From Urbifossiella limnaea (GTDB lineage: Bacteria > Planctomycetota > Planctomycetia > Gemmatales > Gemmataceae): 64,000 nt of DNA. The stretch spans positions 6,804,322 to 6,868,321 of the forward strand of contig NZ_CP036273.1 in the NCBI RefSeq assembly GCF_007747215.1, given 5' to 3'. A model generated the notes under the pieces. It was not told the DNA's origin, did not search any database, and saw only the letters and a list, made by a program, of their open reading frames with translations. This document shows, piece by piece, positions 1 to 64,000 of the stretch; the stretch's first letter is position 1; each line of letters begins with the position of its first letter. Both the position numbers and the translations under genes were made by a program.

Positions 1-1
1 T

Positions 2-313
2 CCGCTCGAAGTGTTCGACCTGGAGGCGCTCGACCTACTGGCCCGCGCCTGCGGCGGCATGCCGCGGGTCCTGAACCAGGCGGCGGCCGTCGCCGGCGAG
101 CTGGCCGCGGCCGTCGGCAGCGACACGGTGGACACCGAGGCGGCGGTCGAGGCGCTGGGGCGGTTGAGCATTCCCGTGCCGGAGGAACAACCGGCGGAAC
201 CGGCGCCGGCGGCGCGGCCGGCGGGGAAAACCTTACGGGCGCGGCCGGCGGCCGGTGATGCGGGGCCGGCGCGCGGGACGAAGCAAAAGGCGGCACGGAA
301 GCGGTCGGCCTGA
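2..313 (+). CDS. ExeA-like AAA ATPase, C-terminal end only
   Basis: The reading frame is already open at the window edge, so only the last ~103 residues are seen. The visible part, with LLARACGGMPRVLNQAA followed by a helical segment, resembles the C-terminal lid of ExeA/GspA-type AAA ATPases, where a G-G-x-P-R motif precedes helices that sense nucleotide. The last ~35 residues are a basic Ala/Pro/Arg/Lys tail. The Walker motifs lie outside the window. A tyrosine-kinase-like ATPase follows in the same direction, and a giant secretin lies 1.7 kb on. This fits an envelope-export or polysaccharide locus, though the function is inferred from the family. Confidence 0.6.
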   Translation, partial: PLEVFDLEALDLLARACGGMPRVLNQAAAVAGELAAAVGSDTVDTEAAVEALGRLSIPVPEEQPAEPAPAARPAGKTLRARPAAGDAGPARGTKQKAARKRSA

Positions 314-358
314 CGGCAGGGGGAGCCGGGGTCGGACCGGGCCGCACGGGGGCAGGGA

Positions 359-1318
359 ATGAGCCGGATGTTCAGCGCGTGGAACGGCCCGACGACGGGA
401 GGCGGCGGCGGGGCGCCGTCCGTCCCGTGGGCGGCGCCCCGCCCCGCGCCCGCCGACGACTTCATCCCCGCGACCGACGACGCGCCGTTCGTCGAGGTCG
501 GCGCCCCGGGCGGGGCGGTCTTCTCGCCCGGCCCCGCGGTCGTCAAGTTCCCGCCGCTGCCGGCCACGGCGAAGGCCGAACCCGCGGCCGACGCACGGCC
601 GTTCCCGCGCCTCGCGACGGACACGCCGCGCTACCTCTCGGTCAGCTTCCACGACCTGTCGGGCCGCGTGCGGGCGCCGGAGCCGAGCGAGGGGCCGGAC
701 GCGGCGCTCGTGGCCTTCCACCACCCGGACCACCCCGTCAGCGGCGAGTACCGCGTGCTCCGCGACGAGGTGAAGGCGCAGTTCGCTGACCACGCCCCGC
801 GGGTGCTGTTCTTCACCGCCGCGGCCGGCGAGTCGGGCACCACCACGGTGGCGCTCAACCTCGCCGTCACGCTGGCGCGCGAGACGCCCGGCCGCGTGTT
901 GATCGCCGACGCCAACATCACACGCCCGGGCGTGGCGCGCATGATGGGGCTGAAGGCCGCGCCGGGGCTGGTCGAGGTGCTGGGGCACACGGTGCCGCTG
1001 GCGTGGGCGGCGCAAGCGACGGCCGTGCCGAACCTGCAGGTGCTGGCCGCGGGCGGGAACCCGGCCGCGCCGCCGCCCGGCATCGCCGACGACTTGCCGA
1101 AGCTGACCGAGCAGTTGCGGCAGTGGTACGACTGGGTGCTGATCGACGCCGGCGTGTGGGGCGTGCTGCCGGACCGCGACGCGGCCTGCCCGGCGGCCGA
1201 CGCCGTGTACCTGGTGGCCCGCGAGGCGGCCGTGGACCGGACCGAGTTCGCCGGCCTGCGCGGCTGGGTGAAGGAACTCGGCGGGCTGCTGCGGGGCTAC
1301 GTCACGACGCGGGGGTAA
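359..1318 (+). CDS. CpsD/CapB-like ParA-fold ATPase without P-loop lysine
   Basis: 319 aa. The first ~115 residues are Pro/Ala-rich and probably disordered. From about residue 120 the protein matches the bacterial tyrosine kinase (CpsD/Wzc cytoplasmic) fold: an entry helix with EYRVLRDEVKAQF, a P-loop region near residues 154-170, and LIADANITRPG in place of the usual Walker A' strand. The P-loop reads GESGTTT where active members have G-E-G-K-S-T, so the nucleotide-binding lysine is a threonine. There is no tyrosine cluster at the C terminus. It may bind nucleotide poorly and act as a partner or regulator in polysaccharide export. Start ATG 359 was chosen as the first in frame; GTG starts further in are possible. 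Confidence 0.65.
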   Translation: MSRMFSAWNGPTTGGGGGAPSVPWAAPRPAPADDFIPATDDAPFVEVGAPGGAVFSPGPAVVKFPPLPATAKAEPAADARPFPRLATDTPRYLSVSFHDLSGRVRAPEPSEGPDAALVAFHHPDHPVSGEYRVLRDEVKAQFADHAPRVLFFTAAAGESGTTTVALNLAVTLARETPGRVLIADANITRPGVARMMGLKAAPGLVEVLGHTVPLAWAAQATAVPNLQVLAAGGNPAAPPPGIADDLPKLTEQLRQWYDWVLIDAGVWGVLPDRDAACPAADAVYLVAREAAVDRTEFAGLRGWVKELGGLLRGYVTTRG

Positions 1319-1320
1319 GA

Positions 1321-1388
1321 GAGTCTTCGGGAGTGGAGGAGTAACGCCAGGTTCTAACTCCTCCACTCCCACCGACTCCCGAAGACTC
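1321..1388. terminator. Two-tier inverted repeat between convergent genes
   Basis: Arms 1321-1334 and 1375-1388 are perfect 14-bp complements. A second perfect 14-bp pair, 1329-1342 with 1357-1370, overlaps the first and can form an alternative stem. The element begins two bases after the stop of the upstream gene and ends just before the stop of the convergent gene, which suggests a bidirectional terminator. There is no clear T-tract. Confidence 0.6.
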
Positions 1389-1389
1389 C

Positions 1390-1656
1390 TCACTCCTTCC
1401 CCGAAAGCTCCTTCACCAGCGTCGCCACCATCTCCGGCTTCTTCTGCGCCAGCAGGTGGTCGATGCGGCTCTGCGGCACGCCGAGCTTCTGCATACACCC
1501 CGCGGCCGCCTCCCACGCCTTCGCCAGCTTCTTGCCGGTGGCCAGGTACAGGTCGCCGACCAACTCGGCGAGGCGCTGCAGCGAGATCTGGTCGATGTTC
1601 TCGTAGTACCGCTTGATGATCTTCTGCTGGTTCGCCGTGTAGTCCTGCATGCCCAT
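1390..1656 (-). CDS. Small conserved-type hypothetical protein
   Basis: 88 aa, starting MGMQDYTANQQKIIKRYY. I do not recognise a named domain. It looks mostly helical and charged with no signal peptide or membrane segment: a cytoplasmic helical bundle with Tyr/Lys-rich first helix and an LVKELSGKE end. ATG 1656 was chosen over an upstream in-frame extension because a GAGGG stretch lies about 10 bases before it and the extension is low-complexity; ATG 1650 is an alternative. It converges on the CpsD-like gene and diverges from the giant secretin. Confidence 0.6.
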   Translation of the reverse strand: MGMQDYTANQQKIIKRYYENIDQISLQRLAELVGDLYLATGKKLAKAWEAAAGCMQKLGVPQSRIDHLLAQKKPEMVATLVKELSGKE

Positions 1657-1851
1657 CGCGTCCGGCCCTCGGTGTGGTCCCTTCAGCAAACGGCATCGGC
1701 CCCCCGGCGCCAACCCCAGTTGCCCCGCTCGCGGCACCTGTTTTCGCCTTCGTAACAACCCCGCTTCTCTCACCCCCCTCTCACCCCCGCGGCCCGGAAG
1801 AACTGGTAAACTGGGCGTAGATTAAAAACTGCTGGCGACGGCAGTTCTCCG

Positions 1852-1880
1852 TTGCTTACCCCGGCGGCGGACGGTAAACA
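1852..1880 (+). promoter_or_regulatory. Possible sigma70-type promoter for the giant secretin
   Basis: TTGCTT (1852-1857), a 17-bp spacer and TAAACA (1875-1880) lie about 120 bases before the secretin ATG. The spacing is ideal, but the -10 matches only half of the consensus. Confidence 0.25.
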
Positions 1881-2001
1881 CCCGCGACACGTTCGTGACG
1901 ACTTGTAGGCGGCCGGCCGCGCACCGTGGGGGAACGGGGCGCGCCGCGGCTGCGGCCCTTCGGCCGCCGCCGACCCGCCCGCAGTCGGATGGGGGAAGTC
2001 C

Positions 2002-5000
2002 ATGAGCCAGATCGACGGCACCCGGTACGCCCCGGTTTGGAAGCGCCGCCGGTGGGTGCCGACCGCCATGTGGGCCGCCGCCGGCCTCGGCATGGCCACC
2101 ACCTACGCCGCGGCCCAGTCGCCGCAGATCGCCCCGCCCGTCGTCGTCGCCGAGTTCCAGCGCGCGTCGGCCCAGCAGCCGGCCCCCGCCCCCACCCCGG
2201 TCCCCGACAAGGCGCCGGACAAGGCCGACCCGAAGGCCGCCGCCCCGGCCCCGAAGGCCGAGGAGCCGCGGACGGTCACCGTCAGCTGGGACAACGCCCC
2301 CTGGCAGACCGTGCTCGACTGGTACGGCAAGGAGACCGGGCTCATCCTGGTCACCACCGTGCGGCCCACCGGCTCGGTCACCATCCTGCCGCCGGGGCCC
2401 GCGCGGAAGTTCACCCTCGCCGAGGTCACCGACCTCCTGAACGAGGCGATGATCCCGCAGAAGTTCATGATCATCCGCCGGCAGGCGTCGTTCTACATCC
2501 AGCCGGCCGACGAGAAGATCGACCCCACCCTGCTCCAGCGCATCGAGCACACCGAGCTGTCCAAGCGCGGCAAGACCGAGATCGTGCTGTGCAACGTCGG
2601 CCCGTTCAAGGCCATCTCCGCGTCGGAGGTGATGCCCGAAGTGGACAAGATGCTCACGCCCTTCGGCCGGGCCGTGCTGCTGACCAACGCCAACGCCATC
2701 CAGGTGATGGACACGGCCGGGAACATCAGCCGCATCTCGAAGACGCTCGAGGACTACGAGAAGGGCGGCGGCCAGGCCGAGAGCATCACCCACGTGTGCA
2801 AGTGGCGCCGCGCCCCCGAGATGGCCGCGGTGCTGCAGCAGCTCCTCAAGGACGACCAGACCCGCATCGAGGGGACCGGCGCCGCCGCACCGGCGTTCCC
2901 GACCGACCCCCGCTTCGGGTTCCCGGGCGGCAACCCGTACTTCCCGGGCCAGGGCGGCGGCGACCCGCGCGGCAACGACCCGCGCCGCGACCCGCGCAAC
3001 ACCACCTACCCGTCGGCCGGGTCGCGCACCAAGACGGTGCAGATCGTCGTGGACAACCGCCGCAACGCCGTCCTCATCACGGCGCCGCCCGAGAAGATCA
3101 CGCTGGCGCAGGAGATCATCACCAACTTCGACAAGAAGACCAGCCCGGACCAGAAGGAGATCGTGCCGGCGGCGCCGGAACTGCGGACGCACGCCGTCGC
3201 GCCGGGCACGGCCGACGCCATCGCCAAGATCATCCAGGAGAAGAACCCGGCCATCCGCGTGCAGTCGATCCCGACCAGTAACCAGATCATGGTCTACGGC
3301 ACGCCCGAGGAGCACGCCGAGGTGCTGGCCCAGCTCCGCGGCAGCGACCCGGTCGCGGGCAACAACGGGGCGCTGGTCACCAAGCTCATCGCGCTGCAGA
3401 ACCTCGACCCGACCACGACGGCCACCACGCTCGGCAAGCTGTTCCCGTCCGGCATCGCCGGCGGTGGCCCCGTGCTCGAGCCGCAGACCGGCCTCAACCC
3501 CGGCATCCTCTTCCGCGGCACGCAGACGCAGCTGGACGACGCCGAGCGCGCCATCCGCGCGCTCGACCCCAACGCCATCCCCGGCGGCCCGAACGTGCCG
3601 GCCGGCTCGCGGCTGACGCTGCAGTTCGACAACGGCAACGCAGGCATCCTGGCCGAGGCGATTTCCAACGCCATGCGGGGGATGAACAAGAACCCGGTCA
3701 TCATCAACAACCTGCTGTCGGGGCCGAACGGGCCGGCCAACTTCCAGCCGCGGCCGGCGCGCCCGCTCACCGACCCGATCCCGTCCGGGCCGATCCCCGG
3801 CACCAACCCGATGGGGCCGCCCGCCCCGCTGACGATGCCGCCGCCGGCCCCGCTGCCGAACGGCGGGACCCGCAAGTCGCAGCTGCCGTCCGGGCCGTAC
3901 GACCCGCGCTACGTCCTGGCCCAGATCGTCGACCCGGCCAAGCAGGAGCTGAAGCCGGTCAACATCACCGTCGTCGGCAACCGCCTCGTCATCGAGAGCG
4001 GCGACCCGGAGGCGCTGGCGCTGGTGGGCGAGCTGGTCCGGCTGTACACGAGCCAGGCCAAGCCCGACGAGAACCTGTTCGAGGTGATTCGCCTGAAGTT
4101 CGTCGGCGCGGCCGAGGCGTCGAAGGTGGTCACCGAGGTGTTCAACGGCCCGCAGCAGCAGGGCGGCCAGGGCGGCCAGGGCGGTGGCGGCCGCGGCGGC
4201 GGCGGGCCGGGCGGCCTCATCGGCGGGCTCCTCGGCGGCGGCGGCGGCGGCGGGCTTCTGGGCGGCCTCCTCGGCGGCGGCGCCGCGGGCACGCCGTCCA
4301 AGGACCGCGTCCGCGTCGTGGCCGAGACGAGCAGCAACTCGCTGATCGTGGTCAAGGCCACGCAGCTCGACCTGCTCACCATCCGCCGGCTCCTCGCCAA
4401 CGTCATCGACAGCGGCGAGACCGACTCGGAGGCCATCCAGCGGACGAACGTCATCACGCTGAAGAACACCGAGGCCGCCGACATGGTCCTGGTGGTCCGC
4501 GACGTGTTCAAGACGGCGATCGCGCCGAGCGGCGGCGGCGGCGGCGGCGTCAACCCGCTGTTCCCGTTCGTCCCGCAGGGCGGCGGCGGTCAGGGCAACC
4601 AGCAGCGGCCGCCGGCCATGTCCGTCGGCGTGGACGAGCGCACCAACAGCCTCGTCGTTCTGGCCAGCGAGACGCTGTTCCGCGAGGTGAAGGCGCTCGT
4701 GGACCAGCTCGACAGCGCCACGCCCACGAACGGCGCCGAGGTGGTGCGGGTGGTGCCGATCCAGGGGATCGACCCGGCGCTGTTGCAGCAACTGGTTGAC
4801 GCGGTGCAGGGCCGCGACAGCGCCAACAGCCGCGTCACTGGCAACCAGGGTCGCACCGGTCAGGGCCAGGGTGCCGGCGGCATGGGCGGCGGCGGATTCC
4901 CCGGCCTCGGCGGCGGGTTCCCCGGCCTCGGCGGCGGCGGCGGGTTCCCCGGCCTCGGCGGCGGCGGAGCCCGGCCGGGCGGCGGCGGCTTCCAGGGCGG

Positions 5001-8000
5001 CGGCGGCGGAGGGAGACCCGGCGGGGGAGCCGCGGGGGGACGAGGAGGCCGACAGGCCCGCTTCGGCGGGGAGGGCCCCGTAAATTTTGACTACCGGGGC
5101 AAGGACGCCCCCCCGGCGATGAGCCGGACGATCTACGACCCCGAGACCGACCCGGACCCGTGGTACTTCACGACCGGGGCGGTGATGAACGAACCCGTCC
5201 CGCTGCCCGGCGCGCGCCGCCGGCTGGCACCGAACATCGTCCAGGTCAGTCACCAGCTGCCGGCCGTGCAGCAGCCGCCGGCGCTGCCCCCGACGATGCA
5301 GCCGCCCACGCCGCTGCCGGCGGGGCCGGGCGTGCCGCTCCCCGGTGAGGGCGTCGGCGTGGCCGCGCCGCGCGGCCCCGTCACCGCCACGCCGATCAAC
5401 GACCTCGGCGTGCTCGTCCTCACCGCCCGCGACCAGCGGGACATGGAGCTCATCCTCCGGCTGCTCGAGACGATCCGCGTCGGGCAGGGCAACCGCCTGG
5501 AGCCCGAGTTGCGGATGGTGTCGCTCAAGCACGCCGACTCCAACATCATCGCCGGCACGCTGAACACCGTGTTCTCGAAGGTGCAGGTGGGGCCGGGCGG
5601 GAACATCGTGCCGAGCTCGGCCCGGCAGACGACACCGGGCAACGCCCTGAGCGCCCTCACCGGTGCGCCGAGCGCCACGCAGAACGTCTACGTCATCGCC
5701 ATGCCGCGGACGAACAGCCTCCTCATCGCCGGGCCGAAGGGCCGGTTCGAGGACATCATCAAAGAGGTGGACCGGCTCGACGTGCCCAACGGGCTCGACG
5801 TGCGGCCGAAGAGCATCTTCCTGAAGAACGCCAGCGCCCAGATCGTGGCCCAGCAGATCCAGTGGCTGTACAGCCAGCGGTTCCCGAACGAGGGGCCGCC
5901 GAGCAGCCAGGTCCGCATCTCGTTCGACCTGGCCAGCAACAGCGTCCTGGTGCAGGCCGCGCCGAGCGACATGGCCGACATCGAGGCGCTGCTGCTGCAG
6001 CTCGACTCGGCCACGTCGATCGCCAAGAACCGGGTGAAGGTGTACCGCCTCCGCAACGGCCTGGCCGACGAGGTGGCCGGCATCCTCATCCAGGCCATCA
6101 CCGCCAACACGGTGAACCCCAACCTCCAGGCGTCGCAGCGCTGGTACCAGCAGAGCGTCACCGGGGCCGGGAACATCGGGGCCATCGGCAACCTGGCCAC
6201 GATCGCCCAGGGCGGTCAGGGCGGCCTCCAGGGGCTCCAGGGGCAGGGCCAGCAGGGGGCGTTCCAGGGGCTCCAGGGGCTGACCCAGCAGCCCGGCGGC
6301 GGCGCAGGCATCGGCCAGAACGTGCCGGGCCTCAACGCCACCGTCCCGCAAGTCGGGCAGACGTCCGGCGGCGGCCTGTCCACCCGCAGTAACACGCTCC
6401 AGTTCGTCGGCGCCGACGGCAAGCCGGTGGAGAGCGGCTTCCTGGCGGACGTCCACATCATCCCGGCGGCGCGGATCAACGGCATCGTCGTCACCGCCCC
6501 GGACAAGACGATCGAGCTGATCGACGCCCTGATGACCTCGCTCGACACGGTCGCCGCCGCGTCGTCGAACATCAAGGTGTTCACGCTCACGAAGGCCGAC
6601 GCGGTACTGACCGGCATCACCCTCCAGCAGCTGTTCAGCGGCACCAACCGCACCGGGCTGACGCCCGGCGGGCAGGGCGGCGCCCAGGGCCAGCAGCAGG
6701 GGGGGCTGAACCAGGGCACCACGGCGGCCCGGCCGCTGCTGACGCTCGGCGCCGACCCCGGCCCGGGGGCGAGCCTGATCGACCTCCGCATCTCGGTCGA
6801 CGACCGGACGAACAGCCTGATCGTGGCCGGCAGCCAGAACGACCTGGACACGATCGGCGCGGTCATCATGCGGCTGGAGGCGACGGACGCCCCGCAGCGG
6901 ATGATGGACGTGTACAAGCTGCGCAACCAGGCCGCCGCGGACGTGGCGCAGAACCTCCAGACGTTCATGACCAACTCGGTCGCCAACGTCATCACGCCGG
7001 CCGGGTTCAACACGTCGTACCAGCAGCTGCTGCGGAACGTGGTGATCGTGGCCGAGCCGGTCAGCAACACGGTGCTGATCTCGGCCAGCCCGCAGTACTT
7101 CGGCGAGCTGAAGCGGATGATCGAGCGGCTCGACGCCGCCCCCCCGCAGGTCGTCATCCAGGTGACGATCGCCGACATCCAGCTGTCGAACAACGAGGAG
7201 TTCGGGGCCGAGGTGGGGCTGCAGACGCCGATCATCTTCGGCCGCGGCACGACCGGGAACGGGCCGGGCACGCCGGGGTTCAACTTCAACACCACGCCGG
7301 TGTCGGCGCTGCCGAACAGCAACCTGTTCAACCAGGGCGTCGTCGGCTTCCAGGGGCTCGGGAACCTGGGCGTCGGCCGGGTCGGGGCCGGCGGCGTGAG
7401 CGGGTTCGTGTTCAGCGCGCAGAGCCAGTCGTTCAACCTGCTGCTGCGGGCGCTCAAGACGCAGGGCCGGGCCGAGATCACCAGCCGGCCGCAGGTGCAG
7501 GTGACGGACAACCAGACCGGGTACGTGCAGGTCGGCCAGAACTTCCCGATCCCGGGCGACATCTCGCAGAACGCCACCGGCACCGTCCAGGGGGTGACGT
7601 ACACCGCGACCGGCGTGACCCTGCGGGTGACGCCGCGGGTGAACCCGGACGGCAAGGTGCTGATGCGCGTCGAGCCGCAGATCGCCAGCCCGGCGGCGAA
7701 CCCGGTCGCGGTCGGCACCGCGGGCACGGCGTTCCCGATCAACGTGCAGACGGTGCAGACGACGATCCTGGCCGGCGACGGGGAGACGGTGGTGATCGGC
7801 GGGCTGATCACGAACCAGGACACGCGGGCGCAGAACGGCGTCCCGTTCCTGCAGGACATCCCGTACGTCGGGTCGCTGTTCCGGTACCGGACGCACAACG
7901 TGCAGCGGCGCGAGATCCTGATCATCATGACGCCGCACATCGTCCGCAACGAGGCCGACCAGGCCCGCATCCTGGCGGAGGAGGCGCGGCGGATGGAGTG

Positions 8001-8565
8001 GTGCGTGCCGGACATCGCCCGGTACCACGGGCACGGCCTGGAGGTGATCGGGCCGGCGATGAAGGGGGCGACGCCGCAGGCGATCCCCGGCTTCCCGAAC
8101 CCGAACGGGCCGATCCCCGGCGGGTTCCAGTTCGGCCCGACGCCGCCGTGGATGCCGGCGGACAACTGGCTGCCGCCGGCCAACTCGGCCCCGGCGCCGG
8201 CCACGCCCGGTGCGATCCCCCTCCCCGGCCCGACGCCGTTCTCGTCGGCCGTGCCCGAGGTGCCCGGCGCCGTCGCCGTGCCCGCGGGGGTGACGCTGCC
8301 GCCGTTCGTGCCGGCCGGGCCGTACACGCCCGCCGGCACGGTGACCCCGGCGGCGGGGGCCACGTCGGCGGCGCCGGCCGCGGCGCGGGGCGCGTCGTTC
8401 ACGATGGCCATGCCGCAGCCGCCGGCCCCGCCGGCGCCGGCGTCGCCGCCCCCGCCGGTGCCGGTGCCCGGCCGCGGGTTCGCCATCGCCCCGCCGGCCG
8501 AGCCGGCGCCCACCCCCAACCCCCAGGCCACGGAGGGCCGCTCGTGGAACGTCTTCGGTCGGTGA
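2002..8565 (+). CDS. Giant secretin (type II/III secretion GspD-like core)
   Basis: 2187 aa; canonical GspD/PulD proteins are ~650. Order: basic N terminus and export segment (1-40); an STN/N0-like domain around 88-175; then about ten secretin N-type ring domains. At least eight carry the strand motif seen as DERTNSLVV (near residues 346, 770, 873, 1230, 1304, 1484, 1595 and 1681). The secretin barrel spans about 1716-1985 and ends with VPFLQDIPYVGSLFR and LIIMTPHIV, both diagnostic. A Pro/Ala-rich tail (2040-2187) follows. Gly-rich linkers lie near 720-763, 844-869 and 955-1023. It should form an outer-membrane channel with a very long periplasmic stalk. The start ATG has GGGGGAAG 7 bases upstream. 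A large antisense frame over this gene is a GC artefact. Confidence 0.93.
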   Translation: MSQIDGTRYAPVWKRRRWVPTAMWAAAGLGMATTYAAAQSPQIAPPVVVAEFQRASAQQPAPAPTPVPDKAPDKADPKAAAPAPKAEEPRTVTVSWDNAPWQTVLDWYGKETGLILVTTVRPTGSVTILPPGPARKFTLAEVTDLLNEAMIPQKFMIIRRQASFYIQPADEKIDPTLLQRIEHTELSKRGKTEIVLCNVGPFKAISASEVMPEVDKMLTPFGRAVLLTNANAIQVMDTAGNISRISKTLEDYEKGGGQAESITHVCKWRRAPEMAAVLQQLLKDDQTRIEGTGAAAPAFPTDPRFGFPGGNPYFPGQGGGDPRGNDPRRDPRNTTYPSAGSRTKTVQIVVDNRRNAVLITAPPEKITLAQEIITNFDKKTSPDQKEIVPAAPELRTHAVAPGTADAIAKIIQEKNPAIRVQSIPTSNQIMVYGTPEEHAEVLAQLRGSDPVAGNNGALVTKLIALQNLDPTTTATTLGKLFPSGIAGGGPVLEPQTGLNPGILFRGTQTQLDDAERAIRALDPNAIPGGPNVPAGSRLTLQFDNGNAGILAEAISNAMRGMNKNPVIINNLLSGPNGPANFQPRPARPLTDPIPSGPIPGTNPMGPPAPLTMPPPAPLPNGGTRKSQLPSGPYDPRYVLAQIVDPAKQELKPVNITVVGNRLVIESGDPEALALVGELVRLYTSQAKPDENLFEVIRLKFVGAAEASKVVTEVFNGPQQQGGQGGQGGGGRGGGGPGGLIGGLLGGGGGGGLLGGLLGGGAAGTPSKDRVRVVAETSSNSLIVVKATQLDLLTIRRLLANVIDSGETDSEAIQRTNVITLKNTEAADMVLVVRDVFKTAIAPSGGGGGGVNPLFPFVPQGGGGQGNQQRPPAMSVGVDERTNSLVVLASETLFREVKALVDQLDSATPTNGAEVVRVVPIQGIDPALLQQLVDAVQGRDSANSRVTGNQGRTGQGQGAGGMGGGGFPGLGGGFPGLGGGGGFPGLGGGGARPGGGGFQGGGGGGRPGGGAAGGRGGRQARFGGEGPVNFDYRGKDAPPAMSRTIYDPETDPDPWYFTTGAVMNEPVPLPGARRRLAPNIVQVSHQLPAVQQPPALPPTMQPPTPLPAGPGVPLPGEGVGVAAPRGPVTATPINDLGVLVLTARDQRDMELILRLLETIRVGQGNRLEPELRMVSLKHADSNIIAGTLNTVFSKVQVGPGGNIVPSSARQTTPGNALSALTGAPSATQNVYVIAMPRTNSLLIAGPKGRFEDIIKEVDRLDVPNGLDVRPKSIFLKNASAQIVAQQIQWLYSQRFPNEGPPSSQVRISFDLASNSVLVQAAPSDMADIEALLLQLDSATSIAKNRVKVYRLRNGLADEVAGILIQAITANTVNPNLQASQRWYQQSVTGAGNIGAIGNLATIAQGGQGGLQGLQGQGQQGAFQGLQGLTQQPGGGAGIGQNVPGLNATVPQVGQTSGGGLSTRSNTLQFVGADGKPVESGFLADVHIIPAARINGIVVTAPDKTIELIDALMTSLDTVAAASSNIKVFTLTKADAVLTGITLQQLFSGTNRTGLTPGGQGGAQGQQQGGLNQGTTAARPLLTLGADPGPGASLIDLRISVDDRTNSLIVAGSQNDLDTIGAVIMRLEATDAPQRMMDVYKLRNQAAADVAQNLQTFMTNSVANVITPAGFNTSYQQLLRNVVIVAEPVSNTVLISASPQYFGELKRMIERLDAAPPQVVIQVTIADIQLSNNEEFGAEVGLQTPIIFGRGTTGNGPGTPGFNFNTTPVSALPNSNLFNQGVVGFQGLGNLGVGRVGAGGVSGFVFSAQSQSFNLLLRALKTQGRAEITSRPQVQVTDNQTGYVQVGQNFPIPGDISQNATGTVQGVTYTATGVTLRVTPRVNPDGKVLMRVEPQIASPAANPVAVGTAGTAFPINVQTVQTTILAGDGETVVIGGLITNQDTRAQNGVPFLQDIPYVGSLFRYRTHNVQRREILIIMTPHIVRNEADQARILAEEARRMEWCVPDIARYHGHGLEVIGPAMKGATPQAIPGFPNPNGPIPGGFQFGPTPPWMPADNWLPPANSAPAPATPGAIPLPGPTPFSSAVPEVPGAVAVPAGVTLPPFVPAGPYTPAGTVTPAAGATSAAPAAARGASFTMAMPQPPAPPAPASPPPPVPVPGRGFAIAPPAEPAPTPNPQATEGRSWNVFGR

Positions 8566-9362
8566 CGCTCGCGGCCGTGATGGCCGCGCTGGCCCCGGGG
8601 TGCATCCACGTCCACAAGGACGCCGCGGGGAACGTGAAGTCGGTGGAGCTGAAGACCGGCGCCGAGCCGGCCGCCGACGCCGGCGTGAAGCAGGCGTCGG
8701 CGACGGTGCCGGCGGCGGCGGTGCCCGCGGCCGCCAGCGGGATGGCGAAGCTGGCGACGAAAATGCCGTCGTTCGGCGGCGGCACGCAGGCGGCGTTCCT
8801 CCACCTGAACTGGCAGAACCGCATCGCCAAGCTGCCCGACCCGACCGCCGAGGGGAAGTTCAAGCCCGGCCTGGTCGGGCAAATGTTCCTGTTCTCCGGC
8901 GGCCAGAAGATGCTCCCCATCGCCAACCCCGACGGGAAGCTAACGGTCGAGCTGTTCGACGCCTCCCCGCGGGCCGGGACGGCGGAGCCGGTGCGGCTCG
9001 GCAGCTGGACGTTCGAGAAGGACGTGCTGGCCCGGCTGGTGACGACCGACGAGCGGTTCGGCAAGAGCTTCGCGCTGTTCCTGCCGTGGCCGACGTACAC
9101 GCCGTCGGTGTCGCGAGTGATGCTGATGGCGAAGTACGAGCCCGACCAGGGCTTCGCGCTGCACGCCGAGCCGATGACCATGACCATCGACACGTCGGTC
9201 GGCGCCGACGGGCCGGTGATCGAGCGGTCGTCCTCGACGCGGATGCCGGGGGCGGTGTCGCCGAGCCTGCCGCCGGCCTCGATGAGCGCTCCGCCGGCGC
9301 CGGTCGCGCCCGGCGTGCCGGGCGGACTGCCGCCGCTGACCATCACGCTGCCGAACCGCTGA
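8544..9362 (+). CDS. Putative lipoprotein overlapping the secretin end
   Basis: 272 aa from GTG 8544, with GGAGGG at 8532-8537. It starts 22 bases before the secretin stop, so the two are almost certainly co-translated. The N terminus is a short export signal ending LAPGC, a lipobox-like cysteine at residue 20. The mature part has no family I recognise: a Lys/Ala-rich lead, then a mixed alpha/beta region around residues 85-220 with HLNWQNRIAKLPDPT and ASPRAGTAEPVRLGSW, and a Pro-rich tail. The overlap suggests a pilotin-like or accessory lipoprotein for the giant secretin; this is inference from context. Confidence 0.7.
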   Translation: MERLRSVTLAAVMAALAPGCIHVHKDAAGNVKSVELKTGAEPAADAGVKQASATVPAAAVPAAASGMAKLATKMPSFGGGTQAAFLHLNWQNRIAKLPDPTAEGKFKPGLVGQMFLFSGGQKMLPIANPDGKLTVELFDASPRAGTAEPVRLGSWTFEKDVLARLVTTDERFGKSFALFLPWPTYTPSVSRVMLMAKYEPDQGFALHAEPMTMTIDTSVGADGPVIERSSSTRMPGAVSPSLPPASMSAPPAPVAPGVPGGLPPLTITLPNR

Positions 9363-9368
9363 CCACAC

Positions 9369-9397
9369 CCCGGCGCGCGGGTTCCCCGCGCGCCGGG
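9369..9397 (+). terminator. GC-rich hairpin after the secretin-lipoprotein pair
   Basis: Perfect 12-bp arms (9369-9380 and 9386-9397) with a 5-base loop, 6 bases after the lipoprotein stop. No T-run follows, as in most hairpins of this window. Confidence 0.55.
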
Positions 9398-9436
9398 AGC
9401 TGTTGAGCCGACCCGACACGTTGCCGAAGTTTCGAG

Positions 9437-9465
9437 TTGCGGCGCCACTTCGCCGAAGCTAATAT
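9437..9465 (+). promoter_or_regulatory. Sigma70-type promoter for the first DUF1501 gene
   Basis: TTGCGG (9437-9442), exactly 17 bp, then TAATAT (9460-9465) in a locally AT-rich spot. It would give a leader of roughly 90 bases to the ATG at 9563. Confidence 0.5.
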
Positions 9466-9562
9466 CACTTTCAACCGGCCCTCGGAGGGTCCGGTCCCCG
9501 CCGGTGGTTTCCGTATCGCCCAACCTCCCACCCCACACCACCACCCTCTCGGAGTCGCGTCC

Positions 9563-10852
9563 ATGCTCACGTTCTGGGGCAGCAAGCAGAAGTCCTGCGA
9601 CGGCGTGTCGCGTCGGAACTTCCTCCAGGTCGGCGCGTTCGGCGCCGGGCTCACCCTCGCGGACGTCCTCCGCGCCCGCGCCGCCAGCCAGGCGCCCGGC
9701 GCCCCCGCCCGCAGCACGCCGAAGTCGGTCATCATGGTGTACCTGCCCGGCGGCCCCAGCCACATGGACATGTACGACCTGAAGCCCGACGCCCCGGTGG
9801 AGTTCCGCGGCGAGTTCCGCCCGATCGCGACGAACGTGCCCGGCATCCAGATCAGCGAGCACATGCCGATGCAGGCCCGCATGATGGACAAGCTGTCCAT
9901 CGTGCGCTCGCTGGTCGCCAACGACGAGCACTCCGACTCGTACGTGATGACCGGGTACACCGAGAACACGAACCGCACGGCCACCGGCGGCCAGCACCCG
10001 TCGATCGGGTCGGTCATCAGCCGCACCCGCGCCGGCGCCAGCACCGACGTGCCGCCGTTCGTCAGCCTGCGCGGCATGAGCATGGGCACCGAGCCCGGCT
10101 TCCTCGGCATCTCGCACCGGCCGTTCACCGCCGAAGGCCCCGGCATCCAGAACCTGCGGCCGGGCACCGCCGACCGCATGGGCGACCGCCGCGACCTCCT
10201 CGGCCGGTTCGACACCGTCCGCCGCGAGATCGACGGCACCGGCACGATGCGCGGCATGGACGCGTTCGCGTCCCGCGCCTTCGACATGATCAGCAGCGGC
10301 ACCGTCCGTCAGGCGCTCGACCTGAAGCAGGAAGACCCCCGCACCCGCGACCGGTACAAGGGCGTCGAGCAGTTCCTGACGGCCCGCCGGCTCGTCGAGG
10401 CGGGCGTCGGCTGCGTGACGCTCAGCACGGGCGGGTGGGACACGCACAGCGGCAACTTCACGACGCTGAAGCGGCAGCTGCCGGTGCTCGACCGCGGCGT
10501 GGCGAACCTGATCCAGGACCTGCACGACCGCGGGATGCAGGACGACGTGATCACCGTGGTGTGGGGCGAGTTCGGCCGCACGCCGAAGGTGAACAGCACG
10601 GACGCCGGCCGCGACCACTGGAGCCCGGTGATGAGCGCGCTGGTCGCCGGCGGCGGGCTGAAGATGGGCCAGGCGGTCGGCAGCAGCTCGGCCCGCGGCG
10701 AGTACCCGAAGGACCGGCCGTACAAGGTGCCGCACCTGCTGAGCACCATCTACCAGGCGATCGGCATCGACCCGGCCCACACGTTCACCAACGGCGCCGG
10801 CCGGCCGATGTACATCCTCGACGACCGCGCCACCGTGAACGAGCTGCTGTGA
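9563..10852 (+). CDS. DUF1501 protein (exported, Tat-type leader)
   Basis: 429 aa. SRRNFLQVGAFGAG near residues 16-30 is a twin-arginine leader, so it is probably exported folded. The body is the DUF1501 fold, which belongs to the alkaline phosphatase/sulfatase superfamily: a first strand followed by GGPSHMDMYDLKPD, then STGGWDTHSG and VVWGEFGRTP near the C terminus, which supply likely metal-binding Asp/His residues. Function in planctomycetes is not established. ATG 9563 was chosen over an upstream frame because it has GGAG 9 bases before it and places the leader correctly. It stands alone between its own promoter and a terminator. Confidence 0.88.
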   Translation: MLTFWGSKQKSCDGVSRRNFLQVGAFGAGLTLADVLRARAASQAPGAPARSTPKSVIMVYLPGGPSHMDMYDLKPDAPVEFRGEFRPIATNVPGIQISEHMPMQARMMDKLSIVRSLVANDEHSDSYVMTGYTENTNRTATGGQHPSIGSVISRTRAGASTDVPPFVSLRGMSMGTEPGFLGISHRPFTAEGPGIQNLRPGTADRMGDRRDLLGRFDTVRREIDGTGTMRGMDAFASRAFDMISSGTVRQALDLKQEDPRTRDRYKGVEQFLTARRLVEAGVGCVTLSTGGWDTHSGNFTTLKRQLPVLDRGVANLIQDLHDRGMQDDVITVVWGEFGRTPKVNSTDAGRDHWSPVMSALVAGGGLKMGQAVGSSSARGEYPKDRPYKVPHLLSTIYQAIGIDPAHTFTNGAGRPMYILDDRATVNELL

Positions 10853-10878
10853 GGCTCGCGGTGACGTGACGCACACGA

Positions 10879-10900
10879 CCGGGGGCCGATCGGCCCCCGG
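10879..10900. terminator. Perfect 22-bp palindrome between convergent genes
   Basis: Two 11-bp arms with no spacer, 26 bases after the DUF1501 stop and 12 bases before the stop of the convergent sulfatase. On the plus strand it is followed by CTTCGTTTCC. Likely bidirectional terminator. Confidence 0.6.
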
Positions 10901-10912
10901 CTTCGTTTCCGG

Positions 10913-12316
10913 TCACGGCGCGGGCACGCGGCCCGGCTCGCGCTGGCCCGTTCCCGTGCGCTTCGTCAGCGCGTCGCCCAACTCCGCCCGCGCCGCCTCG
11001 ACGTGTACCATCATGCGGCGAACCACTTCGGGGTTCGCCGCGGCTACGTCCCGCGTCTCGCCCACGTCGGCGGTCAGGTCGTAGAGTTCCGGTGCCTCCA
11101 GCTTCACCTGCCGGTAGCGGCCCGGCGTGCCGTCGGCGCCCGGCGCCTGGCCGCGCATCGTGCGGTACGTGTGCGGCAGCACGAGCTTCCAGTTCCCGGC
11201 GCGGACCGCCTGCAGTTCGTTGGTGCCGTAAAAATACCACTGCGCCGCGTGCGGCGACTTCGCCCCCGCCTCGCCGCGCAGCAGCGGGCCGATGTCGAGC
11301 CCGTCGATGCGGCGCGAAGGTAGCTCGGCGCCGATGATGCGGGCCACGGTCGGCAGCACGTCGATGGTCATGGCCGGTTCGCGGCACACGCTCCCCGCGG
11401 GGATGCGGCCCGGCCAGCGCGCCAGGAACGGCACGCGCACGCCGCCCTCCCAGACGGTGCCCTTCCCCTCGCGCAGCGGGCCGGCACTGCCGGCGTGGTT
11501 GCCGTAGCTCAGCCACGGGCCGTTGTCGCAGGTAAAGATCACCAGCGTGTTCTCGGCCAGCTTTAGCTCGTCGAGCGTCTTCAGCACCTCGCCGACGGAC
11601 CAGTCGATTTCCTGGATCACGTCGCCGAACGCGCCCGCCTGCGAGCTGCCGCGGAAGCGCTCGCCGGCGTACAGCGGCACGTGCGGCATCGAGTGCGCCA
11701 GGTACAGGAAGAACGGCCGGTCGCGGTTGTCGCGCACGAACCGCACCGCGCGCTCTGTGTACTGCGCCGTCAGCCGCGACTGGTCGGCCGCGGTCACGTT
11801 CGGGTTGGCGACCTTCTCGCCGTCGAGCAGCGGCAGCGGCGGGTACGCCCCCGGCTTCGCCTCGGGGTGGAACGGCCACATGTCGTTCGAGTACGGCAGG
11901 CCGAGGTAGCCGTCGAAGCCGTGCCGCGTCGGCAGGAATTGCGGGTGGTGCCCGAGGTGCCACTTCCCCACGGCGTAGGTGGCGTAGCCCTTGCTCTTGC
12001 ACACCTCGGCGAGGGTGGTTTCGTCGGCGTGGATGCCGTGCCGCGCGGCCGGCCCGAGGGCGCCGTGGATGCCGAGGCGGTTGGCGTAGCAGCCGGTTAG
12101 GAGCGACACCCGCGACGCCGAGCACACCGGCTGCGACACGGTGAAGTCGGTGAAGCGGACGCCTTCCTTCGCCAGTCGGTCGAGGTTCGGGGTGCGGTAA
12201 CCCTTCGCGCCGTAGCAGCCGACGTCGCCGTAGCCCTGGTCGTCGGTGAACACGACGACGACGTTTGGTGTCTGGGCCGGGGCGAGGAGCGACAGCGCGA
12301 GGAGGGTGGCGTTCAT
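10913..12316 (-). CDS. Cys-type sulfatase
   Basis: 467 aa, exported (signal peptide in the first ~17 residues, ending APAQ). NVVVVFTDDQGYGD gives the paired metal-binding aspartates, and VCSASRVSLLTG is the sulfatase signature C-x-A-x-R, whose cysteine is converted to formylglycine. HFHPEAKP-type and FTCDNGPW segments supply later active-site residues. Length is typical of planctomycete sulfatases acting on sulfated polysaccharides; the substrate cannot be read from sequence. ATG 12316 was preferred to a 30-residue extension because the signal peptide begins there. No formylglycine-generating enzyme gene lies nearby. Confidence 0.9.
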   Translation of the reverse strand: MNATLLALSLLAPAQTPNVVVVFTDDQGYGDVGCYGAKGYRTPNLDRLAKEGVRFTDFTVSQPVCSASRVSLLTGCYANRLGIHGALGPAARHGIHADETTLAEVCKSKGYATYAVGKWHLGHHPQFLPTRHGFDGYLGLPYSNDMWPFHPEAKPGAYPPLPLLDGEKVANPNVTAADQSRLTAQYTERAVRFVRDNRDRPFFLYLAHSMPHVPLYAGERFRGSSQAGAFGDVIQEIDWSVGEVLKTLDELKLAENTLVIFTCDNGPWLSYGNHAGSAGPLREGKGTVWEGGVRVPFLARWPGRIPAGSVCREPAMTIDVLPTVARIIGAELPSRRIDGLDIGPLLRGEAGAKSPHAAQWYFYGTNELQAVRAGNWKLVLPHTYRTMRGQAPGADGTPGRYRQVKLEAPELYDLTADVGETRDVAAANPEVVRRMMVHVEAARAELGDALTKRTGTGQREPGRVPAP

Positions 12317-12360
12317 GCGCTGAGGGTAACGCGGATGCGGGGCGGACGCCAGCAAATGCC

Positions 12361-12483
12361 GGAGCCCCGAAGGGGCGCAAGCCCTGGGAAGCCTGCTGGC
12401 TGCCACCCCTTCGGGGCTCCGAACACGGCCCGTTCATCCCAGGGCTGACGCCCCGGGCTATTGGCTGCCGCCCCTTCGGGGCT
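12361..12483. repeat. Interspersed AGCCCCGAAGGGG repeats, three copies
   Basis: The 15-mer at 12361-12375 is perfectly inverted at 12406-12420, and its core recurs at 12471-12483. A nested pair GCCCTGGG (12381-12388) and CCCAGGGC (12438-12445) can also pair. They fill the gap between the divergent sulfatase and tetR genes, so they are not at a gene end. Confidence 0.6.
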
Positions 12484-12506
12484 AAAACCTGCGCCCCGAA
12501 CACGGC

Positions 12507-12555
12507 TTGTTTTCGTCCACTTCCGTGGGTACTATTTCGCGGACGGACCCGTCCG
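12507..12555 (+). promoter_or_regulatory. tetR promoter with overlapping operator
   Basis: TTGTTT (12507-12512), a 17-bp spacer and TACTAT (12530-12535) form a good sigma70 promoter. Five bases downstream an inverted repeat CGGACGG-AC-CCGTCCG (12540-12555) covers the expected start of transcription. This is the usual layout for autorepression by a TetR-family regulator, whose gene starts about 30 bases further on. Confidence 0.6.
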
Positions 12556-12585
12556 TTAATTATCCCCTCTCCTGCGGTGACTCTC

Positions 12586-13224
12586 GTGGAGACTGCCCCT
12601 CGCAAGCCCGGCCGGCCGCGCGACCCCGAACTGGAGGCGCGCCGCAAGGGTCAGATCCTCGACACCGCGGCCAAGGTGTTCGCCGGGTTCGGGTTCGCGG
12701 GGACGCAGGTGCAGGTGATCGCCGACCGCCTCGGCGTCGGCAACGGCACCGTGTACCGCTACTTCCCCACGAAGGAGGCGCTGTTCCTCGCCGCCGTCGA
12801 GCGCGGCCTGGAGGAGCTGACCGCCGAGATGGACGCGGTGCTGGACGCGCCCGACCCCGACCCGGTGGCGCAGATCGGCCGGGCGGTGCGGACGTACCTC
12901 GGGTTCTTCCACCGCCGGCCGGAGATGGCCGAGCTGTTCATCCAGGAGCGGGCGGCGTTCCCGCACCACCACCGGCCGCTGTACTTCGCCCGCAAGGACG
13001 GCGACGAACACGACTGCAAGCATTCCCGGTTCTGGGAACAACTGGTGGCGACGGGCGTGTTGCGGGCGGTGCCGCGGGAGCGGTTCTTCGCCGTGGTGGG
13101 CGACCTGCTGTACGGCACCATCCTGACGAACCTGCTCTCGGGCCGGCCGACCGACCCGGACGCGCAGACGGCGGACATTCTGGACGTGATCCTCGGCGGC
13201 CTGCTGGCGAGGGGGAAGCGATGA
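12586..13224 (+). CDS. TetR/AcrR-family regulator of the adjacent RND pump
   Basis: 212 aa. The N-terminal helix-turn-helix spans about residues 20-65: ILDTAAKVFAGFGFAGTQV, VIADRLGVGNGTVYRYFPTK. The C-terminal half is a helical ligand-binding domain with a His-rich stretch (FPHHHRPLYF) resembling those of pump regulators. GTG 12586 has GGTGA 5 bases upstream; GTG 12577 is an alternative that adds three residues. The stop overlaps the ATG of the RND adaptor by four bases, so regulator, adaptor and pump are probably one operon that the regulator represses through the operator just upstream. Confidence 0.85.
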   Translation: METAPRKPGRPRDPELEARRKGQILDTAAKVFAGFGFAGTQVQVIADRLGVGNGTVYRYFPTKEALFLAAVERGLEELTAEMDAVLDAPDPDPVAQIGRAVRTYLGFFHRRPEMAELFIQERAAFPHHHRPLYFARKDGDEHDCKHSRFWEQLVATGVLRAVPRERFFAVVGDLLYGTILTNLLSGRPTDPDAQTADILDVILGGLLARGKR

Positions 13225-14570
13225 CGCGCGACTCGGCGATGCACCTCCCGAGCCGGCCCCGTCCGGGGTCGGAGTTCTTGGCGCCTCAACAACTCCGACC
13301 CCGGACGGGGCCGGCTCGGTCGCTTCTGCTCGCCCTCCTCCTCCTCTTCATCCCCGCCTGCGCGCCGAAGGCCGCCGACACCGGCGCCAGGGCCGACGCC
13401 GCCCCCGTGGCCGTGACCGTCGTGCCGCTGACGGCCGTGAGCCTCCCGCGCACCGTGAGCGTCGTCGGCACCCTCGACCCGTACCGCGAGGTGACGCTCG
13501 CGCCGAAGGTGGACGGCCGCGTCCTCCGCGTCCGCCGCGACATCGGCGACTCGGTCTCGCCCGGCGAGACGCTCCTCGAACTGGACGACCACGACTACCG
13601 CCTCGAAGTCGAGGTCGCGCGGCGCGGCCTGGAGGCGGAGCTGGCCCGGCTCGAACTGGACGCCGTGCCCGGCGCCGGCGTCGACCTCGGCAAGCTGATC
13701 GAGGCCGTGCCCGCGGTGGCGCGGGCGCGGGCGAGTGCGGAGGAGTCCGCCCGCAAGCTCGACCAGCAGACGAAGCTGCTGGAGCGCGGCGGCGGCTCGC
13801 GCGAGGACGTGGCCGTGGTCGCCGCCGAGCGGAAGGTCGCCGACGCGGCGCTGCGGCAGGTGCAGACGGAAGCGCGCTCGGCGATGGTGAACGCGCGGAA
13901 GTTGCAGGCGAACCTGGAGCAGGCGGAGCAGCGGCTGAAGGACACGGTGGTCCGCGCCCCGGTGACGGACGAGTGGTCGGCGTGGGCGGCGGCACTGGGG
14001 CCGGCGGTGCCGTTCCGGTACGTCGTGGCGCAGCGGATGGTGTGGGAGGGCGAGATGGTGCGGGCGATGCCGGAGAAGAACGTGTTCCGGCTGGTGGTGT
14101 GTCACCCGCTGAAGCTGCGCGCCGCGGTGCCGGAGAAGCACGCCCCCGAGGTGCGGCCGGGGCAGGCCGTGGCGGTGCGGGTGGAGGCGTTCGACCGCCC
14201 CTTCCGCGGCGTGGTGCGGCGCGTGGCCCCGACGGTGGACGTGCAGAACCGCACGTTCGGCGTGGAGGTGGACGTGCCGAACAACGACCCGCGCTGGAAG
14301 GTGCCGCCGGGCTCGTTCGCCCGGGCCGAGGTCGAGACCCGCGCCGACGACAACGTGCTGACGGTGCCGCCGGCCGCGCTCGTGACGTTCGCCGGGGTGA
14401 CGAAGGTGTTCGTGGCCGACGGCGACAGGGCGCGGGCGGTGCCGGTGCGTGTCGGCCGCCGCGACCGCGACTGGGTGGAGGTGAGTGGCGAGCTGAAGCC
14501 CGGCGAGCGGATCATCACCAGCGGGCAGACGCAGCTGGTGGACGGCGGCACGATCCGCGTGCGGCCGTGA
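13221..14570 (+). CDS. RND efflux periplasmic adaptor (MFP/HlyD family)
   Basis: 449 aa from ATG 13221, which overlaps the tetR stop as ATGA with GAGGGGG 6 bases upstream. Residues ~34-47 are a lipoprotein signal (LLLALLLLFIPAC, lipobox Cys47). Then come barrel-sandwich and lipoyl-like halves (GRVLRVRRDIGDSVSPGETLL and the DTVVRAPV half), a coiled-coil hairpin (about 125-250), a beta-barrel and membrane-proximal domain. The 28 residues before the signal are encoded by one arm of a perfect hairpin (13249-13318), which is odd. A TTG in the hairpin loop at 13278 would give a normal-length signal peptide and may be the true start. Confidence 0.85.
   Translation: MTRDSAMHLPSRPRPGSEFLAPQQLRPRTGPARSLLLALLLLFIPACAPKAADTGARADAAPVAVTVVPLTAVSLPRTVSVVGTLDPYREVTLAPKVDGRVLRVRRDIGDSVSPGETLLELDDHDYRLEVEVARRGLEAELARLELDAVPGAGVDLGKLIEAVPAVARARASAEESARKLDQQTKLLERGGGSREDVAVVAAERKVADAALRQVQTEARSAMVNARKLQANLEQAEQRLKDTVVRAPVTDEWSAWAAALGPAVPFRYVVAQRMVWEGEMVRAMPEKNVFRLVVCHPLKLRAAVPEKHAPEVRPGQAVAVRVEAFDRPFRGVVRRVAPTVDVQNRTFGVEVDVPNNDPRWKVPPGSFARAEVETRADDNVLTVPPAALVTFAGVTKVFVADGDRARAVPVRVGRRDRDWVEVSGELKPGERIITSGQTQLVDGGTIRVRP
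13249..13318 (+). repeat. Perfect 28-bp inverted repeat inside the adaptor 5' end
   Basis: Arms 13249-13276 and 13291-13318 are exact complements with a 14-base loop. It lies 28 bases after the annotated start and before the signal peptide, so it is either translated or forms a structured leader for a start in the loop. Confidence 0.7.
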
Positions 14571-14587
14571 CTTCAGAACTCAGACTG

Positions 14588-14704
14588 TTGGCCACAAAAA
14601 GGCACAAAAAGACACAAAAAGGAAGACCGAGCAAAACCTGAACTCTGACCCGGACCTGGTCTTGGTTCTATTTTTTGTGTCCTCTTGTGCCTTTTTGTGG
14701 CCAA
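14588..14704. repeat. Word-type inverted repeat within the pump operon
   Basis: The left arm (14588-14620) is built from CACAAAAAGG/CACAAAAAGA words and is mirrored almost perfectly at 14671-14704. A shorter nested pair, GAAGACC and GGTCTT, lies inside. It separates the adaptor from the pump, which share an operon, so it is unlikely to be a strong terminator; processing or differential expression is possible. Confidence 0.65.
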
Positions 14705-14732
14705 ACCTCCGGGTTCCCCTTCCGAGGCCGTG

Positions 14733-17700
14733 ATGGCGATTTGGGACGTCTGCATCCGCCGGCCGGTGTTCACCACCATGCTCGTGCTCGGGCCGGTGGT
14801 GCTCGGCCTCGCGTCGTACTCGCGCCTCGGCGTCGAGCTGTTCCCCAACGTGGACGTGCCCGTCGTCGTCGTCACCACCACGCTCAAGGGGTCCGGCGTC
14901 GAGGAGATGGAGTCGTCGGTCACGAAGCCGATCGAGGAGGCGGTCAACACCGTCGCCGGCATCGACGAGCTCCGCAGCACCACGAAGGAAGGCGTGTCGT
15001 CGGTCGTGATCGGCTTCAAGCTCGAGCGCAACGGCGAGGTGGCCGCGCAGGACGTGCGCGACCGCGTGTCCACCATCCTCCCCACGCTCCCGGTCGGCAC
15101 CGACCCGCCGAAGGTCGAGCGGTTCAACCTCGACGCGGCGCCGGTCGTCACCGTCGTGGTGAGCGGCCGGCGCGACATCCGCGAGATCACCGAGATCGCC
15201 AAGCGGCAGATCAAGGAAGACCTGGAAGGGCTGCTCGGCGTGGGGCAGGTCGTGCTCGTCGGCGGGAAGACGCGGGCGGTGAACGTCACGCTGCGGCCCG
15301 ACCAGCTGACGAGCCGGAAGGTGAGCGCCGAGGACGTGCGGCGGACGCTGGCCGAGCAGAACGTCGAGCTCCCCGGCGGCAAGGTGACGGCCGGCCCCGG
15401 CGAGCAGAACGCCCGCGTCATGGGCCGCGTCAAGAACTGGGAGGACTTCCGCGACCTGGTCGTGGCCGTGCGCGACGACGCCGCCGGCGGCAAGACGATC
15501 ACGCGAATCCGCGACGTGGCGGAGGTGACCGACGGGTGGGAGGAGGAGCGCGGCCTGAGCCGGCTGGACGGCGACGAGGCGGTGAGCCTGGTCGTGCAGA
15601 AGCAGTCCGGCGGCAACACCGTCGCCGTCGCGGAGGCGGTGCGGGCGCGGCTCGAACAGATTCAACAGTCGCTGCCGCCGGACATCCGCATCGAGGTGAT
15701 CCGCGACCAGTCCAAGTTCATCAAGGGGTCCATCGAGGAGGTGAAGTTCCACCTGCTGCTCGCGGCGGTGCTGGTGAGCGGCGTCATCTTCCTGTTCATC
15801 CGCGACTGGCGGACCACGCTCATCGCCGCGACGGCGGTGCCGACCAGCATCGTCGGCACGTTCGCGTTCATGGACGCGATGGGCTTCAGCCTCAACAACA
15901 TGACGCTGCTCGGCCTCATCCTCGCCGTCGGCATCGTCATCGACGACGCGGTGGTGGTGCTGGAGAACGTGTTCCGCCACATGGAAGAGGAAGGCCGTAC
16001 GGCGTGGGACGCGGCCGGCGCGGCGACGAAGGAGATCGCGCTGGCGGTGCTGGCGACGACGCTGTCGCTGGCGGTGATCTTCGCCCCGATCGCGTTCATG
16101 AGCGGCCAGGTGGGGCGGTTCTTCAACAGCTTCGGGTTCGTCGTCGGGTTCTCGATCCTGTTGAGCATGGCGGTGAGCTTCACGCTGACGCCGATGCTGT
16201 GCGCCCGCTTCCTGAAGCCGCCGAAGCACGCGACCGCGGACGGCGCGCCGCGCGGCGTCTGGGGCTGGGTCACGCGCCGCTACGTCGGCGTGCTGGCGTG
16301 GAGCCTGCGGCACCGCTGGGTCATCGTCCTGGCCACCGTCGCGTGCTTCGCCAGCACGCCCGTGCTGTTCGTCCTCGTCGGCAGCGACTTCGTGCCGAAG
16401 GACGACCAGAGCGAGTTCGAGGTGTCGCTCATCCTGCCGGAAGGCACCAGCCTCCAGCAGGCGAACGCCACGTGCCGCGAGATGGAGGGCCGGCTGGCGA
16501 AGGTCCGCGGCGTCACGAACGTGTTCACCACCATCGGCCCGACCGACGGCCGCGCCCCCAAGGGCCAGGGCGACGTGACGCGGGCGCTGATCTACTGCCG
16601 CATGACCGACCTACGACAGCGCGAGTTCAGCCAGCGCGACGCGATGGCCGACGCCCGCGTCGTCACCGCCGACTACCCGGACGTGCGCGCCGCGGTGCAG
16701 GAGGTAAACCTGTTCGCGTCGTCGGCGTTCAAGAACGCGCAGGTCGACATCAGCCTCCGCGGGCCGGACACGGAGAAGCTGAACGAGTACGCCGCCACGA
16801 TCGTGCGCAAGATGCGTACGGCCGGCGGCAAGTACACCGACGTGGACACGAACGCCGCCAGCCGCAGCCCGGAGTTGCAGGTCCACATCGACCGCGACCG
16901 CGTCGCCGACCAGGGCGTGAACGTGCGCGGGCTGGCGACGACGCTCGGCCTGCTCGTCGGCGGCGAGCCGGTGACGCGCTACAAGGAGGGGCCGGACCAG
17001 TTCGACGTGTGGCTCCGCGCCGAGCTGCCGAGCCGCGACCGCGAGGAGGCCGTGTTCGGCCTGACAGTGCCGGCCCACACGGGGAAGCTGGTGGAGCTGC
17101 GGAACATCGCGCGGCCGGTGTCCGAGCGCGGCCCGGCGGCGATCGAGCGCTACGCCCGGCAGCGGCAGGTGACCATCCAGTCGAACCTCGCCCCCGGTAT
17201 CGCGCTGGGGAACGCGCTGCCCGAGCTCGAAGGCTTCGTGACCGAGCTGAACCTGTCGCCGGAGTACCGGTACGAGTTCCTCGGCGAGGCGAAGCTCATG
17301 AAGGACTCGAACTCGAACTTCCTGCTGGCGTTCCTGCTGGCCTTCGTGTTCATGTACATGATCCTGGCGGCGCAGTTCGAGAGCCTCGTCCACCCCATCA
17401 CCATCCTGCTGGCGGTGCCGCTGACGCTGCCGTTCGCGCTGCTGTCGCTGCTGCTGCTGCGGACGCCGCTGGACGTGTACGCGATGATCGGCCTGTTCAT
17501 GCTGTTCGGCATCGTCAAGAAGAACGGCATCCTGCAGGTGGACTACACGAACGTGCTGCGGGCGCGGGGCGTGCCGCGGGACCAGGCCATCCTGCGGGCG
17601 AACGAGGCCCGGCTGCGGCCGATCCTGATGACGACGGTGATGCTGGTGGCGGCGATGATCCCGATCGCCACCGGCGAGGGGCCGGGCGCCGGCGCCCGCG

Positions 17701-17891
17701 CGAGCATGGCGAAGGTGATCCTCGGCGGGCAGTTGCTGTCGCTGCTGCTGTCGCTGCTGGTAACGCCCGTCGCGTACTCGCTGTGGGACGACTTCACGAC
17801 GCGGCTGAAGGGCGTGATCGCGTGGTGGAAGCGACCGCGGCGCACGCCCCCGGCACCGTCGAAGGTGATCCAAGTCCCCGTCGCGTCTTAA
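14733..17891 (+). CDS. RND efflux permease (AcrB/HAE1-like)
   Basis: 1052 aa, the normal length for an inner-membrane RND pump. It opens IWDVCIRRPVFTTML (TM1), has porter subdomains with GTDPPKVERFNLDAAP, a TM2-TM6 bundle with GIVIDDAVVVLENVFRHM carrying the paired aspartates of the proton relay in TM4, a second porter half, and TM8-TM12 with LAFVFMYMILAAQFES and FGIVKKNGIL. ATG 14733 follows GAGG; an upstream frame is repeat-derived. The partner adaptor is immediately upstream and TetR controls the set. No outer-membrane factor gene is present here. Substrates are probably hydrophobic drugs or solvents, inferred from family only. Confidence 0.93.
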   Translation: MAIWDVCIRRPVFTTMLVLGPVVLGLASYSRLGVELFPNVDVPVVVVTTTLKGSGVEEMESSVTKPIEEAVNTVAGIDELRSTTKEGVSSVVIGFKLERNGEVAAQDVRDRVSTILPTLPVGTDPPKVERFNLDAAPVVTVVVSGRRDIREITEIAKRQIKEDLEGLLGVGQVVLVGGKTRAVNVTLRPDQLTSRKVSAEDVRRTLAEQNVELPGGKVTAGPGEQNARVMGRVKNWEDFRDLVVAVRDDAAGGKTITRIRDVAEVTDGWEEERGLSRLDGDEAVSLVVQKQSGGNTVAVAEAVRARLEQIQQSLPPDIRIEVIRDQSKFIKGSIEEVKFHLLLAAVLVSGVIFLFIRDWRTTLIAATAVPTSIVGTFAFMDAMGFSLNNMTLLGLILAVGIVIDDAVVVLENVFRHMEEEGRTAWDAAGAATKEIALAVLATTLSLAVIFAPIAFMSGQVGRFFNSFGFVVGFSILLSMAVSFTLTPMLCARFLKPPKHATADGAPRGVWGWVTRRYVGVLAWSLRHRWVIVLATVACFASTPVLFVLVGSDFVPKDDQSEFEVSLILPEGTSLQQANATCREMEGRLAKVRGVTNVFTTIGPTDGRAPKGQGDVTRALIYCRMTDLRQREFSQRDAMADARVVTADYPDVRAAVQEVNLFASSAFKNAQVDISLRGPDTEKLNEYAATIVRKMRTAGGKYTDVDTNAASRSPELQVHIDRDRVADQGVNVRGLATTLGLLVGGEPVTRYKEGPDQFDVWLRAELPSRDREEAVFGLTVPAHTGKLVELRNIARPVSERGPAAIERYARQRQVTIQSNLAPGIALGNALPELEGFVTELNLSPEYRYEFLGEAKLMKDSNSNFLLAFLLAFVFMYMILAAQFESLVHPITILLAVPLTLPFALLSLLLLRTPLDVYAMIGLFMLFGIVKKNGILQVDYTNVLRARGVPRDQAILRANEARLRPILMTTVMLVAAMIPIATGEGPGAGARASMAKVILGGQLLSLLLSLLVTPVAYSLWDDFTTRLKGVIAWWKRPRRTPPAPSKVIQVPVAS

Positions 17892-17899
17892 CGACGCCG

Positions 17900-17988
17900 A
17901 AGGACCAAATCCCAATGACCCACCAATGACCAAGGGCAGCACCCGCTGTCTTCCTTGGTCATTGGTGGGTCATTGGGATTTGGTCCTT
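17900..17988 (+). terminator. Perfect 36-bp inverted repeat after the RND pump
   Basis: Arms 17900-17935 and 17953-17988 are exact complements with a 17-base loop. The arm contains the word CCAATGACC twice. It ends 26 bases before the -35 of the PadR promoter, so it probably insulates the two units. Confidence 0.7.
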
Positions 17989-18014
17989 ACCGGCGCTTCG
18001 CCAGGTTCCGCCCA

Positions 18015-18043
18015 TTGACAGCTACTTGGCATTGCCGTATAGT
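18015..18043 (+). promoter_or_regulatory. Near-consensus sigma70 promoter, apparently leaderless
   Basis: TTGACA (18015-18020), 17 bp, TATAGT (18038-18043). The ATG of the PadR gene starts 7 bases after the -10, at the expected transcription start, so the transcript is probably leaderless. Confidence 0.75.
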
Positions 18044-18049
18044 TCGGGC

Positions 18050-18400
18050 ATGGATGCCGACTTCCTCTCCAACTGGACCACGCAGATGCGCAAGGGGCTG
18101 CTAGAGCTCTGCGTACTGACCGTGCTCCGGCACCGGCGGATGTACGGCTACGACCTCGCCAAGACGCTCTCCGTCGTGGACGGGCTGGTGACCGGCGAAG
18201 GGACCATCTACCCGATCCTCAGCCGGTTCAAGAAGGACGGGCTGGTCGAGACGACGCTGGTCGAGTCGGCCGAGGGGCCGGCGCGGAAGTACTACCAGCT
18301 GACGGACCGCGGCCGGCAACTGTTGCCGAAGATGCGGGCGGCGTGGGCGGCGGTGCGCGACGGAATCGAGGCGGTTTCCTCCGCGGAGCAACTGCGATGA
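18050..18400 (+). CDS. PadR-family transcriptional regulator
   Basis: 116 aa. RKGLLELCVLTVLRHRRMYGYDLAK is the PadR winged-helix opening (given here in part), followed by GEGTIYPILSRFKKDGLV (recognition helix and start of the wing) and YYQLTDRGRQLL. It lacks the long C-terminal helix of larger members. ATG 18050 sits right on the predicted transcription start; ATG 18086 would leave a short leader but cut into the first helix. The stop overlaps the next gene by four bases (ATGA), the standard PadR plus membrane-protein pair in which the regulator represses both. Confidence 0.88.
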   Translation: MDADFLSNWTTQMRKGLLELCVLTVLRHRRMYGYDLAKTLSVVDGLVTGEGTIYPILSRFKKDGLVETTLVESAEGPARKYYQLTDRGRQLLPKMRAAWAAVRDGIEAVSSAEQLR

Positions 18401-19401
18401 CGGCCGAACACACCCTGGGCCTGACCGCCGCGGCGGAGGCCCGACTCGACGACTACCTCGCGCAGGTGCGCCGGGCGCTGCTCGGCGTGCCCGACGTGAA
18501 CTCGGCGGAAATCGAAGCGGACATCCGCGAGCACGTCGAGAACGAGCTCCGCGGGGCGGCACGGCCGGTCGAGTTGCTGGTGCTCGAAGTCGTGCTGCGG
18601 CGGCTCGGCCCGCCGACGCAGTGGCTGCCACCCGGCCGGGTGCCCGTGACGGCACAGGTGGGGGCCGCGGCCGTGACCTTCGGGCAGTTCCTGAAGTCGC
18701 GCTTCGGCGCGGCGCGCACCGCCGTCTGGCGCGGCCCCGAGGACTGGCGGCTGCCGTACCTGTCGTTCGGCACGTTCGCGCTGGGCGTGATCGCGTTCCC
18801 GCTGTTCCCGCTGTGCCTGGTCGTGAGCTACATCCTGTCCCGCGCCGGCATCGCGTGCGCCGCCGACAAGGGCGTGGCGCTCGACGGCGGGCGGAAGTGG
18901 CTGCTGTACCCGCCGGTGGTGATCGTGTCGGTGACGGTGGTGGCCAGCGTGTTTGCCCTCCCGATCGGGATCATCATCGGGACGGTGGACGAAGTTCACA
19001 ACACCGACATGTACGAGCGGTGGAACGCGGCCGGGCGGCCGACGGTGCTGTCGTCGTGGGGCCGGCCGACGCAGGTGCGGATGCCCGACCGGGAGGTGCG
19101 CGAGAAGTTCCCGGAGGTGCGGACGAAGCTCGACGGGGTGCTGGCGGCGTTCCCCGGGGTGTCGCCCGTGCGCGAGGTGCTGGGAGTGGGGTTCCTGTCG
19201 GCCGGCGTGCTGGCGGCGTGGTGGGGCGTGCTCGGGTGCGTGTGCGGGTCGTTCCCGGGGCTGGTGCGCGGGCTGGTGTACCCGTTCCACGGGCTGTTCA
19301 GCGGCCGCCGGGCCGGGTGGGTCGGCACGGCGGGGCTGGTTGTTCTTGCGGTGTGGGCCGCGGCTGCGTACCGGCTCGCGGAAGCCACCGGGCTGGTGTA
19401 A
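18397..19401 (+). CDS. Membrane protein with HAAS-type N-terminal domain
   Basis: 334 aa. Residues 1-80 (LDDYLAQVRRALLGVPD, then EIEADIREHVENEL) look like the HAAS/DUF1700 domain that typically follows PadR genes. Hydrophobic segments follow at about 125-150, 168-195, 262-285 and 305-330, giving roughly four membrane spans. Overlap with the PadR stop implies translational coupling. It is probably a membrane sensor or effector of the pair, with unknown ligand. Confidence 0.75.
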   Translation: MTAEHTLGLTAAAEARLDDYLAQVRRALLGVPDVNSAEIEADIREHVENELRGAARPVELLVLEVVLRRLGPPTQWLPPGRVPVTAQVGAAAVTFGQFLKSRFGAARTAVWRGPEDWRLPYLSFGTFALGVIAFPLFPLCLVVSYILSRAGIACAADKGVALDGGRKWLLYPPVVIVSVTVVASVFALPIGIIIGTVDEVHNTDMYERWNAAGRPTVLSSWGRPTQVRMPDREVREKFPEVRTKLDGVLAAFPGVSPVREVLGVGFLSAGVLAAWWGVLGCVCGSFPGLVRGLVYPFHGLFSGRRAGWVGTAGLVVLAVWAAAAYRLAEATGLV

Positions 19402-19408
19402 TCGATAC

Positions 19409-19441
19409 GCCGCTGGCGGCGCTGCAACGCCGCGAGCGGCG
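19409..19441. terminator. Hairpin between convergent genes, CCGC-palindrome family
   Basis: Arms 19409-19422 and 19428-19441 pair with one mismatch over 14 bp and a 5-base loop. It separates the membrane protein from the convergent DUF4198 gene and resembles the palindromes at 20185, 36316 and 41849. Confidence 0.5.
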
Positions 19442-19452
19442 GAACCCGGATC

Positions 19453-20115
19453 TCACTTCACGTCCGTCACGAGCGTGGCGTAGTGGCGGGTCTCGGTGTA
19501 CGCCTTGCCGGCGTACTCGCCGGGGCTGGCGTCGGTCACCCGGGCGAACACGCCGTAGCGGCCGGTCGGCGCGAACTCCGGCGTGAACCCGTCCTTGTCG
19601 GTCTTGAGTTGCTTCTTGTCGCCGCCGGGGGCCAGCACCGTCGCCTCGGCGTCGGCCGCGGCCTTCCCCTTGTACAGCACCTGGAAGCGCGTCTTCCCCG
19701 CCGCCCCGTGCGGCACCACCTCCACCACCAGCGGCCCGCCGACCGGCGCCGCGCTCGCGCCCAGCACCAGCGCCTTGGGGTAGTAGCACAGGCGGAACGG
19801 CGCCGCGTCGCCCTTCTGGAGCACGCCGTACTCGGTGACGCCGAACACCACGCGCGGGCCGCCGCCGGGGAGTTTCACGGCCAGGAAGCCGTCGGCCTTC
19901 TTCCACTCCAGCGGCGTGTCCTTGCCGCCGGCGCGGGCGGTGAGCTTGGTCGCGGCGAGCTTGTCGAGGTTGACCTTGGTGTCGGGTTCGAGCGAGTCGC
20001 TGAACACGACCTTCGCGGCGGCGCCGTCGGCCTCCGGGAGGATGAACGCGAAGTGCGCCCGCGCCGCGGTGGCGGCGAGGGCGGCGACAAGAGCGGCGAC
20101 GAGCATCCGTGTCAT
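19453..20115 (-). CDS. DUF4198-type exported protein
   Basis: 220 aa. A signal peptide ends at ATAARAHF, and the mature N terminus begins with His, as in the DUF4198/NikK-like family (HFAFILPE, then DTPLEWKKADGFL, KPLV-type beta strands, KGKAAADAEATVLAPGG, KTDKDGFTPEF). These proteins are all-beta with a transthyretin-like C-terminal half and are often linked to nickel or cobalt uptake in other bacteria; no transporter is present here. GGAGG lies 7 bases before ATG 20115. Longer frames through this region are shadows. Confidence 0.8.
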   Translation of the reverse strand: MTRMLVAALVAALAATAARAHFAFILPEADGAAAKVVFSDSLEPDTKVNLDKLAATKLTARAGGKDTPLEWKKADGFLAVKLPGGGPRVVFGVTEYGVLQKGDAAPFRLCYYPKALVLGASAAPVGGPLVVEVVPHGAAGKTRFQVLYKGKAAADAEATVLAPGGDKKQLKTDKDGFTPEFAPTGRYGVFARVTDASPGEYAGKAYTETRHYATLVTDVK

Positions 20116-20184
20116 GGCGTGCCTCCGGGCGACGGGTGAACCCGGGGAGTGTAGGCGCCGCGGGCGGGGGCGGCGAGTCGCTGC

Positions 20185-20236
20185 GGTTGCCGCTTGCGGC
20201 TTCGCGCTGCCCACCGCGAAGCCGCAAGCGGCAACC
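20185..20236 (-). terminator. Perfect 22-bp inverted repeat after the glycosyltransferase
   Basis: Arms 20185-20206 and 20215-20236 are exact complements, with an 8-base loop and the core CCGCTTGCGGC. It lies 10 bases beyond the glycosyltransferase stop on the minus strand and upstream of the DUF4198 gene. Confidence 0.6.
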
Positions 20237-20246
20237 GATCTTGGAG

Positions 20247-21383
20247 CTACGCCGCCCGGCGCGCCGGCGCGCCGTCGGTGAGGGCGTCCAGGTAGCCGAA
20301 CAGTTCCGCCTCGAAACGGTCCTTGCGGAACAGCAGCGCGTTGCGCCGCGCCGCCCGCGGGTCGAACCGGTCCGCGTTCCCCTCGAACGTCTCGATCGCC
20401 GCCGCCAGCGCGTCCGCCGTCTGCTCGTCGAACAGCACACCCGTCGGGTCCGGGCCGCCGGCGCGGACGGTCTCGGTGGCGCCGCCGCGGCCGAAGGCGA
20501 TCACCGGGCAGCCGCACGCCTGCGCCTCCAGCGGCACGATGCCGAAGTCCTCCTCGCCCGGGAACAGCAGCGCCTTCGCCCGCCGCAGGTGGTCGCGGAT
20601 CACGTCGTCCGCCTGCCAGCCGAGGAACGTGATGCCCGGCGCCGCCTTCGCCTGCAACTTCTTCGCGTCCTGCCCGGAGCCGATCACCACCAGCTTCTTG
20701 CCGAGCGTCGCGCACGCCTCGATGGCCAGGTCGAAGCGCTTGTACGGGGCCAGCGCCGACACCACGAGGTAGAAGTCCTCGCGCGGCACCGGCGCCGGCG
20801 TGTAGTAGTCGGTGTCCACCGGCGGGTAGATCACCACACTGTCGCGGCCGTAGCACTCGCGGATGCGGGTCTGCACCGTGCGGCTGATGGCGACGAAGTG
20901 TGTCACCCGGTCGGCGGTGCGGCGGTCCCAGCGGCGGATGCGGCCCATCAGCGCGTCCACGGCGGCGGCCTTCAGCTTCCCGGCGAGGCCCGCGGCGCGG
21001 AAGTACGAGCCCTGCATGTGCCAGGCGTAGCGCATCGGCGTGAAGCAGTAGCACACGTGCGGCACCCCCGCCGGCGGCCGGGCGCTCTTGGCCACGCAGT
21101 GGCTCAGGCTCACCACCAGGTCCGCGTCGGTCACCTTCCAGCCGGCGGCGAACGGCATCAGCGGGAGGAGGTAGCGGTAGTACCGATCGACCCGGGGAAG
21201 CCGGTTGAGCCGGCTGGGCGAGATGCGCAACTGCTCGATCGCCGGCGGCACGCTGCCGCGCTTGTGGAGTAGGGTGAGGAGGCGCGCGTCGGGCCAGCGC
21301 CGGGCCAGCGGTTCGAGGCACTTCTCGCCGCCGCGGAGCCCGGTGAGCCAGTCGTGGACGAGGACCACCCGCTCGGCCGGCAT
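20247..21383 (-). CDS. Family 4 glycosyltransferase (GT-B fold)
   Basis: 378 aa, cytoplasmic. The N-terminal Rossmann half begins VVLVHDWLTGLRGGEKCLE and contains HVCYCFTPMRYAW; the nucleotide-sugar half has YLVVSALAPYKRFDLAIEA and the donor-binding signature FGIVPLEAQACGCPVIAF, where the glutamates give the E-x7-E motif. It resembles the WbaZ/mannosyltransferase group involved in O-antigen or exopolysaccharide assembly. It is a single gene with its own hairpin terminator; no other polysaccharide genes adjoin it. Sugar specificity cannot be told. Confidence 0.88.
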   Translation of the reverse strand: MPAERVVLVHDWLTGLRGGEKCLEPLARRWPDARLLTLLHKRGSVPPAIEQLRISPSRLNRLPRVDRYYRYLLPLMPFAAGWKVTDADLVVSLSHCVAKSARPPAGVPHVCYCFTPMRYAWHMQGSYFRAAGLAGKLKAAAVDALMGRIRRWDRRTADRVTHFVAISRTVQTRIRECYGRDSVVIYPPVDTDYYTPAPVPREDFYLVVSALAPYKRFDLAIEACATLGKKLVVIGSGQDAKKLQAKAAPGITFLGWQADDVIRDHLRRAKALLFPGEEDFGIVPLEAQACGCPVIAFGRGGATETVRAGGPDPTGVLFDEQTADALAAAIETFEGNADRFDPRAARRNALLFRKDRFEAELFGYLDALTDGAPARRAA

Positions 21384-21486
21384 CGCAAACCCTCCCTGGT
21401 TAGGGCGGGGAGTGTACCCGGCCGGCGACTGCCGGGGAAGCCGACCCTAACCGGTGGGCCGCGGCAGCGGATTCGCTCCGGGCGCG

Positions 21487-21515
21487 TTGCACGCCGCCGG
21501 CACGCGATGTAAGTT
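21487..21515 (+). promoter_or_regulatory. Possible promoter for the PP2C gene
   Basis: TTGCAC (21487-21492), 17 bp, TAAGTT (21510-21515), followed by an AT-richer GAAGTTAACA stretch. It would give a leader of about 60 bases. Confidence 0.3.
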
Positions 21516-21581
21516 GAAGTTAACACCCGCGGACGTGTGGCCGATCGCCCCGTCGCCGCCCGGGGCCTGGGGACCGGTCTA

Positions 21582-22337
21582 ATGGCGTTCACGCTGAACA
21601 TCGGCAAGTGCAGCCTCCTCGGCAACTACCGGGAGAACAACGAGGACTCGCTCGACGTCAAGCAGTTCCCCGACCTGACGGTCGCCATCGTCGCCGACGG
21701 GATGGGCGGCCAGGCGGCCGGCGAGGTCGCCAGCAAGCGGGCCGTCGACATCGTGCCGCGCGAGGTCCGCAAGAACCTGACCCCGACGCTGAACCACGAG
21801 TTCGTCAAGGCCGTCGCCCGCCGGGCCATCGTCCAGGCCAACGAAGAAATCATGGCGATGGGCGCCCTCGACAAGGACATGAAGAACATGGGCACCACCG
21901 TCGTCATGGCGGTGTGGCGCAAGGGCGGGGAGCTGTTCGTCGCCGGCGTCGGCGACAGCCGGGCGTACCTCGTCCGCAAGGGGAAGATTCAGCAGCTGAC
22001 GGTGGACCACTCCCTGGCGCAGGCGCTGGTGGAGGCCAAGACGATCTCGCCGGCGGAGGCGAAGGACCACCGGTTCAAGAACGTGCTGTGGAAGTACCTC
22101 GGCAGCAAGGAGGTGGGCGACGGCCCGGAGGTGACCGTGGTGCCGGTTCAGGACGGCGACCGGTTCCTCCTTTGCACCGATGGCCTGACCGGCGTGGTGC
22201 CCGACGAGCAGCTCGCGGCGGTGGTGAGCGAGGCGGCCGACATGCAGCAACTCGCCGACGGGCTCGGCCAGCTGGCGCTCGACCAGAACTCGCGGGACAA
22301 CGTGTCGTGCGTGACGATCGAGGTCGTCGAGGGGTAA
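21582..22337 (+). CDS. PP2C-type (PPM) protein Ser/Thr phosphatase
   Basis: 251 aa, a stand-alone cytoplasmic catalytic domain. All PPM motifs are visible: NYRENNEDS, VADGMGGQAAGE (metal-binding Asp), MGTTVVMAV, GVGDSRAYLVR, DHSLAQALV, LCTDGLTGVV and NSRDNVSCVTIEV. It most resembles Stp1/PphA-like phosphatases that oppose Hanks-type kinases. The only kinase in this window lies 33 kb away and looks decayed. ATG 21582 was chosen by motif position; an upstream in-frame GTG adds 15 residues of no clear character. A perfect palindrome terminates it. Confidence 0.93.
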   Translation: MAFTLNIGKCSLLGNYRENNEDSLDVKQFPDLTVAIVADGMGGQAAGEVASKRAVDIVPREVRKNLTPTLNHEFVKAVARRAIVQANEEIMAMGALDKDMKNMGTTVVMAVWRKGGELFVAGVGDSRAYLVRKGKIQQLTVDHSLAQALVEAKTISPAEAKDHRFKNVLWKYLGSKEVGDGPEVTVVPVQDGDRFLLCTDGLTGVVPDEQLAAVVSEAADMQQLADGLGQLALDQNSRDNVSCVTIEVVEG

Positions 22338-22361
22338 CTCGGGAAGGTGACGCGCGAGAGA

Positions 22362-22393
22362 GAAAGCCCACCCGCCGCGGCGGGTGGGCTTTC
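22362..22393. terminator. Perfect 32-bp palindrome between convergent genes
   Basis: Two 16-bp arms meet without a spacer (GAAAGCCCACCCGCCG and its complement). The A-tract at one end and T-tract at the other make it a symmetrical, probably bidirectional, terminator for the PP2C and SDR genes. Confidence 0.8.
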
Positions 22394-22403
22394 GCGTTTC
22401 ACG

Positions 22404-23138
22404 TCACCAGTACATCTGTGCGGTGGGTTTAATCACCAGCTCCGGCACCGACACCCGCGGCGGCAGCGTCGCCACGAACAGCACCGCGTCGGCCACGTCC
22501 TCCGGCTTCAGGATCAGCGCCCGCTGCTCCTCCGTCACCGGCCGCGGCCGCGCCGCCAGGATCGGCGTGTCGATCTCGCCGGGGTACACGTTGCTGACGC
22601 GCACGCCGCTGTCCTTCTCCTCGTTGCTCAGCACCATGCCGAACCCGCCCATGCCGAACTTCCCCGCCACGTAGGCGGCGCCGCCGAGCGGGTTGGCGCG
22701 CTTCCCGGCCACCGACACCACGTTCACGATCACGCCGTCCTTGCGGGCGAACATCTGGTCCAGCACGGCCTTCGTGCAGTAGAAGGCGCCGTGCAGGTTG
22801 GCGCCGATCATCATCTCCCAGCTCTCCGGCGTCAGCTCGCGGATGGTGCGGTCCTTGATGTTCGTGCCGGCGTTGTTGACGAGAATGTCCACGCGGCCGA
22901 ACGCGGCGGTGGCGGCGCCGATGAGGTTCGCGCAGTCGGCGGCCTTGCTCACGTCGGCGGGGACGGTGCGGAGGGCGTCGCCAGCGTTCGCCTCCGCGGC
23001 CACGGCCGCGAGCTTCGCCGGGTCGCGGCCGGCGATCACCACCTTCGCGCCTTCCTTCAGGAACAGCAGCGCCGTCGCCCTGCCGACGCCCGATCCGCCG
23101 CCGGTCACCACCGCCACCTTGCCCGCCAAGCGGCCCAT
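22404..23138 (-). CDS. Short-chain dehydrogenase/reductase
   Basis: 244 aa, classical SDR. VVTGGGSGVGRATA is the Rossmann dinucleotide site (T-G-x3-G-x-G), VDILVNNAGTN follows beta4, and the catalytic set is seen as VVSVAGKR (Ser) and AYVAGKFGMG (Tyr-x3-Lys). After GR at the end of beta2 comes DPAKL, which gives no clear NADP choice. The length is typical, and the substrate is unknown. ATG 23138 was chosen because the glycine motif starts there at residue ~12; longer frames are shadows of prfB. It is divergent from prfB with a gap of 99 bases. Confidence 0.9.
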   Translation of the reverse strand: MGRLAGKVAVVTGGGSGVGRATALLFLKEGAKVVIAGRDPAKLAAVAAEANAGDALRTVPADVSKAADCANLIGAATAAFGRVDILVNNAGTNIKDRTIRELTPESWEMMIGANLHGAFYCTKAVLDQMFARKDGVIVNVVSVAGKRANPLGGAAYVAGKFGMGGFGMVLSNEEKDSGVRVSNVYPGEIDTPILAARPRPVTEEQRALILKPEDVADAVLFVATLPPRVSVPELVIKPTAQMYW

Positions 23139-23237
23139 GTGCGCTCTCCGGTCTTTGGTCCCCGAACCCGTGCCCCCTATGCTACTCTCCAACCCGGTGG
23201 GCGGCCCGCGCCCCCGATTCCGTGGAAGGACGCACCC

Positions 23238-24363
23238 ATGAACCCCGACCTCCGCCGCCGCACCGACGAGCTCTGCGCCCGCCTCACCCAGCTCCGGGAC
23301 TCTCTTTGATGTCGCTGGAAAAACGAAAGTCCGCGACGAGCTCGAAGCGAAACAGGGCGAACCCGGCTTCTGGGACAACCAGGAGAAGGCCAAGAGCACC
23401 ATCCAGCAGCTGAAGGTGGCGAACAGCCTGCTGAAGCCATACGAGGCGCTCACCGCCGCGGCCGACGACCTGCAGGCGATGGCCGAGCTGGCCGAGGAGG
23501 ACGCCGCGTTCGAGGCCGAACTCGAACCCGCGCTCGTGGCGGCGGAGGGGAAGTACACGGCGTTCGAGCTGCAGGCGATGATGAGCGGCAAGACCGACTC
23601 GGCCAACGCCGTCGTCACCATCAAGCCGGGGGCCGGCGGCACCGAGGCCTGCGACTGGGCCGAGATGCTGTACCGCATGTACATCCGGTGGGCGAAGGAC
23701 CACGACTTCGACGTGGAGGAGCAAGACCTGGAGCCGAACCAGGAAGCCGGGATCATGAGCGTCACGTTCAAGATCAGCGGCCCGTACGCGTACGGGTACA
23801 TGCAGAGCGAGATCGGCGTCCACCGGCTCGTGCGCATCAGCCCGTTCGGGTCCGGCGACACGCGCCAGACCTCGTTCGCCGCGGTGGACGTGCTGCCCGA
23901 GCTGGACGACACCATCAAGATCGAGGTGAACGAGAAGGCGCTGGAGATGCAGACGTTCTGCTCCGGCGGCCCCGGCGGGCAGCACCAGAACAAGACGCAG
24001 TCGGGCGTCCGGCTGATCTACCAGTACAAGGGCGTGGAGGTGCGCGGCGAGAGCCGGACGGAGCGGAGCCAGCCGAAGAACTACGCCAACGCCCTGGCGC
24101 TGCTGAAGTCGCGGCTGTACGCCATCGAGGAGCAAAAGCGGATGGGCGACATCGCCCAGCGGTACGACGCGAAGGGCGAGATCGCGTTCGGGTCGCAGAT
24201 CCGCAGCTACGTGATGCAGCCGTACACGCTGGTCCGCGATGAGCGCGACGGCATCGACGTGAAAAACCCGGCGGTGATGAAGGTGCTGGACGGCGACCTG
24301 GACGAGTTCATGCACGCCTACCTGCGCTACGTCACGGCCAAGCGCAACCGCATTCGGAAATGA
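23238..24363 (+). CDS. prfB: Peptide chain release factor 2 with programmed +1 frameshift
   Basis: The first segment (23238-23306) encodes MNPDLRRRTDELCARLTQLR plus three residues and meets an in-frame TGA at 23307. Shifting +1 at CTT-TGA continues as D-V-A-G-K-T-K into the 351-residue body, giving 374 aa. RF2 hallmarks are RISPFGSGD (the SPF tripeptide that reads UGA/UAA stops) and CSGGPGGQHQNK (GGQ, which triggers peptide release; the Gln is normally methylated). GGAAGGA precedes the ATG by 7 bases. UGA decoding by RF2 itself sets the frameshift rate, so the gene is autoregulated. The final TGA is the first three bases of a repeat array. Confidence 0.95.
23304..23310 (+). other. prfB programmed frameshift site
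   Basis: CTT followed by in-frame TGA, with GGGA (23296-23299) four bases upstream acting as the internal Shine-Dalgarno-like stimulator. The base after TGA is T; many bacteria have C there. The +1 frame is open for 351 codons. Confidence 0.9.
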
Positions 24364-24431
24364 CGAATGACGAATGACGAATGACGAATCCCCGGGTTCG
24401 TCATTCGTCATTCGTCATTCGTCATTCGTCA
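24361..24431 (+). repeat. Heptamer array forming a hairpin between prfB and tsaE
   Basis: Four copies of TGACGAA (24361-24388), an 8-base spacer containing CCCGGG, then five copies of the complement TTCGTCA (24397-24431). It starts on the prfB stop and ends three bases before the tsaE ATG, so no normal ribosome-binding site is available for tsaE. Confidence 0.8.
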
Positions 24432-24434
24432 TTC

Positions 24435-24887
24435 ATGACCCTCGACATCCCCGACCTCGCCGCCACCGAGGCGTTCGGCCGCCGGCTCGGCGCGCTCCTG
24501 TTCCGCGGCGCCGTGGTGGCGCTGGTCGGGCCGCTCGGCGCCGGCAAGACGCACCTCACGCGTGCCATCGCCGGAGGCCTCGGCGTGCGGAACCCGGCGG
24601 CGGTCACCTCGCCGACGTTCGTGCTGATCCAGGAGTACCCGGCCCGGCTGCCGGTGTACCACTTCGACGCCTACCGCCTGTCCGGCCCGCGCGAGTTCGC
24701 CGACCTCGGCGTGGACGAGTACTTCGCCGGCGACGGCGTGTGCGTCGTCGAGTGGGCCGACAAGGTGGAGCCGACGCTGCCGGCGGAGCAGCTGCGAATC
24801 GTCATCACGGCGGTGGACGAGAACCGCCGCCGCTTCGAGCTGACGGCGCACGGCGACCGGTACGCCGCGGTGCTGGCGGCGCTGTAG
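24435..24887 (+). CDS. tsaE: TsaE, ATPase of tRNA t6A synthesis
   Basis: 150 aa. VVALVGPLGAGKTHLTRAI is the P-loop; TSPTFVLIQEY and YHFDAYRLSGPREF are TsaE hallmarks, with GVCVVEWADKV following. It works with TsaB and TsaD to make N6-threonylcarbamoyladenosine at position 37 of ANN-decoding tRNAs; TsaB and TsaD are not in the window. ATG 24435 follows the heptamer hairpin immediately. An in-frame upstream start would translate the repeat and is rejected. Next gene cysC starts 9 bases after its stop. Confidence 0.92.
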   Translation: MTLDIPDLAATEAFGRRLGALLFRGAVVALVGPLGAGKTHLTRAIAGGLGVRNPAAVTSPTFVLIQEYPARLPVYHFDAYRLSGPREFADLGVDEYFAGDGVCVVEWADKVEPTLPAEQLRIVITAVDENRRRFELTAHGDRYAAVLAAL

Positions 24888-24896
24888 GTTAGCCGC

Positions 24897-25586
24897 ATGT
24901 CCGAACTCCCCGCCCCGCAGGTCTTCCACCACCCCGGTACGGTCAGCCGCGCCGACCGCGTCGCGCTGCTGAAGCAGACCGGCGCCACCGTGTGGTTCAC
25001 CGGCCTGAGCGGCTCCGGCAAGAGCACCCTCGCCACGGCCGTCGAGCACGCCCTGATCCACCGCGGTCACGCCGCCTACGTCCTCGACGGCGACAACGTC
25101 CGCTTCGGCCTGAACGCCAGCCCGAAGATCCTGACCGACACGCGCGGCTACGGCCCCGACGCGGCCGGTCGGTTCGGCCTGGGGTTCGGCGCCGCCGACC
25201 GCGAGGAGAACGTCCGCCGCATCGGCGAGGTGGCGAAGTTGTTCGCCGACGCGGGGCTGCTGGCGCTGACGAGCTTCATCAGCCCGTACCGGAAGGACCG
25301 CGACGCGGCGCGGGCGGCGCACCAGGCCGCGGGGCTACCGTTCGTCGAGGTGTACGTGAGCACGCCGCTGGAGGCGTGCGAGCGGCGCGACCCGAAGGGG
25401 CTGTACCGCCAGGCGCGGGCGGCGGTCGCGGCCGGGAAGGCGGCGGGCTTCACCGGCATCGACGACCCCTACGAGCCGCCGACGAGCCCGGAGCTGACGC
25501 TGGACATGTCGGCGCGGTCGGTGGAGGACGGCGTCGCCGCGGTGCTCGCGGAGTTGGCGGCGCGGGGGCTGCTCGGCGGGATTTAG
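24897..25586 (+). CDS. cysC: Adenylylsulfate (APS) kinase
   Basis: 229 aa. Phosphorylates APS to PAPS for sulfate assimilation or sulfation. [14 protein letters not shown] is the P-loop (about residues 37-48), then [56 protein letters not shown] and [11 protein letters not shown], all family signatures. Odd: roughly 18 extra residues ([18 protein letters not shown]) sit between DNVRFGLN and the ADREEN helix, where Escherichia coli CysC has about five. No ATP sulfurylase gene adjoins it. It shares an operon with tsaE and ends at a hairpin. Confidence 0.92.
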
Positions 25587-25660
25587 GGACGGAGGGGCCG
25601 TGGGACTCAGGGACAAGCGGAGGTCTCCCGGTCCCTGAGTCCCACTGTCCCTCCGTCCCT
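25585..25660. terminator. Inverted repeat between cysC and the DUF885 gene
   Basis: Arms 25585-25614 and 25631-25660 match at 28 of 30 positions with a 16-base loop, and include the repeated word GGGAC. It begins inside the cysC stop codon and ends 11 bases before the convergent stop. Confidence 0.65.
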
Positions 25661-25670
25661 CGGTCCCAAG

Positions 25671-27410
25671 TCACAGCGTCGGCCCCGTGTCGCCCGGCAG
25701 CATGATGCGGCGGATCAGCTTGATCGGCAGGCCGCCCTGGCGCACGAACTCGTCGTGGAACGCCCGCAGCGTGAACGCCACCCCCTTCGCCTTCTGGTAG
25801 TCCTCCCGCAGCTTGTAGATCTGCAGCTTCCCCAGGGTGTAGTACAGGTACGTCGGGTTGTACGTGCCGCGCCGCGCCTCCTGGAACGCCCCCTCGCCCT
25901 CGACGTACCCCTCCGTCATGAAGAACTGCTTCCCCTGCTCCACCGTCCACCCCGCGGTGTGGAGCTTGATCCCCGTGACGTACCGGCAGTCGCGCCACAG
26001 CGCCTCGTGCAGCATCGCCAGCCGCACCTTCGGGTCGCCGGCGCCGTACCCCTCCTCCACGCACATCTGCTCCGCGTAGTGCGCCCACCCCTCCACGTTC
26101 GTGCCGCACGTGTACAGCTTCCGCACCTTCGTCGGGTACTGCCGCGCGAACAGGAACTGCAGGTAGTGCCCCGGGTACGCCTCGTGGATGGTGATGATGT
26201 CGAGTGAGGTCTTGTTGAACTGCCGCATGTGCTCGACCTTCCGCTTCACGTCCCACTCCACCTCCGGCGGCGTCACGTAGTAGAAGGCCTCCGTCGCCTT
26301 CGTCTCGAACGCCCCCGGCGTGTCCATCGACGCGAACCCGCCGGTGCGCATGAACGCCGGCGTCTCGGCGATCGTCGGCCGCACCTCCGACGGCACCGTC
26401 ACGATGCCCTTGTCGAGCAGGAACTTCCGCGTGCGCTCGATGGTGCCGCGCGTGGCGGCCACCAGGTCTTCGGGCTTCGGGTGGTCCTCGGTCAGCGACG
26501 CCAGCACCTCCTGCGGCGTCTTCTTCGGGTCGATGAGCTTGGCCGTCGCGGCGAACGCCTCCTGGTCCTTCTTCAGGTTCGCCTCGCCGATCGCCAGCAG
26601 CCGGTCGAGCGGGATGTCGAGCATCTCCTCGTAGGCGAGTTTCTTCATGAACGCGTCGGCGCCGATGGCGTAGTTCCCCTTCGCCCGCGGCAGCAGGTCC
26701 GTCTCGATCCACTTGGCCGCGGCGTCGAAGCCGTCGGCGACGGGGCGGTTGGCGGCCTCGAACTCGGCGAGCAGCTGCTTGTCGTTGCCGGCGGCGGTCT
26801 TGGCCCACGTCGGCAGGTCGGTGCGGAAGAAGCCGACCGACCCCTTCGCCACGATGAGGCCCAGGTCGGCGAACTCCTTCGGCGGGTTCTGTACGTTCGC
26901 CTTCATCGCGGCGAGGAGCGGCGGCGTGGCCTTCAGCCGGCCGATGACGGCGCGGAGGCGGTCGGCCGGCGGGGCGAAGCTGCGCTTCATCAGCAGGTCG
27001 ATCCCCTCGGCCGGCTTGCCGAGGTACGGCACCGGGTTCCGCTTCCACTCGCCGATCACTTCGGTGTCGAGCAGCTCGGCGCGGACGGCGTGGTCGAGCG
27101 CGTCGGCGTCGATGCTGTCGGCCGCGGTGAGCTTGCCACCCCGAAGCGTGTCGAGCCGCGCCTGGAGGCGCTTGAGCGTGTCCACGCGATGGGCGATGTT
27201 GTCGGCCGAGAAGTCGGCGAGCTTGGTGTCGAAGTCGTGTACGCCGGCGTAGGTCGCCTGGTTGGGATCCCAGGCGAACAGGGCGGCGTAGTAGTCGTCG
27301 GCGAAGGCGGCGAACGTCGGCGGCTGGGCGGCGGCCGGTGGCGGGACGGGGACGAACGACAGGCCCGCGGTCAGGAGTGCGAGCGGGGCGAGGAGGCGGA
27401 GGGAAGTCAC
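25671..27410 (-). CDS. DUF885 metallopeptidase, exported
   Basis: 579 aa with a signal peptide (about residues 1-27, ending PPPAAAQ). The DUF885 family is an M3-like zinc peptidase fold; the zinc motif is TIHEAYPGHYLQF (H-E-x3-H variant HEAYPGH), preceded by YVTPPEVEWDVKRK and followed by EGWAHYAEQM, whose Glu is the likely third ligand. GTG 27410 is chosen because GAGG lies about 6 bases before it and the signal peptide starts there; a 26-residue upstream extension is translated repeat. Likely periplasmic peptide degradation, paired with the serine carboxypeptidase gene just upstream. Confidence 0.9.
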   Translation of the reverse strand: MTSLRLLAPLALLTAGLSFVPVPPPAAAQPPTFAAFADDYYAALFAWDPNQATYAGVHDFDTKLADFSADNIAHRVDTLKRLQARLDTLRGGKLTAADSIDADALDHAVRAELLDTEVIGEWKRNPVPYLGKPAEGIDLLMKRSFAPPADRLRAVIGRLKATPPLLAAMKANVQNPPKEFADLGLIVAKGSVGFFRTDLPTWAKTAAGNDKQLLAEFEAANRPVADGFDAAAKWIETDLLPRAKGNYAIGADAFMKKLAYEEMLDIPLDRLLAIGEANLKKDQEAFAATAKLIDPKKTPQEVLASLTEDHPKPEDLVAATRGTIERTRKFLLDKGIVTVPSEVRPTIAETPAFMRTGGFASMDTPGAFETKATEAFYYVTPPEVEWDVKRKVEHMRQFNKTSLDIITIHEAYPGHYLQFLFARQYPTKVRKLYTCGTNVEGWAHYAEQMCVEEGYGAGDPKVRLAMLHEALWRDCRYVTGIKLHTAGWTVEQGKQFFMTEGYVEGEGAFQEARRGTYNPTYLYYTLGKLQIYKLREDYQKAKGVAFTLRAFHDEFVRQGGLPIKLIRRIMLPGDTGPTL

Positions 27411-27422
27411 GGGAACCTCGGG

Positions 27423-27508
27423 AAGGATGAGGGATGAGGGATGAGGGACGAGGGACGGAAGCCGACCGGTTCTGGCTTCATCCCTCATCCCTCATCCCTC
27501 ATCCCTTT
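27423..27508 (-). repeat. GGGATGA word repeat forming an inverted repeat
   Basis: Words GATGAGG/GGGATGA at 27423-27462 face their complement TCCCTCA at 27474-27508, with a few mismatches. The last residues of the S10 peptidase (Gln-Lys-Gly) and its TGA are read from the repeat. Confidence 0.7.
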
Positions 27509-28971
27509 TGAAGGAACGCCGCCACGTCCGCCCGCAGCTTCACCAGCGACGGCCGGTGGACGTACATCATGTGCCCGGCCTCGTAGTACGTCATCGTCAC
27601 ACGCCCCAACAACCCGCGGTCGTTCGCCAGGTGACTCATCGTGTACTTCGTCGCCGCGTACGGCGTCGCGAGGTCGTAGTACCCGTTCGCCACCAGCACG
27701 CGCAGGTCGGGGTTCTGCGCCATCGCGGTCCGCAGCGCCGGCGCCACGTTCAGGTACCGGTTACTGGCCGTGCCGTAGTTCCACGGCTGCACGCGCCCCG
27801 TGAGAATCTCGTACGGCAGGTCGCTCTCGTACTTCAGCTCGCCGCGGAGATAGCTGTTCAGCCCTTCGGTGTACGTGCCCTGCACGGCGGCGTAGCTGGG
27901 GTCGTACTCCGGTCGCTCGCCGGCGTCGGTGCTGTCGCGGCCGAGGTAGCGGCTGTCGAACCGGCCGACGGTGCGGCCGCGGTCGCGGAGCAGCTCGCGC
28001 ATGAACCGCTGCCCCTCGACCCGCAGGTCGTTCCGCAGCACGAACTCCTCGCTCAACCCGGTGAACCGCGCCACCTTCGCCGCGATCGTCTTCCGCTCCG
28101 CGTCCGTCAGCTCCGCCCCCTTGAACAGCGCCTGCTGGTACTCGCCGGCGGCGAACGCTTCCGCCTCGGCGAGCGTCTTGGTCAGGCTCGTCTGCAACTC
28201 GGGGGCGAGCTTCTTGTGGTACCACGCGGTGGCGGTGTAACCCGGCAGGTACAGCGGGAACGGCAGGTCGTTCCCCTCGTCGAAGCGGATGGTACCGAAG
28301 TTCAGCACCGCCGACACCAGCACGACGCCGTTCAGCCGCATGCCGAGCTTCGACTGCATGTGGTTCGCCAGGGCCGCGGCGCGGGTGGTGCCATAACTCT
28401 CGCCGGCGAGGTACTTGGGGGAGCCCCAGCGGTTGTTCCGCGTGACGTAGAGGCGGATGAACTCGCCGACGGAGGTCAAGTCTTCCTGCACGCCGTGGAA
28501 CTGCTTGGCGTTCTTCTCGTCGGCGGCGCGGCTGAACCCGGTGCTGACGGGGTCGATGAACACCAGGTCCGTCAGGTCCACGAGCGAGCCCTCGTTCTCG
28601 ACCAGCTTCGCGGGCGGCGGCGTGGGCTGGCCGTCGTCCGTCAGCGCGACGCGCTTGGGGCCGAACGCGCCCATGTGGAGCCACACCGATGACGACCCCG
28701 GCCCGCCGTTGAAGCAGAACGTGAGCGGCCGCGTGGCCGGGTCGGCGCCGGGCTTCGTGTAGGCGACGTAGAAGACGCTCGCCTGCGCCTTGCCGTCCTC
28801 GTCCTTGAGGACGAGCGTGCCGGCGGTCGCGGCGTACTCGACCTTCTTGCCGCCGAGGGTGACCGCGTGCTGGGTGGCGACCGGGGGCGTGTCCTTGGTG
28901 CGGTCCTGGGCGGCGGACGGGAGCGCGGCCGCCGCGAGGGCGACGGCGAGCGCGACGGCCGGGCGGGTCAT
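27499..28971 (-). CDS. Serine carboxypeptidase (S10 family), exported
   Basis: 490 aa with a signal peptide ending near ALPSAAQ. FCFNGGPGSSSVWLHMG forms the oxyanion region, LAGESYGTTRAAAL carries the nucleophile Ser, VANGYYDLATPY the Asp and YEAGHMMYVH the His. The fold is alpha/beta-hydrolase, and the length is close to other bacterial S10 members. It would remove C-terminal residues from peptides in the periplasm. It is upstream of the DUF885 peptidase on the same strand, separated by a word-repeat hairpin that supplies its stop codon. Confidence 0.92.
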   Translation of the reverse strand: MTRPAVALAVALAAAALPSAAQDRTKDTPPVATQHAVTLGGKKVEYAATAGTLVLKDEDGKAQASVFYVAYTKPGADPATRPLTFCFNGGPGSSSVWLHMGAFGPKRVALTDDGQPTPPPAKLVENEGSLVDLTDLVFIDPVSTGFSRAADEKNAKQFHGVQEDLTSVGEFIRLYVTRNNRWGSPKYLAGESYGTTRAAALANHMQSKLGMRLNGVVLVSAVLNFGTIRFDEGNDLPFPLYLPGYTATAWYHKKLAPELQTSLTKTLAEAEAFAAGEYQQALFKGAELTDAERKTIAAKVARFTGLSEEFVLRNDLRVEGQRFMRELLRDRGRTVGRFDSRYLGRDSTDAGERPEYDPSYAAVQGTYTEGLNSYLRGELKYESDLPYEILTGRVQPWNYGTASNRYLNVAPALRTAMAQNPDLRVLVANGYYDLATPYAATKYTMSHLANDRGLLGRVTMTYYEAGHMMYVHRPSLVKLRADVAAFLQKG

Positions 28972-29503
28972 CGTGGCGGTCCGGGGGTGTGGGGCGGAGA
29001 GGTGAGGTGAAGCTATCGCCGGCGCGGGGCCGAGTCCAGCGGCGAACGCCAACCGGCGGCCGCCGGCCGCGCGGGAACGCGGTCGAACGGCCGCCGGCGG
29101 CGGGGTGTCGGGTTTCGGCACAGACGCGCCCTCCGGGCCGCACACGTTTGCCAGGGGCTTGCAGGGTTGCTCCTGCGGCCAGTCGCCCGGACGACCGGCA
29201 CCCCCGACGCCTCCTGAAGGAGGCCGGCGTGGCTCGCGTTGGGACCCACGGGTCGAGGCGGGGTTGACCGGCCACTCTTGTTGCGCGGTTCCGGGCCGCA
29301 TCGAACTCAGGCTTGAACCCCACCCGACACCTCATCAGGCAGCATACGGAACGCCCGTTCACTAATCAAGGGCGGTGGCGCGTATTCGCGCGTGCCGTCC
29401 CGATTTCGGCCACCCCGCCCGTGGCCGCTCCCCAGCCCCAACTCACAGACGTACGCCGTGGTATGATGGCGGGCGGCCGGCGTCATTCTTACATCTCTCC
29501 GGG
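28972..29503. other. 532-base gap with no supported gene
   Basis: Between the divergent S10 and LRR genes. A GC-rich inverted pair (29053-29062 and 29088-29097) and a small hairpin with GCCTCCT and AGGAGGC arms (29209-29224) are visible. Open frames here are short and unlike their neighbours. No tRNA or transposon end was recognised. Base composition from about 29105 to 29370 is more even than in the flanking genes, so it may be a decayed insertion. Confidence 0.4.
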
Positions 29504-31078
29504 ATGATCCTCATGCCCGCTCGCATCGCTCTGCTCACACTGTTGGCCGTGGTCGGTGGCGGGCTGTTGCGCCTGGGCGCCGACGCACCGCGTTCGCCCG
29601 ATGCACCGCGCCTCCCCGAACTCCGCGCCGCGACAGCGGCCGAGGTTGACGCGGTCGAGGCCGCCGTCCGCGCCGTCGGCGGCGGGCTCACCCGCCGCGA
29701 CCGTGAAGCCAGCGGCGACGTGCCCGACCTACACCGACGGCTCCACACCATTAATCTGGGTCACCCCGTCACCGCGGAGCAGATTGACCGCCTCCCGGAC
29801 CCGGACTTCGGCTACGCCCTGTGGGTGGTCATCGACCCCACCACGCCGCCGGGGCTTCTCGCCCGCCTCGGCCGGCTCCGGCACCTCCGCCGGGTGTCGG
29901 TCGACGTCCGCGCCATCCCGGACGAACCCTGGCACATGCGCGACGGGGCGCCGCCGTCGTTCGCCGCAGCGCGCGTGGCCGAGCTCGCGGCCGTGCCGCA
30001 CCTCGAAGAACTGTTCCTGAACCGCGGGATGACGGAAGCCGGGTTCGGCGACGACGTGGCGGCGGTGCTGCAGGCGTTCCCCGCTTTGCGCGCGGTCGGC
30101 ACACTCACCGGCCTCAGCGACACCGGGGCGGCGACACTGGCGCGGATGCACCGACTCGAGCGACTCATCGTCGGCGGCCCCGGCCTGACCGACGCCGGGT
30201 TCGCCCGGTTGTCCGCCCTGCCGCGCCTCCGCGACCTGTGGGTGCAGAACCGACCGCCGCTGTCCGCCGCGTCGCTTCGCCCGTTCACCCTCCGCCCGCG
30301 GCTGGTCCGCCTGGTGGTGCAGCTCGACGGGGCCGAGGCGGCAGAGCAGGTCAGCCGCATTCACACGCTCGAATACCTGTCGCTCGGGATGCGCCGGCGC
30401 GAGGGCGGGGTCCGGCCGGAACTCCTACCGCTGGCCCGACTGCCGCGACTCCGGCAGTTCCAGCCCGGCGAGTACGGCTCCGACGAGGAGGCGGAAGTGT
30501 TGTCGCGGTTCCCGGCGCTGGAGTCCGCCGTGCTGTTCCGCGGCACCGACACAGGGCTACGATCCCTCACACGAATTCGCACGCTCCGCAATTTGCAACT
30601 GCTGTCCCCGGCCGTGACCGATGCCGGGCTGGCCGCGGTCGCCACGCTGCCGCGCCTGGAGACGCTGGGAGTGACGACCGGCCCCGGGGTCACCGACGCC
30701 GGCCTCGACGCACTCGCCGCCGCGCCGCGGCTCGCCAGTCTGGCGGTGGGTACCGGCGCGTCATCGGGACGGGTGTCGTACACCGAGGCCGGGCTGCGCC
30801 GGTTCGTGGCGGCGCGGGGGCCGCGCCTCACGGGGCTGAGCACATCGCACCTCGGGCTTGGTGACGACTTTGTGACGTTCCTGGCGGCGACCGCCCCCAA
30901 CCTGTCACGGCTCGGGCTCGGGACGGAGCGAGGGATCACCGACGCGAGTGTGCCGGCGCTGCGGACACTGCCGCGGCTGCGGTCGCTGGACGTGGGCGGG
31001 TCGTCGAGCGGCCGGCCGGGGCTGAAGGAGTTGGAGTATCAAGTGCGCGGCGTGCAGATCGTGCGACGTTCGCGCTGA
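29504..31078 (+). CDS. Exported leucine-rich repeat protein (RNI-like)
   Basis: 524 aa with an N-terminal signal peptide (ARIALLTLLAVVGGGLL). Residues about 150-520 contain irregular leucine-rich repeats of ~24-26 residues, seen as LSDTGAATLARMHRLERL, LTDAGFARLSALPRLRDL and VTDAGLAAVATLPRLETL. The T-D-A-G-L-x-x-L pattern is that of the ribonuclease-inhibitor-like LRRs common in planctomycetes. Probably a periplasmic or surface protein-binding scaffold. ATG 29504 or 29513 both fit; no clear Shine-Dalgarno is seen. Confidence 0.85.
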   Translation: MILMPARIALLTLLAVVGGGLLRLGADAPRSPDAPRLPELRAATAAEVDAVEAAVRAVGGGLTRRDREASGDVPDLHRRLHTINLGHPVTAEQIDRLPDPDFGYALWVVIDPTTPPGLLARLGRLRHLRRVSVDVRAIPDEPWHMRDGAPPSFAAARVAELAAVPHLEELFLNRGMTEAGFGDDVAAVLQAFPALRAVGTLTGLSDTGAATLARMHRLERLIVGGPGLTDAGFARLSALPRLRDLWVQNRPPLSAASLRPFTLRPRLVRLVVQLDGAEAAEQVSRIHTLEYLSLGMRRREGGVRPELLPLARLPRLRQFQPGEYGSDEEAEVLSRFPALESAVLFRGTDTGLRSLTRIRTLRNLQLLSPAVTDAGLAAVATLPRLETLGVTTGPGVTDAGLDALAAAPRLASLAVGTGASSGRVSYTEAGLRRFVAARGPRLTGLSTSHLGLGDDFVTFLAATAPNLSRLGLGTERGITDASVPALRTLPRLRSLDVGGSSSGRPGLKELEYQVRGVQIVRRSR

Positions 31079-31108
31079 CCAGACGCAAGAAGATTGACGC
31101 ACCAAGCG

Positions 31109-31444
31109 TCACCCGCCGAGCGAGTACGGGATCAGTACGTCCTCGTCGTTGAACAGGAAGGTGACGCCGCCGGTGGCGAAGTTCGGCACGTCGGCGATGG
31201 CCGCCTGCCCCTCGGGCGATGCGAGGATCGCGTCCAGGTCGGCGCGGGAGGCGGCGTATAGGCCCACGATCAGGTAGTACGGCGGCCGCTCGCCCGGCGT
31301 CGCCGACTCGCACTTGCCGATCGTCCAGCCCAGCAGCCCGCGCATCCGCCGCGCCAGCGGCACGTGCACGTCGTGGTAGTAGCGGTCGAACGCCGCCGGG
31401 TCGGTGGGGTGGCCGTACAGCACGGTCAGGCGGGTCACGGGCAC
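31109..31444 (-). CDS. EthD-family small protein
   Basis: 111 aa from GTG 31444. LTVLYGHPTDPAAFDRYYHD and HVPLARRMRGL are the opening of the EthD ferredoxin-like (dimeric alpha/beta barrel) fold, and FATGGVTFLFNDED closes it. First named in an ether-degradation cluster, the family has no settled biochemical role. It starts 4 bases after the stop of the DUF1501 gene and is the last of a three-gene operon with DUF1553 and DUF1501. Confidence 0.8.
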   Translation of the reverse strand: MPVTRLTVLYGHPTDPAAFDRYYHDVHVPLARRMRGLLGWTIGKCESATPGERPPYYLIVGLYAASRADLDAILASPEGQAAIADVPNFATGGVTFLFNDEDVLIPYSLGG

Positions 31445-31448
31445 GTCC

Positions 31449-32798
31449 TCACGCCAGGATCGGGCGGATCACCTCGCCGGCCACGTCCGTCAGCCGGAAG
31501 TCGCGGCCGCTGTGGCGGTACGTCAGCTTCTCGTGGTCCAGGCCCATCAGGTGCAGGATCGTCGCGTGCAGGTCGTGGACGCTCACCCGGCCGTCCACCG
31601 CGCGGAAGCCGAACTCGTCCGTGGCGCCGTGGGCGTACCCGCCCTTCACCCCGCCGCCGGCCAGGCACAGCGTGAAGCCGTAGTGGTTGTGGTCGCGGCC
31701 GTCGCCGGCCTCGCTCACCGGCGTGCGGCCGAACTCGCCGCCCCACAGCACCAGCGTCTCGTCCAGCAGGCCGCGCTGCTTCAGGTCGCGGAGCAGCGCC
31801 GCCACCGGGCGGTCGATCTCGCCGCACTTCTTCTGCAGCTCGGTGTTGATCCGCGCGTGGTGGTCCCAGCCGCCGTTGGACACCTGCACCACCCGCACGC
31901 CGCGCTCGACGAGCCGCCGCGCCAGCAGGCACCCGGCGGCGAACTCGCCGGGGCCGTACATCTCGCGCACCCGCGCCGGCTCGCGGCGGGCGTCGAAGGC
32001 GTCGCCGGCGGCGGCCTGCATCCGGAAGGCGGTCTCCATCGCCCGCACCCGCGCCTCCAGCTGCGGGTCGGCGCCGGCCGCGGCGGCGTGGGCGCGGTTC
32101 ATCTCCTGGACGGCGTCGAGCTGGCGGCGCTGGCGGTCGGGCGTGAGGTCGGGGTTGCGGAGGTGGCGGATCATCCGCTCGGGGTCGGCCGACTGCGTGC
32201 CGACGCGCGTGGCCTGGAACTGGCCCGGCAGGTAGCCGGTGCGCTCGAACCCGGCCTGCCCGAAGCCGTTGCCGAACGACACGAACCCCGGCAGGTCGTC
32301 GGTCTCGGCGCCGAGGCCGTAGCTCACCCACGCGCCGACGCCGGGGTGAACCGCGTCGGTGCGGCCGGTGGCGAGGAAGTTCGCGGCCGGCGAGTGGTTC
32401 GGGTTGATGGCGTGGACGGCGCGGAGCACGCACAGGTCGTCGGCGCAGGCGCGCAGGTTCGGCAGCAGGTCGCTGACGGGGAGCCCGCAGCGGCCGCCGG
32501 GGCGGAACGCGAACGGCGACGGCATCAGCCCGCTGGTGACGCGCTCGGTGCGGAGGTCGGCGGCGGGCGGGCGCTGGCCGGCGTGGCGGGCGATGGCGGG
32601 CTTGGGGTCGAACGTGTCGAGGTGGCTCGGCCCGCCGGCCATGAACAGCACGATGAGCCGCGTCGCCCGCGGCTTGTGGTGCGGCGCCCGCGGCGCGGCG
32701 GCGACGGAGCCGCCGAGGAAGCTGGACAGGCCGAGGAGGCCGACGCTGCCGCCGAGCTGGCGGAGGGCGGCGCGGCGGGTGACGGCGGGTAACACCAT
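31449..32798 (-). CDS. DUF1501 protein (partner of the DUF1553 gene)
   Basis: 449 aa. TRRAALRQLGGSVGLLGLS is a twin-arginine leader. The fold is the same as the gene at 9563: FMAGGPSHLDTFDPKP, VQVSNGGWDHHARIN and LVLWGGEFGRTPVSE mark the metal-binding core. C-terminal YRHSGRDFRLTDVAGEV is also typical. It starts 9 bases after the DUF1553 stop, the standard planctomycete pair. Substrate and activity are unknown. Confidence 0.9.
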   Translation of the reverse strand: MVLPAVTRRAALRQLGGSVGLLGLSSFLGGSVAAAPRAPHHKPRATRLIVLFMAGGPSHLDTFDPKPAIARHAGQRPPAADLRTERVTSGLMPSPFAFRPGGRCGLPVSDLLPNLRACADDLCVLRAVHAINPNHSPAANFLATGRTDAVHPGVGAWVSYGLGAETDDLPGFVSFGNGFGQAGFERTGYLPGQFQATRVGTQSADPERMIRHLRNPDLTPDRQRRQLDAVQEMNRAHAAAAGADPQLEARVRAMETAFRMQAAAGDAFDARREPARVREMYGPGEFAAGCLLARRLVERGVRVVQVSNGGWDHHARINTELQKKCGEIDRPVAALLRDLKQRGLLDETLVLWGGEFGRTPVSEAGDGRDHNHYGFTLCLAGGGVKGGYAHGATDEFGFRAVDGRVSVHDLHATILHLMGLDHEKLTYRHSGRDFRLTDVAGEVIRPILA

Positions 32799-32807
32799 GA
32801 GAGTCCG

Positions 32808-35138
32808 TCAGTCCAGGAACAGGAACTCGTTGCTCACCAGCAGCGCCTGCGCGAGCACGTCCCACGCCGCCGGCTCGCCCGCCAGCGCCAGCCCCGCCGC
32901 CGTCTCGGCCGCGGTCGGGCCGCGGAGCAGCACGCGGCGGTACAGCTGCCGCATTACGTCGCGCGGCGAAGAAGCGTCGCGCGCCGCCAGCCGGGCCACC
33001 CCGACCGCGGCGCCGCGGACGAACGGGCTGTTCAGGAAGTACAGCTGTTGCAGCGGCGTGACCGTCGGCTCGCGGCGCTCGCCGTGGGCCTTCGGGTCGG
33101 GGAGGTCGAACAGGCGGTGGACGTCGGCGGCGCGCTGCCGGCTCACCTTCCCGTACACCGTGCGGCGGACCGCGAACGGGCCGTCGAGGTCGTCCGACGG
33201 GCCGCCGCCGCGCAGGTCGAGCCGGCCGCTCACCTGGAGCATCGCGTCGCGCCAGCCCTCGACTTCGAGCCGCTTCCGGTGGCCGCGCCACAGCCAGCGG
33301 TTGTCCGCGTCGCGGGCGGCCGATTCGTCGTCCGCCCGGCTCGCCTGCCGGTACGCCGCCGACAGCACCAGCTCGCGCACGAGCCACTTCACCGACCAGC
33401 CGCTCGCCACGAACCGCGCCGCCAGATCGTCCAGCAGCTCGGGGTGCGACGGCGGCTCGCCGAGCGCGCCGAAGTTGCTCGGCGTGGCGACGAGCGGCCG
33501 GCCGACCACCCAGCCCCACACGCGGTTGACGAACACCCGGGCCGTCAGGCCGCGGGCGTCGGTCACGATCGCCTCGGCCAGTTCGCGGCGGCCGCTGCCG
33601 CTGCGGAACGGCGCCGGCTCGCCCGCCGACAGCACCCGCAGGAACCGCCGCGGCACCGGCGCCGGGCCGGGTTTCATCGGGTTGCCGCGGACGAACACCG
33701 GCAGGTCGCGCGGCACGCCGGCCTTGTAGGTCAGGCTGGTCCACGCGCCGCCGTCGGCCGTCACCCACGTCCCCGCGTCGCGCACCGCCGGCGTGACCGG
33801 CCCGGTGTACAGCTTCTTCTCGCGCTCCTTCAGCGCCGCCATCTCGGCGTCGTACTTCCTGGCGTCGCGGTCGAACGGCGCCGGGTCGCGGCCCTCCTTC
33901 GCCGCCGTGCCGCGCAGCTCCCGGGCGTACCCCGCCCGCATCCCCGACTCCATGAGCCCGAGCCGAACGGCGGCCAGCTCCTCGGTGACGGCGTCGGGGT
34001 CGGCGATGAGCGGCCGCTCGGCCAGCTGCGTGCTCGCCATCACGCCGGCGAGCGCGTAGTAGTCCTCGCTCGAAACGGGGTCGAACTTGTGGTCGTGGCA
34101 GCGGGCGCACGCCACCGTGAGGCCGAGGAACCCGCGGGTGACGGCGTCCACCCGCTCGTCCCACTCGTCGGCGACGATGCCGGCGATCACGTCCTCGGCC
34201 AGCTTCGGCTCCTTGTGGTACACCGGCGACAGGCCGAGGAACCCGAGCGCCGCCAGCTCTTCGGGCGCGAGCCCCGGCAGCAGGTCGGCGGCGAGCTGGC
34301 GGCGGACGAAGTCGTCGAACGGCAGGTCGGCGTTGAGCGCGGCGACGACCCAGTCGCGGTAGCGGAACGGGAACCGCGGCGGCTTGCACGTCGATTCGCT
34401 GGTCGAGTGGTCCTCGGCGTAGCGGGCCACGTCGAGCCAGTGCCGCGCCCACTTCTCGCCGAACCGCGGCGACGCCAGGAGCCCGTCCACCAGGCGCTCG
34501 TAAGCGTCGGGCCGGCCGTCGGCGACGAACGCTTCCACCTGCTCGAAGGTCGGCGGCAGGCCGATGAGGTCAAAGTACACACGGCGAACGAGCGTGCGGC
34601 GGTCGGCGGGCGCGGCGGGGCGGAGCATCAGTGTGTCGAGCTTCGCCAGCACGAAGTGGTCGTGCCGGCGGGCCGGCCAGTCGGGCCGCGACACCGCCGG
34701 CAGCGGTTGCTCGCGGAGTGGGCGGAACGACCAGAACTGTTTCGCCGCGGCCGGGTCGCGGGTCGTGGGTCCGGCCTGCGCCGCGCGACCTTCGGGGAGC
34801 ACGGCCCCGGCCTTCACCCACGACCGCAGGTCGGCCACGGCGCGGTCCGGCAACTTCCCCTTGGGCGGCATCGCCGGCGCGTCCGGGTGGTACTCGACGG
34901 CCTTCAGCAGCAGGCTCGTCGCGTCCTTTGGCACGACGGCGGGGCCGGAGTCGCCGCCCTTGCGGATGCCGTCGGGGGTGTCGAGGGTGAGGCCGCCCTT
35001 GGCCTTCTTCGCGGCCGCGGAGTGGCACGCGTAGCAGTGCTCGGCGAGCACGGGGCGGACCTTCGACTCGAAGGCGTCGTCGGCGCGCGCCGCGGCCGGC
35101 AGGAGGGCGAGCACGAGGGCGGCCGCGAGGCGGGGCAT
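32808..35138 (-). CDS. Planctomycete cytochrome C/DUF1549/DUF1553 protein
   Basis: 776 aa, signal peptide to about residue 19. HCYACHS (Cys35-His39) is a class I haem c motif in the N-terminal cytochrome domain. The DUF1549 region (about 130-350) includes DLIGLPPTFEQV and HWLDVARYAED, and contains a second C-x2-C-H (ACARCHDHKFDP). DUF1553 fills about 510-750 (FVNRVWGWVVGRPLV, LVLSAAYRQAS). The protein is probably a periplasmic haem enzyme acting with the DUF1501 protein encoded next to it; no activity has been shown that I know of. ATG 35138 starts the signal peptide. Confidence 0.92.
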   Translation of the reverse strand: MPRLAAALVLALLPAAARADDAFESKVRPVLAEHCYACHSAAAKKAKGGLTLDTPDGIRKGGDSGPAVVPKDATSLLLKAVEYHPDAPAMPPKGKLPDRAVADLRSWVKAGAVLPEGRAAQAGPTTRDPAAAKQFWSFRPLREQPLPAVSRPDWPARRHDHFVLAKLDTLMLRPAAPADRRTLVRRVYFDLIGLPPTFEQVEAFVADGRPDAYERLVDGLLASPRFGEKWARHWLDVARYAEDHSTSESTCKPPRFPFRYRDWVVAALNADLPFDDFVRRQLAADLLPGLAPEELAALGFLGLSPVYHKEPKLAEDVIAGIVADEWDERVDAVTRGFLGLTVACARCHDHKFDPVSSEDYYALAGVMASTQLAERPLIADPDAVTEELAAVRLGLMESGMRAGYARELRGTAAKEGRDPAPFDRDARKYDAEMAALKEREKKLYTGPVTPAVRDAGTWVTADGGAWTSLTYKAGVPRDLPVFVRGNPMKPGPAPVPRRFLRVLSAGEPAPFRSGSGRRELAEAIVTDARGLTARVFVNRVWGWVVGRPLVATPSNFGALGEPPSHPELLDDLAARFVASGWSVKWLVRELVLSAAYRQASRADDESAARDADNRWLWRGHRKRLEVEGWRDAMLQVSGRLDLRGGGPSDDLDGPFAVRRTVYGKVSRQRAADVHRLFDLPDPKAHGERREPTVTPLQQLYFLNSPFVRGAAVGVARLAARDASSPRDVMRQLYRRVLLRGPTAAETAAGLALAGEPAAWDVLAQALLVSNEFLFLD

Positions 35139-35202
35139 GGAGCGTGGTCGTGAGGGGGGCGGGGGCGGGTAGGGGAAGTGTACCACGCCCCGCGGCGGCG
35201 GG

Positions 35203-36225
35203 CTAGCGGCCCCCGGCGGCCTCGCGCTTCAGCAGCTCGGCCTTCCGCGCCACGCCCCAGCGGTAGCCGGTCAGCGCGCCGGTGGCGCCGACCACGCGGT
35301 GACACGGCACCGCCACGGACACGTGGTTCGTGGCGCACGCCCGCGCCACCGCCCGCGCCGCGGTCGGCTGCCCCAGCTGCTCGGCGAGCTTCGCGTACGT
35401 CGTGGTGGTGCCGGCGGGGATGCGGCGCAGCGCCTCCCACACGCGCACCTGGAACGCCGTGCCGCGCAGGTCGAGCGGCAGGTCGAACGCCGCCGCCGGC
35501 GCCTCCACCAGCGCCACCACGTTCGCCACCGTGGCGCCGAACGCCGCGTCCGCGGGTTGAACGTCGGCCTTCGGGAAGCGGCGGCGCAGCTCGGCAGTCA
35601 ACTCGTCCGCGTCGTCACCGAGGAAGACGGCGCACACGCCCACGGCGGTCGCCGCGACCAGCACGCGGCCGAGCGACGAGTCGCCGACGGCGAAGCGGAT
35701 CACCTCGCCGCGGCCGCCGGCACGGTAGGCCGCCGGCGCCATGCCGAGCGCGGCCGGCGCCGCGGCGTAGAAGCGGCTCGCGGAGCCGAACCCGGCCGCG
35801 GCGGCGGTGACGCTCGCGCCGGCGGCGAGTTGCTCCCGCGCCCGCCGGCCGCGCTCGGCGGCGGCGTACGCCTTCGGGGTGACGCCGACGACACTCTTGA
35901 ACACGCGGTGGAAGTGGAACCGGCTGAGGCCGGCGGCGTCGGCCAGTGCAGCGAGGTCGGGCGGCTCGTCGGCGGCGAGGCGGCGGCACGCTTCCGCGAC
36001 CGCGGCGCCGTGCCCGGCCGCGGGGCCGCAGCGCTTGCAGGCGCGGAAGCCGGCGCGCTCGGCGGCGACGGCGGTGTCGTGGAAGCGGACGTTGGCGCGG
36101 TTCGGCCGGCGGGCGGGGCAGCTCGGCCGGCAGTACACGCCGGTGGTGCGGACGGAGTAGACGAACGCCGCGTCGGCGGCGGGGTCGCGGCTTGCGAGGG
36201 CGGCCCAGCGGTCGTCGTCGGTCAC
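35203..36225 (-). CDS. ada: Ada-type bifunctional regulator and O6-methylguanine-DNA methyltransferase
   Basis: 340 aa from GTG 36225. The N-terminal zinc domain has VYCRPSCPARRP and FRACKRC, giving the four cysteines; the first accepts methyl groups from phosphotriesters and turns the protein into an activator. An AraC helix-turn-helix follows (LSRFHFHRVFKSVVGVTPKAY), then the methyltransferase domain with VAVPCHRVVGATG, whose Cys takes the methyl group from O6-methylguanine. The usual AlkA or AlkB genes are not adjacent. It would be self-inducing under alkylation damage. Confidence 0.93.
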   Translation of the reverse strand: MTDDDRWAALASRDPAADAAFVYSVRTTGVYCRPSCPARRPNRANVRFHDTAVAAERAGFRACKRCGPAAGHGAAVAEACRRLAADEPPDLAALADAAGLSRFHFHRVFKSVVGVTPKAYAAAERGRRAREQLAAGASVTAAAAGFGSASRFYAAAPAALGMAPAAYRAGGRGEVIRFAVGDSSLGRVLVAATAVGVCAVFLGDDADELTAELRRRFPKADVQPADAAFGATVANVVALVEAPAAAFDLPLDLRGTAFQVRVWEALRRIPAGTTTTYAKLAEQLGQPTAARAVARACATNHVSVAVPCHRVVGATGALTGYRWGVARKAELLKREAAGGR

Positions 36226-36315
36226 GGGCGGGCTCCGGGATGGTGCGGGAAGTGTACCGGCGTGGGGGACGCGCCGCGCCCCGGTTCTTGCGGGCGAATC
36301 GGGAATCCGTCAGGT

Positions 36316-36361
36316 CCGCCGCTCGCGGCGTAGCGCCGCGGCGCTACGCCGCGAGCGGCGG
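36316..36361. repeat. Perfect 46-bp palindrome between divergent genes
   Basis: Two 23-bp arms with no spacer, containing CCGCTCGCGGCGTAGC. It lies 90 bases from the ada start and 49 bases from the M14-S9 start, so it cannot be a terminator for either. Confidence 0.7.
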
Positions 36362-36410
36362 AAGATACCTACAATCCCCGCACCCTCCCCCCGCACACCC
36401 CGGAGCTGTC

Positions 36411-39400
36411 GTGCCCCGCGCCGCCCTCGCGCTGCTGTTGCTCGTCGCCGCCCCCGCCGCGGCCCAGGAGCCGCGCACCCCCGCCGAGCGCGCCGACTTC
36501 GCCGCCGCCACCCGACACGCCGACGTGGTCGCGTTCGGCGAGCAGCTGGCGAAGCTGTCGCCGCGGCTGAAAGCGTCCACGTTCGGCACCAGCCACGAAG
36601 GCCGGCCGCTGCCGCTGTGGGTGCTCGCCGACCCGCCCGTGAGTTCGCCCGCCGAGGCGGCCAAGAGCGGCAAGCTGGTCGTGCTCGCGTTCGCCAACAT
36701 CCACGCCGGCGAGATCGACGGCAAGGACGCCCTCTGCGCCCTGGCCCGCGACCTCGCCGCCGGCAAGGACGCGCCGCTGCTCAAGGACCTGGTGGTGCTG
36801 CTGGTGCCGGTGCTGAACGCCGACGGCAACGAGAAGATCGACCCGAAGAACCGGCCGAACGAGCCGAACCCGCCGGGCGGCGTCGGCAGCCGCGAGAACG
36901 CCCAGGGGTTCGACCTGAACCGCGACTTCGTGAAGCTCGAAACCCCCGAGGTGCGGGCGCTCGTCAAGCTGATGACCGACTGGGACCCGCTCGTCGTCGT
37001 GGACTGCCACACCACCAACGGCAGCAAGCACCGCTGGACGCTCACGCACGACGGCCCGCGCTACCCGACCTGTGACAGCGACCTGTCACGCTGGGCGCAC
37101 GCCACCCTGCTGCCGGAGGCGGGCAAGCGCGTGAAGGCCGCCACCGGCTTCGACACCGGCCCCTACGGCAACTTCGCCGCCGACCGCACCCGCTGGGAGA
37201 CGTACCCGGCACTGCCGCGCTACGGCATCCAGTCCGTCGCGCTGCGGAACCGCATCGGCGTGCTGAGCGAGTCGTACAGCTACGCCCCGTACCGCGACCG
37301 CGTGACGGCCAGCGGCGCGTTCGTGAAGGGCGTCTTCGAGACGGCCGCGGCGAAGAAGGACGACGTGACGCGCGTCACGACGCGCACCCCGGCCGCGACC
37401 GCCGTCGTGCCGCTGCGGACGAAGACGGTCGCCCACGCCGACCCGCTCTCCGTTCCCGGCTTCGACCAGGACGCCCCTAAGGACATCGCGCTGTCGCACG
37501 TCGCCCGCACCGAGGCGGCGCACGCGGTGGCGCGGCCGGCGGCTTACGTGGTGTCGCCGAAGTGCGCCGACGCGGCGGCCACGCTGCGCCGGCACGGCGT
37601 CGCCGTCGAGGAGCTGCGCGAGGACGTGTTGCTCGACGTGGAGGCGTACCGGCTCGACCGCGTCGAGGAGGCGGCGAAGGCGTTCCAGGGGCACAAACTG
37701 CGGACGCTGACCGTCACGAAGCGGACCGAGGCGCGGACCGTTCCCGCGGGCGCGCTCGTGGTCCGCACGGCTCAGCCGCTCGGCACGCTCGCCGCGTACC
37801 TCCTCGAACCGGAGGCCGAGGACGGCCTCGCCGCGTGGAACCTGTTCGACGGCGAGTTGCGGCCCGGCGCCGACTTTCCCGTGCTGCGGGTGCTGAAGCT
37901 GCCGCCGGTGCTCACCGGCGCGCCGAGGCCGCTGCCCGAGAGCCGCAAGGCGCTCAAGACGATCACCGAAGAGATGCTGGTCGGCGGCGGCGGCGGGTTC
38001 ACGTTCGGCCTCGCCGGCAACCCGGCGAGCGGGATCCAGTGGCTCGACGACGGCGAGCACTTCCTGCAAACGAAGGGCGGCGCGACGCTAAAGGTTCACG
38101 CCCGCACCGGCCGCTCCGAACCCGCCGCGAAGTCGGACGCGCCGAAGAAGGGGCCGCCCGCGAAGGGGCCGCCCGCGAAGGTGGACGGCCGCGGCGACCT
38201 CAGCACGCCGTCGCCGGACGGCAAGCGCGTGGCGTTCGTCCGCAAGGGGAACCTGTTCGTCGCCGCCGCCGACGGCAAGGACGAGACGCAACTGACCGAC
38301 GACGGCGGCAAGGCCGACGTGCTGAACGGCAAGGCCGACTGGGTGTACTTCGAGGAGCTGTTCAACCGCAGCAGCCGCGCCTTCTGGTGGAGCCCCGACA
38401 GCGAGAAGATCGCCTTCCTCCGCTTCGACGACACGCCGGTGAAGCGATTCCACCTGGTGGACGTGCAGGACGCGAACGGCAAGCTGGAGTCGTACCCGTA
38501 CCCGAAGCCGGGCGACCCCAACCCGCTGGTCACGATCGGCGTGGCGAGCGCCGCCGGCGGCCGACCCGCCTTCCTCGACCTGACCGGCTACCCGCCGGCC
38601 GACACGCTCGTGGCGCGGGTCGGCTGGATGCCGGGTGGGAAAGACGTGTACGCCTACCTCCAGAACCGCACCCAGACGTGGCTCGACTTCGTGGTGTGGA
38701 AGGACGCGGGCGGCCCGCCGGTCAAGCTGTTCCGCGACACCACCGGCGCCTGGGTGGACGAGCCCGGCGCGCCGCGCTTCCTGCCCGACGGCTCGTTCCT
38801 GTTCGCCAGCGACCGCACCGGCTTCCGCCACCTGTACCACTACGCCGCGGACGGGAAGCTGAAGGCCGCCGTGACCGCCGGCGACTGGGAAGTGCGCGAG
38901 GTGCTGCGGATCGACCCCGACGCGGTGTACGTCACCGGCACGAAGGACGGCCCCACGCGGCTCCACCTGTACCGCGCCGCGCTCTACGGCACGAAGCTCG
39001 AGCGCCTGACGGACTCGGGCGGGAACCACACCATCACGCTGGCGCCGAAGGGGAACCTGTTCCTCGACCGCACCACCGACGACGCCACGCCGACGCAGGT
39101 GTACGTGAGCGAGGCGGGGAAGGGCCGCGTGCGCACGGTGGACACGAACCCCGTGTACGAGCGCGAGCAGTACCGATGGGGCAAGTTCGAGGCGGTGACC
39201 GTCCCCATGCCGGACGGGTTCAAGCTGAACGGCACGCTGGTGTTCCCGCCCGACTTCGACGCGGCGAAGAAGTACCCGGTGTGGGTGTTCACGTACGCCG
39301 GCCCGCACGCCCCGACGGTGAAGGAGGGCTGGGGCGGCGGCCGCATCATGGACCAGGCGCTCGCCGCGACCGGCGTGGTGATCTTCCGCGTGGACCCGCG

Positions 39401-39941
39401 CTCGGCCAGCGGCCAGGGGATGAAGGCGGCGTGGAGCGCGTACAAGCAGCTCGGCGTGCAGGAGCTGAAGGATTTAGAAGCGGCGCTGGACTGGCTCGGG
39501 AAGCGCGGCGGGTGGATCGACCGGTCGCGCGTCGGCATCAGCGGGCACAGCTACGGCGGGTTCATGACGGCGTTCGCGCTGACGCACTCGAAGACGTTCT
39601 CGGCCGGCATCGCGTCCGGCCCGGTGACCGACTGGGGGCTGTACGACACGATCTACACCGAGCGCTACATGCTGACGCCGAAGGAGAACCCCAAGGGGTA
39701 CGCGGCGAGCTCGGTGGTGGGCGCCGCGAAGAACCTGCACGGCAAGCTGCTGCTCGTCCACGGCCTGATGGACGACAACGTTCACGCCCAGAACACGATG
39801 AAGCTGGCGGACGCCTTGCAGCAGGCGGGGAAGGACTTCGAGCTGATGATTTATCCGCGGGCGCGGCACGGCATCGGCAGCCCGCACTTCCTGCGGCTGC
39901 AGCTGGGCTTCATCCGGCGGACGATGGGGGTGGCGCCGTAA
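36411..39941 (+). CDS. Fused M14 carboxypeptidase and S9 prolyl oligopeptidase
   Basis: 1176 aa from GTG 36411 (GGAG at 36402). A signal peptide covers residues 1-19. Residues ~25-310 are an M14 zinc carboxypeptidase: H98-A-G-E101 and H200 (DCHTTNGS) for zinc, E287 (VLSESYSY) as catalytic base. A linker leads to a DPP-IV type beta-propeller (about 480-950), then an S9 hydrolase with Ser1047 (GHSYGGF), Asp1121 (GLMDDNVH) and His1153 (ARHGIG). Both active sites look intact. Combined exo- and dipeptidyl activity on exported peptides is inferred. The frame continues upstream but no export signal is found there. Confidence 0.9.
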   Translation: MPRAALALLLLVAAPAAAQEPRTPAERADFAAATRHADVVAFGEQLAKLSPRLKASTFGTSHEGRPLPLWVLADPPVSSPAEAAKSGKLVVLAFANIHAGEIDGKDALCALARDLAAGKDAPLLKDLVVLLVPVLNADGNEKIDPKNRPNEPNPPGGVGSRENAQGFDLNRDFVKLETPEVRALVKLMTDWDPLVVVDCHTTNGSKHRWTLTHDGPRYPTCDSDLSRWAHATLLPEAGKRVKAATGFDTGPYGNFAADRTRWETYPALPRYGIQSVALRNRIGVLSESYSYAPYRDRVTASGAFVKGVFETAAAKKDDVTRVTTRTPAATAVVPLRTKTVAHADPLSVPGFDQDAPKDIALSHVARTEAAHAVARPAAYVVSPKCADAAATLRRHGVAVEELREDVLLDVEAYRLDRVEEAAKAFQGHKLRTLTVTKRTEARTVPAGALVVRTAQPLGTLAAYLLEPEAEDGLAAWNLFDGELRPGADFPVLRVLKLPPVLTGAPRPLPESRKALKTITEEMLVGGGGGFTFGLAGNPASGIQWLDDGEHFLQTKGGATLKVHARTGRSEPAAKSDAPKKGPPAKGPPAKVDGRGDLSTPSPDGKRVAFVRKGNLFVAAADGKDETQLTDDGGKADVLNGKADWVYFEELFNRSSRAFWWSPDSEKIAFLRFDDTPVKRFHLVDVQDANGKLESYPYPKPGDPNPLVTIGVASAAGGRPAFLDLTGYPPADTLVARVGWMPGGKDVYAYLQNRTQTWLDFVVWKDAGGPPVKLFRDTTGAWVDEPGAPRFLPDGSFLFASDRTGFRHLYHYAADGKLKAAVTAGDWEVREVLRIDPDAVYVTGTKDGPTRLHLYRAALYGTKLERLTDSGGNHTITLAPKGNLFLDRTTDDATPTQVYVSEAGKGRVRTVDTNPVYEREQYRWGKFEAVTVPMPDGFKLNGTLVFPPDFDAAKKYPVWVFTYAGPHAPTVKEGWGGGRIMDQALAATGVVIFRVDPRSASGQGMKAAWSAYKQLGVQELKDLEAALDWLGKRGGWIDRSRVGISGHSYGGFMTAFALTHSKTFSAGIASGPVTDWGLYDTIYTERYMLTPKENPKGYAASSVVGAAKNLHGKLLLVHGLMDDNVHAQNTMKLADALQQAGKDFELMIYPRARHGIGSPHFLRLQLGFIRRTMGVAP

Positions 39942-39957
39942 CCCGTACCCTATCCCC

Positions 39958-40731
39958 ATGCACCCCCCCGAGCAGCCGCGGCCCGGCGACGTGGAGCGCG
40001 AGTTCGGCGTCGCCTTCCCCGGCCGCATCGCCGAGCCCACGAAGTGGACGCAGACCGCCCTCAAGGCCATGCCCGCCGACGGCCGGCTGAACTGGCGCGA
40101 GCTGTTCGGCCGCGACGCCCCCGTCGTACTCGACGTGGGCTGCGGCAACGGCCGCTTCCTCATCGGCTCCGCCCTCACCCGCCCCGACCACGACCACCTC
40201 GGCACCGACATTCTGCCGGTGGTCGTGCGCTACGCCCGCAAGCGCGGCAACCAGCGGGCGCTGGCGAACGTGCGGTTCGCGGTGCTCGGCGGCCTGGAGT
40301 TGGTCGAGCGCTACGTCGAGCCGCACTCGGTGGCCGAAATCCACTGCTACCACCCGCAGCCCTTCTACGACCCGGCCCAGGTTCACCGCCGGCTCGTCAC
40401 GCCGAACTTCCTTGCGGCCGTGCATCGCGCCCTGATTCCCGGCGGGCTGTTCGTGGTGCAGACGGACAACCCCGGGTACTGGAAGTACGTGCGGGAGGTG
40501 GTGCCGGTGTTCTTCGACTTCCACGAGCGGATCGGCCGGTGGCCGGACAGCCCGAAGGGGCGCACCCGCCGGGAGATCGTGGCGCTGAAGAAGGGGCTGC
40601 CGGTGTTCCGCGGCCACGGCACGGCGAAAGCCGACCTGAGCGAGGATGAGGCGATCCGGCTCGCCGACGCGCTGCCGGCCCCGGTGTTCGACGCCGACCG
40701 CCGGCTGCGCGACCTCGACCGCCTCGGATAA
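39958..40731 (+). CDS. trmB: TrmB-like tRNA (guanine-N7) methyltransferase
   Basis: 257 aa. VVLDVGCGNGRFLIGSA is SAM motif I, and HLGTDI ends strand 2. The order matches TrmB, which methylates G46 in tRNA. Where TrmB proteins have a D-P-W-P-K-K-R-H motif, this has EIHCYHPQPFYDPAQVHRR, so the loop that contacts tRNA differs. LFVVQTDNPGYW replaces the usual T-D segment. It may be a divergent TrmB or a relative with another substrate. It follows the M14-S9 gene by 16 bases. Confidence 0.75.
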   Translation: MHPPEQPRPGDVEREFGVAFPGRIAEPTKWTQTALKAMPADGRLNWRELFGRDAPVVLDVGCGNGRFLIGSALTRPDHDHLGTDILPVVVRYARKRGNQRALANVRFAVLGGLELVERYVEPHSVAEIHCYHPQPFYDPAQVHRRLVTPNFLAAVHRALIPGGLFVVQTDNPGYWKYVREVVPVFFDFHERIGRWPDSPKGRTRREIVALKKGLPVFRGHGTAKADLSEDEAIRLADALPAPVFDADRRLRDLDRLG

Positions 40732-40798
40732 CCCCTTCTCCGCCGGCCGCCGGCGGCGTATCCTTCGCTCAGACCGCCCGCCCCCCGGAGCCCCTCCC

Positions 40799-41842
40799 AT
40801 GCGCCTCCGCCACGCCCTCCCGGCCGCCGCCGCCGTCGGGTTCGTCGCCTTCGCCCTCGTCGGCCAGCCCGCCCCGGCCACCGCGCCGAAGATGACCGCC
40901 GCCGCCAAGGCCTTCCTCGGCACCCTCACCCCCGACCAGCAGAAGGCCGCCAACCTGCCGTTCGACAGCAAGGCTCGGCTGGCGTGGTTCTTCACCCCGC
41001 AGCAGACCAAGGAGCGGCAACCCAACCGCGTCGGCGTCCGCCTCGAAACCATGACGCCCGCCCAGAAGGCCGCGGCGCTCGACCTGCTCAAGACCGGCCT
41101 GTCCGCCGACGGGTTCAAGCAGGCCACCACCATCATGAGCCTCGAAGGCATCCTCGCCGACCTCGAAGGCGCGAAGGGGGCGATGGTCCGCAACCCCGGG
41201 TGGTACTTCGTCACCGTGTTCGGCGAGCCCGGCACCGCCGGCGCGTGGGGCTGGCGATTCGAGGGGCACCACATGTCCGTCAACTACACCCTCGACAAGG
41301 GGGCCGTGGTGTCGGCGACGCCGCTGATGTTCGGCGCCAACCCGGCCGAGGTGAAGGCCGGCGACCGCAAGGGGCTGCGGACGCTGCCGGCGATCGAGGA
41401 CCACGCGCGGGCGCTCATCAAGTCGCTGACGCCGGACCAGGACAAGGTGGCGAAGCAGCCGACGCCGAAGGGCGTGGAGGGGTGGGAGATCAAGGAGAAC
41501 AGCCCGACCGCGGACGTGGGCGCGCCGAAGGGGGTCGCCGCCGACAAGCTCGACGCCGCGCAGCAGAAGGCGCTCGCGGCGCTGCTGCGGGCGTACACCG
41601 ACCGGATGCCGGCGGACCTGGCCGCGGCCGAGGCCGACCGCGCCGCGAAGACGCCGCCGGGGGCGATGCACTTCGCCTACACCGGCTCGGCGGAGGTGGG
41701 GCAGCCGTACACGTACCGGGTGTACGCGCCGGAGTTCGTGGTGGAGTTCCTGAACGTGCAGGCCGACTCGGCGAAGAACCCGGCGAACCACATCCACAGC
41801 GCCTGGCGGCGGCTGCCGGGGGATTTCGCGGCCAGTCGATAG
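40799..41842 (+). CDS. DUF3500 exported protein
   Basis: 347 aa with a signal peptide (about residues 1-25). The DUF3500 pattern is seen in WFFTPQQTKERQPNRVG, SLEGILADLEG, YFVTVFGEPG, WGWRFEGHHMSVNYTL and the C-terminal HIHSAWRRLPGDF. The clustered His/Trp residues suggest a metal or small-molecule site, but no function is established for the family. It starts about 70 bases after trmB and ends at a hairpin shared with the convergent gene. Confidence 0.85.
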   Translation: MRLRHALPAAAAVGFVAFALVGQPAPATAPKMTAAAKAFLGTLTPDQQKAANLPFDSKARLAWFFTPQQTKERQPNRVGVRLETMTPAQKAAALDLLKTGLSADGFKQATTIMSLEGILADLEGAKGAMVRNPGWYFVTVFGEPGTAGAWGWRFEGHHMSVNYTLDKGAVVSATPLMFGANPAEVKAGDRKGLRTLPAIEDHARALIKSLTPDQDKVAKQPTPKGVEGWEIKENSPTADVGAPKGVAADKLDAAQQKALAALLRAYTDRMPADLAAAEADRAAKTPPGAMHFAYTGSAEVGQPYTYRVYAPEFVVEFLNVQADSAKNPANHIHSAWRRLPGDFAASR

Positions 41843-41848
41843 TGGTTA

Positions 41849-41893
41849 GCCGCTTGCGGCGTAGCGACCTCACGCCGCTACGCCGCAAGCGGC
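41849..41893. terminator. Perfect 18-bp inverted repeat between convergent genes
   Basis: Arms 41849-41866 and 41876-41893, 9-base loop, sharing GCCGC-TTGCGGC-GTAGC with the palindromes at 20185 and 36316. It lies 7 bases after one stop and 5 before the other. Confidence 0.65.
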
Positions 41894-41897
41894 GGAA

Positions 41898-42461
41898 TCA
41901 GACCGGCGGCTCCTCGTCCGTCTCGTCCGCGGGGCCGGGCGGGCGGCCGCCGCGGTTCATCCGGTTCATCCGGTCGTTCTCCTTCGCCTGCCGGTGAACG
42001 GCCAGGTCGCGCTGCAGCTTCGCCTCGTGGTCCGCCTTCAGCAGCCGGTACTGGGACATCCAGTAGCGGCGCGTCGCCCAGAAGTCGAAGACGGCGAGGC
42101 ACCCGGCCACGAACACCAGCCCCAGGATGCCGACCCAGTACGCGGCCACCGTCCGCGTGAAGTCCTTGTCGGCCCGGTCCTCGTCGTCGGGGATCGGCAC
42201 GCCGCTGCGGTCCTTCCGCGCGATCTCGTCCACCCGCGCGTCCATGCCGGACAGGTAGTAGACGGCGATGAGCCCGCCGATCATCACCAGCACCGTGCCG
42301 GTGGCGACGCGGCGGCGGACCTGGCCGCGGAGGTACGCGCGGTCGTCGCTCGGCAGGTAGCGCTCCGTGCGGAGGCGCGCCATCGCCCGCCGCTGGCGGA
42401 GGGCGGTGCCGGCGCCGAACAGCACCAGCGCGGCGGCGAGGACGAGCCCGACGGCGACCAC
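41898..42461 (-). CDS. Two-segment membrane protein of unknown function
   Basis: 187 aa from GTG 42461. Hydrophobic segments lie at about 2-19 (VGLVLAAALVLFGAGTA), 56-72 (GTVLVMIGGLIAVYYL) and 108-127 (WVGILGLVFVAGCLAVF), so three spans are likely. The C-terminal ~60 residues are charged, with MNRMNRGGRPP and an acidic tail in the cytoplasm or periplasm. No domain recognised. It starts 13 bases after the stop of the PQQ propeller gene and probably shares its operon. Confidence 0.65.
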   Translation of the reverse strand: MVAVGLVLAAALVLFGAGTALRQRRAMARLRTERYLPSDDRAYLRGQVRRRVATGTVLVMIGGLIAVYYLSGMDARVDEIARKDRSGVPIPDDEDRADKDFTRTVAAYWVGILGLVFVAGCLAVFDFWATRRYWMSQYRLLKADHEAKLQRDLAVHRQAKENDRMNRMNRGGRPPGPADETDEEPPV

Positions 42462-42474
42462 GGCGGCACCCGGG

Positions 42475-43689
42475 TTAGCGGATCGACACGCACACCAGTT
42501 CGGTCTCGTCGCGCAGGAAGACCCGGCCGTCGGCCAGCGCCGGGTGCGCCCACGTCGGCCCGCACACCTTCGCCCGGCACAGCTCGCGGAACGCCGCCCG
42601 CTCGCCGCTGAACACCGACAGCGAGCCGCCGTCGTCGAGCATCAGCACGTTGCCGTCGGAGCCGACCACGAGCGCGGCGTGGTACTTGCCCACGTCCGGC
42701 TTCTCCCACCGCACCTGACCCGTGGCCGCGTCCACCGCCCGCAGCGTGATCTTCGGGTTGATGCTCAGCTTGCCGTTGAGCATGAACAACGTCTCGCCGT
42801 CCTTGCCGAACGCCGGCGTCGAGAAGTAGCAGTTCAGCTGCGGCGCCGCCCACGCCTTCGTCGGGGCGGCGCCGCCGAGCTTGAGGGCCACGCTGCCGAG
42901 CGTCACGGAACTGCCGTAGACGACGCCGTTCTTGACCAGCGGCGACGTGGCGCTCTCCTGGAGCAGGTCGCGGAACGGGTAGCGCCAGCCCTCCTTGCCG
43001 GTGTCGGGGTCGAACCCCGCCAGCCCGGCCGCGGTCAGGAACACGACCTGCTTCGCGCCACCCACGTCGGCGACGACCGGCGACGAATAGCTGGCCTTGT
43101 CGTCGGTGGCCTTCCACGCCAGCTTGCCGGTGGCGGCGTCGAACGCGGCCACGCCGGCGCCCTTGCCGCCGACGTTCACGAACACCTTCCCGCCACTGAC
43201 GAGCGGCGACCCGCTGACGCCGAAGCTCAGGTTCGGCGCCTTGTACTCCTTGAGCGTGTCCACCTGCCACAGCACCTTGCCGTCGGCCGCGTCCCAGCAC
43301 GCCAGCACGCCGGTGCCGCCGAGGGTGTACGCCTTGCCGTCCACGATTGCCGGGGTGCCGCGGGGGCCGTTGCCGAACGGCGGGCTGAACGCGGCGCGGG
43401 CGTAGCTCTGCTCCCACTTCTTCTCGCCGGTGGCGGCGTCGAACGCGGCGAGCGCGTCGGCGTCCTTGCCCTTCGGCTGGTAGAAGGCGTAGACGAGCCC
43501 GTTGGCCACGACCGGCGAGCTGTGCGACTCGCCGACCGGCTGCTTCCACAGCGTCTTGGGCGTGCCGGTCCAGGGGGCGATCTTTTCGGGCGACTGGTTG
43601 TCGCGGGTGGGGCCGAGGAACTGCGGCCAGTCGGCGGCCAGGAGGGCGGGGACGAGCGCGAGGACGAGGGCGGCCGGGAAGCGGGTCAC
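42475..43689 (-). CDS. PQQ-like beta-propeller protein, exported
   Basis: 404 aa from GTG 43689, with a signal peptide ending at about LLAADWPQF. WPQFLGPTRDNQSPE is the standard opening of planctomycete outer-membrane-assembly-like propellers. Repeats carry the tryptophan-docking pattern: AFDAATGEKKWEQS, CWDAADGKVLWQVD, AFDAATGKLAWKAT, AVDAATGQVRWEKP. About seven or eight blades fit. It lacks the calcium and PQQ residues of true dehydrogenases as far as I can see, so it is more likely a binding scaffold. It is followed by the three-span membrane protein. Confidence 0.85.
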   Translation of the reverse strand: MTRFPAALVLALVPALLAADWPQFLGPTRDNQSPEKIAPWTGTPKTLWKQPVGESHSSPVVANGLVYAFYQPKGKDADALAAFDAATGEKKWEQSYARAAFSPPFGNGPRGTPAIVDGKAYTLGGTGVLACWDAADGKVLWQVDTLKEYKAPNLSFGVSGSPLVSGGKVFVNVGGKGAGVAAFDAATGKLAWKATDDKASYSSPVVADVGGAKQVVFLTAAGLAGFDPDTGKEGWRYPFRDLLQESATSPLVKNGVVYGSSVTLGSVALKLGGAAPTKAWAAPQLNCYFSTPAFGKDGETLFMLNGKLSINPKITLRAVDAATGQVRWEKPDVGKYHAALVVGSDGNVLMLDDGGSLSVFSGERAAFRELCRAKVCGPTWAHPALADGRVFLRDETELVCVSIR

Positions 43690-43720
43690 GGGTGCGGCCT
43701 CTGGGGTGAAAGGGAAGAAG

Positions 43721-43786
43721 CGAGCCGAGCCCCGTGAGGGGCCGGGTGAGCTTCACGTCACCCGGCCCCTCACGGGGCTCGGCTCG
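43721..43786 (-). terminator. Perfect 29-bp inverted repeat after the small Cys protein
   Basis: Arms 43721-43749 and 43758-43786 are exact complements, 8-base loop. On the minus strand it lies 8 bases after the stop of the gene at 43795 and 31 bases before the GTG of the PQQ protein. Confidence 0.65.
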
Positions 43787-43794
43787 CCGCGCGG

Positions 43795-44154
43795 TCACTG
43801 CTTCTTCGGCACTTCGAGCTTGGTCGGCACGATCGTCTTCTTGCCGTCCTTCTCGCCGACGGTGCCGTACACGGTCACGCCCTCGAGCTTGCCGCCGCCG
43901 CACACCTCGCCGTGGAACGCCTCGCGGTTCCCCTTGTCGCTCAGGTAGTACGTCACCACCGCCTTGCCGTCGCCCTTCACCTGGAGGGCGTTGACGCACG
44001 TCTTCGTCTCGTTCAGCGCGCACGCCGCGCACACCAGCGTGCCGGTCAGCTTCGTCTCCTTCTTCTCCGACTTCGGAGCCGGCTCCTGGGCCGACGAGCC
44101 CGCCACCCCGACCGCCACCGCCGTCGCCAGGGCCACCGCCAGTACGCGAACCAT
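43795..44154 (-). CDS. Small exported Cys protein (DUF6370-like)
   Basis: 119 aa. Signal peptide ends near SSAQEP. The mature part has GTLVCAACALNETKTCVNAL, with C-x2-C and a third Cys 8 residues on, then a fourth Cys in GEVCGGGKL. Four cysteines of this layout suggest a metal site or two disulfides. The pattern recalls planctomycete DUF6370 proteins, though I cannot confirm the match. It lies between two hairpins, so it is transcribed alone. Confidence 0.7.
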   Translation of the reverse strand: MVRVLAVALATAVAVGVAGSSAQEPAPKSEKKETKLTGTLVCAACALNETKTCVNALQVKGDGKAVVTYYLSDKGNREAFHGEVCGGGKLEGVTVYGTVGEKDGKKTIVPTKLEVPKKQ

Positions 44155-44177
44155 GATCGACCTCCCGTTGGGTGGAA

Positions 44178-44203
44178 GAGCGGCCGGCTGACGCCGGCCG
44201 CTC
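44178..44203 (-). terminator. Perfect 11-bp hairpin after rseP
   Basis: GAGCGGCCGGC (44178-44188), loop TGAC, and its complement (44193-44203), 13 bases beyond the rseP stop on the minus strand. Confidence 0.6.
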
Positions 44204-44215
44204 GCCTCGCTCGCG

Positions 44216-46459
44216 TCAGAAGAACAGCCGCACGATGTCGTTCCAGATCACGAACACGAACAGCAGCAGGATCATCACCAGCCCGCCCCACATGAGGGCG
44301 GCGAACAGCTTCTCCGGCACCGGGCGGCCGGTCAGCTTCTCGTAGATGAGGAACAGCATGTGCCCGCCGTCGAGCACCGGGATCGGCAGGAAGTTCACCA
44401 CCGCCAGGTTCACCGAGATCATGCCGATGAACAGCAGCAGCTGCCAGAAGTCCTCGCCGGCGAGCCGGTAGGACACGGTGGCGATGGTCAGCGGGCCGCT
44501 CAGCGTCTTCGCGCTGATCTGGCCGAAGACCATGCCGTACAGGCTCTGGTACACCGTCAGCACGAACCGGCCGGTGCGGAACCAGCCGAGGCGGATCGCC
44601 TCCGTCACGCTGTCGGCCTTCTGCAGCCGCTCCTCGAACTCGAACAGGAAGCCGCGCTCGGGCAGGCCCTGGCCCGGCTCGGCGACGGCGGCGAAGAACC
44701 CGGTCTCGACCTCGGCGTCGCCGCGCTTCAGCCTCAGGTCGATCTCGTGCGACGGGGCCGCCTGGAACACCGCGTCGATCGCGGCCCACTGGTGCGGCTT
44801 CACGTCGCGCCACTTGCCTTCCGACCCGTCGGCCCCCTTCACGCGCACGGCCGTCACCACGTCGCCGGCCTGCACCTTGCCCGCGGCCGGGCCGGTCACG
44901 TCGGCGGCGACGGCGTCCACCCAGTAGGCCAGCCCGAGCCCGCCGAGGGGCAGCGGCGAGTTCAACAGGTTCACCACCTCGCGGTCGTACCGGAACGAGT
45001 CGTCGTACTTCAGCGCCAGCGCGTGCCGCTTGGCCCGGTGGTCGGCGCCGTCCTCGCGGAGCACGACCACCGTCACCGTCTGGTTGCTCCGCTCGGCGGC
45101 GGGGTACGCCGCGGCCCACGCGGCGAGTTGCGCCGGCAGCCGCACCGGGTCGAGCGGCTGGACGGCGTCGCCCTTGGCGGCCTCGGGCGGGGCGGCGCTG
45201 GCGAACCACGTCCGCTTGCCGGCCGGGTCGGTCACGCCGACGGCGGCGATCACGTCGGCCGGCGCCGCGGGGTTCCCCGGCGGGGCCGCGGTCACCTGCC
45301 CGTCGGCCGGCCCGCCGCGCCGCACCGCCGCCACCTTCCCCATCTGGAAGCGGATGCCCAGGTCGTGCCGCAGCGCCGGGGCCACCGTCAGGTCGGCGGT
45401 GCTGCCGTCCTTGCGGGCCACGCGCACCGTCACCGGCTTGTCGGCCTGGTCCACCATGCGGCGGTAGAAGTCGTCGTAGTCGCCGCGGGCCGGGTCGTGC
45501 TCGTCGGGCTTGAACGCCGTCACGGCGCCGGTGGCGGGGTCGGTGGCGGCGACGACCTTGTCGCCGGGCTCGAAGCCGCGGCCGCCGGCGTCCTTCGCCT
45601 GCGCGGCGGGCGTGCCGGGGTACACGGGGGTGAAGCCGCGCTTCCGCGAGTCGGCGAGGCCGAGGCGGAGCGGCGGCACGATGCCGAGCTGCGGGTACAG
45701 CGCGCCCTCGTCGCGCACCGGCACCGTGGTCAGCTCCTTCGTCGCGCCGCGGCTGGTGATCGTGACCGGCAGCTGCTCGTCCTTGAGGGTGCTGGTGACG
45801 ATGGGGCGGATGTCGTTGAAGAACGGGTGCTCGCGGCCGCCGATGCGGGTGATGTCGTCGCCGGTGCGGATGCCGGCGCGCCAGGCGGCGCTGCCGCTCT
45901 CGACCACCCCGGCGGTCGCCGGCTGCTCGGCCACGCCGTGCAGGTAGGCGGCGACGAAGCAGCCGATGCCGAGGATGAAGTTCATGATGACGCCGGCCGA
46001 GATGATGAGCATCCGGCTGCCGACGGGCTTGTTCTTGAAGCTCCGCGGGTCGTTGTCGTCGTCGTCCGGGTCGCCGTCGGGCGTGCTCTCGCCGGTCCCC
46101 TCGCCGACCATGCTGACGTACCCGCCGAGCGGGATGATGCCGAGCATGTACGTCGTCTCGCCCCACCTGTACGAGCAGAACGGCACGGCCGGGCCGAACC
46201 CGATGCTGAACGTCTTGACGTGGACGTCGCTCCACTTGGCGGCGAGGAAGTGACCGAGCTCGTGGATGAAGATGATGAACCCGAGGCCGAACACGACCTT
46301 CAGGGTGTCCACCGGGTCGAGCTTCCACAGGACGAAGCCGACGACGGCGGCGGTGATGAGCAGCGACGCGGCGTTCTGGCGGAGCCAGGACTTGGCCTCG
46401 ACCACCTCGGCGTGGTGGTCCGGCTGGCCGGTGCTCGGGTCGATCGGGATATCGCTCAT
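44216..46459 (-). CDS. rseP: Site-2 zinc protease, RseP-like, with enlarged PDZ region
   Basis: 747 aa; Escherichia coli RseP is 450. FIIFIHELGHFLAAKW holds the zinc motif (His66, Glu67, His70) in TM1, and NFLPIPVLDGGHML supplies the second-half Asp near residue 690. Between them lie PDZ-like modules: GSAAWRAGIRTGDDITRIGG (about 185-205), one near 290-310, and one with GKVQAGDVVTAVRVKG (about 525-545). The extra ~300 residues are in this periplasmic part. The role is intramembrane cleavage of anti-sigma factors or other single-span proteins. It is downstream of dxr, the common arrangement. Confidence 0.9.
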   Translation of the reverse strand: MSDIPIDPSTGQPDHHAEVVEAKSWLRQNAASLLITAAVVGFVLWKLDPVDTLKVVFGLGFIIFIHELGHFLAAKWSDVHVKTFSIGFGPAVPFCSYRWGETTYMLGIIPLGGYVSMVGEGTGESTPDGDPDDDDNDPRSFKNKPVGSRMLIISAGVIMNFILGIGCFVAAYLHGVAEQPATAGVVESGSAAWRAGIRTGDDITRIGGREHPFFNDIRPIVTSTLKDEQLPVTITSRGATKELTTVPVRDEGALYPQLGIVPPLRLGLADSRKRGFTPVYPGTPAAQAKDAGGRGFEPGDKVVAATDPATGAVTAFKPDEHDPARGDYDDFYRRMVDQADKPVTVRVARKDGSTADLTVAPALRHDLGIRFQMGKVAAVRRGGPADGQVTAAPPGNPAAPADVIAAVGVTDPAGKRTWFASAAPPEAAKGDAVQPLDPVRLPAQLAAWAAAYPAAERSNQTVTVVVLREDGADHRAKRHALALKYDDSFRYDREVVNLLNSPLPLGGLGLAYWVDAVAADVTGPAAGKVQAGDVVTAVRVKGADGSEGKWRDVKPHQWAAIDAVFQAAPSHEIDLRLKRGDAEVETGFFAAVAEPGQGLPERGFLFEFEERLQKADSVTEAIRLGWFRTGRFVLTVYQSLYGMVFGQISAKTLSGPLTIATVSYRLAGEDFWQLLLFIGMISVNLAVVNFLPIPVLDGGHMLFLIYEKLTGRPVPEKLFAALMWGGLVMILLLFVFVIWNDIVRLFF

Positions 46460-46485
46460 CGGGATGGTTGACGGTGAGGAAGAAA

Positions 46486-46621
46486 ATTAACCACAGAGCC
46501 ACAGAGGACACAGAGGGAAGACAGAAGCCAGAGCCCGAACAGAAAACCGAGATTGATTCCAAACATGGTTTGTCTCGGCTTTCCGTCTTCGCTCTGTGCC
46601 CGCTGTGACTCTGTGGTTAAT
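46486..46621 (-). repeat. Word-type inverted repeat between dxr and rseP
   Basis: The left arm ATTAACCACAGAG... (46486-46516) pairs with 46591-46621 with about four mismatches. Nested pairs (GAAGAC/GTCTTC) extend the stem inward. This ACCACAGAG word is a type seen between genes in other bacteria. It fills most of the 171-base gap in an otherwise co-directional pair. Confidence 0.65.
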
Positions 46622-46630
46622 CCTCTTTTC

Positions 46631-47806
46631 TTAACCCTGCCACCGCGCCGCCTCCGCCCGCGCCCAGCGGTCGAGGGCCAGCAGCCGGTCCAGCGGCGGG
46701 GCCGCGTCGAAGTCGTGGGCGTCCAGCACCGCCCGGCAGCACGCCGCGATCCCCAGGAACGGCAGCGTCCCCGCCAGGAACCGGCCGACCGCCACCTCGT
46801 TCGCCGCGTTCAGCACGGCGCCGGTGGTGCCGCCGCGGGCCGCCACCTCGAAGCCGAGGTCCAGCGCCCGGAACGTGGTTCGGTCCGGCGGCTCGAACCT
46901 TAACCCGGACAGCGCCTTCCAGTCCAGCCGCTTCGCCGGCCCCGGCACGCGGTCGGGGTACAGCAGCGCGAACTGGATCGGCAGCCGCATGTCCGGCGGC
47001 GACAGCTGGCCCAGCACCGAGCCGTCGGCGAACTCCACGAACGAATGCACGATCGATTCCGGATGCACGATCACGTCGATCTGCTCGGGCCGCAGGTCGA
47101 ACAGCCAGCGGGCCTCGATCACCTCGAGCGCCTTGTTCATCAGCGTGGCGCTGTCGATGGTGATCTTCGGCCCCATCTTCCACGTCGGGTGCCGCAGCGC
47201 CTGCGCGGGCGTCGCGGCTTCCAGCTCCGCCGCCGTCTTGCCGCGGAACGGGCCGCCGCTGCCGGTGAGGACGACGCGCGTCACGTCGGCGGCGGTGTAC
47301 CCGGTCAGCGCCTGGAACACGGCCGAGTGCTCGCTGTCGACCGGCAGCAGCCGGGCGCCGCGGCGGGCGGCGAGCTCCGTCACCAGCGGGCCGGCGACGA
47401 CCAGCGTCTCCTTGTTCGCCAGCGCCACGTCCTTGCCGGCGTCGAGGGCTGCCCAGGTGCCGTGCAGCCCGGCCGCGCCGACGACCGCGGACACCACCAC
47501 GTCCACGTCCGCCGCGGTCGCCAGCTTCGCCACGCCGTCGGGGCCGCCGAGCAGTTCCGTTTCCCGCGGGAAGTCCGACCGCACGGCGGCCGTAAAAGCC
47601 GCGGGGTCACAGAGTACGGCGTAGCGCGGGCGGAACGCGCGGCACTGCTCGGCGAGCTGAGCGGCGTTCGTGTGGGCGGCGAGGCCGACGACCTCCAGCC
47701 GGTCGGGGAGGTGCCGGGCCACGTCGAGCGTGCTGACGCCGATCGACCCGGTGGACCCGAGGACGGCGACGCGCTTGCGGGCGGTCGGGCTCGGGGGTGG
47801 GGGCAC
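46631..47806 (-). CDS. dxr: 1-deoxy-D-xylulose 5-phosphate reductoisomerase
   Basis: 391 aa from GTG 47806, close to the usual ~398. Second step of the MEP isoprenoid pathway, making MEP with NADPH and a divalent metal. [17 protein letters not shown] is the NADPH site, [14 protein letters not shown] and [14 protein letters not shown] carry active-site Lys, Asp and Glu, and [11 protein letters not shown] with THATWKMG-type [19 protein letters not shown] completes it. No clear Shine-Dalgarno precedes the GTG. rseP follows after the word repeat. Confidence 0.95.
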
Positions 47807-47882
47807 GCGACACCGGGTGCGTTCGTGGGGCCGACCGACGTACCGGTGAATTGTACGAACTGGGCGGCCCGGGGCTCCGCCG

Positions 47883-49238
<1,356 letters not shown>

Positions 49239-49433
49239 CGCCGGCCTCGTGGGGTTATTCGTGTGGCGAAACTCTCCGTGCAGTGCGACCGACCGACAGG
49301 TGAAAGGCAATCAAGATGCCGTCGCGGCCCCCCGGGGCCCGATTCGGGCGGGGTCGGCCGCCGGACTCGCGCCCCGGGTAGCGGGCTGCGCGGCGGCGGG
49401 AAGCGAATTTCTTGCCTGGTTATACCCGGTCGC

Positions 49434-50471
49434 TCAGCGGCCCGCGAGCGTGAACCCCGGGTTGCCGCGGCGGCGCCACACCAGGCCGTCCAGCAGGTAG
49501 TGCGTCAGCTGCGGGAGGGCCAACAGCGGTACGGCGAGCCACCGCCACTGCCGCGCGTCCCAGCCGTCCCCGAACAGCCAGTCGCGGTCGTGCCACACCA
49601 GCCGGTCCCACAGCAGCTCCTCGGCGAACGCCAGCACCCACACCACCGCCACGAACGCCGCCGCCGTGCGCAGGTGCCAGCCGCGCGGCCGCGATTCGCC
49701 CCGGCCCCAGCGGTACCAGTACACGAGCACGAAGTACGGCACCCCGTGGATGACCACGTTCGTCACCGTGAAGGCGTAGTCGGAGTCGAACCACACCACG
49801 CCGACGTACCAGCACGCGGCCGTCGTCAGCACCACCACGTCCTTGCCGGGGTTGGCGAAGCCGCCCCACGCGCTGCGGGCGAAGTACGCCGCCAGCGTCA
49901 GCCAGTAGACCGGCTCCAGCACCTCGGCACAGACGGCGGGCAGCTCGGCGAAATCGCCGCGGAGGAACCACGCGAACCGCCGCGGCAGGTGGGCGTGCCA
50001 GTACACCAGCGGGTACACCGTCGCCAGGTAGATCGCCGCCGCGTCGAGCCCGCGCCACGTCCGCTCGCCGAGCTTCGCCCGGTACAGCATCACCCACCCG
50101 TACTGCTGGCGGACGAAGTGGAACACCGCGAGGTACGCCAGGCACCGCCAGAACACCGCCGGCCCGGCGTCGTACAGGGCGACGCCGCCGACCAGCCCCG
50201 CGGCCGGCACCAGCAGGTACGTGCCGGGCCGGCGGCGGAACTCGGCCGGGTCGAGGTACACGCGGAACAGCGTGCTCCAGACGTGGGCCACGTCGACGAG
50301 CAGAACCGCGGCCACCCACGCCCACTCGGGCGTGTCGGCCTTGTCGCCGTCGAGCAGGCCGAGGCGCCAGCCGACGGCCAGCAGCGCGAACGACAGCGCG
50401 GCGCTGCCGCCGAACGCCAGCAGGTCGGCGGCGGGGGAGAACAACCAGCGCGAAGGGGCGGCGGCACCCAT
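49434..50471 (-). CDS. Polytopic membrane protein with intramembrane histidines
   Basis: 345 aa with about eight or nine hydrophobic segments. Histidines recur within or beside them: VDVAHVWSTLFRVY, FHFVRQQYGW, VIHGVPYF and QLTHYLLDG. This spacing recalls membrane enzymes that hold iron with scattered histidines, such as Brp/Blh carotene dioxygenases, but I do not recognise a firm match, so it stays hypothetical. ATG 50471 lies only 39 bases from the start of the divergent Sel1 gene, so the two share a very short promoter region. Confidence 0.65.
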   Translation of the reverse strand: MGAAAPSRWLFSPAADLLAFGGSAALSFALLAVGWRLGLLDGDKADTPEWAWVAAVLLVDVAHVWSTLFRVYLDPAEFRRRPGTYLLVPAAGLVGGVALYDAGPAVFWRCLAYLAVFHFVRQQYGWVMLYRAKLGERTWRGLDAAAIYLATVYPLVYWHAHLPRRFAWFLRGDFAELPAVCAEVLEPVYWLTLAAYFARSAWGGFANPGKDVVVLTTAACWYVGVVWFDSDYAFTVTNVVIHGVPYFVLVYWYRWGRGESRPRGWHLRTAAAFVAVVWVLAFAEELLWDRLVWHDRDWLFGDGWDARQWRWLAVPLLALPQLTHYLLDGLVWRRRGNPGFTLAGR

Positions 50472-50510
50472 GCCGGACTAGAATAGCCGCCCGACCGCAA
50501 AGGGCCGTTC

Positions 50511-51329
50511 ATGCCGACGATCGACGACGCCGTGCGAGCCGCCGAGGCCGGCGACCTGCGCGCCGCCCGCGCCACCGCCGCCGGGCTGGCGAAGGCCGGC
50601 GACCCGACCGCGATGCGGTTGCTCGGTCACTTCCACCTCGACGGCGCCCCCACGCCCGACGACGTGGGCCTGGCCGCGTACTGGTTCTTCCAGGCGTGGC
50701 AGGCCGGCGTGGACGAGGCCGAGCGCGACATCGTCCGCGTCCGCGCCGAACTCGAACACGCGGCGCACGAGATGGCGTCGGCCGAGGCGCGGGTGGCGCT
50801 CGGCCTCATCCTCATGTTCGGCCACGACGCCCCGGACGCCGCCGCGAACTACTTCGGCGCCGCGGCCGAAGCGGGGCACCCGGAGGGGCTGCGGATGCTG
50901 GCGTTCCAGCACGCCGAGGGGCGCGGCGTGCCGCGCGACCCGGCCGCGGCGCGGGAACTGTACCGCCGCGCCGCCGACGCCGGCGACCCGTTCGCGCCCG
51001 TCGCCTTGGCGGGGATGCTGGACGCCGGCGTCGGCGGGGCGCGCGACCGCGACGGGGCCATCCGCTACCTCCGCCGCGCGGCCGACGCCGGCGCACCGGA
51101 CGCCGACCAGCGCCTGGCCGAACTGCTGGCCGAGCGGAACCGCGACCGCCGCGACGCGAACGAGGCGGTGCAGCGCCTCGTCCGCGCCGCCGCGGCCGGC
51201 CCGGCGGACGCGGCCTACCGGGTGGACGCGGCCGACGGGTCGTGGTCGGTGCTCGTGCGCGACCAGGGCCGGACGGTGGCGATGCCCGGGCTGACGCCCG
51301 AGGAACTGGTCGGGCTGCCGGAGGACTGA
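50511..51329 (+). CDS. Sel1-like repeat protein
   Basis: 272 aa, no signal peptide. Sel1-type alpha-alpha repeats are seen around residues 25-65 (GDPTAMRLLGHFHLDG), 115-155 (EAGHPEGLRMLAFQHAEGRG), 155-190 (ARELYRRAADAGDP) and 190-220 (AIRYLRRAADAGAPDADQ). Such solenoids are binding scaffolds. The last ~35 residues (GSWSVLVRDQGRTVAMPGL) are a short non-repeat extension. It is followed after 2 bases by the GNAT gene, so the two are an operon. Confidence 0.85.
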   Translation: MPTIDDAVRAAEAGDLRAARATAAGLAKAGDPTAMRLLGHFHLDGAPTPDDVGLAAYWFFQAWQAGVDEAERDIVRVRAELEHAAHEMASAEARVALGLILMFGHDAPDAAANYFGAAAEAGHPEGLRMLAFQHAEGRGVPRDPAAARELYRRAADAGDPFAPVALAGMLDAGVGGARDRDGAIRYLRRAADAGAPDADQRLAELLAERNRDRRDANEAVQRLVRAAAAGPADAAYRVDAADGSWSVLVRDQGRTVAMPGLTPEELVGLPED

Positions 51330-51331
51330 GC

Positions 51332-51880
51332 ATGCTGACCGGGCCCGTCCTGCGGACCGACCGGCTCGTGCTGCGCCCGCTGGCGCCGGCCGACGCCGGC
51401 CCGATCGCCGGGTACCGGTCGCTGCCGGACGTGGCACGCTACCAGTCGTGGGAGGCGTTCTCACCCGCGGACGCCGCCCGCCTCGTCGCCGCCCAGCTGG
51501 GTGTCGTCCCGGACACGCCCGGCACGTGGCTCCAGCTCGCGATCACGACGGACGGCGGGGTGGTCGGCGACTGCGGGCTCCACTTCCTCGACGACCGGCA
51601 GGCGGAACTCGGGGTCACGCTCGACCCGGCTCACCAGGGCCGCGGGTACGCGGCCGAGGCGCTGCGGGCCGTGCTCGACTACCTGTTCGGCGCGCTCGGG
51701 AAGCACCGCGTCGTCGCCACCACGGACGCCCGGAACCGCCCGGCCGCCGCCCTCTTCGAGCGGCTCGGGTTCCGCCGCGAGGCGCACTTCGTCCGCAACG
51801 TCTGGTTCAAGGGCGGGTGGGGCGACGAGTTCCTGTTCGCCCGGCTGGCCGAGGAGTGGGCCCGCGACCGCGCCCGTTGA
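51332..51880 (+). CDS. GNAT acetyltransferase, RimJ/RimL-like
   Basis: 182 aa. LRTDRLVLRPLAPADA opens the RimJ/RimL group, and ELGVTLDPAHQGRGYAAEAL is the acetyl-CoA motif A (R/Q-x-x-G-x-G/A). KHRVVATTDARNRPAAALFERLGF completes it (Asn and C-terminal helix). It probably acetylates an N-terminal amino group of a protein or a small amine; the substrate is unknown. GGAGG is 8 bases before the ATG, inside the end of the Sel1 gene. Confidence 0.9.
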   Translation: MLTGPVLRTDRLVLRPLAPADAGPIAGYRSLPDVARYQSWEAFSPADAARLVAAQLGVVPDTPGTWLQLAITTDGGVVGDCGLHFLDDRQAELGVTLDPAHQGRGYAAEALRAVLDYLFGALGKHRVVATTDARNRPAAALFERLGFRREAHFVRNVWFKGGWGDEFLFARLAEEWARDRAR

Positions 51881-51947
51881 CGCGGCCCGCCGCGGGGCCG
51901 AGACTGGGACTTCGCCGCTCGCGGCGAAAACCCAGGAGCCCATCCCG

Positions 51948-53066
51948 ATGACGCGCTTCCTTCTCTCCCTCGCGCTCGTCGCCGGCGGCGGCGCCCGCGC
52001 CGCCGACCCGGTCGTGTTCGTGACCGCGTTCGCCCCCGGCGACAAGGGCGGCATCCACGCCTACACGTTCGACACGGCCGCCGGCAAGCTCACCGCCCTG
52101 CGCCGCACCGGCGGCGTCGAGAACCCGTTCTACCTGGCCCTGACGCCGGACAGGAAGACGCTCCTGTCGATCCACGCGAAGACGTTCGGCGGCAAGGACC
52201 ACGAGGAGGTCGCGGCGTTCGCGCTGGTCGGCCGCTCGGGCGAGTTGAAGCCGCTGAACCGGCAGACGACCCGCGGCACCGCGTCGTGCTACCTCGACGT
52301 GGACAAGACCGGCAGGACGGCCCTCGTGGCCAACTACCTGACCGGCAGCGTGGCGTCGTACCCGCTCGCGGCCGACGGCTCGCTCGGGCCGCCGGCGTCG
52401 TTCCACCAGCACGCGGGGTCGAGCGTCAACCCGCAGCGGCAGAAGGGGCCGAACGCCCACTGCATCGTCGTGAGCCCCGACAACAAGTACGCCTTCGCCG
52501 CGGACCTCGGCATCGACAAGGTGCTCTGCTACAAGCTCGACGCCGCCGCGGGGAAGCTGACGCCGAACGACCCGCCGTTCGCCAAGTCGCCGGCCGGCGC
52601 CGGCCCGCGGCACCTCACCTTCCACCCGAACGCGAAGCACGTCTACGTCGTGAACGAGCTGCTGAACTCGGTGACGGTGTTCGACTACGCCGCCGCCACC
52701 GGCTCCCTCACGGAGAAGCAGACGATCCCGACGCTGCCCGGCGAGTTCAAGGGGACGAGCTACTGCGCCGACGTGAAGGTGACGCCCGACGGCCGGTTCC
52801 TGTACGCCACCAACCGCGGCCACGACAGCATCGCCGCGTACAAGGTGGGCGACGACGGCAGGCTGTCGCTGGTGGCGATCGAGCCGAGTCTGGGGAAGGG
52901 GCCGCAGAACCTGCTGGCGACGCCGGACGGCCGGTGGCTGCTGTGCGCCAACATGCCGGGCGGGAACGTGGTCGTGTTCCGCATCGACGCGCAGTCCGGC
53001 CGGCTGACCCCGCACGGCGAGCCGGTGCGGCAGACGAGCCCGTCGAGCATGGTGTGGGTGCCGTGA
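51948..53066 (+). CDS. Exported lactonase-type seven-blade propeller
   Basis: 372 aa with a signal peptide (about residues 1-18). Resembles the 6-phosphogluconolactonase (YbhE/Pgl) family: FYLALTPDRKTLL, NAHCIVVSPDNKYAFAADLG, GAGPRHLTFHPNAKHVYVVNE, VKVTPDGRFLYATNRGHDS and KGPQNLLATPDGRWLLCAN, each a blade strand set. The export signal argues against a role in the pentose pathway. AGGAG precedes ATG 51948 by 9 bases, and a short palindrome (51911-51928) lies upstream. Confidence 0.87.
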   Translation: MTRFLLSLALVAGGGARAADPVVFVTAFAPGDKGGIHAYTFDTAAGKLTALRRTGGVENPFYLALTPDRKTLLSIHAKTFGGKDHEEVAAFALVGRSGELKPLNRQTTRGTASCYLDVDKTGRTALVANYLTGSVASYPLAADGSLGPPASFHQHAGSSVNPQRQKGPNAHCIVVSPDNKYAFAADLGIDKVLCYKLDAAAGKLTPNDPPFAKSPAGAGPRHLTFHPNAKHVYVVNELLNSVTVFDYAAATGSLTEKQTIPTLPGEFKGTSYCADVKVTPDGRFLYATNRGHDSIAAYKVGDDGRLSLVAIEPSLGKGPQNLLATPDGRWLLCANMPGGNVVVFRIDAQSGRLTPHGEPVRQTSPSSMVWVP

Positions 53067-53071
53067 CCCGT

Positions 53072-53118
53072 GTTGCCGCTTGCGGCTTTGCGCTGGGCGA
53101 CGCGAAGCCGCCAGCGGT
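53072..53118. repeat. Imperfect CCGCTTGCGGC-family palindrome
   Basis: GCCGCTTGCGGCTTTGCG (53075-53092) pairs with 53101-53118 with three mismatches. The left half closely matches the perfect element at 20185. It lies between convergent lactonase and DUF1501 genes. Confidence 0.5.
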
Positions 53119-53122
53119 CGCG

Positions 53123-54493
53123 TCAGTTCAAGATCGCCCGCACGACGTGCCCGTGCACGTCGGTCAGCCGGCGGTCGATGCCGTTGTGCCGCACCGTCAG
53201 CCGCTCGTGGTCGACCCCCAGCAGGTGGAGCAGCGTCGCGTACAGGTCGTGGGCCGTCGTCTTGTCGGCCGCGGCGAGGTGGGAGAAGTCGTCGCTCGCG
53301 CCGTAGGCCGTGCCGCCTTTCACGCCGGCGCCGGCGAGCCACGTCACCGACGTGCCGCCGTTGTGGTCGCGGCCGACGCCGCCCTGCGTCACCGGCATCC
53401 GCCCGAACTCGGTCGTAAACACGACGACCGTGTCCGCCCACAGCCCGCGCGCCTTCAAATCCTGGAGCAGCGCCGCGACCGGCTGATCGACCTGCCGGGC
53501 GACCGGCGGCAACTCGGCGGGGATGCTGGTGTGGTTGTCCCAGTTGTTCGACGGCCCGCCGGCCCCGCTCCACACCTGCACGAACCGCACCCCGCGCTCG
53601 ACGAGCCGGCGCGCGAGCAGGCAGTTGCGCGCGAACGCGCCCCCGGCCGCCGGCCGGTCGGTGCCGTAGCGGGCGTGCAGCCGGGCGGGTTCGCGCGCCA
53701 GGTCGAACGCTTCGGGGGCGGCGAGCTGCATCCGCGCCGCCAGCTCGTAGCCTTCCACCCGTGCTGACAGCCGACTGTCACCGGGCCGGTCGGCGGCGTA
53801 GCGGTCGTTCATGGCGCGCAGCAGGTGCAACCCGTCGGCGCTGGCGTCGGGCGTAACGAACCGCGCGCCCGGCGCCGCGGCCAGGTCGGGGATCGGGGTC
53901 GGCCCGCCGGGGCGGACGACGGTGCCCTGGTGGACCGCGGGGAGGAAGCCGGCGGAAAAGTTGCCGCTGCCGTTGTACGGCAGGCCGCGGGCGTCCGGCA
54001 GCACGACGAACGTGGGGAGGTCGTCGGTGAGGCGGCCGAGGGCGTAGCTGACCCACGACCCGGCGGCGGGGAACCCGGGGAGGAGGAAGCCGGTGGTCTG
54101 GAGGTAGCTGGCCGGCCCGTGAACGCTCGACCGCGACGCCAGCGCCATGAGGAAGCCCAGGTCGTCCACGCACCCGGCGAGGTGCGGGAACACGTCGGTC
54201 ACCCAGCGACCGCATTGCCCGTGCTGCTTCCACTTGAACGGCGACTTCATGAGCGGCCCGGGGGTGCCGGTCGCGGTCGCCTTGAGGCCGATGTCCACGG
54301 TCTGCCCGTGCCGCCGCTCGACCTCGGGCTTGTAGTCGAACGTGTCGAGCTGGCTCATGCCACCGTTGAGCACGACCTGGATGACGCGCCGCGCCTTCGC
54401 CGGGTGGTGGGCGACCGGCGCGGCGTCGGCGAGGTGCGCCAGGGCGAGCTGGCCGAGCCCGGCGAGGAAGAACCCGCGGCGGGTGGGGGTCAT
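53123..54493 (-). CDS. DUF1501 protein, third copy
   Basis: 456 aa. TPTRRGFFLAGLGQLALAH is a twin-arginine leader at the very start. VLNGGMSQLDTFDYKPE corresponds to the metal-binding opening, though Gly-Met-Ser replaces the Gly-Pro-Ser of the other two copies. WSGAGGPSNNWDNHTSIP and VVFTTEFGRMPVTQGG follow. It has no DUF1553 partner here. ATG 54493 starts the leader. An upstream frame adds 24 residues with no signal. Confidence 0.88.
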   Translation of the reverse strand: MTPTRRGFFLAGLGQLALAHLADAAPVAHHPAKARRVIQVVLNGGMSQLDTFDYKPEVERRHGQTVDIGLKATATGTPGPLMKSPFKWKQHGQCGRWVTDVFPHLAGCVDDLGFLMALASRSSVHGPASYLQTTGFLLPGFPAAGSWVSYALGRLTDDLPTFVVLPDARGLPYNGSGNFSAGFLPAVHQGTVVRPGGPTPIPDLAAAPGARFVTPDASADGLHLLRAMNDRYAADRPGDSRLSARVEGYELAARMQLAAPEAFDLAREPARLHARYGTDRPAAGGAFARNCLLARRLVERGVRFVQVWSGAGGPSNNWDNHTSIPAELPPVARQVDQPVAALLQDLKARGLWADTVVVFTTEFGRMPVTQGGVGRDHNGGTSVTWLAGAGVKGGTAYGASDDFSHLAAADKTTAHDLYATLLHLLGVDHERLTVRHNGIDRRLTDVHGHVVRAILN

Positions 54494-54703
54494 GGGGCGT
54501 CTCCGACAGTGGTCCGTGGTGGTCGGCCTCGATCGGCCTTCTCCGTGGGTGGTTCGCCCCCTCACCCCGCGTGCTTCGCCGCGACCCGCTCCCCCGGGGG
54601 CTGGCGGCCCGACACTTATTCGGCGTGCCTCGGGTGAGACACCCGTGGGCTCCGGGATCCTGCCGTAACGTGACGTTACTACACGCCGTTACCGGAGGAG
54701 TCC

Positions 54704-54818
54704 ATGAGTGCGTCGTCCATCGTACACGACTGGCGGACCACCGTCCGCGACCTCCTGCCCACCTTGCACGGGCACCAGGCCAACGCCCTGGCCGACCTCA
54801 GGCTCGCCGTCGCCTCGC
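54704..54818 (+). pseudogene. Transposase N-terminal remnant
   Basis: MSASSIVHDWRTTVRDLLP followed by LHGHQANALADLRLAVA resembles the start of the DDE transposases common in Gemmata-type genomes. CCGGAGGAG lies 5-10 bases before the ATG. Similarity stops at about 54818, where the 3' part of the kinase on the other strand begins. A small dyad (GTAACG/CGTTAC, 54665-54679) lies just upstream and may be part of the element end. Only the promoter-proximal scrap survives. Confidence 0.55.
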
Positions 54819-56351
54819 CGGCGACTGCCGGGCCGGGCGGGTCGCCCCCCGGCTCCCGACCGCCGCCGCCCCGGCCACCCGCCCGGTCTCGGTGCCGATC
54901 ACCTTGGCGACCAGGGTGAGCCGCCGGTCGGCGTGGACCACCGACCCGGTGACGAGGAGCTTGGCCCCGGTCAGCCGCCCCACCCCGGCCGCCTCGTCGC
55001 GCTTGACCGCCCCCGACAGCCCGATCGCCTGCTCGTCGAGAACCTTCTTCGGGTCGCCCCGGTCCACGAGCACGACCCCGGGCTTGGCGGCGAGCCGGGC
55101 GAACAGGAGGTCCGACACCTTCGGCCCGAGGTCGCGGGCGCCGGCCCCGCGCTCCTCGAACCCGAGCAGCGCCACCGGGTACACGGCCGGCTTCCGGTCC
55201 GCCGCCGGGCCGGGCTCCTGGCCCTCCGCGGGGTCGGGAGCGACCGGGGCGACGACAGCGGGGGCGTCCACCTGCGCGGATGGGCGGTCGGCCTGCTTCC
55301 TGGGCCTCGACGCGACCACCCCCGCGACGGCGGCGACGACCGTGGCCGCGACCACGGCCACGGCCGCGACCCGGCGGCGTGCCGGGCGACGGACGGCGAG
55401 TGAGATCGTCTCCGGCATCGGCGTGTCACCCGGGGCGAGCGGCGGGACGAAGTCCCACAGGCCGGGGCAGGCCGTGTCGAGCAGCGCCGGCAGGTCGCTC
55501 CCCGCGCAGAACGGCGCCAGCGCCTCCCCGGCGTCGGCGGGGGAGGCGTACCGGTCGGCCGGGTCCTTCGCCAGCATCCGCCGCAGCACGCCCGCCAGCC
55601 CGGCCGGCACCTCGGGCCGCGCCTCGTGGATCTCGGGAACGGGGGCGGCGGCGTGGGCCAGGAGTTTGTCGCGTACCGTGGCGTGGGCCGGGCCGGCGAA
55701 CGGGGGGCGGCCGGCGAGGAGGTGGTACAGCGTGCAGCCGAGCGCGTACACGTCGGCCCGGGCGTCCACCCGCCGGTCGGGGCCGGCCTGCTCGGGGGCG
55801 AGGTAGTCGTAGGTGCCGACGAGGGCGCGGCGGCCGGCGCCCGACGCCCCGCCGGCGTCGGCCAGCGCCAGGCCGAGGTCGAGCACCTTCACCTCGCCCC
55901 GCGGCCCGACCATGAGGTTCGACGGCTTCACGTCCCGGTGGACGATGCCGTGGCCGGCCAGGTGCTGGAGGCCGGCGGCGGCCTGGCGGGCGACCTCGCT
56001 GGCGTCGGCGACCGGCAGCGGGCCGCACGCCCGCACCAGCCGGCCGGCGTCGGCCCCGCGCACGAGGTCCATCACCAGGCACACCCGCCCGGCCGCCTCG
56101 CCCGCGTCGGTCGCCCGGACGACGTTCGGGTGGTCGAGCCGGCCGATGGCGGCGACCTCCCGGTGGAACCGGGCGACGGCGGCCGCGTCCGCCGCGCGGT
56201 CCGGCGGCAGCACGTTCAGCGCCACCTCACGGCCGAGCCGGGCGTGGACCGCCCGGTACACCGCCCCCATCCCGCCCCGACCGAGCAGCCCCAGGAGGCG
56301 ATACTCGCCCAGCCGTTCGGGGACCTCCTCGTCGGCGGCGTCGGCGTCCAC
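54798..56351 (-). CDS. Hanks-type Ser/Thr kinase, probably defective
   Basis: About 517 aa from GTG 56351; the true start is uncertain, since the frame is open to 56609. Kinase motifs: LLGRGGMGAVY (Gly loop), IVHRDVKPSNLM (catalytic loop), VLDLGLA (DFG position), YLAPEQ. The invariant Lys of the V-A-x-K motif is Asn (REVALNVLP; AAC at 56214-56216). A TM segment (RRVAAVAVVAATVVAAVAG) leads to an extracytoplasmic domain resembling a CsgG-like fold (LLVTGSVVHADRRLTL), which breaks off into a basic tail where the transposase scrap begins. Both the Lys loss and the truncated end suggest decay. Confidence 0.75.
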   Translation of the reverse strand: MDADAADEEVPERLGEYRLLGLLGRGGMGAVYRAVHARLGREVALNVLPPDRAADAAAVARFHREVAAIGRLDHPNVVRATDAGEAAGRVCLVMDLVRGADAGRLVRACGPLPVADASEVARQAAAGLQHLAGHGIVHRDVKPSNLMVGPRGEVKVLDLGLALADAGGASGAGRRALVGTYDYLAPEQAGPDRRVDARADVYALGCTLYHLLAGRPPFAGPAHATVRDKLLAHAAAPVPEIHEARPEVPAGLAGVLRRMLAKDPADRYASPADAGEALAPFCAGSDLPALLDTACPGLWDFVPPLAPGDTPMPETISLAVRRPARRRVAAVAVVAATVVAAVAGVVASRPRKQADRPSAQVDAPAVVAPVAPDPAEGQEPGPAADRKPAVYPVALLGFEERGAGARDLGPKVSDLLFARLAAKPGVVLVDRGDPKKVLDEQAIGLSGAVKRDEAAGVGRLTGAKLLVTGSVVHADRRLTLVAKVIGTETGRVAGAAAVGSRGATRPARQSPARRRRA

Positions 56352-56501
56352 CGCGGTGGTCTCGTCGAACAGTGCCTGCGCCGGGGGCGACCTGACCGAA
56401 CGCGCGAGAGCCCGGGCCGCGGAGCTGCCCCGCGACGCCGACCTCCGCCTCACGGCGCCTCGGGAGTAGCCCGAGGCCGCCGCCCGAACGGCGCCGATCG
56501 C

Positions 56502-56605
56502 GGCCGTCCTCGACCCGCGGCTACCGGGGGTCGGGACGGTGCTGACCCGCCGGTACAAGGGCGGCGAGGTGCGGGTTAAGCTCGCCGCCGACGAGTTCGA
56601 GTACC
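56502..56605 (+). pseudogene. DUF2924 fragment
   Basis: DPRLPGVGTVLTRRYKGG followed by EVRVKLAADEFEY matches the core of DUF2924 proteins, phage- or mobile-element-associated small proteins. The expected next strand and the S-x-S-x-A-A-x-x-I-T-G motif are missing, replaced by unrelated sequence. About 34 residues survive. Confidence 0.5.
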
Positions 56606-56944
56606 CCATCCAGCCCGAGCGTATCGTTTACAACAAGTCGGGGATGCACCTCGTGGCGGCGCGGCTCAGCGATCGTCGGGCCGTGATCGAGAAGTCGCTC
56701 GACTGGGCGACCGCGGCCTCGACGGCGGAGGCCCACACCTGTGAGCCGTGCTGACCGCCGCGACCCTCGCCGCGCTGGTGCGGCCGTCGCCGGGCTCGAC
56801 CTCGACGCCGCGCGGCACTGCGCCGCCGTGCGGCGCGACGTGCGGGCGTTCCTCGCCGCGAGCGACGCCGGCCGGGATGCGGAGGAACTGGTCGAGGAGT
56901 TGGTGCGTCGATCGCGCCGCAGTGCCGGCCGGGCTAGCCGTTGA
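56606..56944 (+). pseudogene. Frameshifted coding remnant
   Basis: One frame reads IVYNKSGMHLVAARLSDRRA and ends at a stop (56752-56754). A second frame picks up with VLTAATLAALVRPSP, and a third with DVRAFLAASDAGRDAEELVEELV. Together they look like one protein broken by at least one frameshift. The order recalls the C-terminal part of restriction or methylase-type proteins, but that is weak. No intact start is present. Confidence 0.4.
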
Positions 56945-57416
56945 ACCGGGCAGGGCTCGCCGTCACGCACACTTGCGGCAAAGGCCCAGGAGGAGCGCCG
57001 TTGCCGCTGTCCGACCCACCCCCGGGTACCCCGCAGCTGTACCTCCAGGTTGTGCCGGACCGGCCCGTGCCCCGGGTCGGTCGCCGGCACCGCCCGGGTC
57101 GCCGGGGACGGCTCGGCCGACCCGCCGCCGCCTCGACCGGCACCTCTGTCATCGCCGCATGCGGGCCATCAACGTATGAAATCCGCTGCCGGGTCAGTGG
57201 TTCAAGATGTGTTGAACCTGGGCTGCATCCTTCCACCACGCTATCGGCATGCACAGGCCCCCTTTGGTCTGAACTCTCCACCGCGGGAATCCGGTCGCGG
57301 CCCCTGCCCGGATGCCAGAGCGGCCGCATTCGGTGCATAATGCGCCGTGTCGCCGGCCCGACATCACCCCACGTGGTCGCCGCCATCCGGTGCCCCACCC
57401 CGCAGCGAGCCTCCCA
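56945..57416. other. 472-base gap, no supported gene
   Basis: Several short overlapping frames are open on both strands, but none has a recognisable product or ribosome-binding site. CATAAT at 57336-57341 could be a -10 for the following gene, without a convincing -35. Lies between the decayed patch and the methyltransferase-DsrE gene. Confidence 0.35.
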
Positions 57417-58601
57417 ATGACCCGCCGTCGAATAATTCTGTCCGCCGCCCTGTTCGCGGCCGCTTGCACGGCCTTCGCCCAGGAGCGAAGTGTCGCCCCC
57501 GGGATCAACGACCCGTTCAAGGAACCGGACGTCAAGGGGTTCCAGACCAAGTTCGAGGGCGAGAGCCGCGAGGTCTACGTCGCCCGGGAGAAGGTCGTGG
57601 CCGCGGTCGGGCTCAGGCCGGGGATGGTCGTCGCCGACGTCGGCGCCGGGACCGGCCTGTTCACCCGGCTGTTCGCGAACGCGGTCGGCCCGACCGGGCA
57701 GGTGTTCGCCGTGGACATCGCCCCGAAGTTCCTCGAACACGTCCAGAAGACGAGCCGCGAGGCCGGGCTGCGGAACGTCACCCCGGTGCTGTGCGCGGCC
57801 GACTCGGTGGACCTGCCGCCGGCGTCGGTGGACGTGGCGTTCGTGTGCGACACCTACCACCACTTCGAGTTCCCCGAGCGCACGCTGGCGTCGCTCCACC
57901 GGGCGGTCCGGCCGGGCGGGAAGCTGGTGGTGATCGACTTCGTCCGCGAGCCGGGCAAGAGCACGGACTGGGTGCTCAAGCACGTCCGGGCCGGGCAGGG
58001 CGTGTTCGAGCGGGAGATCGCGTCGGCCGGGTTCGTGAAAGAGGGCGAGGTAAAGGACGTGCTGAAGGAGAACTACCTGGTCGTCTTCACCCGGGCGAAG
58101 GACGCCGCGCCCGCCCCGCCGGGGCGGCCCGCGTCACTCACGCCCGCGATCCCCGGATACGGGGCGGTGGTACCGCTCCCGGGTGCGGCCGAGCCGCCGG
58201 TGAAGGGCACGAAGGTGGTGTTCGACGTGACCGCCGCGGGTAAGGACCCGGCCAAGCCGCCGCCGGGGCTGGAGCGGGCGGCGACGCTGCTCAACCTCGC
58301 CGTCGCGTCCGGGCTGAAGGCGTCCGACCTGGAGGTCGTGATCGTCCTCCACGGGGACGCGGCCGCCGTCGCGCTCACCGATCCGGCGTACCGTGTGGCG
58401 GTCGGCCACCCGCACCCGGCGGAGAAGCTACTGGGGTCGCTGACCGGGAACGGGGTGCGGGTGCTGGTGTGCGGGCAGTCGCTCGCCCGGAAGGGGTACG
58501 ACCCGGCGACCGTCCGGCCGGGCGTGACCGTCGCCGCGTCGGCCGTGACCGCAGTGGTGAACCTCCAGGCCCGCGGGTTCGCCTACGTCCCGGCTCACTG
58601 A
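57417..58601 (+). CDS. Exported SAM methyltransferase fused to a DsrE-like domain
   Basis: 394 aa. Residues 1-20 are a signal peptide (IILSAALFAAACTAFAQE; a Cys at the lipobox position is possible). Residues ~50-230 are a class I methyltransferase: VVADVGAGTGLFTRLFA (motif I), FAVDIAPKFL, DVAFVCDTYHHFEFPE and PGGKLVVIDFVREPG. Residues ~265-394 resemble DsrE/DsrF: VVFDVTAAGKDP, LNLAVASGLKASDLEVVIVLHGDAA and VLVCGQSLARKGYDP, the Cys of which matches the sulfur-carrying position in active DsrE proteins. Export of a SAM-dependent enzyme is unusual, since SAM is cytoplasmic. It converges on and overlaps the anti-sigma gene by 7 bases. Confidence 0.85.
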   Translation: MTRRRIILSAALFAAACTAFAQERSVAPGINDPFKEPDVKGFQTKFEGESREVYVAREKVVAAVGLRPGMVVADVGAGTGLFTRLFANAVGPTGQVFAVDIAPKFLEHVQKTSREAGLRNVTPVLCAADSVDLPPASVDVAFVCDTYHHFEFPERTLASLHRAVRPGGKLVVIDFVREPGKSTDWVLKHVRAGQGVFEREIASAGFVKEGEVKDVLKENYLVVFTRAKDAAPAPPGRPASLTPAIPGYGAVVPLPGAAEPPVKGTKVVFDVTAAGKDPAKPPPGLERAATLLNLAVASGLKASDLEVVIVLHGDAAAVALTDPAYRVAVGHPHPAEKLLGSLTGNGVRVLVCGQSLARKGYDPATVRPGVTVAASAVTAVVNLQARGFAYVPAH

Positions 58602-58846
58602 CCGGCGGCGGGGAACGCCTCGGCCCACTTCGCCCGGAGGGCGTCCCGCATCCGGTCCGAGAACGCCGCCGGCATCGGGTACGGCTCCCCGGCCTTGTAG
58701 AGGCGGATCGTCTTGCGGATGTTGTCCACCACCAGCTGGCACGGGTTGCACCCGGCCAAATGGTCGGCGAACTCGCGGTAGACGGCGAGGGCGTCCTCGG
58801 CGTCCACGTACTCGTTCAGGGCCTTCAGCAGTTCCTCGCAGCTCAT
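58595..58846 (-). CDS. Small zinc-finger anti-sigma factor
   Basis: 83 aa. MSCEELLKALNEYVDAED, then DHLAGCNPCQLVVDNI gives the C-x(n)-H-x3-C-x2-C layout of the ZAS/zf-HC2 domain that binds ECF sigma factors. There is no transmembrane segment, so it is soluble, like redox-sensing RsrA-type members whose Cys cluster releases sigma on oxidation. ATG 58846 lies 14 bases after the ECF stop: translational coupling. Redox sensing is inference. Confidence 0.85.
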   Translation of the reverse strand: MSCEELLKALNEYVDAEDALAVYREFADHLAGCNPCQLVVDNIRKTIRLYKAGEPYPMPAAFSDRMRDALRAKWAEAFPAAGQ

Positions 58847-58860
58847 CGCAGCCCCGCGGG

Positions 58861-59505
58861 TCAGCCGTGGCGGTGGTCGGGCGTCACCCGGGTGGCGGCG
58901 TCGCCGAACGTCCGGGTCAGAATCTCCCGGAGGGCGAGCCGGGCGCGGAGGAGGCGGACCTTCACGTTCGCCTCCGAGATCCCGAGCAGGTCGGCCGCCT
59001 CCCGGACCGAGAACCCCTCGATGTCGCGGAGCACGAACACCGCCCGGTACTTGTCGTCCAGCCCGGCGAGCGCCCGGTCGACGGCCGCCCGCACCTCGTG
59101 CCGCTCGGCCAGGTCGGCCGGGTCGGCCCGCCAGTCGGCGATGAAGTCCGGGTGCGGAACCTCGGCGTAGCCCTCGTCCGAACCCGCCGGGTCGGTCAGC
59201 GGGACGGTCGGCAGCCCCCGCCGCTTGCGGAGGTGCTTGAGCGCGTGGTTGGCCGCGATCCGCAGCACCCACCCGGCGACGGCCGACTCGCCGCGGAACT
59301 CCTTCAGGTGCTCGACCAGGCTGAGGAACGTCTGCTGGGCCACGTCCTCGGCGTCGTGCGGCTCCCCGAGCATCCGGTAGGCGAGCCCGTACACCCGGTT
59401 CTGGAGCCGGCCGACGAGGGCCTCGAACGCGGCGAAATCCCCACCCCGGGCCTTCAGCAGCAGGGGCAGGTCGGGGTCGTCGGGACGAGCCGGCGGGTCG
59501 GTCAT
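58861..59505 (-). CDS. ECF RNA polymerase sigma factor
   Basis: 214 aa. Region 2: FEALVGRLQNRVYGLAYRML and DAEDVAQQTFLSLVEHL; then WVLRIAANHALKHLRKRR. Region 4: LDDKYRAVFVLRDIEGFSV, then EAADLLGISEANVKVRLLRA. The linker (about 100-145) is longer than in minimal ECFs. ATG 59505 was chosen over an upstream frame because region 2 begins normally after ~25 residues. It is followed by the anti-sigma gene and preceded by the rhodanese gene on the same strand. Confidence 0.93.
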   Translation of the reverse strand: MTDPPARPDDPDLPLLLKARGGDFAAFEALVGRLQNRVYGLAYRMLGEPHDAEDVAQQTFLSLVEHLKEFRGESAVAGWVLRIAANHALKHLRKRRGLPTVPLTDPAGSDEGYAEVPHPDFIADWRADPADLAERHEVRAAVDRALAGLDDKYRAVFVLRDIEGFSVREAADLLGISEANVKVRLLRARLALREILTRTFGDAATRVTPDHRHG

Positions 59506-59563
59506 CGGCGGGGCCGGGTGGGCGGGGCGGTGGGATACCACCCCGCGGTAGATTACGGCCGCG

Positions 59564-59956
59564 TCACTTCGCCGGCTCGAACCCGGCCTTCACCAGCCCG
59601 TCGAACCCGTCCCGCAGGGGGCGGACGTCGTACCCCTTCCCCTTCAACAGGTCGGCCGCGGCCAGGCACCGCCGGCCGGACGCACAGTGGAGGTAGACGA
59701 TCGAGCCGGGCGGGAGGGTGGCCCGGAGCTTCTCGGCCGGCACGCCCGCCTTGAGGTTCGACAGGGCGACGTGCTTGGCCCCCTTCAGGTGCCCGTCGCC
59801 CCACTCGCCGGCCTCCCGCACGTCCACGATCACCGCCTTCCCGGCCGTCACGTTCGTCTTCACCACGTCCAGGCTGTCGGTCGTGTGGTCGGCGGCCCAC
59901 AGCACCCCGCCGAACGCGAACGCCGCCAGAACCCCCGCGCACGCCAGTCGCTTCAT
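59564..59956 (-). CDS. Periplasmic rhodanese (sulfurtransferase)
   Basis: 130 aa. Signal peptide residues 1-21 (CAGVLAAFAFGGVLWAAD). A single rhodanese domain: VIVDVREAGEWGDGHLKGA and the active-site loop LHCASGRRCLAAAD, where the Cys carries the persulfide and the S-G-R-R sequence shapes the loop. It would move sulfane sulfur to a thiol acceptor or cyanide in the periplasm. First gene of the rhodanese-ECF-anti-sigma set; 58 bases to the ECF gene. Confidence 0.92.
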   Translation of the reverse strand: MKRLACAGVLAAFAFGGVLWAADHTTDSLDVVKTNVTAGKAVIVDVREAGEWGDGHLKGAKHVALSNLKAGVPAEKLRATLPPGSIVYLHCASGRRCLAAADLLKGKGYDVRPLRDGFDGLVKAGFEPAK

Positions 59957-60163
59957 CGCCCAACCCCTCCGTGTGACGGAACCCCACCCGCCCGGCGGGC
60001 GGTCCTGGGTATGATCCGCGGCCTCCCCGAGAGGTTACACGGAATTATTCCGGGCGGCGGCGCGTAACTTTCCGCGCCGCCGCGGATCGAACCTTCAGAC
60101 GAACCCGTTCCGGCTACGCCACCATCCCGCCGCCGTGCCGAACCCGCGTAGGAGACCCCGGCC
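59957..60163. promoter_or_regulatory. Divergent regulatory region with operator-like dyad
   Basis: 207 bases between the rhodanese start (minus strand) and the plus-strand efflux operon. Contains CGGAAT-T-ATTCCG (60040-60052), a 6-bp dyad with one central base, in the only AT-rich spot. GGAACC-like elements occur on the plus strand at 59978-59984 and CGAACC near 60088; either could be an ECF -35, but no -10 is clear. Confidence 0.45.
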
Positions 60164-60358
60164 GTGTCGAACCCGAACCTCACCTGCTCCGTCACCCCGC
60201 CCCGCGACGCCCGCCGCCTCGCCCACCGCCGCCTCTGCGTCGCCGCCGGGGGGCTCGCCGTGCTCGGGGCCGTCCTCGCGATCGCCGTAGCCCCGGCGCT
60301 TGCGGTCCTGTCCGCGGCCGGCGGGTTGGCCCTGCTCCTGATCCCCGACCGCACCTGA
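60164..60358 (+). CDS. 64-aa membrane protein, first gene of efflux operon
   Basis: GTG 60164 with AGGAG (60150-60154) nine bases upstream. N-terminal ~20 residues are polar and contain one Cys; then LCVAAGGLAVLGAVLAIAV and LAVLSAAGGLALLLI form two close membrane segments. Similar two-span small proteins (DUF2892/YgaP membrane part) often accompany rhodaneses, but I cannot confirm this one belongs. The next start is 27 bases after its stop. Confidence 0.65.
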   Translation: MSNPNLTCSVTPPRDARRLAHRRLCVAAGGLAVLGAVLAIAVAPALAVLSAAGGLALLLIPDRT

Positions 60359-60384
60359 TGCCGACTTCCCACCCGGAGACGCAC

Positions 60385-60960
60385 ATGAGCGCCCGACGAT
60401 GCTTCGCAGCCCTCCTGGCCCTCGCCGCCGGGGTGCTGATGGCGACCGCCGGCGGGCCGGCCGCCGCCCAGCCGCCCGGCAAGGGACCGCCTGCCGGGAA
60501 GGGCCCGCAGGCGGGCAAGGGGAAGGCCGGCGACCCGGCCTTCGCCGCCGACCGCGACGGGTTCCACTACCTGCTCGAACACCGCAAGGACATCCGCCGG
60601 ACCGTCAAGGACGTCAACGGCGGGGTCGTGACGCTCACCGAGTCGGACGACCCGGCCGTCGCCGGCAAGATCCGCGAGCACGTGTCCGCGATGCACGCGC
60701 GGGTGAAGACCGGGAACGGCGTCCACTACCGCGACCCGCTGTTCGCCGAGATCTTCCGGCATTACGACAAGATCACGATGACGGTCGAGCGGACCCCGAA
60801 GGGGGCGAAGGTGACCGAGACCTCGGCCGACCCGTACGTCGCCAAGCTGATCCAGGCGCACGCCCTGGTCGTGACGAAGTTCATCGAGAACGGCCACGCC
60901 GAGGTGATGAAGAACCACCCGCTGCCCGCCGCCCCGGCTCCGGCACGGAAGCAGCCGTAG
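60385..60960 (+). CDS. Exported protein of two 60-residue histidine repeats
   Basis: 191 aa. Signal peptide to about residue 29, a Gly/Lys/Pro linker (30-50), then two tandem copies in exact 60-residue register with no gaps: residues 60-110 and 120-170. Identities include Phe60/120, His66/126, Ile70/130, Thr73/133, Val74/134, Gly80/140, Ser87/147, Asp89/149, Pro90/150, Val92/152, Ala93/153, Ile96/156, His99/159 and Gly110/170. Paired His suggest a metal or haem site in each half. I recognise no named family. ATG 60385 has GGAG 7 bases upstream; ATG 60358 overlaps the previous stop but lacks one. Confidence 0.8.
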   Translation: MSARRCFAALLALAAGVLMATAGGPAAAQPPGKGPPAGKGPQAGKGKAGDPAFAADRDGFHYLLEHRKDIRRTVKDVNGGVVTLTESDDPAVAGKIREHVSAMHARVKTGNGVHYRDPLFAEIFRHYDKITMTVERTPKGAKVTETSADPYVAKLIQAHALVVTKFIENGHAEVMKNHPLPAAPAPARKQP

Positions 60961-60972
60961 GAGGTGCCGCAC

Positions 60973-61119
60973 GTGTCCGAACAACCGACCGGCCCCGCCC
61001 CGAGCGGGGCTTCCCCAACCGCGAGTCGAGCCGTGGAGCTTCTCGTTCTGCTCGGTATCTTCGTGCTCTGGGTCGTCCTCCAGGTCTGGGTGCTGCCGAA
61101 GGCCGGCGTGCCCACCTGA
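60973..61119 (+). CDS. 48-aa single-span membrane protein
   Basis: GTG 60973 has a near-perfect GGAGGTG (60960-60966) seven bases upstream, overlapping the previous stop. Polar N terminus (SEQPTGPAPSGASPTASRAV), one transmembrane helix (LLVLLGIFVLWVVLQVWVL) and a short PKAGVPT tail. Too small for many gene finders. Placement between the repeat protein and the adaptor suggests a small accessory subunit of the pump. Confidence 0.7.
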   Translation: MSEQPTGPAPSGASPTASRAVELLVLLGIFVLWVVLQVWVLPKAGVPT

Positions 61120-61202
61120 ATGGGCGGCGCGTGCGAGCCGCGGTCGCGGCCCGAACGCACGCCCCCGACGACGCCCGACCCGACCCCGGACGAGAGGACG
61201 CC

Positions 61203-62336
61203 GTGACCATCCCACACCCCGCGCCGACGCCCCCGCCCGCGGCCGGGCGGTGGCGGTCCACGCTCGGCTCACTCGCCTCGGCCGCCGCCGGGGTGGCCGG
61301 GCTCGTCCTGTTCCTCGCCTGGATGGGCGGGGCGTTTCGGGACAAGGTCCGGCCCGGCGAGGTGCCCGCGCCCCGGGCCTCGGCCGCCGGCCGCACGCTC
61401 GTCGCCGCCGAGCGGGTGACCGAGCCGCAGACCGAGGCGGCCGTCGGCAGCGTCCAGCCGAAGAAGCGGACGGAGGTGGCGAGCCAGCTCCTCGCCGGGG
61501 TGCTGGAGGTGAAGGCCCGCCCCGGCGACCGGGTCCAGACCGGCGCCCCCCTCGTCACGCTCGACGACCGCGAGCTGGCCGCCCAGCAGCGGGAGGCGCT
61601 GGCCGCCCTGACGGCCGCCGACGCGGACCTGGTGACCCGCCGGGCCGACTTCGAGCGGGCGAAAAAGGCGCGGGCGAGCGGGGCCGTCAGTGACGACGAG
61701 TTCGGCAAGGTCGAGGGCGCGTTCCGGGTGGCCGAGGCCCAGGCCGGGCGGGGGCGGGAGGTGATCGCCCGGCTGGCCGTCCAGCTCACCTACACGAAGC
61801 TCACCGCGTCCGGGCCCGGGCTGGTTTCTGAACGGCTCGTCGAGCCGGGCGACCTGGCCTCCCCGGGGAAAACCTTGCTCGTGATCTACGACCCGGCCGA
61901 CCTCGAACTCCACGCCAACATCCCCGAGAGTTTGGCCAAGGCGGTCGCCGTCGGGCAGTCGCTACCCGTCTACGTCCAGGCTCCCGACCTTCACGTCATC
62001 GGCACCGTCCGCGAGGTCGTGCCCCTCGCCCAGCAGGCGACCCGGTCGGTCCTCGTCAAGCTGACCCTTCCGCCACCCCCGGCCGGCAAGACGCTCCTCC
62101 CCGGGATGTTCGGCCGGGTCGAAATCGGGACCGGGACCGCCGACCGGCTGTGGGTGCCGTCGGCGGCGGTGCGCCGGATCGGGCAACTCGACCTGGTCGA
62201 GGTCGCCGGGGCGGACGGCACCCTCGGCCGCCGCTTTGTCCGCGTCGGCCAGGAGCGGAAGCGGGGCGGGGTGGACGCGACCGAAATCCTCTCCGGCCTG
62301 ACCGCGGGCGACCGGGTCGCGCTCCCTTCCAAGTAA
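61203..62336 (+). CDS. RND efflux periplasmic adaptor (second system)
   Basis: 377 aa from GTG 61203 (GAGAGGA ~6 bases upstream). An uncleaved anchor (SAAAGVAGLVLFLAWMGGAF) rather than a lipobox. Biotinyl-lipoyl halves: AGVLEVKARPGDRVQTGAPL and LTASGPGLVSERLVEPGDLA; between them a short coiled coil (about 130-190). Beta-barrel: DLELHANIPESLAKAVAVGQ. Followed 18 bases on by the pump. It is not closely similar to the adaptor at 13221. Confidence 0.9.
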   Translation: MTIPHPAPTPPPAAGRWRSTLGSLASAAAGVAGLVLFLAWMGGAFRDKVRPGEVPAPRASAAGRTLVAAERVTEPQTEAAVGSVQPKKRTEVASQLLAGVLEVKARPGDRVQTGAPLVTLDDRELAAQQREALAALTAADADLVTRRADFERAKKARASGAVSDDEFGKVEGAFRVAEAQAGRGREVIARLAVQLTYTKLTASGPGLVSERLVEPGDLASPGKTLLVIYDPADLELHANIPESLAKAVAVGQSLPVYVQAPDLHVIGTVREVVPLAQQATRSVLVKLTLPPPPAGKTLLPGMFGRVEIGTGTADRLWVPSAAVRRIGQLDLVEVAGADGTLGRRFVRVGQERKRGGVDATEILSGLTAGDRVALPSK

Positions 62337-62354
62337 CCACCCCCGGAGTCCGCC

Positions 62355-64000
62355 ATGAGCACCGACCGCACCGACGGCGGGTTCGTCTCCCGGGTGGTCG
62401 AGGCGTTCCTCACCGGAAACCTGTCCGTCCTCCTCGTCCTGGTCATGCTGGCCGGCGGCGTCGCCGCCCTCGCGCTGACCCCGCGGGAGGAGGAGCCCCA
62501 GATCGTCGTCCCGATGGCGGACGTGTTCGTCCGCATGCCCGGGGCCAGCGCCGAGGAGGTCGAGCAGCTCGTCTCGTCCAAGCTGGAGCGGCTCCTCTAC
62601 CAGATCGACGGGGTCGAGTACGTGTACTCGATGTCCCGCCCCGGCGAGGCCGTCGTGACCGTCCGGTTCCACGTCGGGGAGAGCCGCGAGGGGTCGCTGG
62701 TCAAGCTGCACAACAAGATCATGATGCACACCGACGTGGTCCCGCCCGGGGTTACGGGGTGGGTGGTCAAGCCGGTCGAGATCGACGACGTGCCGTTCGT
62801 CGCCGTCACCCTGTGGGGGAAGACGGCCGACGACTTCGCCCTGCGGCGGGTGGCCGAGCAGGTCGAGGTCGCGCTCCAGGGCGTGCCCGACACCGGCCGG
62901 ACCGAGGTGGTCGGCGGCCGCCGGCGGCAGCTGCGGATCACGCTCGACCCGGAGCGGATGGCCTCCCGCCAGGTCACCCCGCTGGACGTGGACCGCGTCC
63001 TCCGCGGGGCGAACGTCGGCCTCCGGGCCGGCGAGCTGCGGGCCGGTAGCCGGGAGGTCGCGGTGGACAGCGGCCCGTACCTCCAGTCGGCCCGCGAGCT
63101 GGAAACGCTCGTCGTCGGGGTGTTCGCCGGGAAGCCGGTCTACCTCAAGGAGGTGGCCGAGGTGGCCGACGGCCCGGAGGAGCCGACCGGGTACACCCGC
63201 ATCGCGTTCGGCCCCGGCGCCGCCCGCGCCCCGCCCGAGGCCGCGACCGGGTCCGACTTCCCGGCGGTCACCGTCGGCGTCGCCCGGCGGAAGGGGAGCA
63301 ACGCCGTCGCCGTCGCCCACGCGATCGAGGCCCGGCTGGCCGAACTGCGGGCGACGGTCATCCCGCACGACGTCGAGGCCCGCGTCACCCGGAACTACGG
63401 CGAGACGGCCGACGAGAAGGTGAGCGAGCTGGTCCGCGAACTCGGGCTGGCGATCGTCATCGTCGCGGCCCTCATCATGTACGCCCTCGGCTGGCGCGAG
63501 GCGGTCATCGTCGTCACCGCGGTGCCGCTCACGTTCGCCCTCACGCTGCTCGTCAACTACCTGGCCGGGTACTCGATCAACCGGGTCACCCTGTTCGCCC
63601 TGATCCTCGCTCTCGGGCTGGTGGTGGACGACCCGATCGTGGACGTGGAGAACATCTTCCGCCACTTCGGGCTCCGGCGGAAGCCGCCGCGCGAGGCCGT
63701 GCTGGAGGCGGTCAACGAGGTCCGCCCGCCGATCATCGTGGCCACCCTGGTGGTGATGGTGTCGTTCCTCCCGATGCTGTTCATCACCGGGATGATGGGG
63801 CCGTACATGCGGCCGATGGCGCTGAACGTCCCGGTCGCCATGCTGATGTCGATGGTGGTGGCGTTCACCGTCACCCCGTGGCTCAGTTACCACGTCCTGA
63901 AGGGCGTGTACGGCAAGGGCGGGCACGAGCCGACCGACCCGCACCGCACGCTCACCTACCGCGCCTACCGCGCCGTGCTCACCCCGTTCCTGAACTCCCG
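62355..64000 (+). CDS. RND efflux permease, N-terminal 548 residues
   Basis: Runs off the window. TM1 (LSVLLVLVMLAGGVAALAL) is followed by REEEPQIVVPMADVFVRMPGAS, a start typical of RND pumps that swap the R-R-P motif of AcrB. Porter domains follow, then LALGLVVDDPIVDVENIF in TM4 with the two proton-relay Asp residues. Sequence near the end (MRPMALNVPVAMLMSMVVAF) is TM5-6. The pattern resembles pumps annotated as hydrophobe/heavy-metal or acriflavin-like; the substrate cannot be assigned. Confidence 0.92.
   Translation, partial: MSTDRTDGGFVSRVVEAFLTGNLSVLLVLVMLAGGVAALALTPREEEPQIVVPMADVFVRMPGASAEEVEQLVSSKLERLLYQIDGVEYVYSMSRPGEAVVTVRFHVGESREGSLVKLHNKIMMHTDVVPPGVTGWVVKPVEIDDVPFVAVTLWGKTADDFALRRVAEQVEVALQGVPDTGRTEVVGGRRRQLRITLDPERMASRQVTPLDVDRVLRGANVGLRAGELRAGSREVAVDSGPYLQSARELETLVVGVFAGKPVYLKEVAEVADGPEEPTGYTRIAFGPGAARAPPEAATGSDFPAVTVGVARRKGSNAVAVAHAIEARLAELRATVIPHDVEARVTRNYGETADEKVSELVRELGLAIVIVAALIMYALGWREAVIVVTAVPLTFALTLLVNYLAGYSINRVTLFALILALGLVVDDPIVDVENIFRHFGLRRKPPREAVLEAVNEVRPPIIVATLVVMVSFLPMLFITGMMGPYMRPMALNVPVAMLMSMVVAFTVTPWLSYHVLKGVYGKGGHEPTDPHRTLTYRAYRAVLTPFLNS

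Follow-up and report, generated by a model that had tools for sequence, protein, structure and literature searches.

A probable sulfide/sulfane-sulfur defence cluster with a putative ECF sigma factor/zinc anti-sigma switch in Urbifossiella limnaea

At the end of the window, i.e., the whole 64,000-nucleotide stretch of the Urbifossiella limnaea genome analyzed in this work, lies a gene cluster which rather likely serves in defence against sulfide and sulfane sulfur. It looks like a variant of the BigR/SqrR-type sulfide clusters, with an ECF sigma factor/zinc anti-sigma factor pair where relatives have an ArsR-type repressor. Every gene named in the preliminary description of this DNA was found at about the position given there, and the cluster (locus L009) comprises the following genes and predicted promoters:

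57417..58601, plus strand: methyltransferase-DsrE fusion, exported, 394 aa (PF08241 + PF02635)
58595..58846, minus strand: soluble zinc anti-sigma factor of CHCC type, 83 aa (motif C3-x25-H29-x3-C33-x2-C36)
58861..59541, minus strand: ECF sigma factor (PF04542 + PF08281, over cut-offs)
59564..59956, minus strand: exported single-domain rhodanese, active-site Cys in HCASGRRC (PF00581, 50.7 bits)
60013..60039, minus strand: predicted promoter of the rhodanese-ECF-anti-sigma operon, TGTAAC-N16-GGATC (weight-matrix score 32.0)
60063..60088, plus strand: predicted divergent promoter of the pump operon, CGTAAC-N15-GGATC (weight-matrix score 21.9)
60164..60358, plus strand: membrane protein, 64 aa, related to the YgaP-like TM domain (PF11127; hhalign)
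60388..60960, plus strand: exported tandem-repeat protein of no known family, two helix-strand-strand-helix units
60973..61119, plus strand: single-TM microprotein, 48 aa, C-terminal WVLPKAGVPT (family search)
61203..62336, plus strand: RND periplasmic adaptor (TIGR01730, 156.9 bits, cut-off 94.9)
62355..64000, plus strand, continuing past the window end to L009:13015: AcrB/MexB (HAE-1)-like RND pump (PF00873)

The grouping of these genes proceeds beyond a single genome. The anti-sigma factor, the ECF sigma factor, the exported rhodanese and the RND pump occur together in 12 of the 95 family genomes (in one of them across a contig break), nine of which have the repeat protein and nine the methyltransferase, so the neighbours are indeed kept together elsewhere. 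Pump orthologs, scored among the best seven first-look candidates per genome, were found in 23 of the 95 genomes (46–100% identity; next best listed match 31%). They were present in all 18 genomes encoding a close anti-sigma factor (E < 1e-25; next best 1.7e-10), which corresponds to a hypergeometric probability of 3e-15 with relatedness ignored; any anti-sigma match at E ≤ 0.001 was obtained in 45/95 genomes. In 15 of these 18 genomes both genes adjoin on one contig, and in G265 they do so across a contig break. Genomes G154, G013, and G258, giving weak matches within long unrelated frames, were dropped and loci L035 and L036 excluded; the 100-locus set is without L106 and L198, 11 of the 100 were removed as duplicates, and L100 and L101, adjoining stretches of one contig, were counted as two loci.

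A search for a promoter motif shared by the regions upstream of 57417, 59956, and 60164 had been suggested; such a motif was found upstream of the latter two, but not upstream of 57417. In 11 of the 12 cluster genomes, including that of the window, a divergent TGTAAC-N15/16-GGATC pair lies between the rhodanese operon and the pump operon. In the window the two sites give the highest and second-highest matrix scores; the third-highest score in the 64 kb is 9.8, and five shuffled windows reached at most 17.4. In a search permitting spacings of 8–24, 29 matches were obtained in 15 module loci, all with spacings of 15 or 16; 60 dinucleotide shuffles yielded 0.43 matches on average (at most 2), and the 20 control loci yielded none. 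Five related loci excluded from this count (L106, L194–L197) have no exact site, and no motif was seen in G282 or G319 on the contig with the pump gene, which is not the one with the anti-sigma gene. The clusters of G286, G313, G318, and G319, whose anti-sigma factors are the most distant, lack an exact motif as well, which counts against the sulfide-defence reading. Of the 45 exact matches in 14 genomes encoding a close anti-sigma factor, 31 fall in the cluster, and the regulon therefore looks local. The loci of three other exact matches in the window genome showed no match to reference proteins; a wider regulon there was rejected, because single exact matches are equally frequent in genomes without a close anti-sigma factor (49 in 18 genomes). 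In G249, the sites precede SQR-like, rhodanese-YgaP, Sulf_transp, and PDO-like/repeat-DsrE genes. This comparative evidence suggests that the ECF sigma factor reads both divergent promoters. The sigma factor had been presumed to switch on sulfur handling and the extrusion of a toxic product, which is borne out insofar as the rhodanese and pump operons share one promoter type co-occurring with it, but not for the methyltransferase gene.

The ECF protein contains regions 2 and 4 (64.3 bits for PF04542 and 62.7 bits for PF08281), an alternative ATG start of its gene lies at 59505, and its own operon is preceded by a conserved promoter (60013–60039 and orthologous sites), in agreement with the ECF assignment. 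The anti-sigma gene adjoins it downstream on the minus strand, likewise in relatives. According to PMC4960319, CHCC-type ZAS proteins (the RsrA group) are defined by His-x3-Cys-x2-Cys and a Cys 23–26 residues N-terminal to it; the window protein has this motif, and 21 of the 22 orthologs compared have it in full, the exception being L197, which is without C3 and H29. Its zf-HC2 score (22.1 bits) falls just below the cut-off of 22.2, and the RsrA equivalog model (TIGR03988) gives 22.8 bits versus a cut-off of 62.5.

The sulfur role proposed earlier is supported by repeat-DsrE fusions and by the SQR-, persulfide-dioxygenase (PDO)-, CoA-disulfide-reductase (CDR)-, and TauE-like neighbours in relatives. 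Such genes, or rhodanese-YgaP-like ones, were present in 38 of the 81 repeat loci versus 1 of 20 controls. Many relatives encode the repeat protein as a DsrE fusion, and in other planctomycetes these fusions adjoin sulfide genes. A thioredoxin gene opens the pump-side operon in G263, G290, G293, and G298, as well as in G265, where it was recognized by its WCGPC motif and is followed by an SQR-like gene. Two results count against the sulfide-defence reading: 29 of the 81 repeat loci have no listed sulfur gene, periplasmic rhodanese or clade pump, and PDO- and SQR-like genes over threshold are absent from the window cluster. The SQR query found a weak partial match in the window genome, and of the BigR/SqrR-type operon components, neither an ArsR-type repressor nor a persulfide dioxygenase is present in L009.

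Of the five pump genomes that lack a close anti-sigma factor, four are without the motif and carry an ArsR gene next to the pump operon. The cluster therefore looks like a BigR-type variant with the ECF/zinc anti-sigma pair replacing the repressor. In the fifth pump genome of this kind, the contig is only 6.6 kb long. Among 56 loci, none had both an ArsR gene and the ECF/anti-sigma pair (ArsR only, 16; ECF only, 22; neither, 18). This exclusion gives p = 0.0016 over the 48 loci with a sulfur or rhodanese gene and p = 0.06 over all 81 repeat loci (the loci being related in both cases), the latter value counting against the proposed reading. Four Cys columns are invariant among 17 ArsR proteins from related loci; in our reading, two of these columns are candidate matches to BigR Cys42 and Cys108. 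Elsewhere, the window genome carries an ArsR/rhodanese-YgaP/CDR-like set, and both control types therefore coexist in one cell, an observation counting against sulfide defence with a swapped regulator. Overall, these data suggest that a regulator was exchanged in evolution on a sulfide-defence kit. The novelty attributed to the assembly is thus half right, as it looks like a re-wired cluster of BigR type.

An unlikely alternative is a general response to thiol oxidation (disulfides or electrophiles) of the SigR-RsrA kind, in which the anti-sigma factor would sense disulfide stress and the rhodanese, thioredoxin, and HAE-1 pump would constitute a thiol-stress/drug-efflux regulon. The RsrA-like CHCC-type motif, the thioredoxin gene that several relatives have in this operon, and the HAE-1-type pump fit this explanation, whereas the local character of the regulon, the SQR-, PDO-, and TauE-like genes in the clusters of relatives, and the finding that this pump otherwise adjoins an ArsR repressor of the sulfide-cluster group argue against it.

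As for the individual proteins, the rhodanese exceeds the PF00581 cut-off (22.2) and its active-site Cys is kept in 11 of 11 compared orthologs. The product of 60164..60358 has no Pfam match of its own over cut-off; in an hhalign comparison it matched the TM segment of rhodanese-YgaP proteins over 36 columns (probability 95.6, E 1.3e-8). Using the first 43 of its 48 residues as query, the microprotein family was detected in 26 of 118 loci searched and in none of the 20 controls included. The repeat protein gave no Pfam or NCBIfam match over cut-off, and among its 52 relatives each of the Pfam matches shown hit at most five (best E 2.7e-4). Its predicted model (pLDDT 84.9) was compared with solved structures using Foldseek (best E 0.07) and VIA-align (Z ≤ 5.6 over 79 residues, rmsd 3.0); none of the candidate solved relatives or known folds was convincing, the best profile match being a designed protein (E 0.0053).

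The complete RND pump has 1,112 aa (L009:9677-13015), and its part within the window scores 337 bits with PF00873. It carries the ACR_tran domain, its best solved relatives are of the AcrB/MexB type, and it fits the HAE-1 model TIGR00915 (350 bits) better than the CusA/CzcA model TIGR00914 (271 bits), both scores being below cut-off (940 for TIGR00915). HAE-1 pumps transport many substrates, which counts against a specific link with sulfide defence. A histidine kinase and an NtrC regulator after the pump were considered as further members and rejected, as they are not recurrent beside the pump in most module loci; HK/RR-like pairs were seen near RND genes in L031 and L239.

It is quite improbable that the cluster protects against a thiophilic metal (e.g., copper), with the sulfur proteins binding or precipitating the metal and the pump exporting it. 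This explanation would account for the His and Met among the invariant residues of the repeat protein (which include Arg, His, Met, and His) and for its tails, Met/His-rich in L103/L104 and Cys-rich in L030/L090. It also agrees with a weak CusF match in 1 of 52 repeat members (E 0.015), with CzcB/NccB as the second-best NCBIfam model of the adaptor (102 bits, cut-off 319), and with the inclusion of CusB in its best Pfam model. It is opposed by the resemblance of the pump to HAE-1 models and AcrB/MexB-type structures rather than to CusA/CzcA, and by the recurring labelled neighbours, which are sulfur genes.

The methyltransferase-DsrE gene is convergent with the anti-sigma gene (7-base overlap). 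Its product combines PF08241 (E 1e-18) with a DsrE/DsrF-like domain (PF02635, 44 bits versus a cut-off of 22.7, and the conserved Cys); all 39 related DsrE domains show the [VIL]CG[QH] motif (31 recognized by script pattern, 8 read by eye). Of the 21 loci examined, 20 encode the methyltransferase, each time with the SAM motif [VI]AD[VI]G[AS]GTG, and nearly all orthologs have a hydrophobic N-terminus (weak in L135). The UbiE/COQ5 methyltransferase equivalog model was far from reached (61.3 bits versus 378), and arsenite methylation was rejected, the ArsM models giving at most 53 bits versus cut-offs of at least 263. A SAM-dependent enzyme outside the cytoplasm has no obvious SAM supply, which counts against the sulfide-defence reading. 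Inclusion of this gene in the module is favoured by recurrent adjacency (directly after the pump gene in three relatives), but its place in the promoter-defined regulon is not supported here: the window's ten top-scoring matrix matches include no correctly oriented site upstream of 57417. That it stands without adjoining module genes in G250, G267, G269, and G320 and has no motif here agrees with independent adjoining units lacking a common function, a highly improbable explanation given that 12 genomes keep the adjacency and 11 of them have the promoter pair, and one already contradicted for both divergent operons.

Returning to sulfide/sulfane-sulfur defence, we propose that reactive sulfur or another thiol oxidant may attack the Zn-Cys site of the anti-sigma factor. 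The freed ECF sigma factor would then, as the comparative evidence suggests, use both divergent promoters, transcribing the rhodanese-ECF-anti-sigma operon as well as the operon for the YgaP-like TM protein, the repeat protein, the microprotein, and the RND genes. Judging from families and neighbours, the exported rhodanese and repeat protein may accept or relay extracytoplasmic sulfane sulfur, probably in partnership with the DsrE domain fused to the methyltransferase. In the weakest step, the HAE-1-type pump might export a toxic sulfur-bearing product, e.g., an organic persulfide, a polysulfide or a methylated thiol. Both the sensing of sulfane sulfur by the anti-sigma/ECF pair and the export of a sulfur compound are inferred. 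The most specific version, namely that a dedicated RND branch with the microprotein and the new exported repeat domain exports reactive sulfane sulfur under a persulfide-sensing ECF/zinc anti-sigma switch, replaced in relatives by a BigR-like repressor, is tentative, though it is a serious possibility.

Compared with AcrAB/MexAB-type HAE-1 pumps, the window likewise has an adaptor and an AcrB-like pump, but the latter forms a separate branch (at least 46% identity among orthologs, at most 31% to other listed RND pumps), is accompanied by the microprotein and sulfur neighbours, and has no outer-membrane factor between the adaptor and the rhodanese operon. E. coli YgaP consists of a rhodanese and TM helices; both elements are present in the window, but as two separate genes, with the rhodanese exported. 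The BigR operon of Xylella/Agrobacterium (PMC5823870) comprises an ArsR-type sulfide sensor, the Blh transferase-dioxygenase, and TauE. It shares with the window the sulfur-transferase logic, a local regulator and a transporter, and in relatives the repeat protein of the window is found with ArsR, TauE-like, and PDO-like genes. The window differs in having the ECF/anti-sigma pair instead of the repressor, an exported rhodanese and repeat protein, and an RND pump, and its cluster lacks a dioxygenase. Targets of sHdrR/SoxR/BigR-family regulators in Hyphomicrobium and its relatives include, according to PMC12423496, RND efflux pumps, TauE, and YeeE-type transporters, but there the control is exerted by an ArsR repressor, in contrast to the ECF control presumed in the window. 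The SigR-RsrA system of Streptomyces (PMC4960319) is alike in the soluble single-domain CHCC protein and the adjacent ECF partner gene, but differs in that the window protein scores below the RsrA cut-off and the presumed regulon consists of local sulfur/efflux genes. Within the open-licence PMC papers searched, no title or abstract found described the module.

Descriptions of bacterial sulfide sensing concern ArsR-type repressors, BigR among them (PMC5823870, PMC12423496). If the proposed reading is true, an ECF/zinc anti-sigma pair with a defined promoter would constitute a second regulatory logic for sulfide sensing, and would clearly exemplify how regulators are exchanged while the detoxification kit around them is conserved. 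It would also link an uncharacterised exported domain, a microprotein, and an RND branch to sulfur defence, providing testable roles for proteins of no known family.

The genes that the preliminary description had assigned to a sulfur-stress and efflux module were all found in the window. Three of them form an operon on the minus strand, towards which the methyltransferase gene converges:

59564-59956, minus strand, rhodanese, transcribed first in its operon
58861-59541, minus strand, extracytoplasmic-function (ECF) sigma factor, second in transcription order, after the rhodanese
58595-58846, minus strand, anti-sigma factor of 83 residues, third, downstream of the ECF gene
57417-58601, methyltransferase-DsrE fusion, convergent with the anti-sigma gene

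Divergently from the rhodanese operon, the plus strand encodes a 64-residue membrane protein, an exported tandem-repeat protein (the repeat protein, 60388-60960), a 48-residue membrane microprotein, an RND adaptor and an RND pump of 1,112 residues, which resembles AcrB/MexB and whose gene extends beyond the window end. The genome is a single contig of 7.8 Mb, and past the pump, just outside the window, a histidine kinase and an NtrC-type regulator are encoded (L009:13230-16131, in the locus running past the window end); similar pairs were seen by an RND pump in locus L031 and upstream of pump genes in L239. A second RND pump gene (L009:17055-19499, about 25% identity to the first pump) lies 4 kb downstream of the first.

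Comparison of sequences between genomes shows a conserved gene set with a shared divergent promoter and a sulfur neighbourhood. The repeat protein was detected in 12 of 246 genomes sampled across the phylum (two of these weak) and in 19 of 95 family genomes (one weak). Within the fetched surroundings, anti-sigma factor, ECF factor, rhodanese and pump were co-located in 12 of the 95 family genomes (G000, G260, G261, G263, G264, G266, G290, G293, G298, G299, G313, and G265, the last with a contig break within the ECF gene). Nine of these 12 clusters include the repeat protein (the G260 copy being a C-terminal fragment only) and nine the methyltransferase, whose gene in G293, G298, and G299 comes immediately 3' of the pump gene, in the same orientation. 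None of the 20 control loci, centred on methyltransferase or DsrE genes with no repeat protein close by, contained the anti-sigma factor, ECF factor, periplasmic rhodanese or pump above the thresholds. Pump orthologs (46-100% identity; the next best among the matches listed had 31%) were present in 23 of the 95 family genomes, including all 18 with a close anti-sigma factor (E below 1e-25; hypergeometric 3e-15, relatedness not corrected for). In 15 of these 18, the pump and anti-sigma genes share a contig and lie no more than about 10.5 kb apart; a contig break inside the cluster separates them in G265, and in G282 and G319 they occupy separate contigs, with no promoter motif on the pump contigs.

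The intergenic region of the two divergent operons carries a mirror-image pair of this motif, TGTAAC-N15/16-GGATC. With spacings of 8-24 permitted, 29 matches, all with spacing 15 or 16, were found in 15 module loci (a count excluding L106 and L194-L197, five related loci previously without an exact site), against none in the 20 control loci and a mean of 0.43 (maximum 2) in 60 dinucleotide shuffles. Allowing C for the first T, 11 of the 12 cluster genomes have both sites, the exception being G313 (L197), with one imperfect site. A weight matrix trained without the window scored its two sites at 32.0 and 21.9, the next in the 64 kb at 9.8, and the maximum over five shuffled windows, like that of one of four scored control loci, at 17.4; as the window belongs to the same family as the training loci, these scores confirm the sites by homology rather than test them independently. 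Genome-wide, the exact pattern gave 45 matches in 14 close-anti-sigma genomes, 31 of them within the cluster, versus three for the reversed pattern. Over 18 chosen genomes without a close anti-sigma factor there were 49 matches in total, and four genomes with a more distant one had 14, all outside the cluster. Sites in G249 stand ahead of genes for an SQR-like, a rhodanese-YgaP and a Sulf_transp protein and of a PDO-like/repeat-DsrE pair, and in other planctomycetes the variant TGTAAC-N15-GGCTCT precedes sulfide genes adjoining an orthologous ECF gene (L135, L137, L158, and L168). Sites between ECF and anti-sigma genes (L135:1142, L158:5881, and L176:6094) suggest that the anti-sigma gene has a promoter of its own in those genomes.

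Elsewhere among planctomycetes, the repeat domain occurs in fusion with a DsrE domain resembling that of the window methyltransferase fusion, and these fusions adjoin genes for SQR-like, persulfide-dioxygenase-like (PDO; named from its metallo-beta-lactamase and rhodanese Pfam domains), CDR (CoA-disulfide-reductase-like plus rhodanese), TauE, and rhodanese-YgaP proteins, the SQR and CDR labels being best NCBIfam models with scores under the curated cut-offs. Scanning named genomes yielded 63 loci; most are planctomycete, and the set includes Acidobacteria and one Armatimonadetes bin. Among the 89 loci tabulated (100 minus 11 duplicates), 81 have the repeat domain, and at least one of five sulfur gene types occurred in 38 of the 81 versus one of 20 controls. 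Counting also the periplasmic rhodanese and the pump clade, the number rises to 52; the remaining 29 had none of these. MacAB-like sets of adaptor, permease and ABC ATPase, possibly an alternative exporter, were noted near repeat protein or SQR-like genes in L135, L143, L161, L168, L176, and L178, called by size and adaptor match, with Pfam (FtsX, MacB_PCD) applied to the L168 permease only. Within the G249 sulfide cluster, Sulf_transp is represented by two half-length genes, accompanied by a Tll0287-like gene (L096:12230-14071), and in two genomes ferritin-like genes are next to the repeat protein (L101:98-769 and L031:8531-9070).

In some relatives, the same kind of comparison shows an ArsR repressor where the window has the ECF pair. 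Five pump genomes have no close anti-sigma factor; in four (G284, G285, G247, and G248) an ArsR gene lies beside the pump operon and the motif is absent, and in G283 no regulator was named within the 6.6-kb pump sequence. G284 and G285 also carry rhodanese(-YgaP) and CDR-like genes nearby. The ArsR proteins of these four genomes share 55-66% identity with an ArsR from a sulfide cluster, in whose group four Cys columns are invariant among 17 members. We read two of these columns, matched without alignment to BigR, as the BigR redox pair, which the available text of PMC5823870 gives as Cys42 and Cys108. Over 56 loci, eight of them chosen by their anti-sigma factor, none had both regulators, 16 had ArsR only, 22 ECF only and 18 neither (p = 6e-5); when the repeat loci are restricted to the 48 that carry a sulfur or rhodanese gene, the counts are 0, 16, 14, and 18, respectively (p = 0.0016), and all 81 repeat loci give p = 0.06. 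The second sulfur locus of the window genome (L005 and L004; about 699-704 kb) has ArsR, rhodanese-YgaP and CoA-disulfide-reductase-rhodanese-like genes, so the exchange of regulators is per locus. Another ECF-repeat-rhodanese arrangement, in L103 (4362-7452) and L104, combines an ECF gene of more distant relationship (35%), a protein of 273 residues, a rhodanese and a repeat protein with a Met/His-rich tail.

At the protein level, the CHCC motif is complete in 21 of 22 compared anti-sigma orthologs. As the N-terminal cysteine of this motif is required for oxidative release in RsrA, according to the available text of PMC4960319, it is plausible by analogy that the anti-sigma factor answers a thiol-reactive signal. 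The rhodanese active-site cysteine is retained in 11/11 compared orthologs, and [VIL]CG[QH] in 39/39 DsrE domains (31 by pattern, eight by eye, one of these eight ending directly behind the motif). The 64-residue protein is related to the YgaP TM domain, so that together with the rhodanese it resembles a split YgaP. For the repeat protein, a fold of two helix-strand-strand-helix units was predicted (pLDDT 84.9), its invariant residues include Arg, His, Met and His, and sequence-family and structure comparisons neither placed it in a known family nor gave a convincing fold. The microprotein family is represented in 26 of 118 loci (20/81 repeat loci, 18/29 pump loci, 0/20 controls), and in L027, L028, L147, and L163 it is prolonged by a tail containing at least two cysteines. 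The module's most loosely attached member is the methyltransferase: it has an intact SAM motif and is exported by sequence, and its SAM supply outside the cytoplasm is not obvious.

The signal sensed would be reactive sulfur or another thiol oxidant, the exported proteins may transfer sulfur, and the pump might expel a toxic sulfur compound. The available text of PMC12423496 places RND pumps among the targets of sulfane-sulfur-responsive ArsR regulators, whereas in the window control would be by ECF instead, which for such a sulfur/RND gene set was not found in the open-licence PMC papers searched. The module is best read as a system for defence against sulfide or sulfane sulfur and for efflux, under the control of an ECF/zinc-anti-sigma pair.

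Follow-up and report, generated by a model that had tools for sequence, protein, structure and literature searches.

A putatively exported twin-repeat protein heading an efflux gene run in Urbifossiella limnaea, with a candidate soft-metal site and relatives fused to sulfur carriers

Sulfide-detoxifying operons of the cst/bigR kind contain a persulfide dioxygenase-sulfurtransferase (CstB or Blh) together with SQR, TauE, YeeE and an ArsR-type sensor. Among systems that handle metals, CusF, CopC/PcoC and PcoE are exported copper-binding accessory proteins, and the folds of CusF and CopC are beta-barrels. BigR and Blh have been described as parts of the bigR sulfide-detoxification operon (PMC5823870). 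Here, we compare with these systems a locus of the planctomycete Urbifossiella limnaea and its relatives in other bacteria.

The gene and its surroundings

The window, i.e. the whole analysed stretch of 64,000 nucleotides (NZ_CP036273.1, positions 6,804,322 to 6,868,321), encodes near its end a twin-repeat protein of 191 residues, probably exported, which we call FAM (60385..60960, plus strand). The gene is supported by its open reading frame, a GGAG site and a family of relatives. The frame extends from an ATG at 60385 to 60957 and is closed by a TAG stop (60958-60960), with GGAG at 60375-60378, six bases ahead of the start; an alternative in-frame ATG at 60358 is the less likely start. Judged by eye, the N-terminus MSARRCFAALLALAAGVLMATAGGPAAAQP is a Sec-type signal sequence, and mycobacterial members bear a TAT-like RR motif; from this signal-like N-terminus we infer a periplasmic location. 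A low-complexity linker, QPPGKGPPAGKGPQAGKGKAG (60469..60531, plus strand), was predicted with low confidence by AlphaFold2. In many relatives its counterpart is rich in Met, Cys or GKGPM, and the window linker looks like a Met-free version of the GKGPM-type repeat of L033.

In the window, FAM heads a run of genes for an efflux periplasmic adaptor (61203..62336, plus strand; RND_mfp, TIGR01730, over its cut-off) and an RND pump (ACR_tran; 62355..64000, plus strand, cut by the window end). As had been described, it lies in this efflux gene run between two tiny membrane proteins, a hydrophobic ORF of 64 residues upstream (60164..60358, plus strand) and a single-span ORF of 48 residues downstream (60973..61119, plus strand). 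The upstream ORF, when tested against the YgaP transmembrane family, gave no match; short hydrophobic ORFs occupy the same position in L027 and L029. In L043 and L089, YgaP-like_TM proteins are encoded nearby. The downstream ORF had no Pfam match, and a comparable ORF of 52 residues takes its place in L052. The adjacent pump cannot be clearly assigned to the heavy-metal type; its relative in L029 scored better with multidrug models, below every cut-off.

The minus strand carries genes for an exported rhodanese (59564..59956; PF00581, E=2.6e-13), an ECF sigma factor (58861..59541; Sigma70_r2 and r4_2) and a zinc-finger anti-sigma-like protein (58595..58846; zf-HC2, at its cut-off). Encoded separately from FAM, 1.8 kb upstream, is a class-I methyltransferase whose N-terminus is signal-like and which is joined to DsrE (57417..58601, plus strand; Pfam support for both domains). 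Apart from this protein and the rhodanese, no SQR, TauE or persulfide dioxygenase was found beside FAM in the window. Between the divergent rhodanese gene and the 64-residue ORF, we also noted a palindrome-like sequence, CGGAATTATTCCG, with GTTAC...GTAAC flanks (60030-60075), possibly a regulatory site.

Internal duplication and predicted fold

Residues 60-110 (repeat 1; 60562..60714, plus strand) and 120-170 (repeat 2; 60742..60894, plus strand) of FAM align without gaps at an offset of 60, with identities at 14 of 51 positions, and every other offset from 40 to 79 gave at most seven identities in the self-comparison. When FAM was shuffled 5000 times with its composition preserved, the best score at any offset was 13 identities, and 14 were never reached (0/5000). 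Profile-profile comparison of one half against the other yielded E=7.4e-13 with 66 sequences and 3.5e-14 with 21 diverse sequences. Furthermore, BLAST matched the second half of the window FAM to the first half of the distant relatives L096, L102, L106 and L107. On these sequence comparisons we regard the duplication as genuine and, because of the profile E values, as ancient. The two homologous units comprise about 53 residues each. The preliminary description had called the duplication exact, which holds for the spacing of precisely 60 residues and does not hold for the sequence, only 26% identical. Its other details were recovered, namely the 14 gap-free identities, the D-P-x-V-A-x-x-I-x-x-H segment in both copies and two aligned histidines per copy (H66/H126 and H99/H159). 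Invariant positions are R72, G80, T85, H99 and M103 in repeat 1 and F124, G140, H159 and G170 in repeat 2, where E145 is nearly invariant.

For the window FAM aligned with 65 relatives, AlphaFold2 reached a pLDDT near 98 across residues 51-180, with low values for signal and linker, and the trimmed domain scored a pLDDT of 97.1 and a pTM of 0.89. The predicted elements are a helix (51-65), two strands (71-77 and 80-86) and a helix (90-109) in the first half, and the same order in the second (118-125, 131-137, 140-146 and 150-169). FAM is therefore predicted to consist of two alpha-beta-beta-alpha units, the folds of the two halves being alike; differing folds would have spoken against the preliminary description. 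Foldseek searches with the full model and the trimmed domain against the PDB, and also against viral models, returned no match at E<=0.001. In a second look with VIA-align, the closest structure was the C-terminal domain of ArgR (Z 5.9, rmsd 3.1, 84 residues); this was not taken as kinship, as the Z lies within the tool's uninformative range and identity was 5%. A new fold does not follow from the lack of a structural match and is not proven.

Relatives, fusions and neighbourhoods

The FAM domain had no Pfam, NCBIfam or PDB-sequence match (phmmer and profile searches of PDB sequences), and no match above cut-off or consistent match to Pfam or NCBIfam was obtained among 20 members of A1 or the distant members tried. 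A match to Pfam PsbQ (E 0.12) and other weak Pfam and NCBIfam matches, scattered and forming no consistent family, were dismissed as chance, as were PDB-sequence matches to procardosin, SNAP-25 and trehalose-phosphatase. Relatives were present in about 19 of the 102 genomes of the order; a twentieth genome, G013, matched with E 3e-4 over residues 4-76, probably through low-complexity similarity, which makes 19 safer than 20. The genome collection contained 72 FAM loci, mostly from Planctomycetota, with one each from Acidobacteriota and Armatimonadota (Chthonomonadaceae) and one Mycobacterium record. Within the mycobacterial family, four of 201 genomes have FAM, and it is also carried by 12 plasmids from Mycobacterium, Mycolicibacterium, Aminobacter, Neotabrizicola, Acidiphilium and Acidithiobacillus. 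The record JASGCF010000098.1 (L097), titled Limnohabitans sp., was not treated as betaproteobacterial: its neighbours match those of L085-L087 and the genome groups with planctomycetes, so it is probably a misnamed MAG. The family spans Planctomycetota, Mycobacteriaceae, Alphaproteobacteria and Acidithiobacillia, and Acidobacteriota and Armatimonadota in single genomes. FAM is a genuine, widely spread family without a name in the databases searched; it is carried on resistance plasmids and combines a confident predicted fold with the absence of a significant PDB match. In an Isosphaera MAG (L095:5941-6144), FAM is reduced to an ORF of 67 residues that opens like the thioredoxin encoded next to it and closes with repeat 2 of FAM; it looks like the product of a deletion that fused these two genes.

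In 21 loci, DsrE is fused to FAM. Six of these, all planctomycete (L042, L050, L054, L061, L072 and L076), encode methyltransferase, FAM and DsrE in this order within one protein, and the fifteen others FAM and DsrE only; L080 encodes a methyltransferase-FAM fusion. A strong match to the methyltransferase, set at 250 bits, was obtained in 13 of 20 FAM-positive genomes, the doubtful one included, versus 24 of 82 other genomes of the order; overall, the strong form of the exported methyltransferase occurs in about 37 of the 102. An exported SAM-dependent enzyme is odd, since SAM is cytoplasmic. The fusions suggest an unexplained exported enzyme combining methyltransferase and sulfur carrier, and they link metal handling with sulfide detoxification, two stresses of coupled chemistry. 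Our literature search found no paper on DsrE, methyltransferase, TauE and rhodanese together in planctomycetes. On a Mycobacterium chimaera plasmid (L099:5535-6802, L189), a membrane methyltransferase of PEMT/ICMT type and a class-I methyltransferase of cytoplasmic type precede FAM; methyltransferases therefore accompany FAM in actinobacteria as well. In seven loci (L038, L041, L044, L051, L055, L058 and L060), FAM is followed by a region of about 200 residues with a conserved AHE(T/A/S)LE(P/V)IR segment. This region is a second unnamed domain, which had no Pfam match in L044.

We then compared the neighbours of FAM in 54 loci with 40 regions taken as controls from five genomes of planctomycetes; as FAM loci are related to each other and the queries were drawn from them, the enrichments that follow are indicative only. 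The rhodanese/MBL-rhodanese/flavin-oxidoreductase group was found at 27/54 FAM loci versus 2/40 controls, DsrE at 21/54, TauE at 14/54 and SQR at 11/54 (0/40 each). Of the efflux and regulatory genes, the HlyD adaptor occurred at 19/54 (1/40), RND at 13/54 (2/40), ECF sigma at 14/54 (2/40) and the zinc-finger anti-sigma at 12/54 (0/40). In Gemmataceae, the window included, the order is zinc-finger anti-sigma, ECF sigma, rhodanese or thioredoxin, FAM, adaptor and RND. In L050 it is ArsR, MBL-rhodanese, TauE, SQR (type III SQR-like), methyltransferase-FAM-DsrE and a cytochrome c of SoxA/TsdA type.

Metal genes are clear at most mycobacterial and proteobacterial loci; in planctomycetes, what accompanies FAM is limited to RND pumps, which are divergent, and sulfur genes. 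In Mycobacterium simulans, a P-type ATPase gene overlaps that of FAM, and PpoB2, a 'copper chaperone', is nearby. The Acidithiobacillus region contains merA and a CusA/CzcA-like RND pump, Mycolicibacterium plasmids have genes for a P-type ATPase, ArsR and a cadmium transporter near FAM, and ars genes occur in Neotabrizicola and M. lentiflavum. No clear metal gene was seen in the neighbourhoods of Aminobacter and pACRY08. A multicopper oxidase is encoded nearby in L053.

Candidate site, function and comparison with known systems

Two alignments, one of 66 mostly planctomycete sequences and a diverse one of 21, cover FAM from Planctomycetota to mycobacteria and proteobacteria. H99, M103 and H159 are invariant in both (66/66 and 21/21). 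Of the two His pairs named in the preliminary description, only H99/H159 proved to be conserved: H66 is His in 19/66 sequences and H126 in 35/66, with Asn as the usual replacement, and N or R in relatives. Position 178, where the alignment is less secure as it lies outside the repeats, is His in 65/66 of the mostly planctomycete sequences and Met in 10/21 of the diverse set, the planctomycete members having His and those from mycobacteria and proteobacteria Met. Exchange of His for Met is typical of soft-metal ligands. H99 and M103 lie four residues apart on the same helix and H159 on the equivalent helix of repeat 2, where the counterpart of M103 is V163. This asymmetry makes a single composite candidate site more likely than two equal ones. 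From the pseudo-symmetry of the model, we infer that helices 90-109 and 150-169 would bring H99, M103 and H159 together.

The tails beside the domain differ between groups. Met-rich tails, e.g. GGMMGGMMGSNMSHMDMQGMM, are present in mycobacterial, alphaproteobacterial and acidophile members, in the planctomycetes L070 and L093 and in the Chthonomonadaceae member (L089), and Cys-rich tails in L066, L077 and L078. On average, Met made up 13% of the tails in the non-planctomycete set versus 3% in planctomycetes.

The explanation that we tentatively favour, while holding it at somewhat below an even chance, is that FAM is an exported accessory protein binding a soft metal in modules against sulfur and metal stress. 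It draws on the invariant His and Met residues, the His/Met exchange at 178, the Met- and Cys-rich tails and the metal-related neighbours. According to this model, the two repeats would form one pseudo-symmetric periplasmic domain, in which one long helix contributes H99 and M103, and its equivalent H159, to a single soft-metal site, most likely Cu(I)-like, probably joined by the His or Met at 178. FAM would buffer or chaperone metal within envelope modules against reactive sulfur and toxic soft metals, protecting or serving sulfur carriers and efflux pumps. Its partners in planctomycetes would be the DsrE and rhodanese sulfur carriers; in the window it might serve the adjacent adaptor and RND pump under control of the ECF sigma/zinc-finger pair. 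The analysis documents the duplication, the predicted fold, the conservation, the fusions and the neighbourhoods; export, metal binding itself, the identity of the metal, the partners, hand-over to the pump and regulation are all presumed here. Several points count against a soft metal: the window FAM has neither a Met- nor a Cys-rich tail, planctomycete neighbourhoods point to sulfur more than to metal, the adjacent pump has no clear heavy-metal assignment, the invariant residues could be structural, the alignment at 178 is less secure, and Aminobacter and pACRY08 offer no clear metal gene. Of the metal, haem or thiol-binding protein with two symmetrical sites that had been proposed, metal binding is thus retained in part, the symmetrical form being at odds with M103 opposite V163.

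The main rival, which we consider unlikely but well short of negligible, assumes that FAM handles sulfur with no metal involved, by binding or positioning persulfide or sulfide, or by docking DsrE and rhodanese carriers with the exported methyltransferase. The link to sulfur, and with it part of the proposed thiol connection, follows from the fusions to DsrE and methyltransferase and from the enrichment of rhodanese, DsrE, TauE and SQR, and the gene order of L050 resembles the bigR (PMC5823870) and cst sulfide operons. However, no cysteine is conserved in the FAM domain, relatives from mycobacteria and acidophiles with the same His and Met residues lie mostly in metal-resistance regions without a DsrE fusion, and in the genome of U. 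limnaea itself an SQR query was unmatched and an MBL-rhodanese query matched in its rhodanese part only. More doubtful still is a purely structural role of the conserved residues, with FAM as a scaffold or adaptor for efflux or methyltransferase complexes. They could be structural, and R72, G80, T85, F124, G140 and G170 look so; the His/Met exchange at 178 would nevertheless be unusual for scaffold residues, as would a pair that is symmetric except that Met103 faces Val163. Haem binding is a lesser rival and quite improbable: H99 and H159 would be axial ligands of a b-type haem, or of a haem sensor, at the pseudo-twofold axis. Two symmetry-equivalent invariant histidines and a methionine in helices are compatible with it, as are Tll0287-like proteins near FAM in 6/54 loci, but Met- and Cys-rich tails and metal-efflux neighbours better suit free metal ions, and we noticed no genes for haem transport or biosynthesis nearby. 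On the boldest reading, the fold of FAM would be new and the protein would found a class of its own among envelope proteins, one for metal and sulfur, with one metal held by the duplicated unit at the pseudo-twofold axis and, in planctomycetes, coupled to exported methyltransferase and DsrE in one polypeptide. We give this little credence; if true, the polypeptide would be an enzyme for methyl/sulfur/metal detoxification that acts outside the cytoplasm.

As for known systems, the ArgR/AhrC C-terminal domain aligns best in structure with FAM, yet function and compartment differ. DsrE/DsrF-like sulfur carriers (PF02635) are the fusion partners in the 21 loci mentioned above, neither the DsrE domain nor its cysteine being present in FAM itself. 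Many planctomycete FAM loci share with cst/bigR operons an ArsR-family regulator, rhodanese, MBL-rhodanese, TauE, SQR and YeeE; they differ by FAM and the exported methyltransferase-DsrE protein, neither of which is known from such operons, and the window locus differs further in having rhodanese and DsrE with no adjoining SQR, TauE or MBL protein. From CusF and CopC, FAM is set apart by its predicted alpha/beta twin repeat in place of a beta-barrel and by the lack of a sequence match to solved members (phmmer and profile search of PDB sequences). Like CusF, CopC/PcoC and PcoE, it is small, putatively exported, equipped with His and Met residues and, at some loci, encoded beside RND or P-type ATPase efflux genes.
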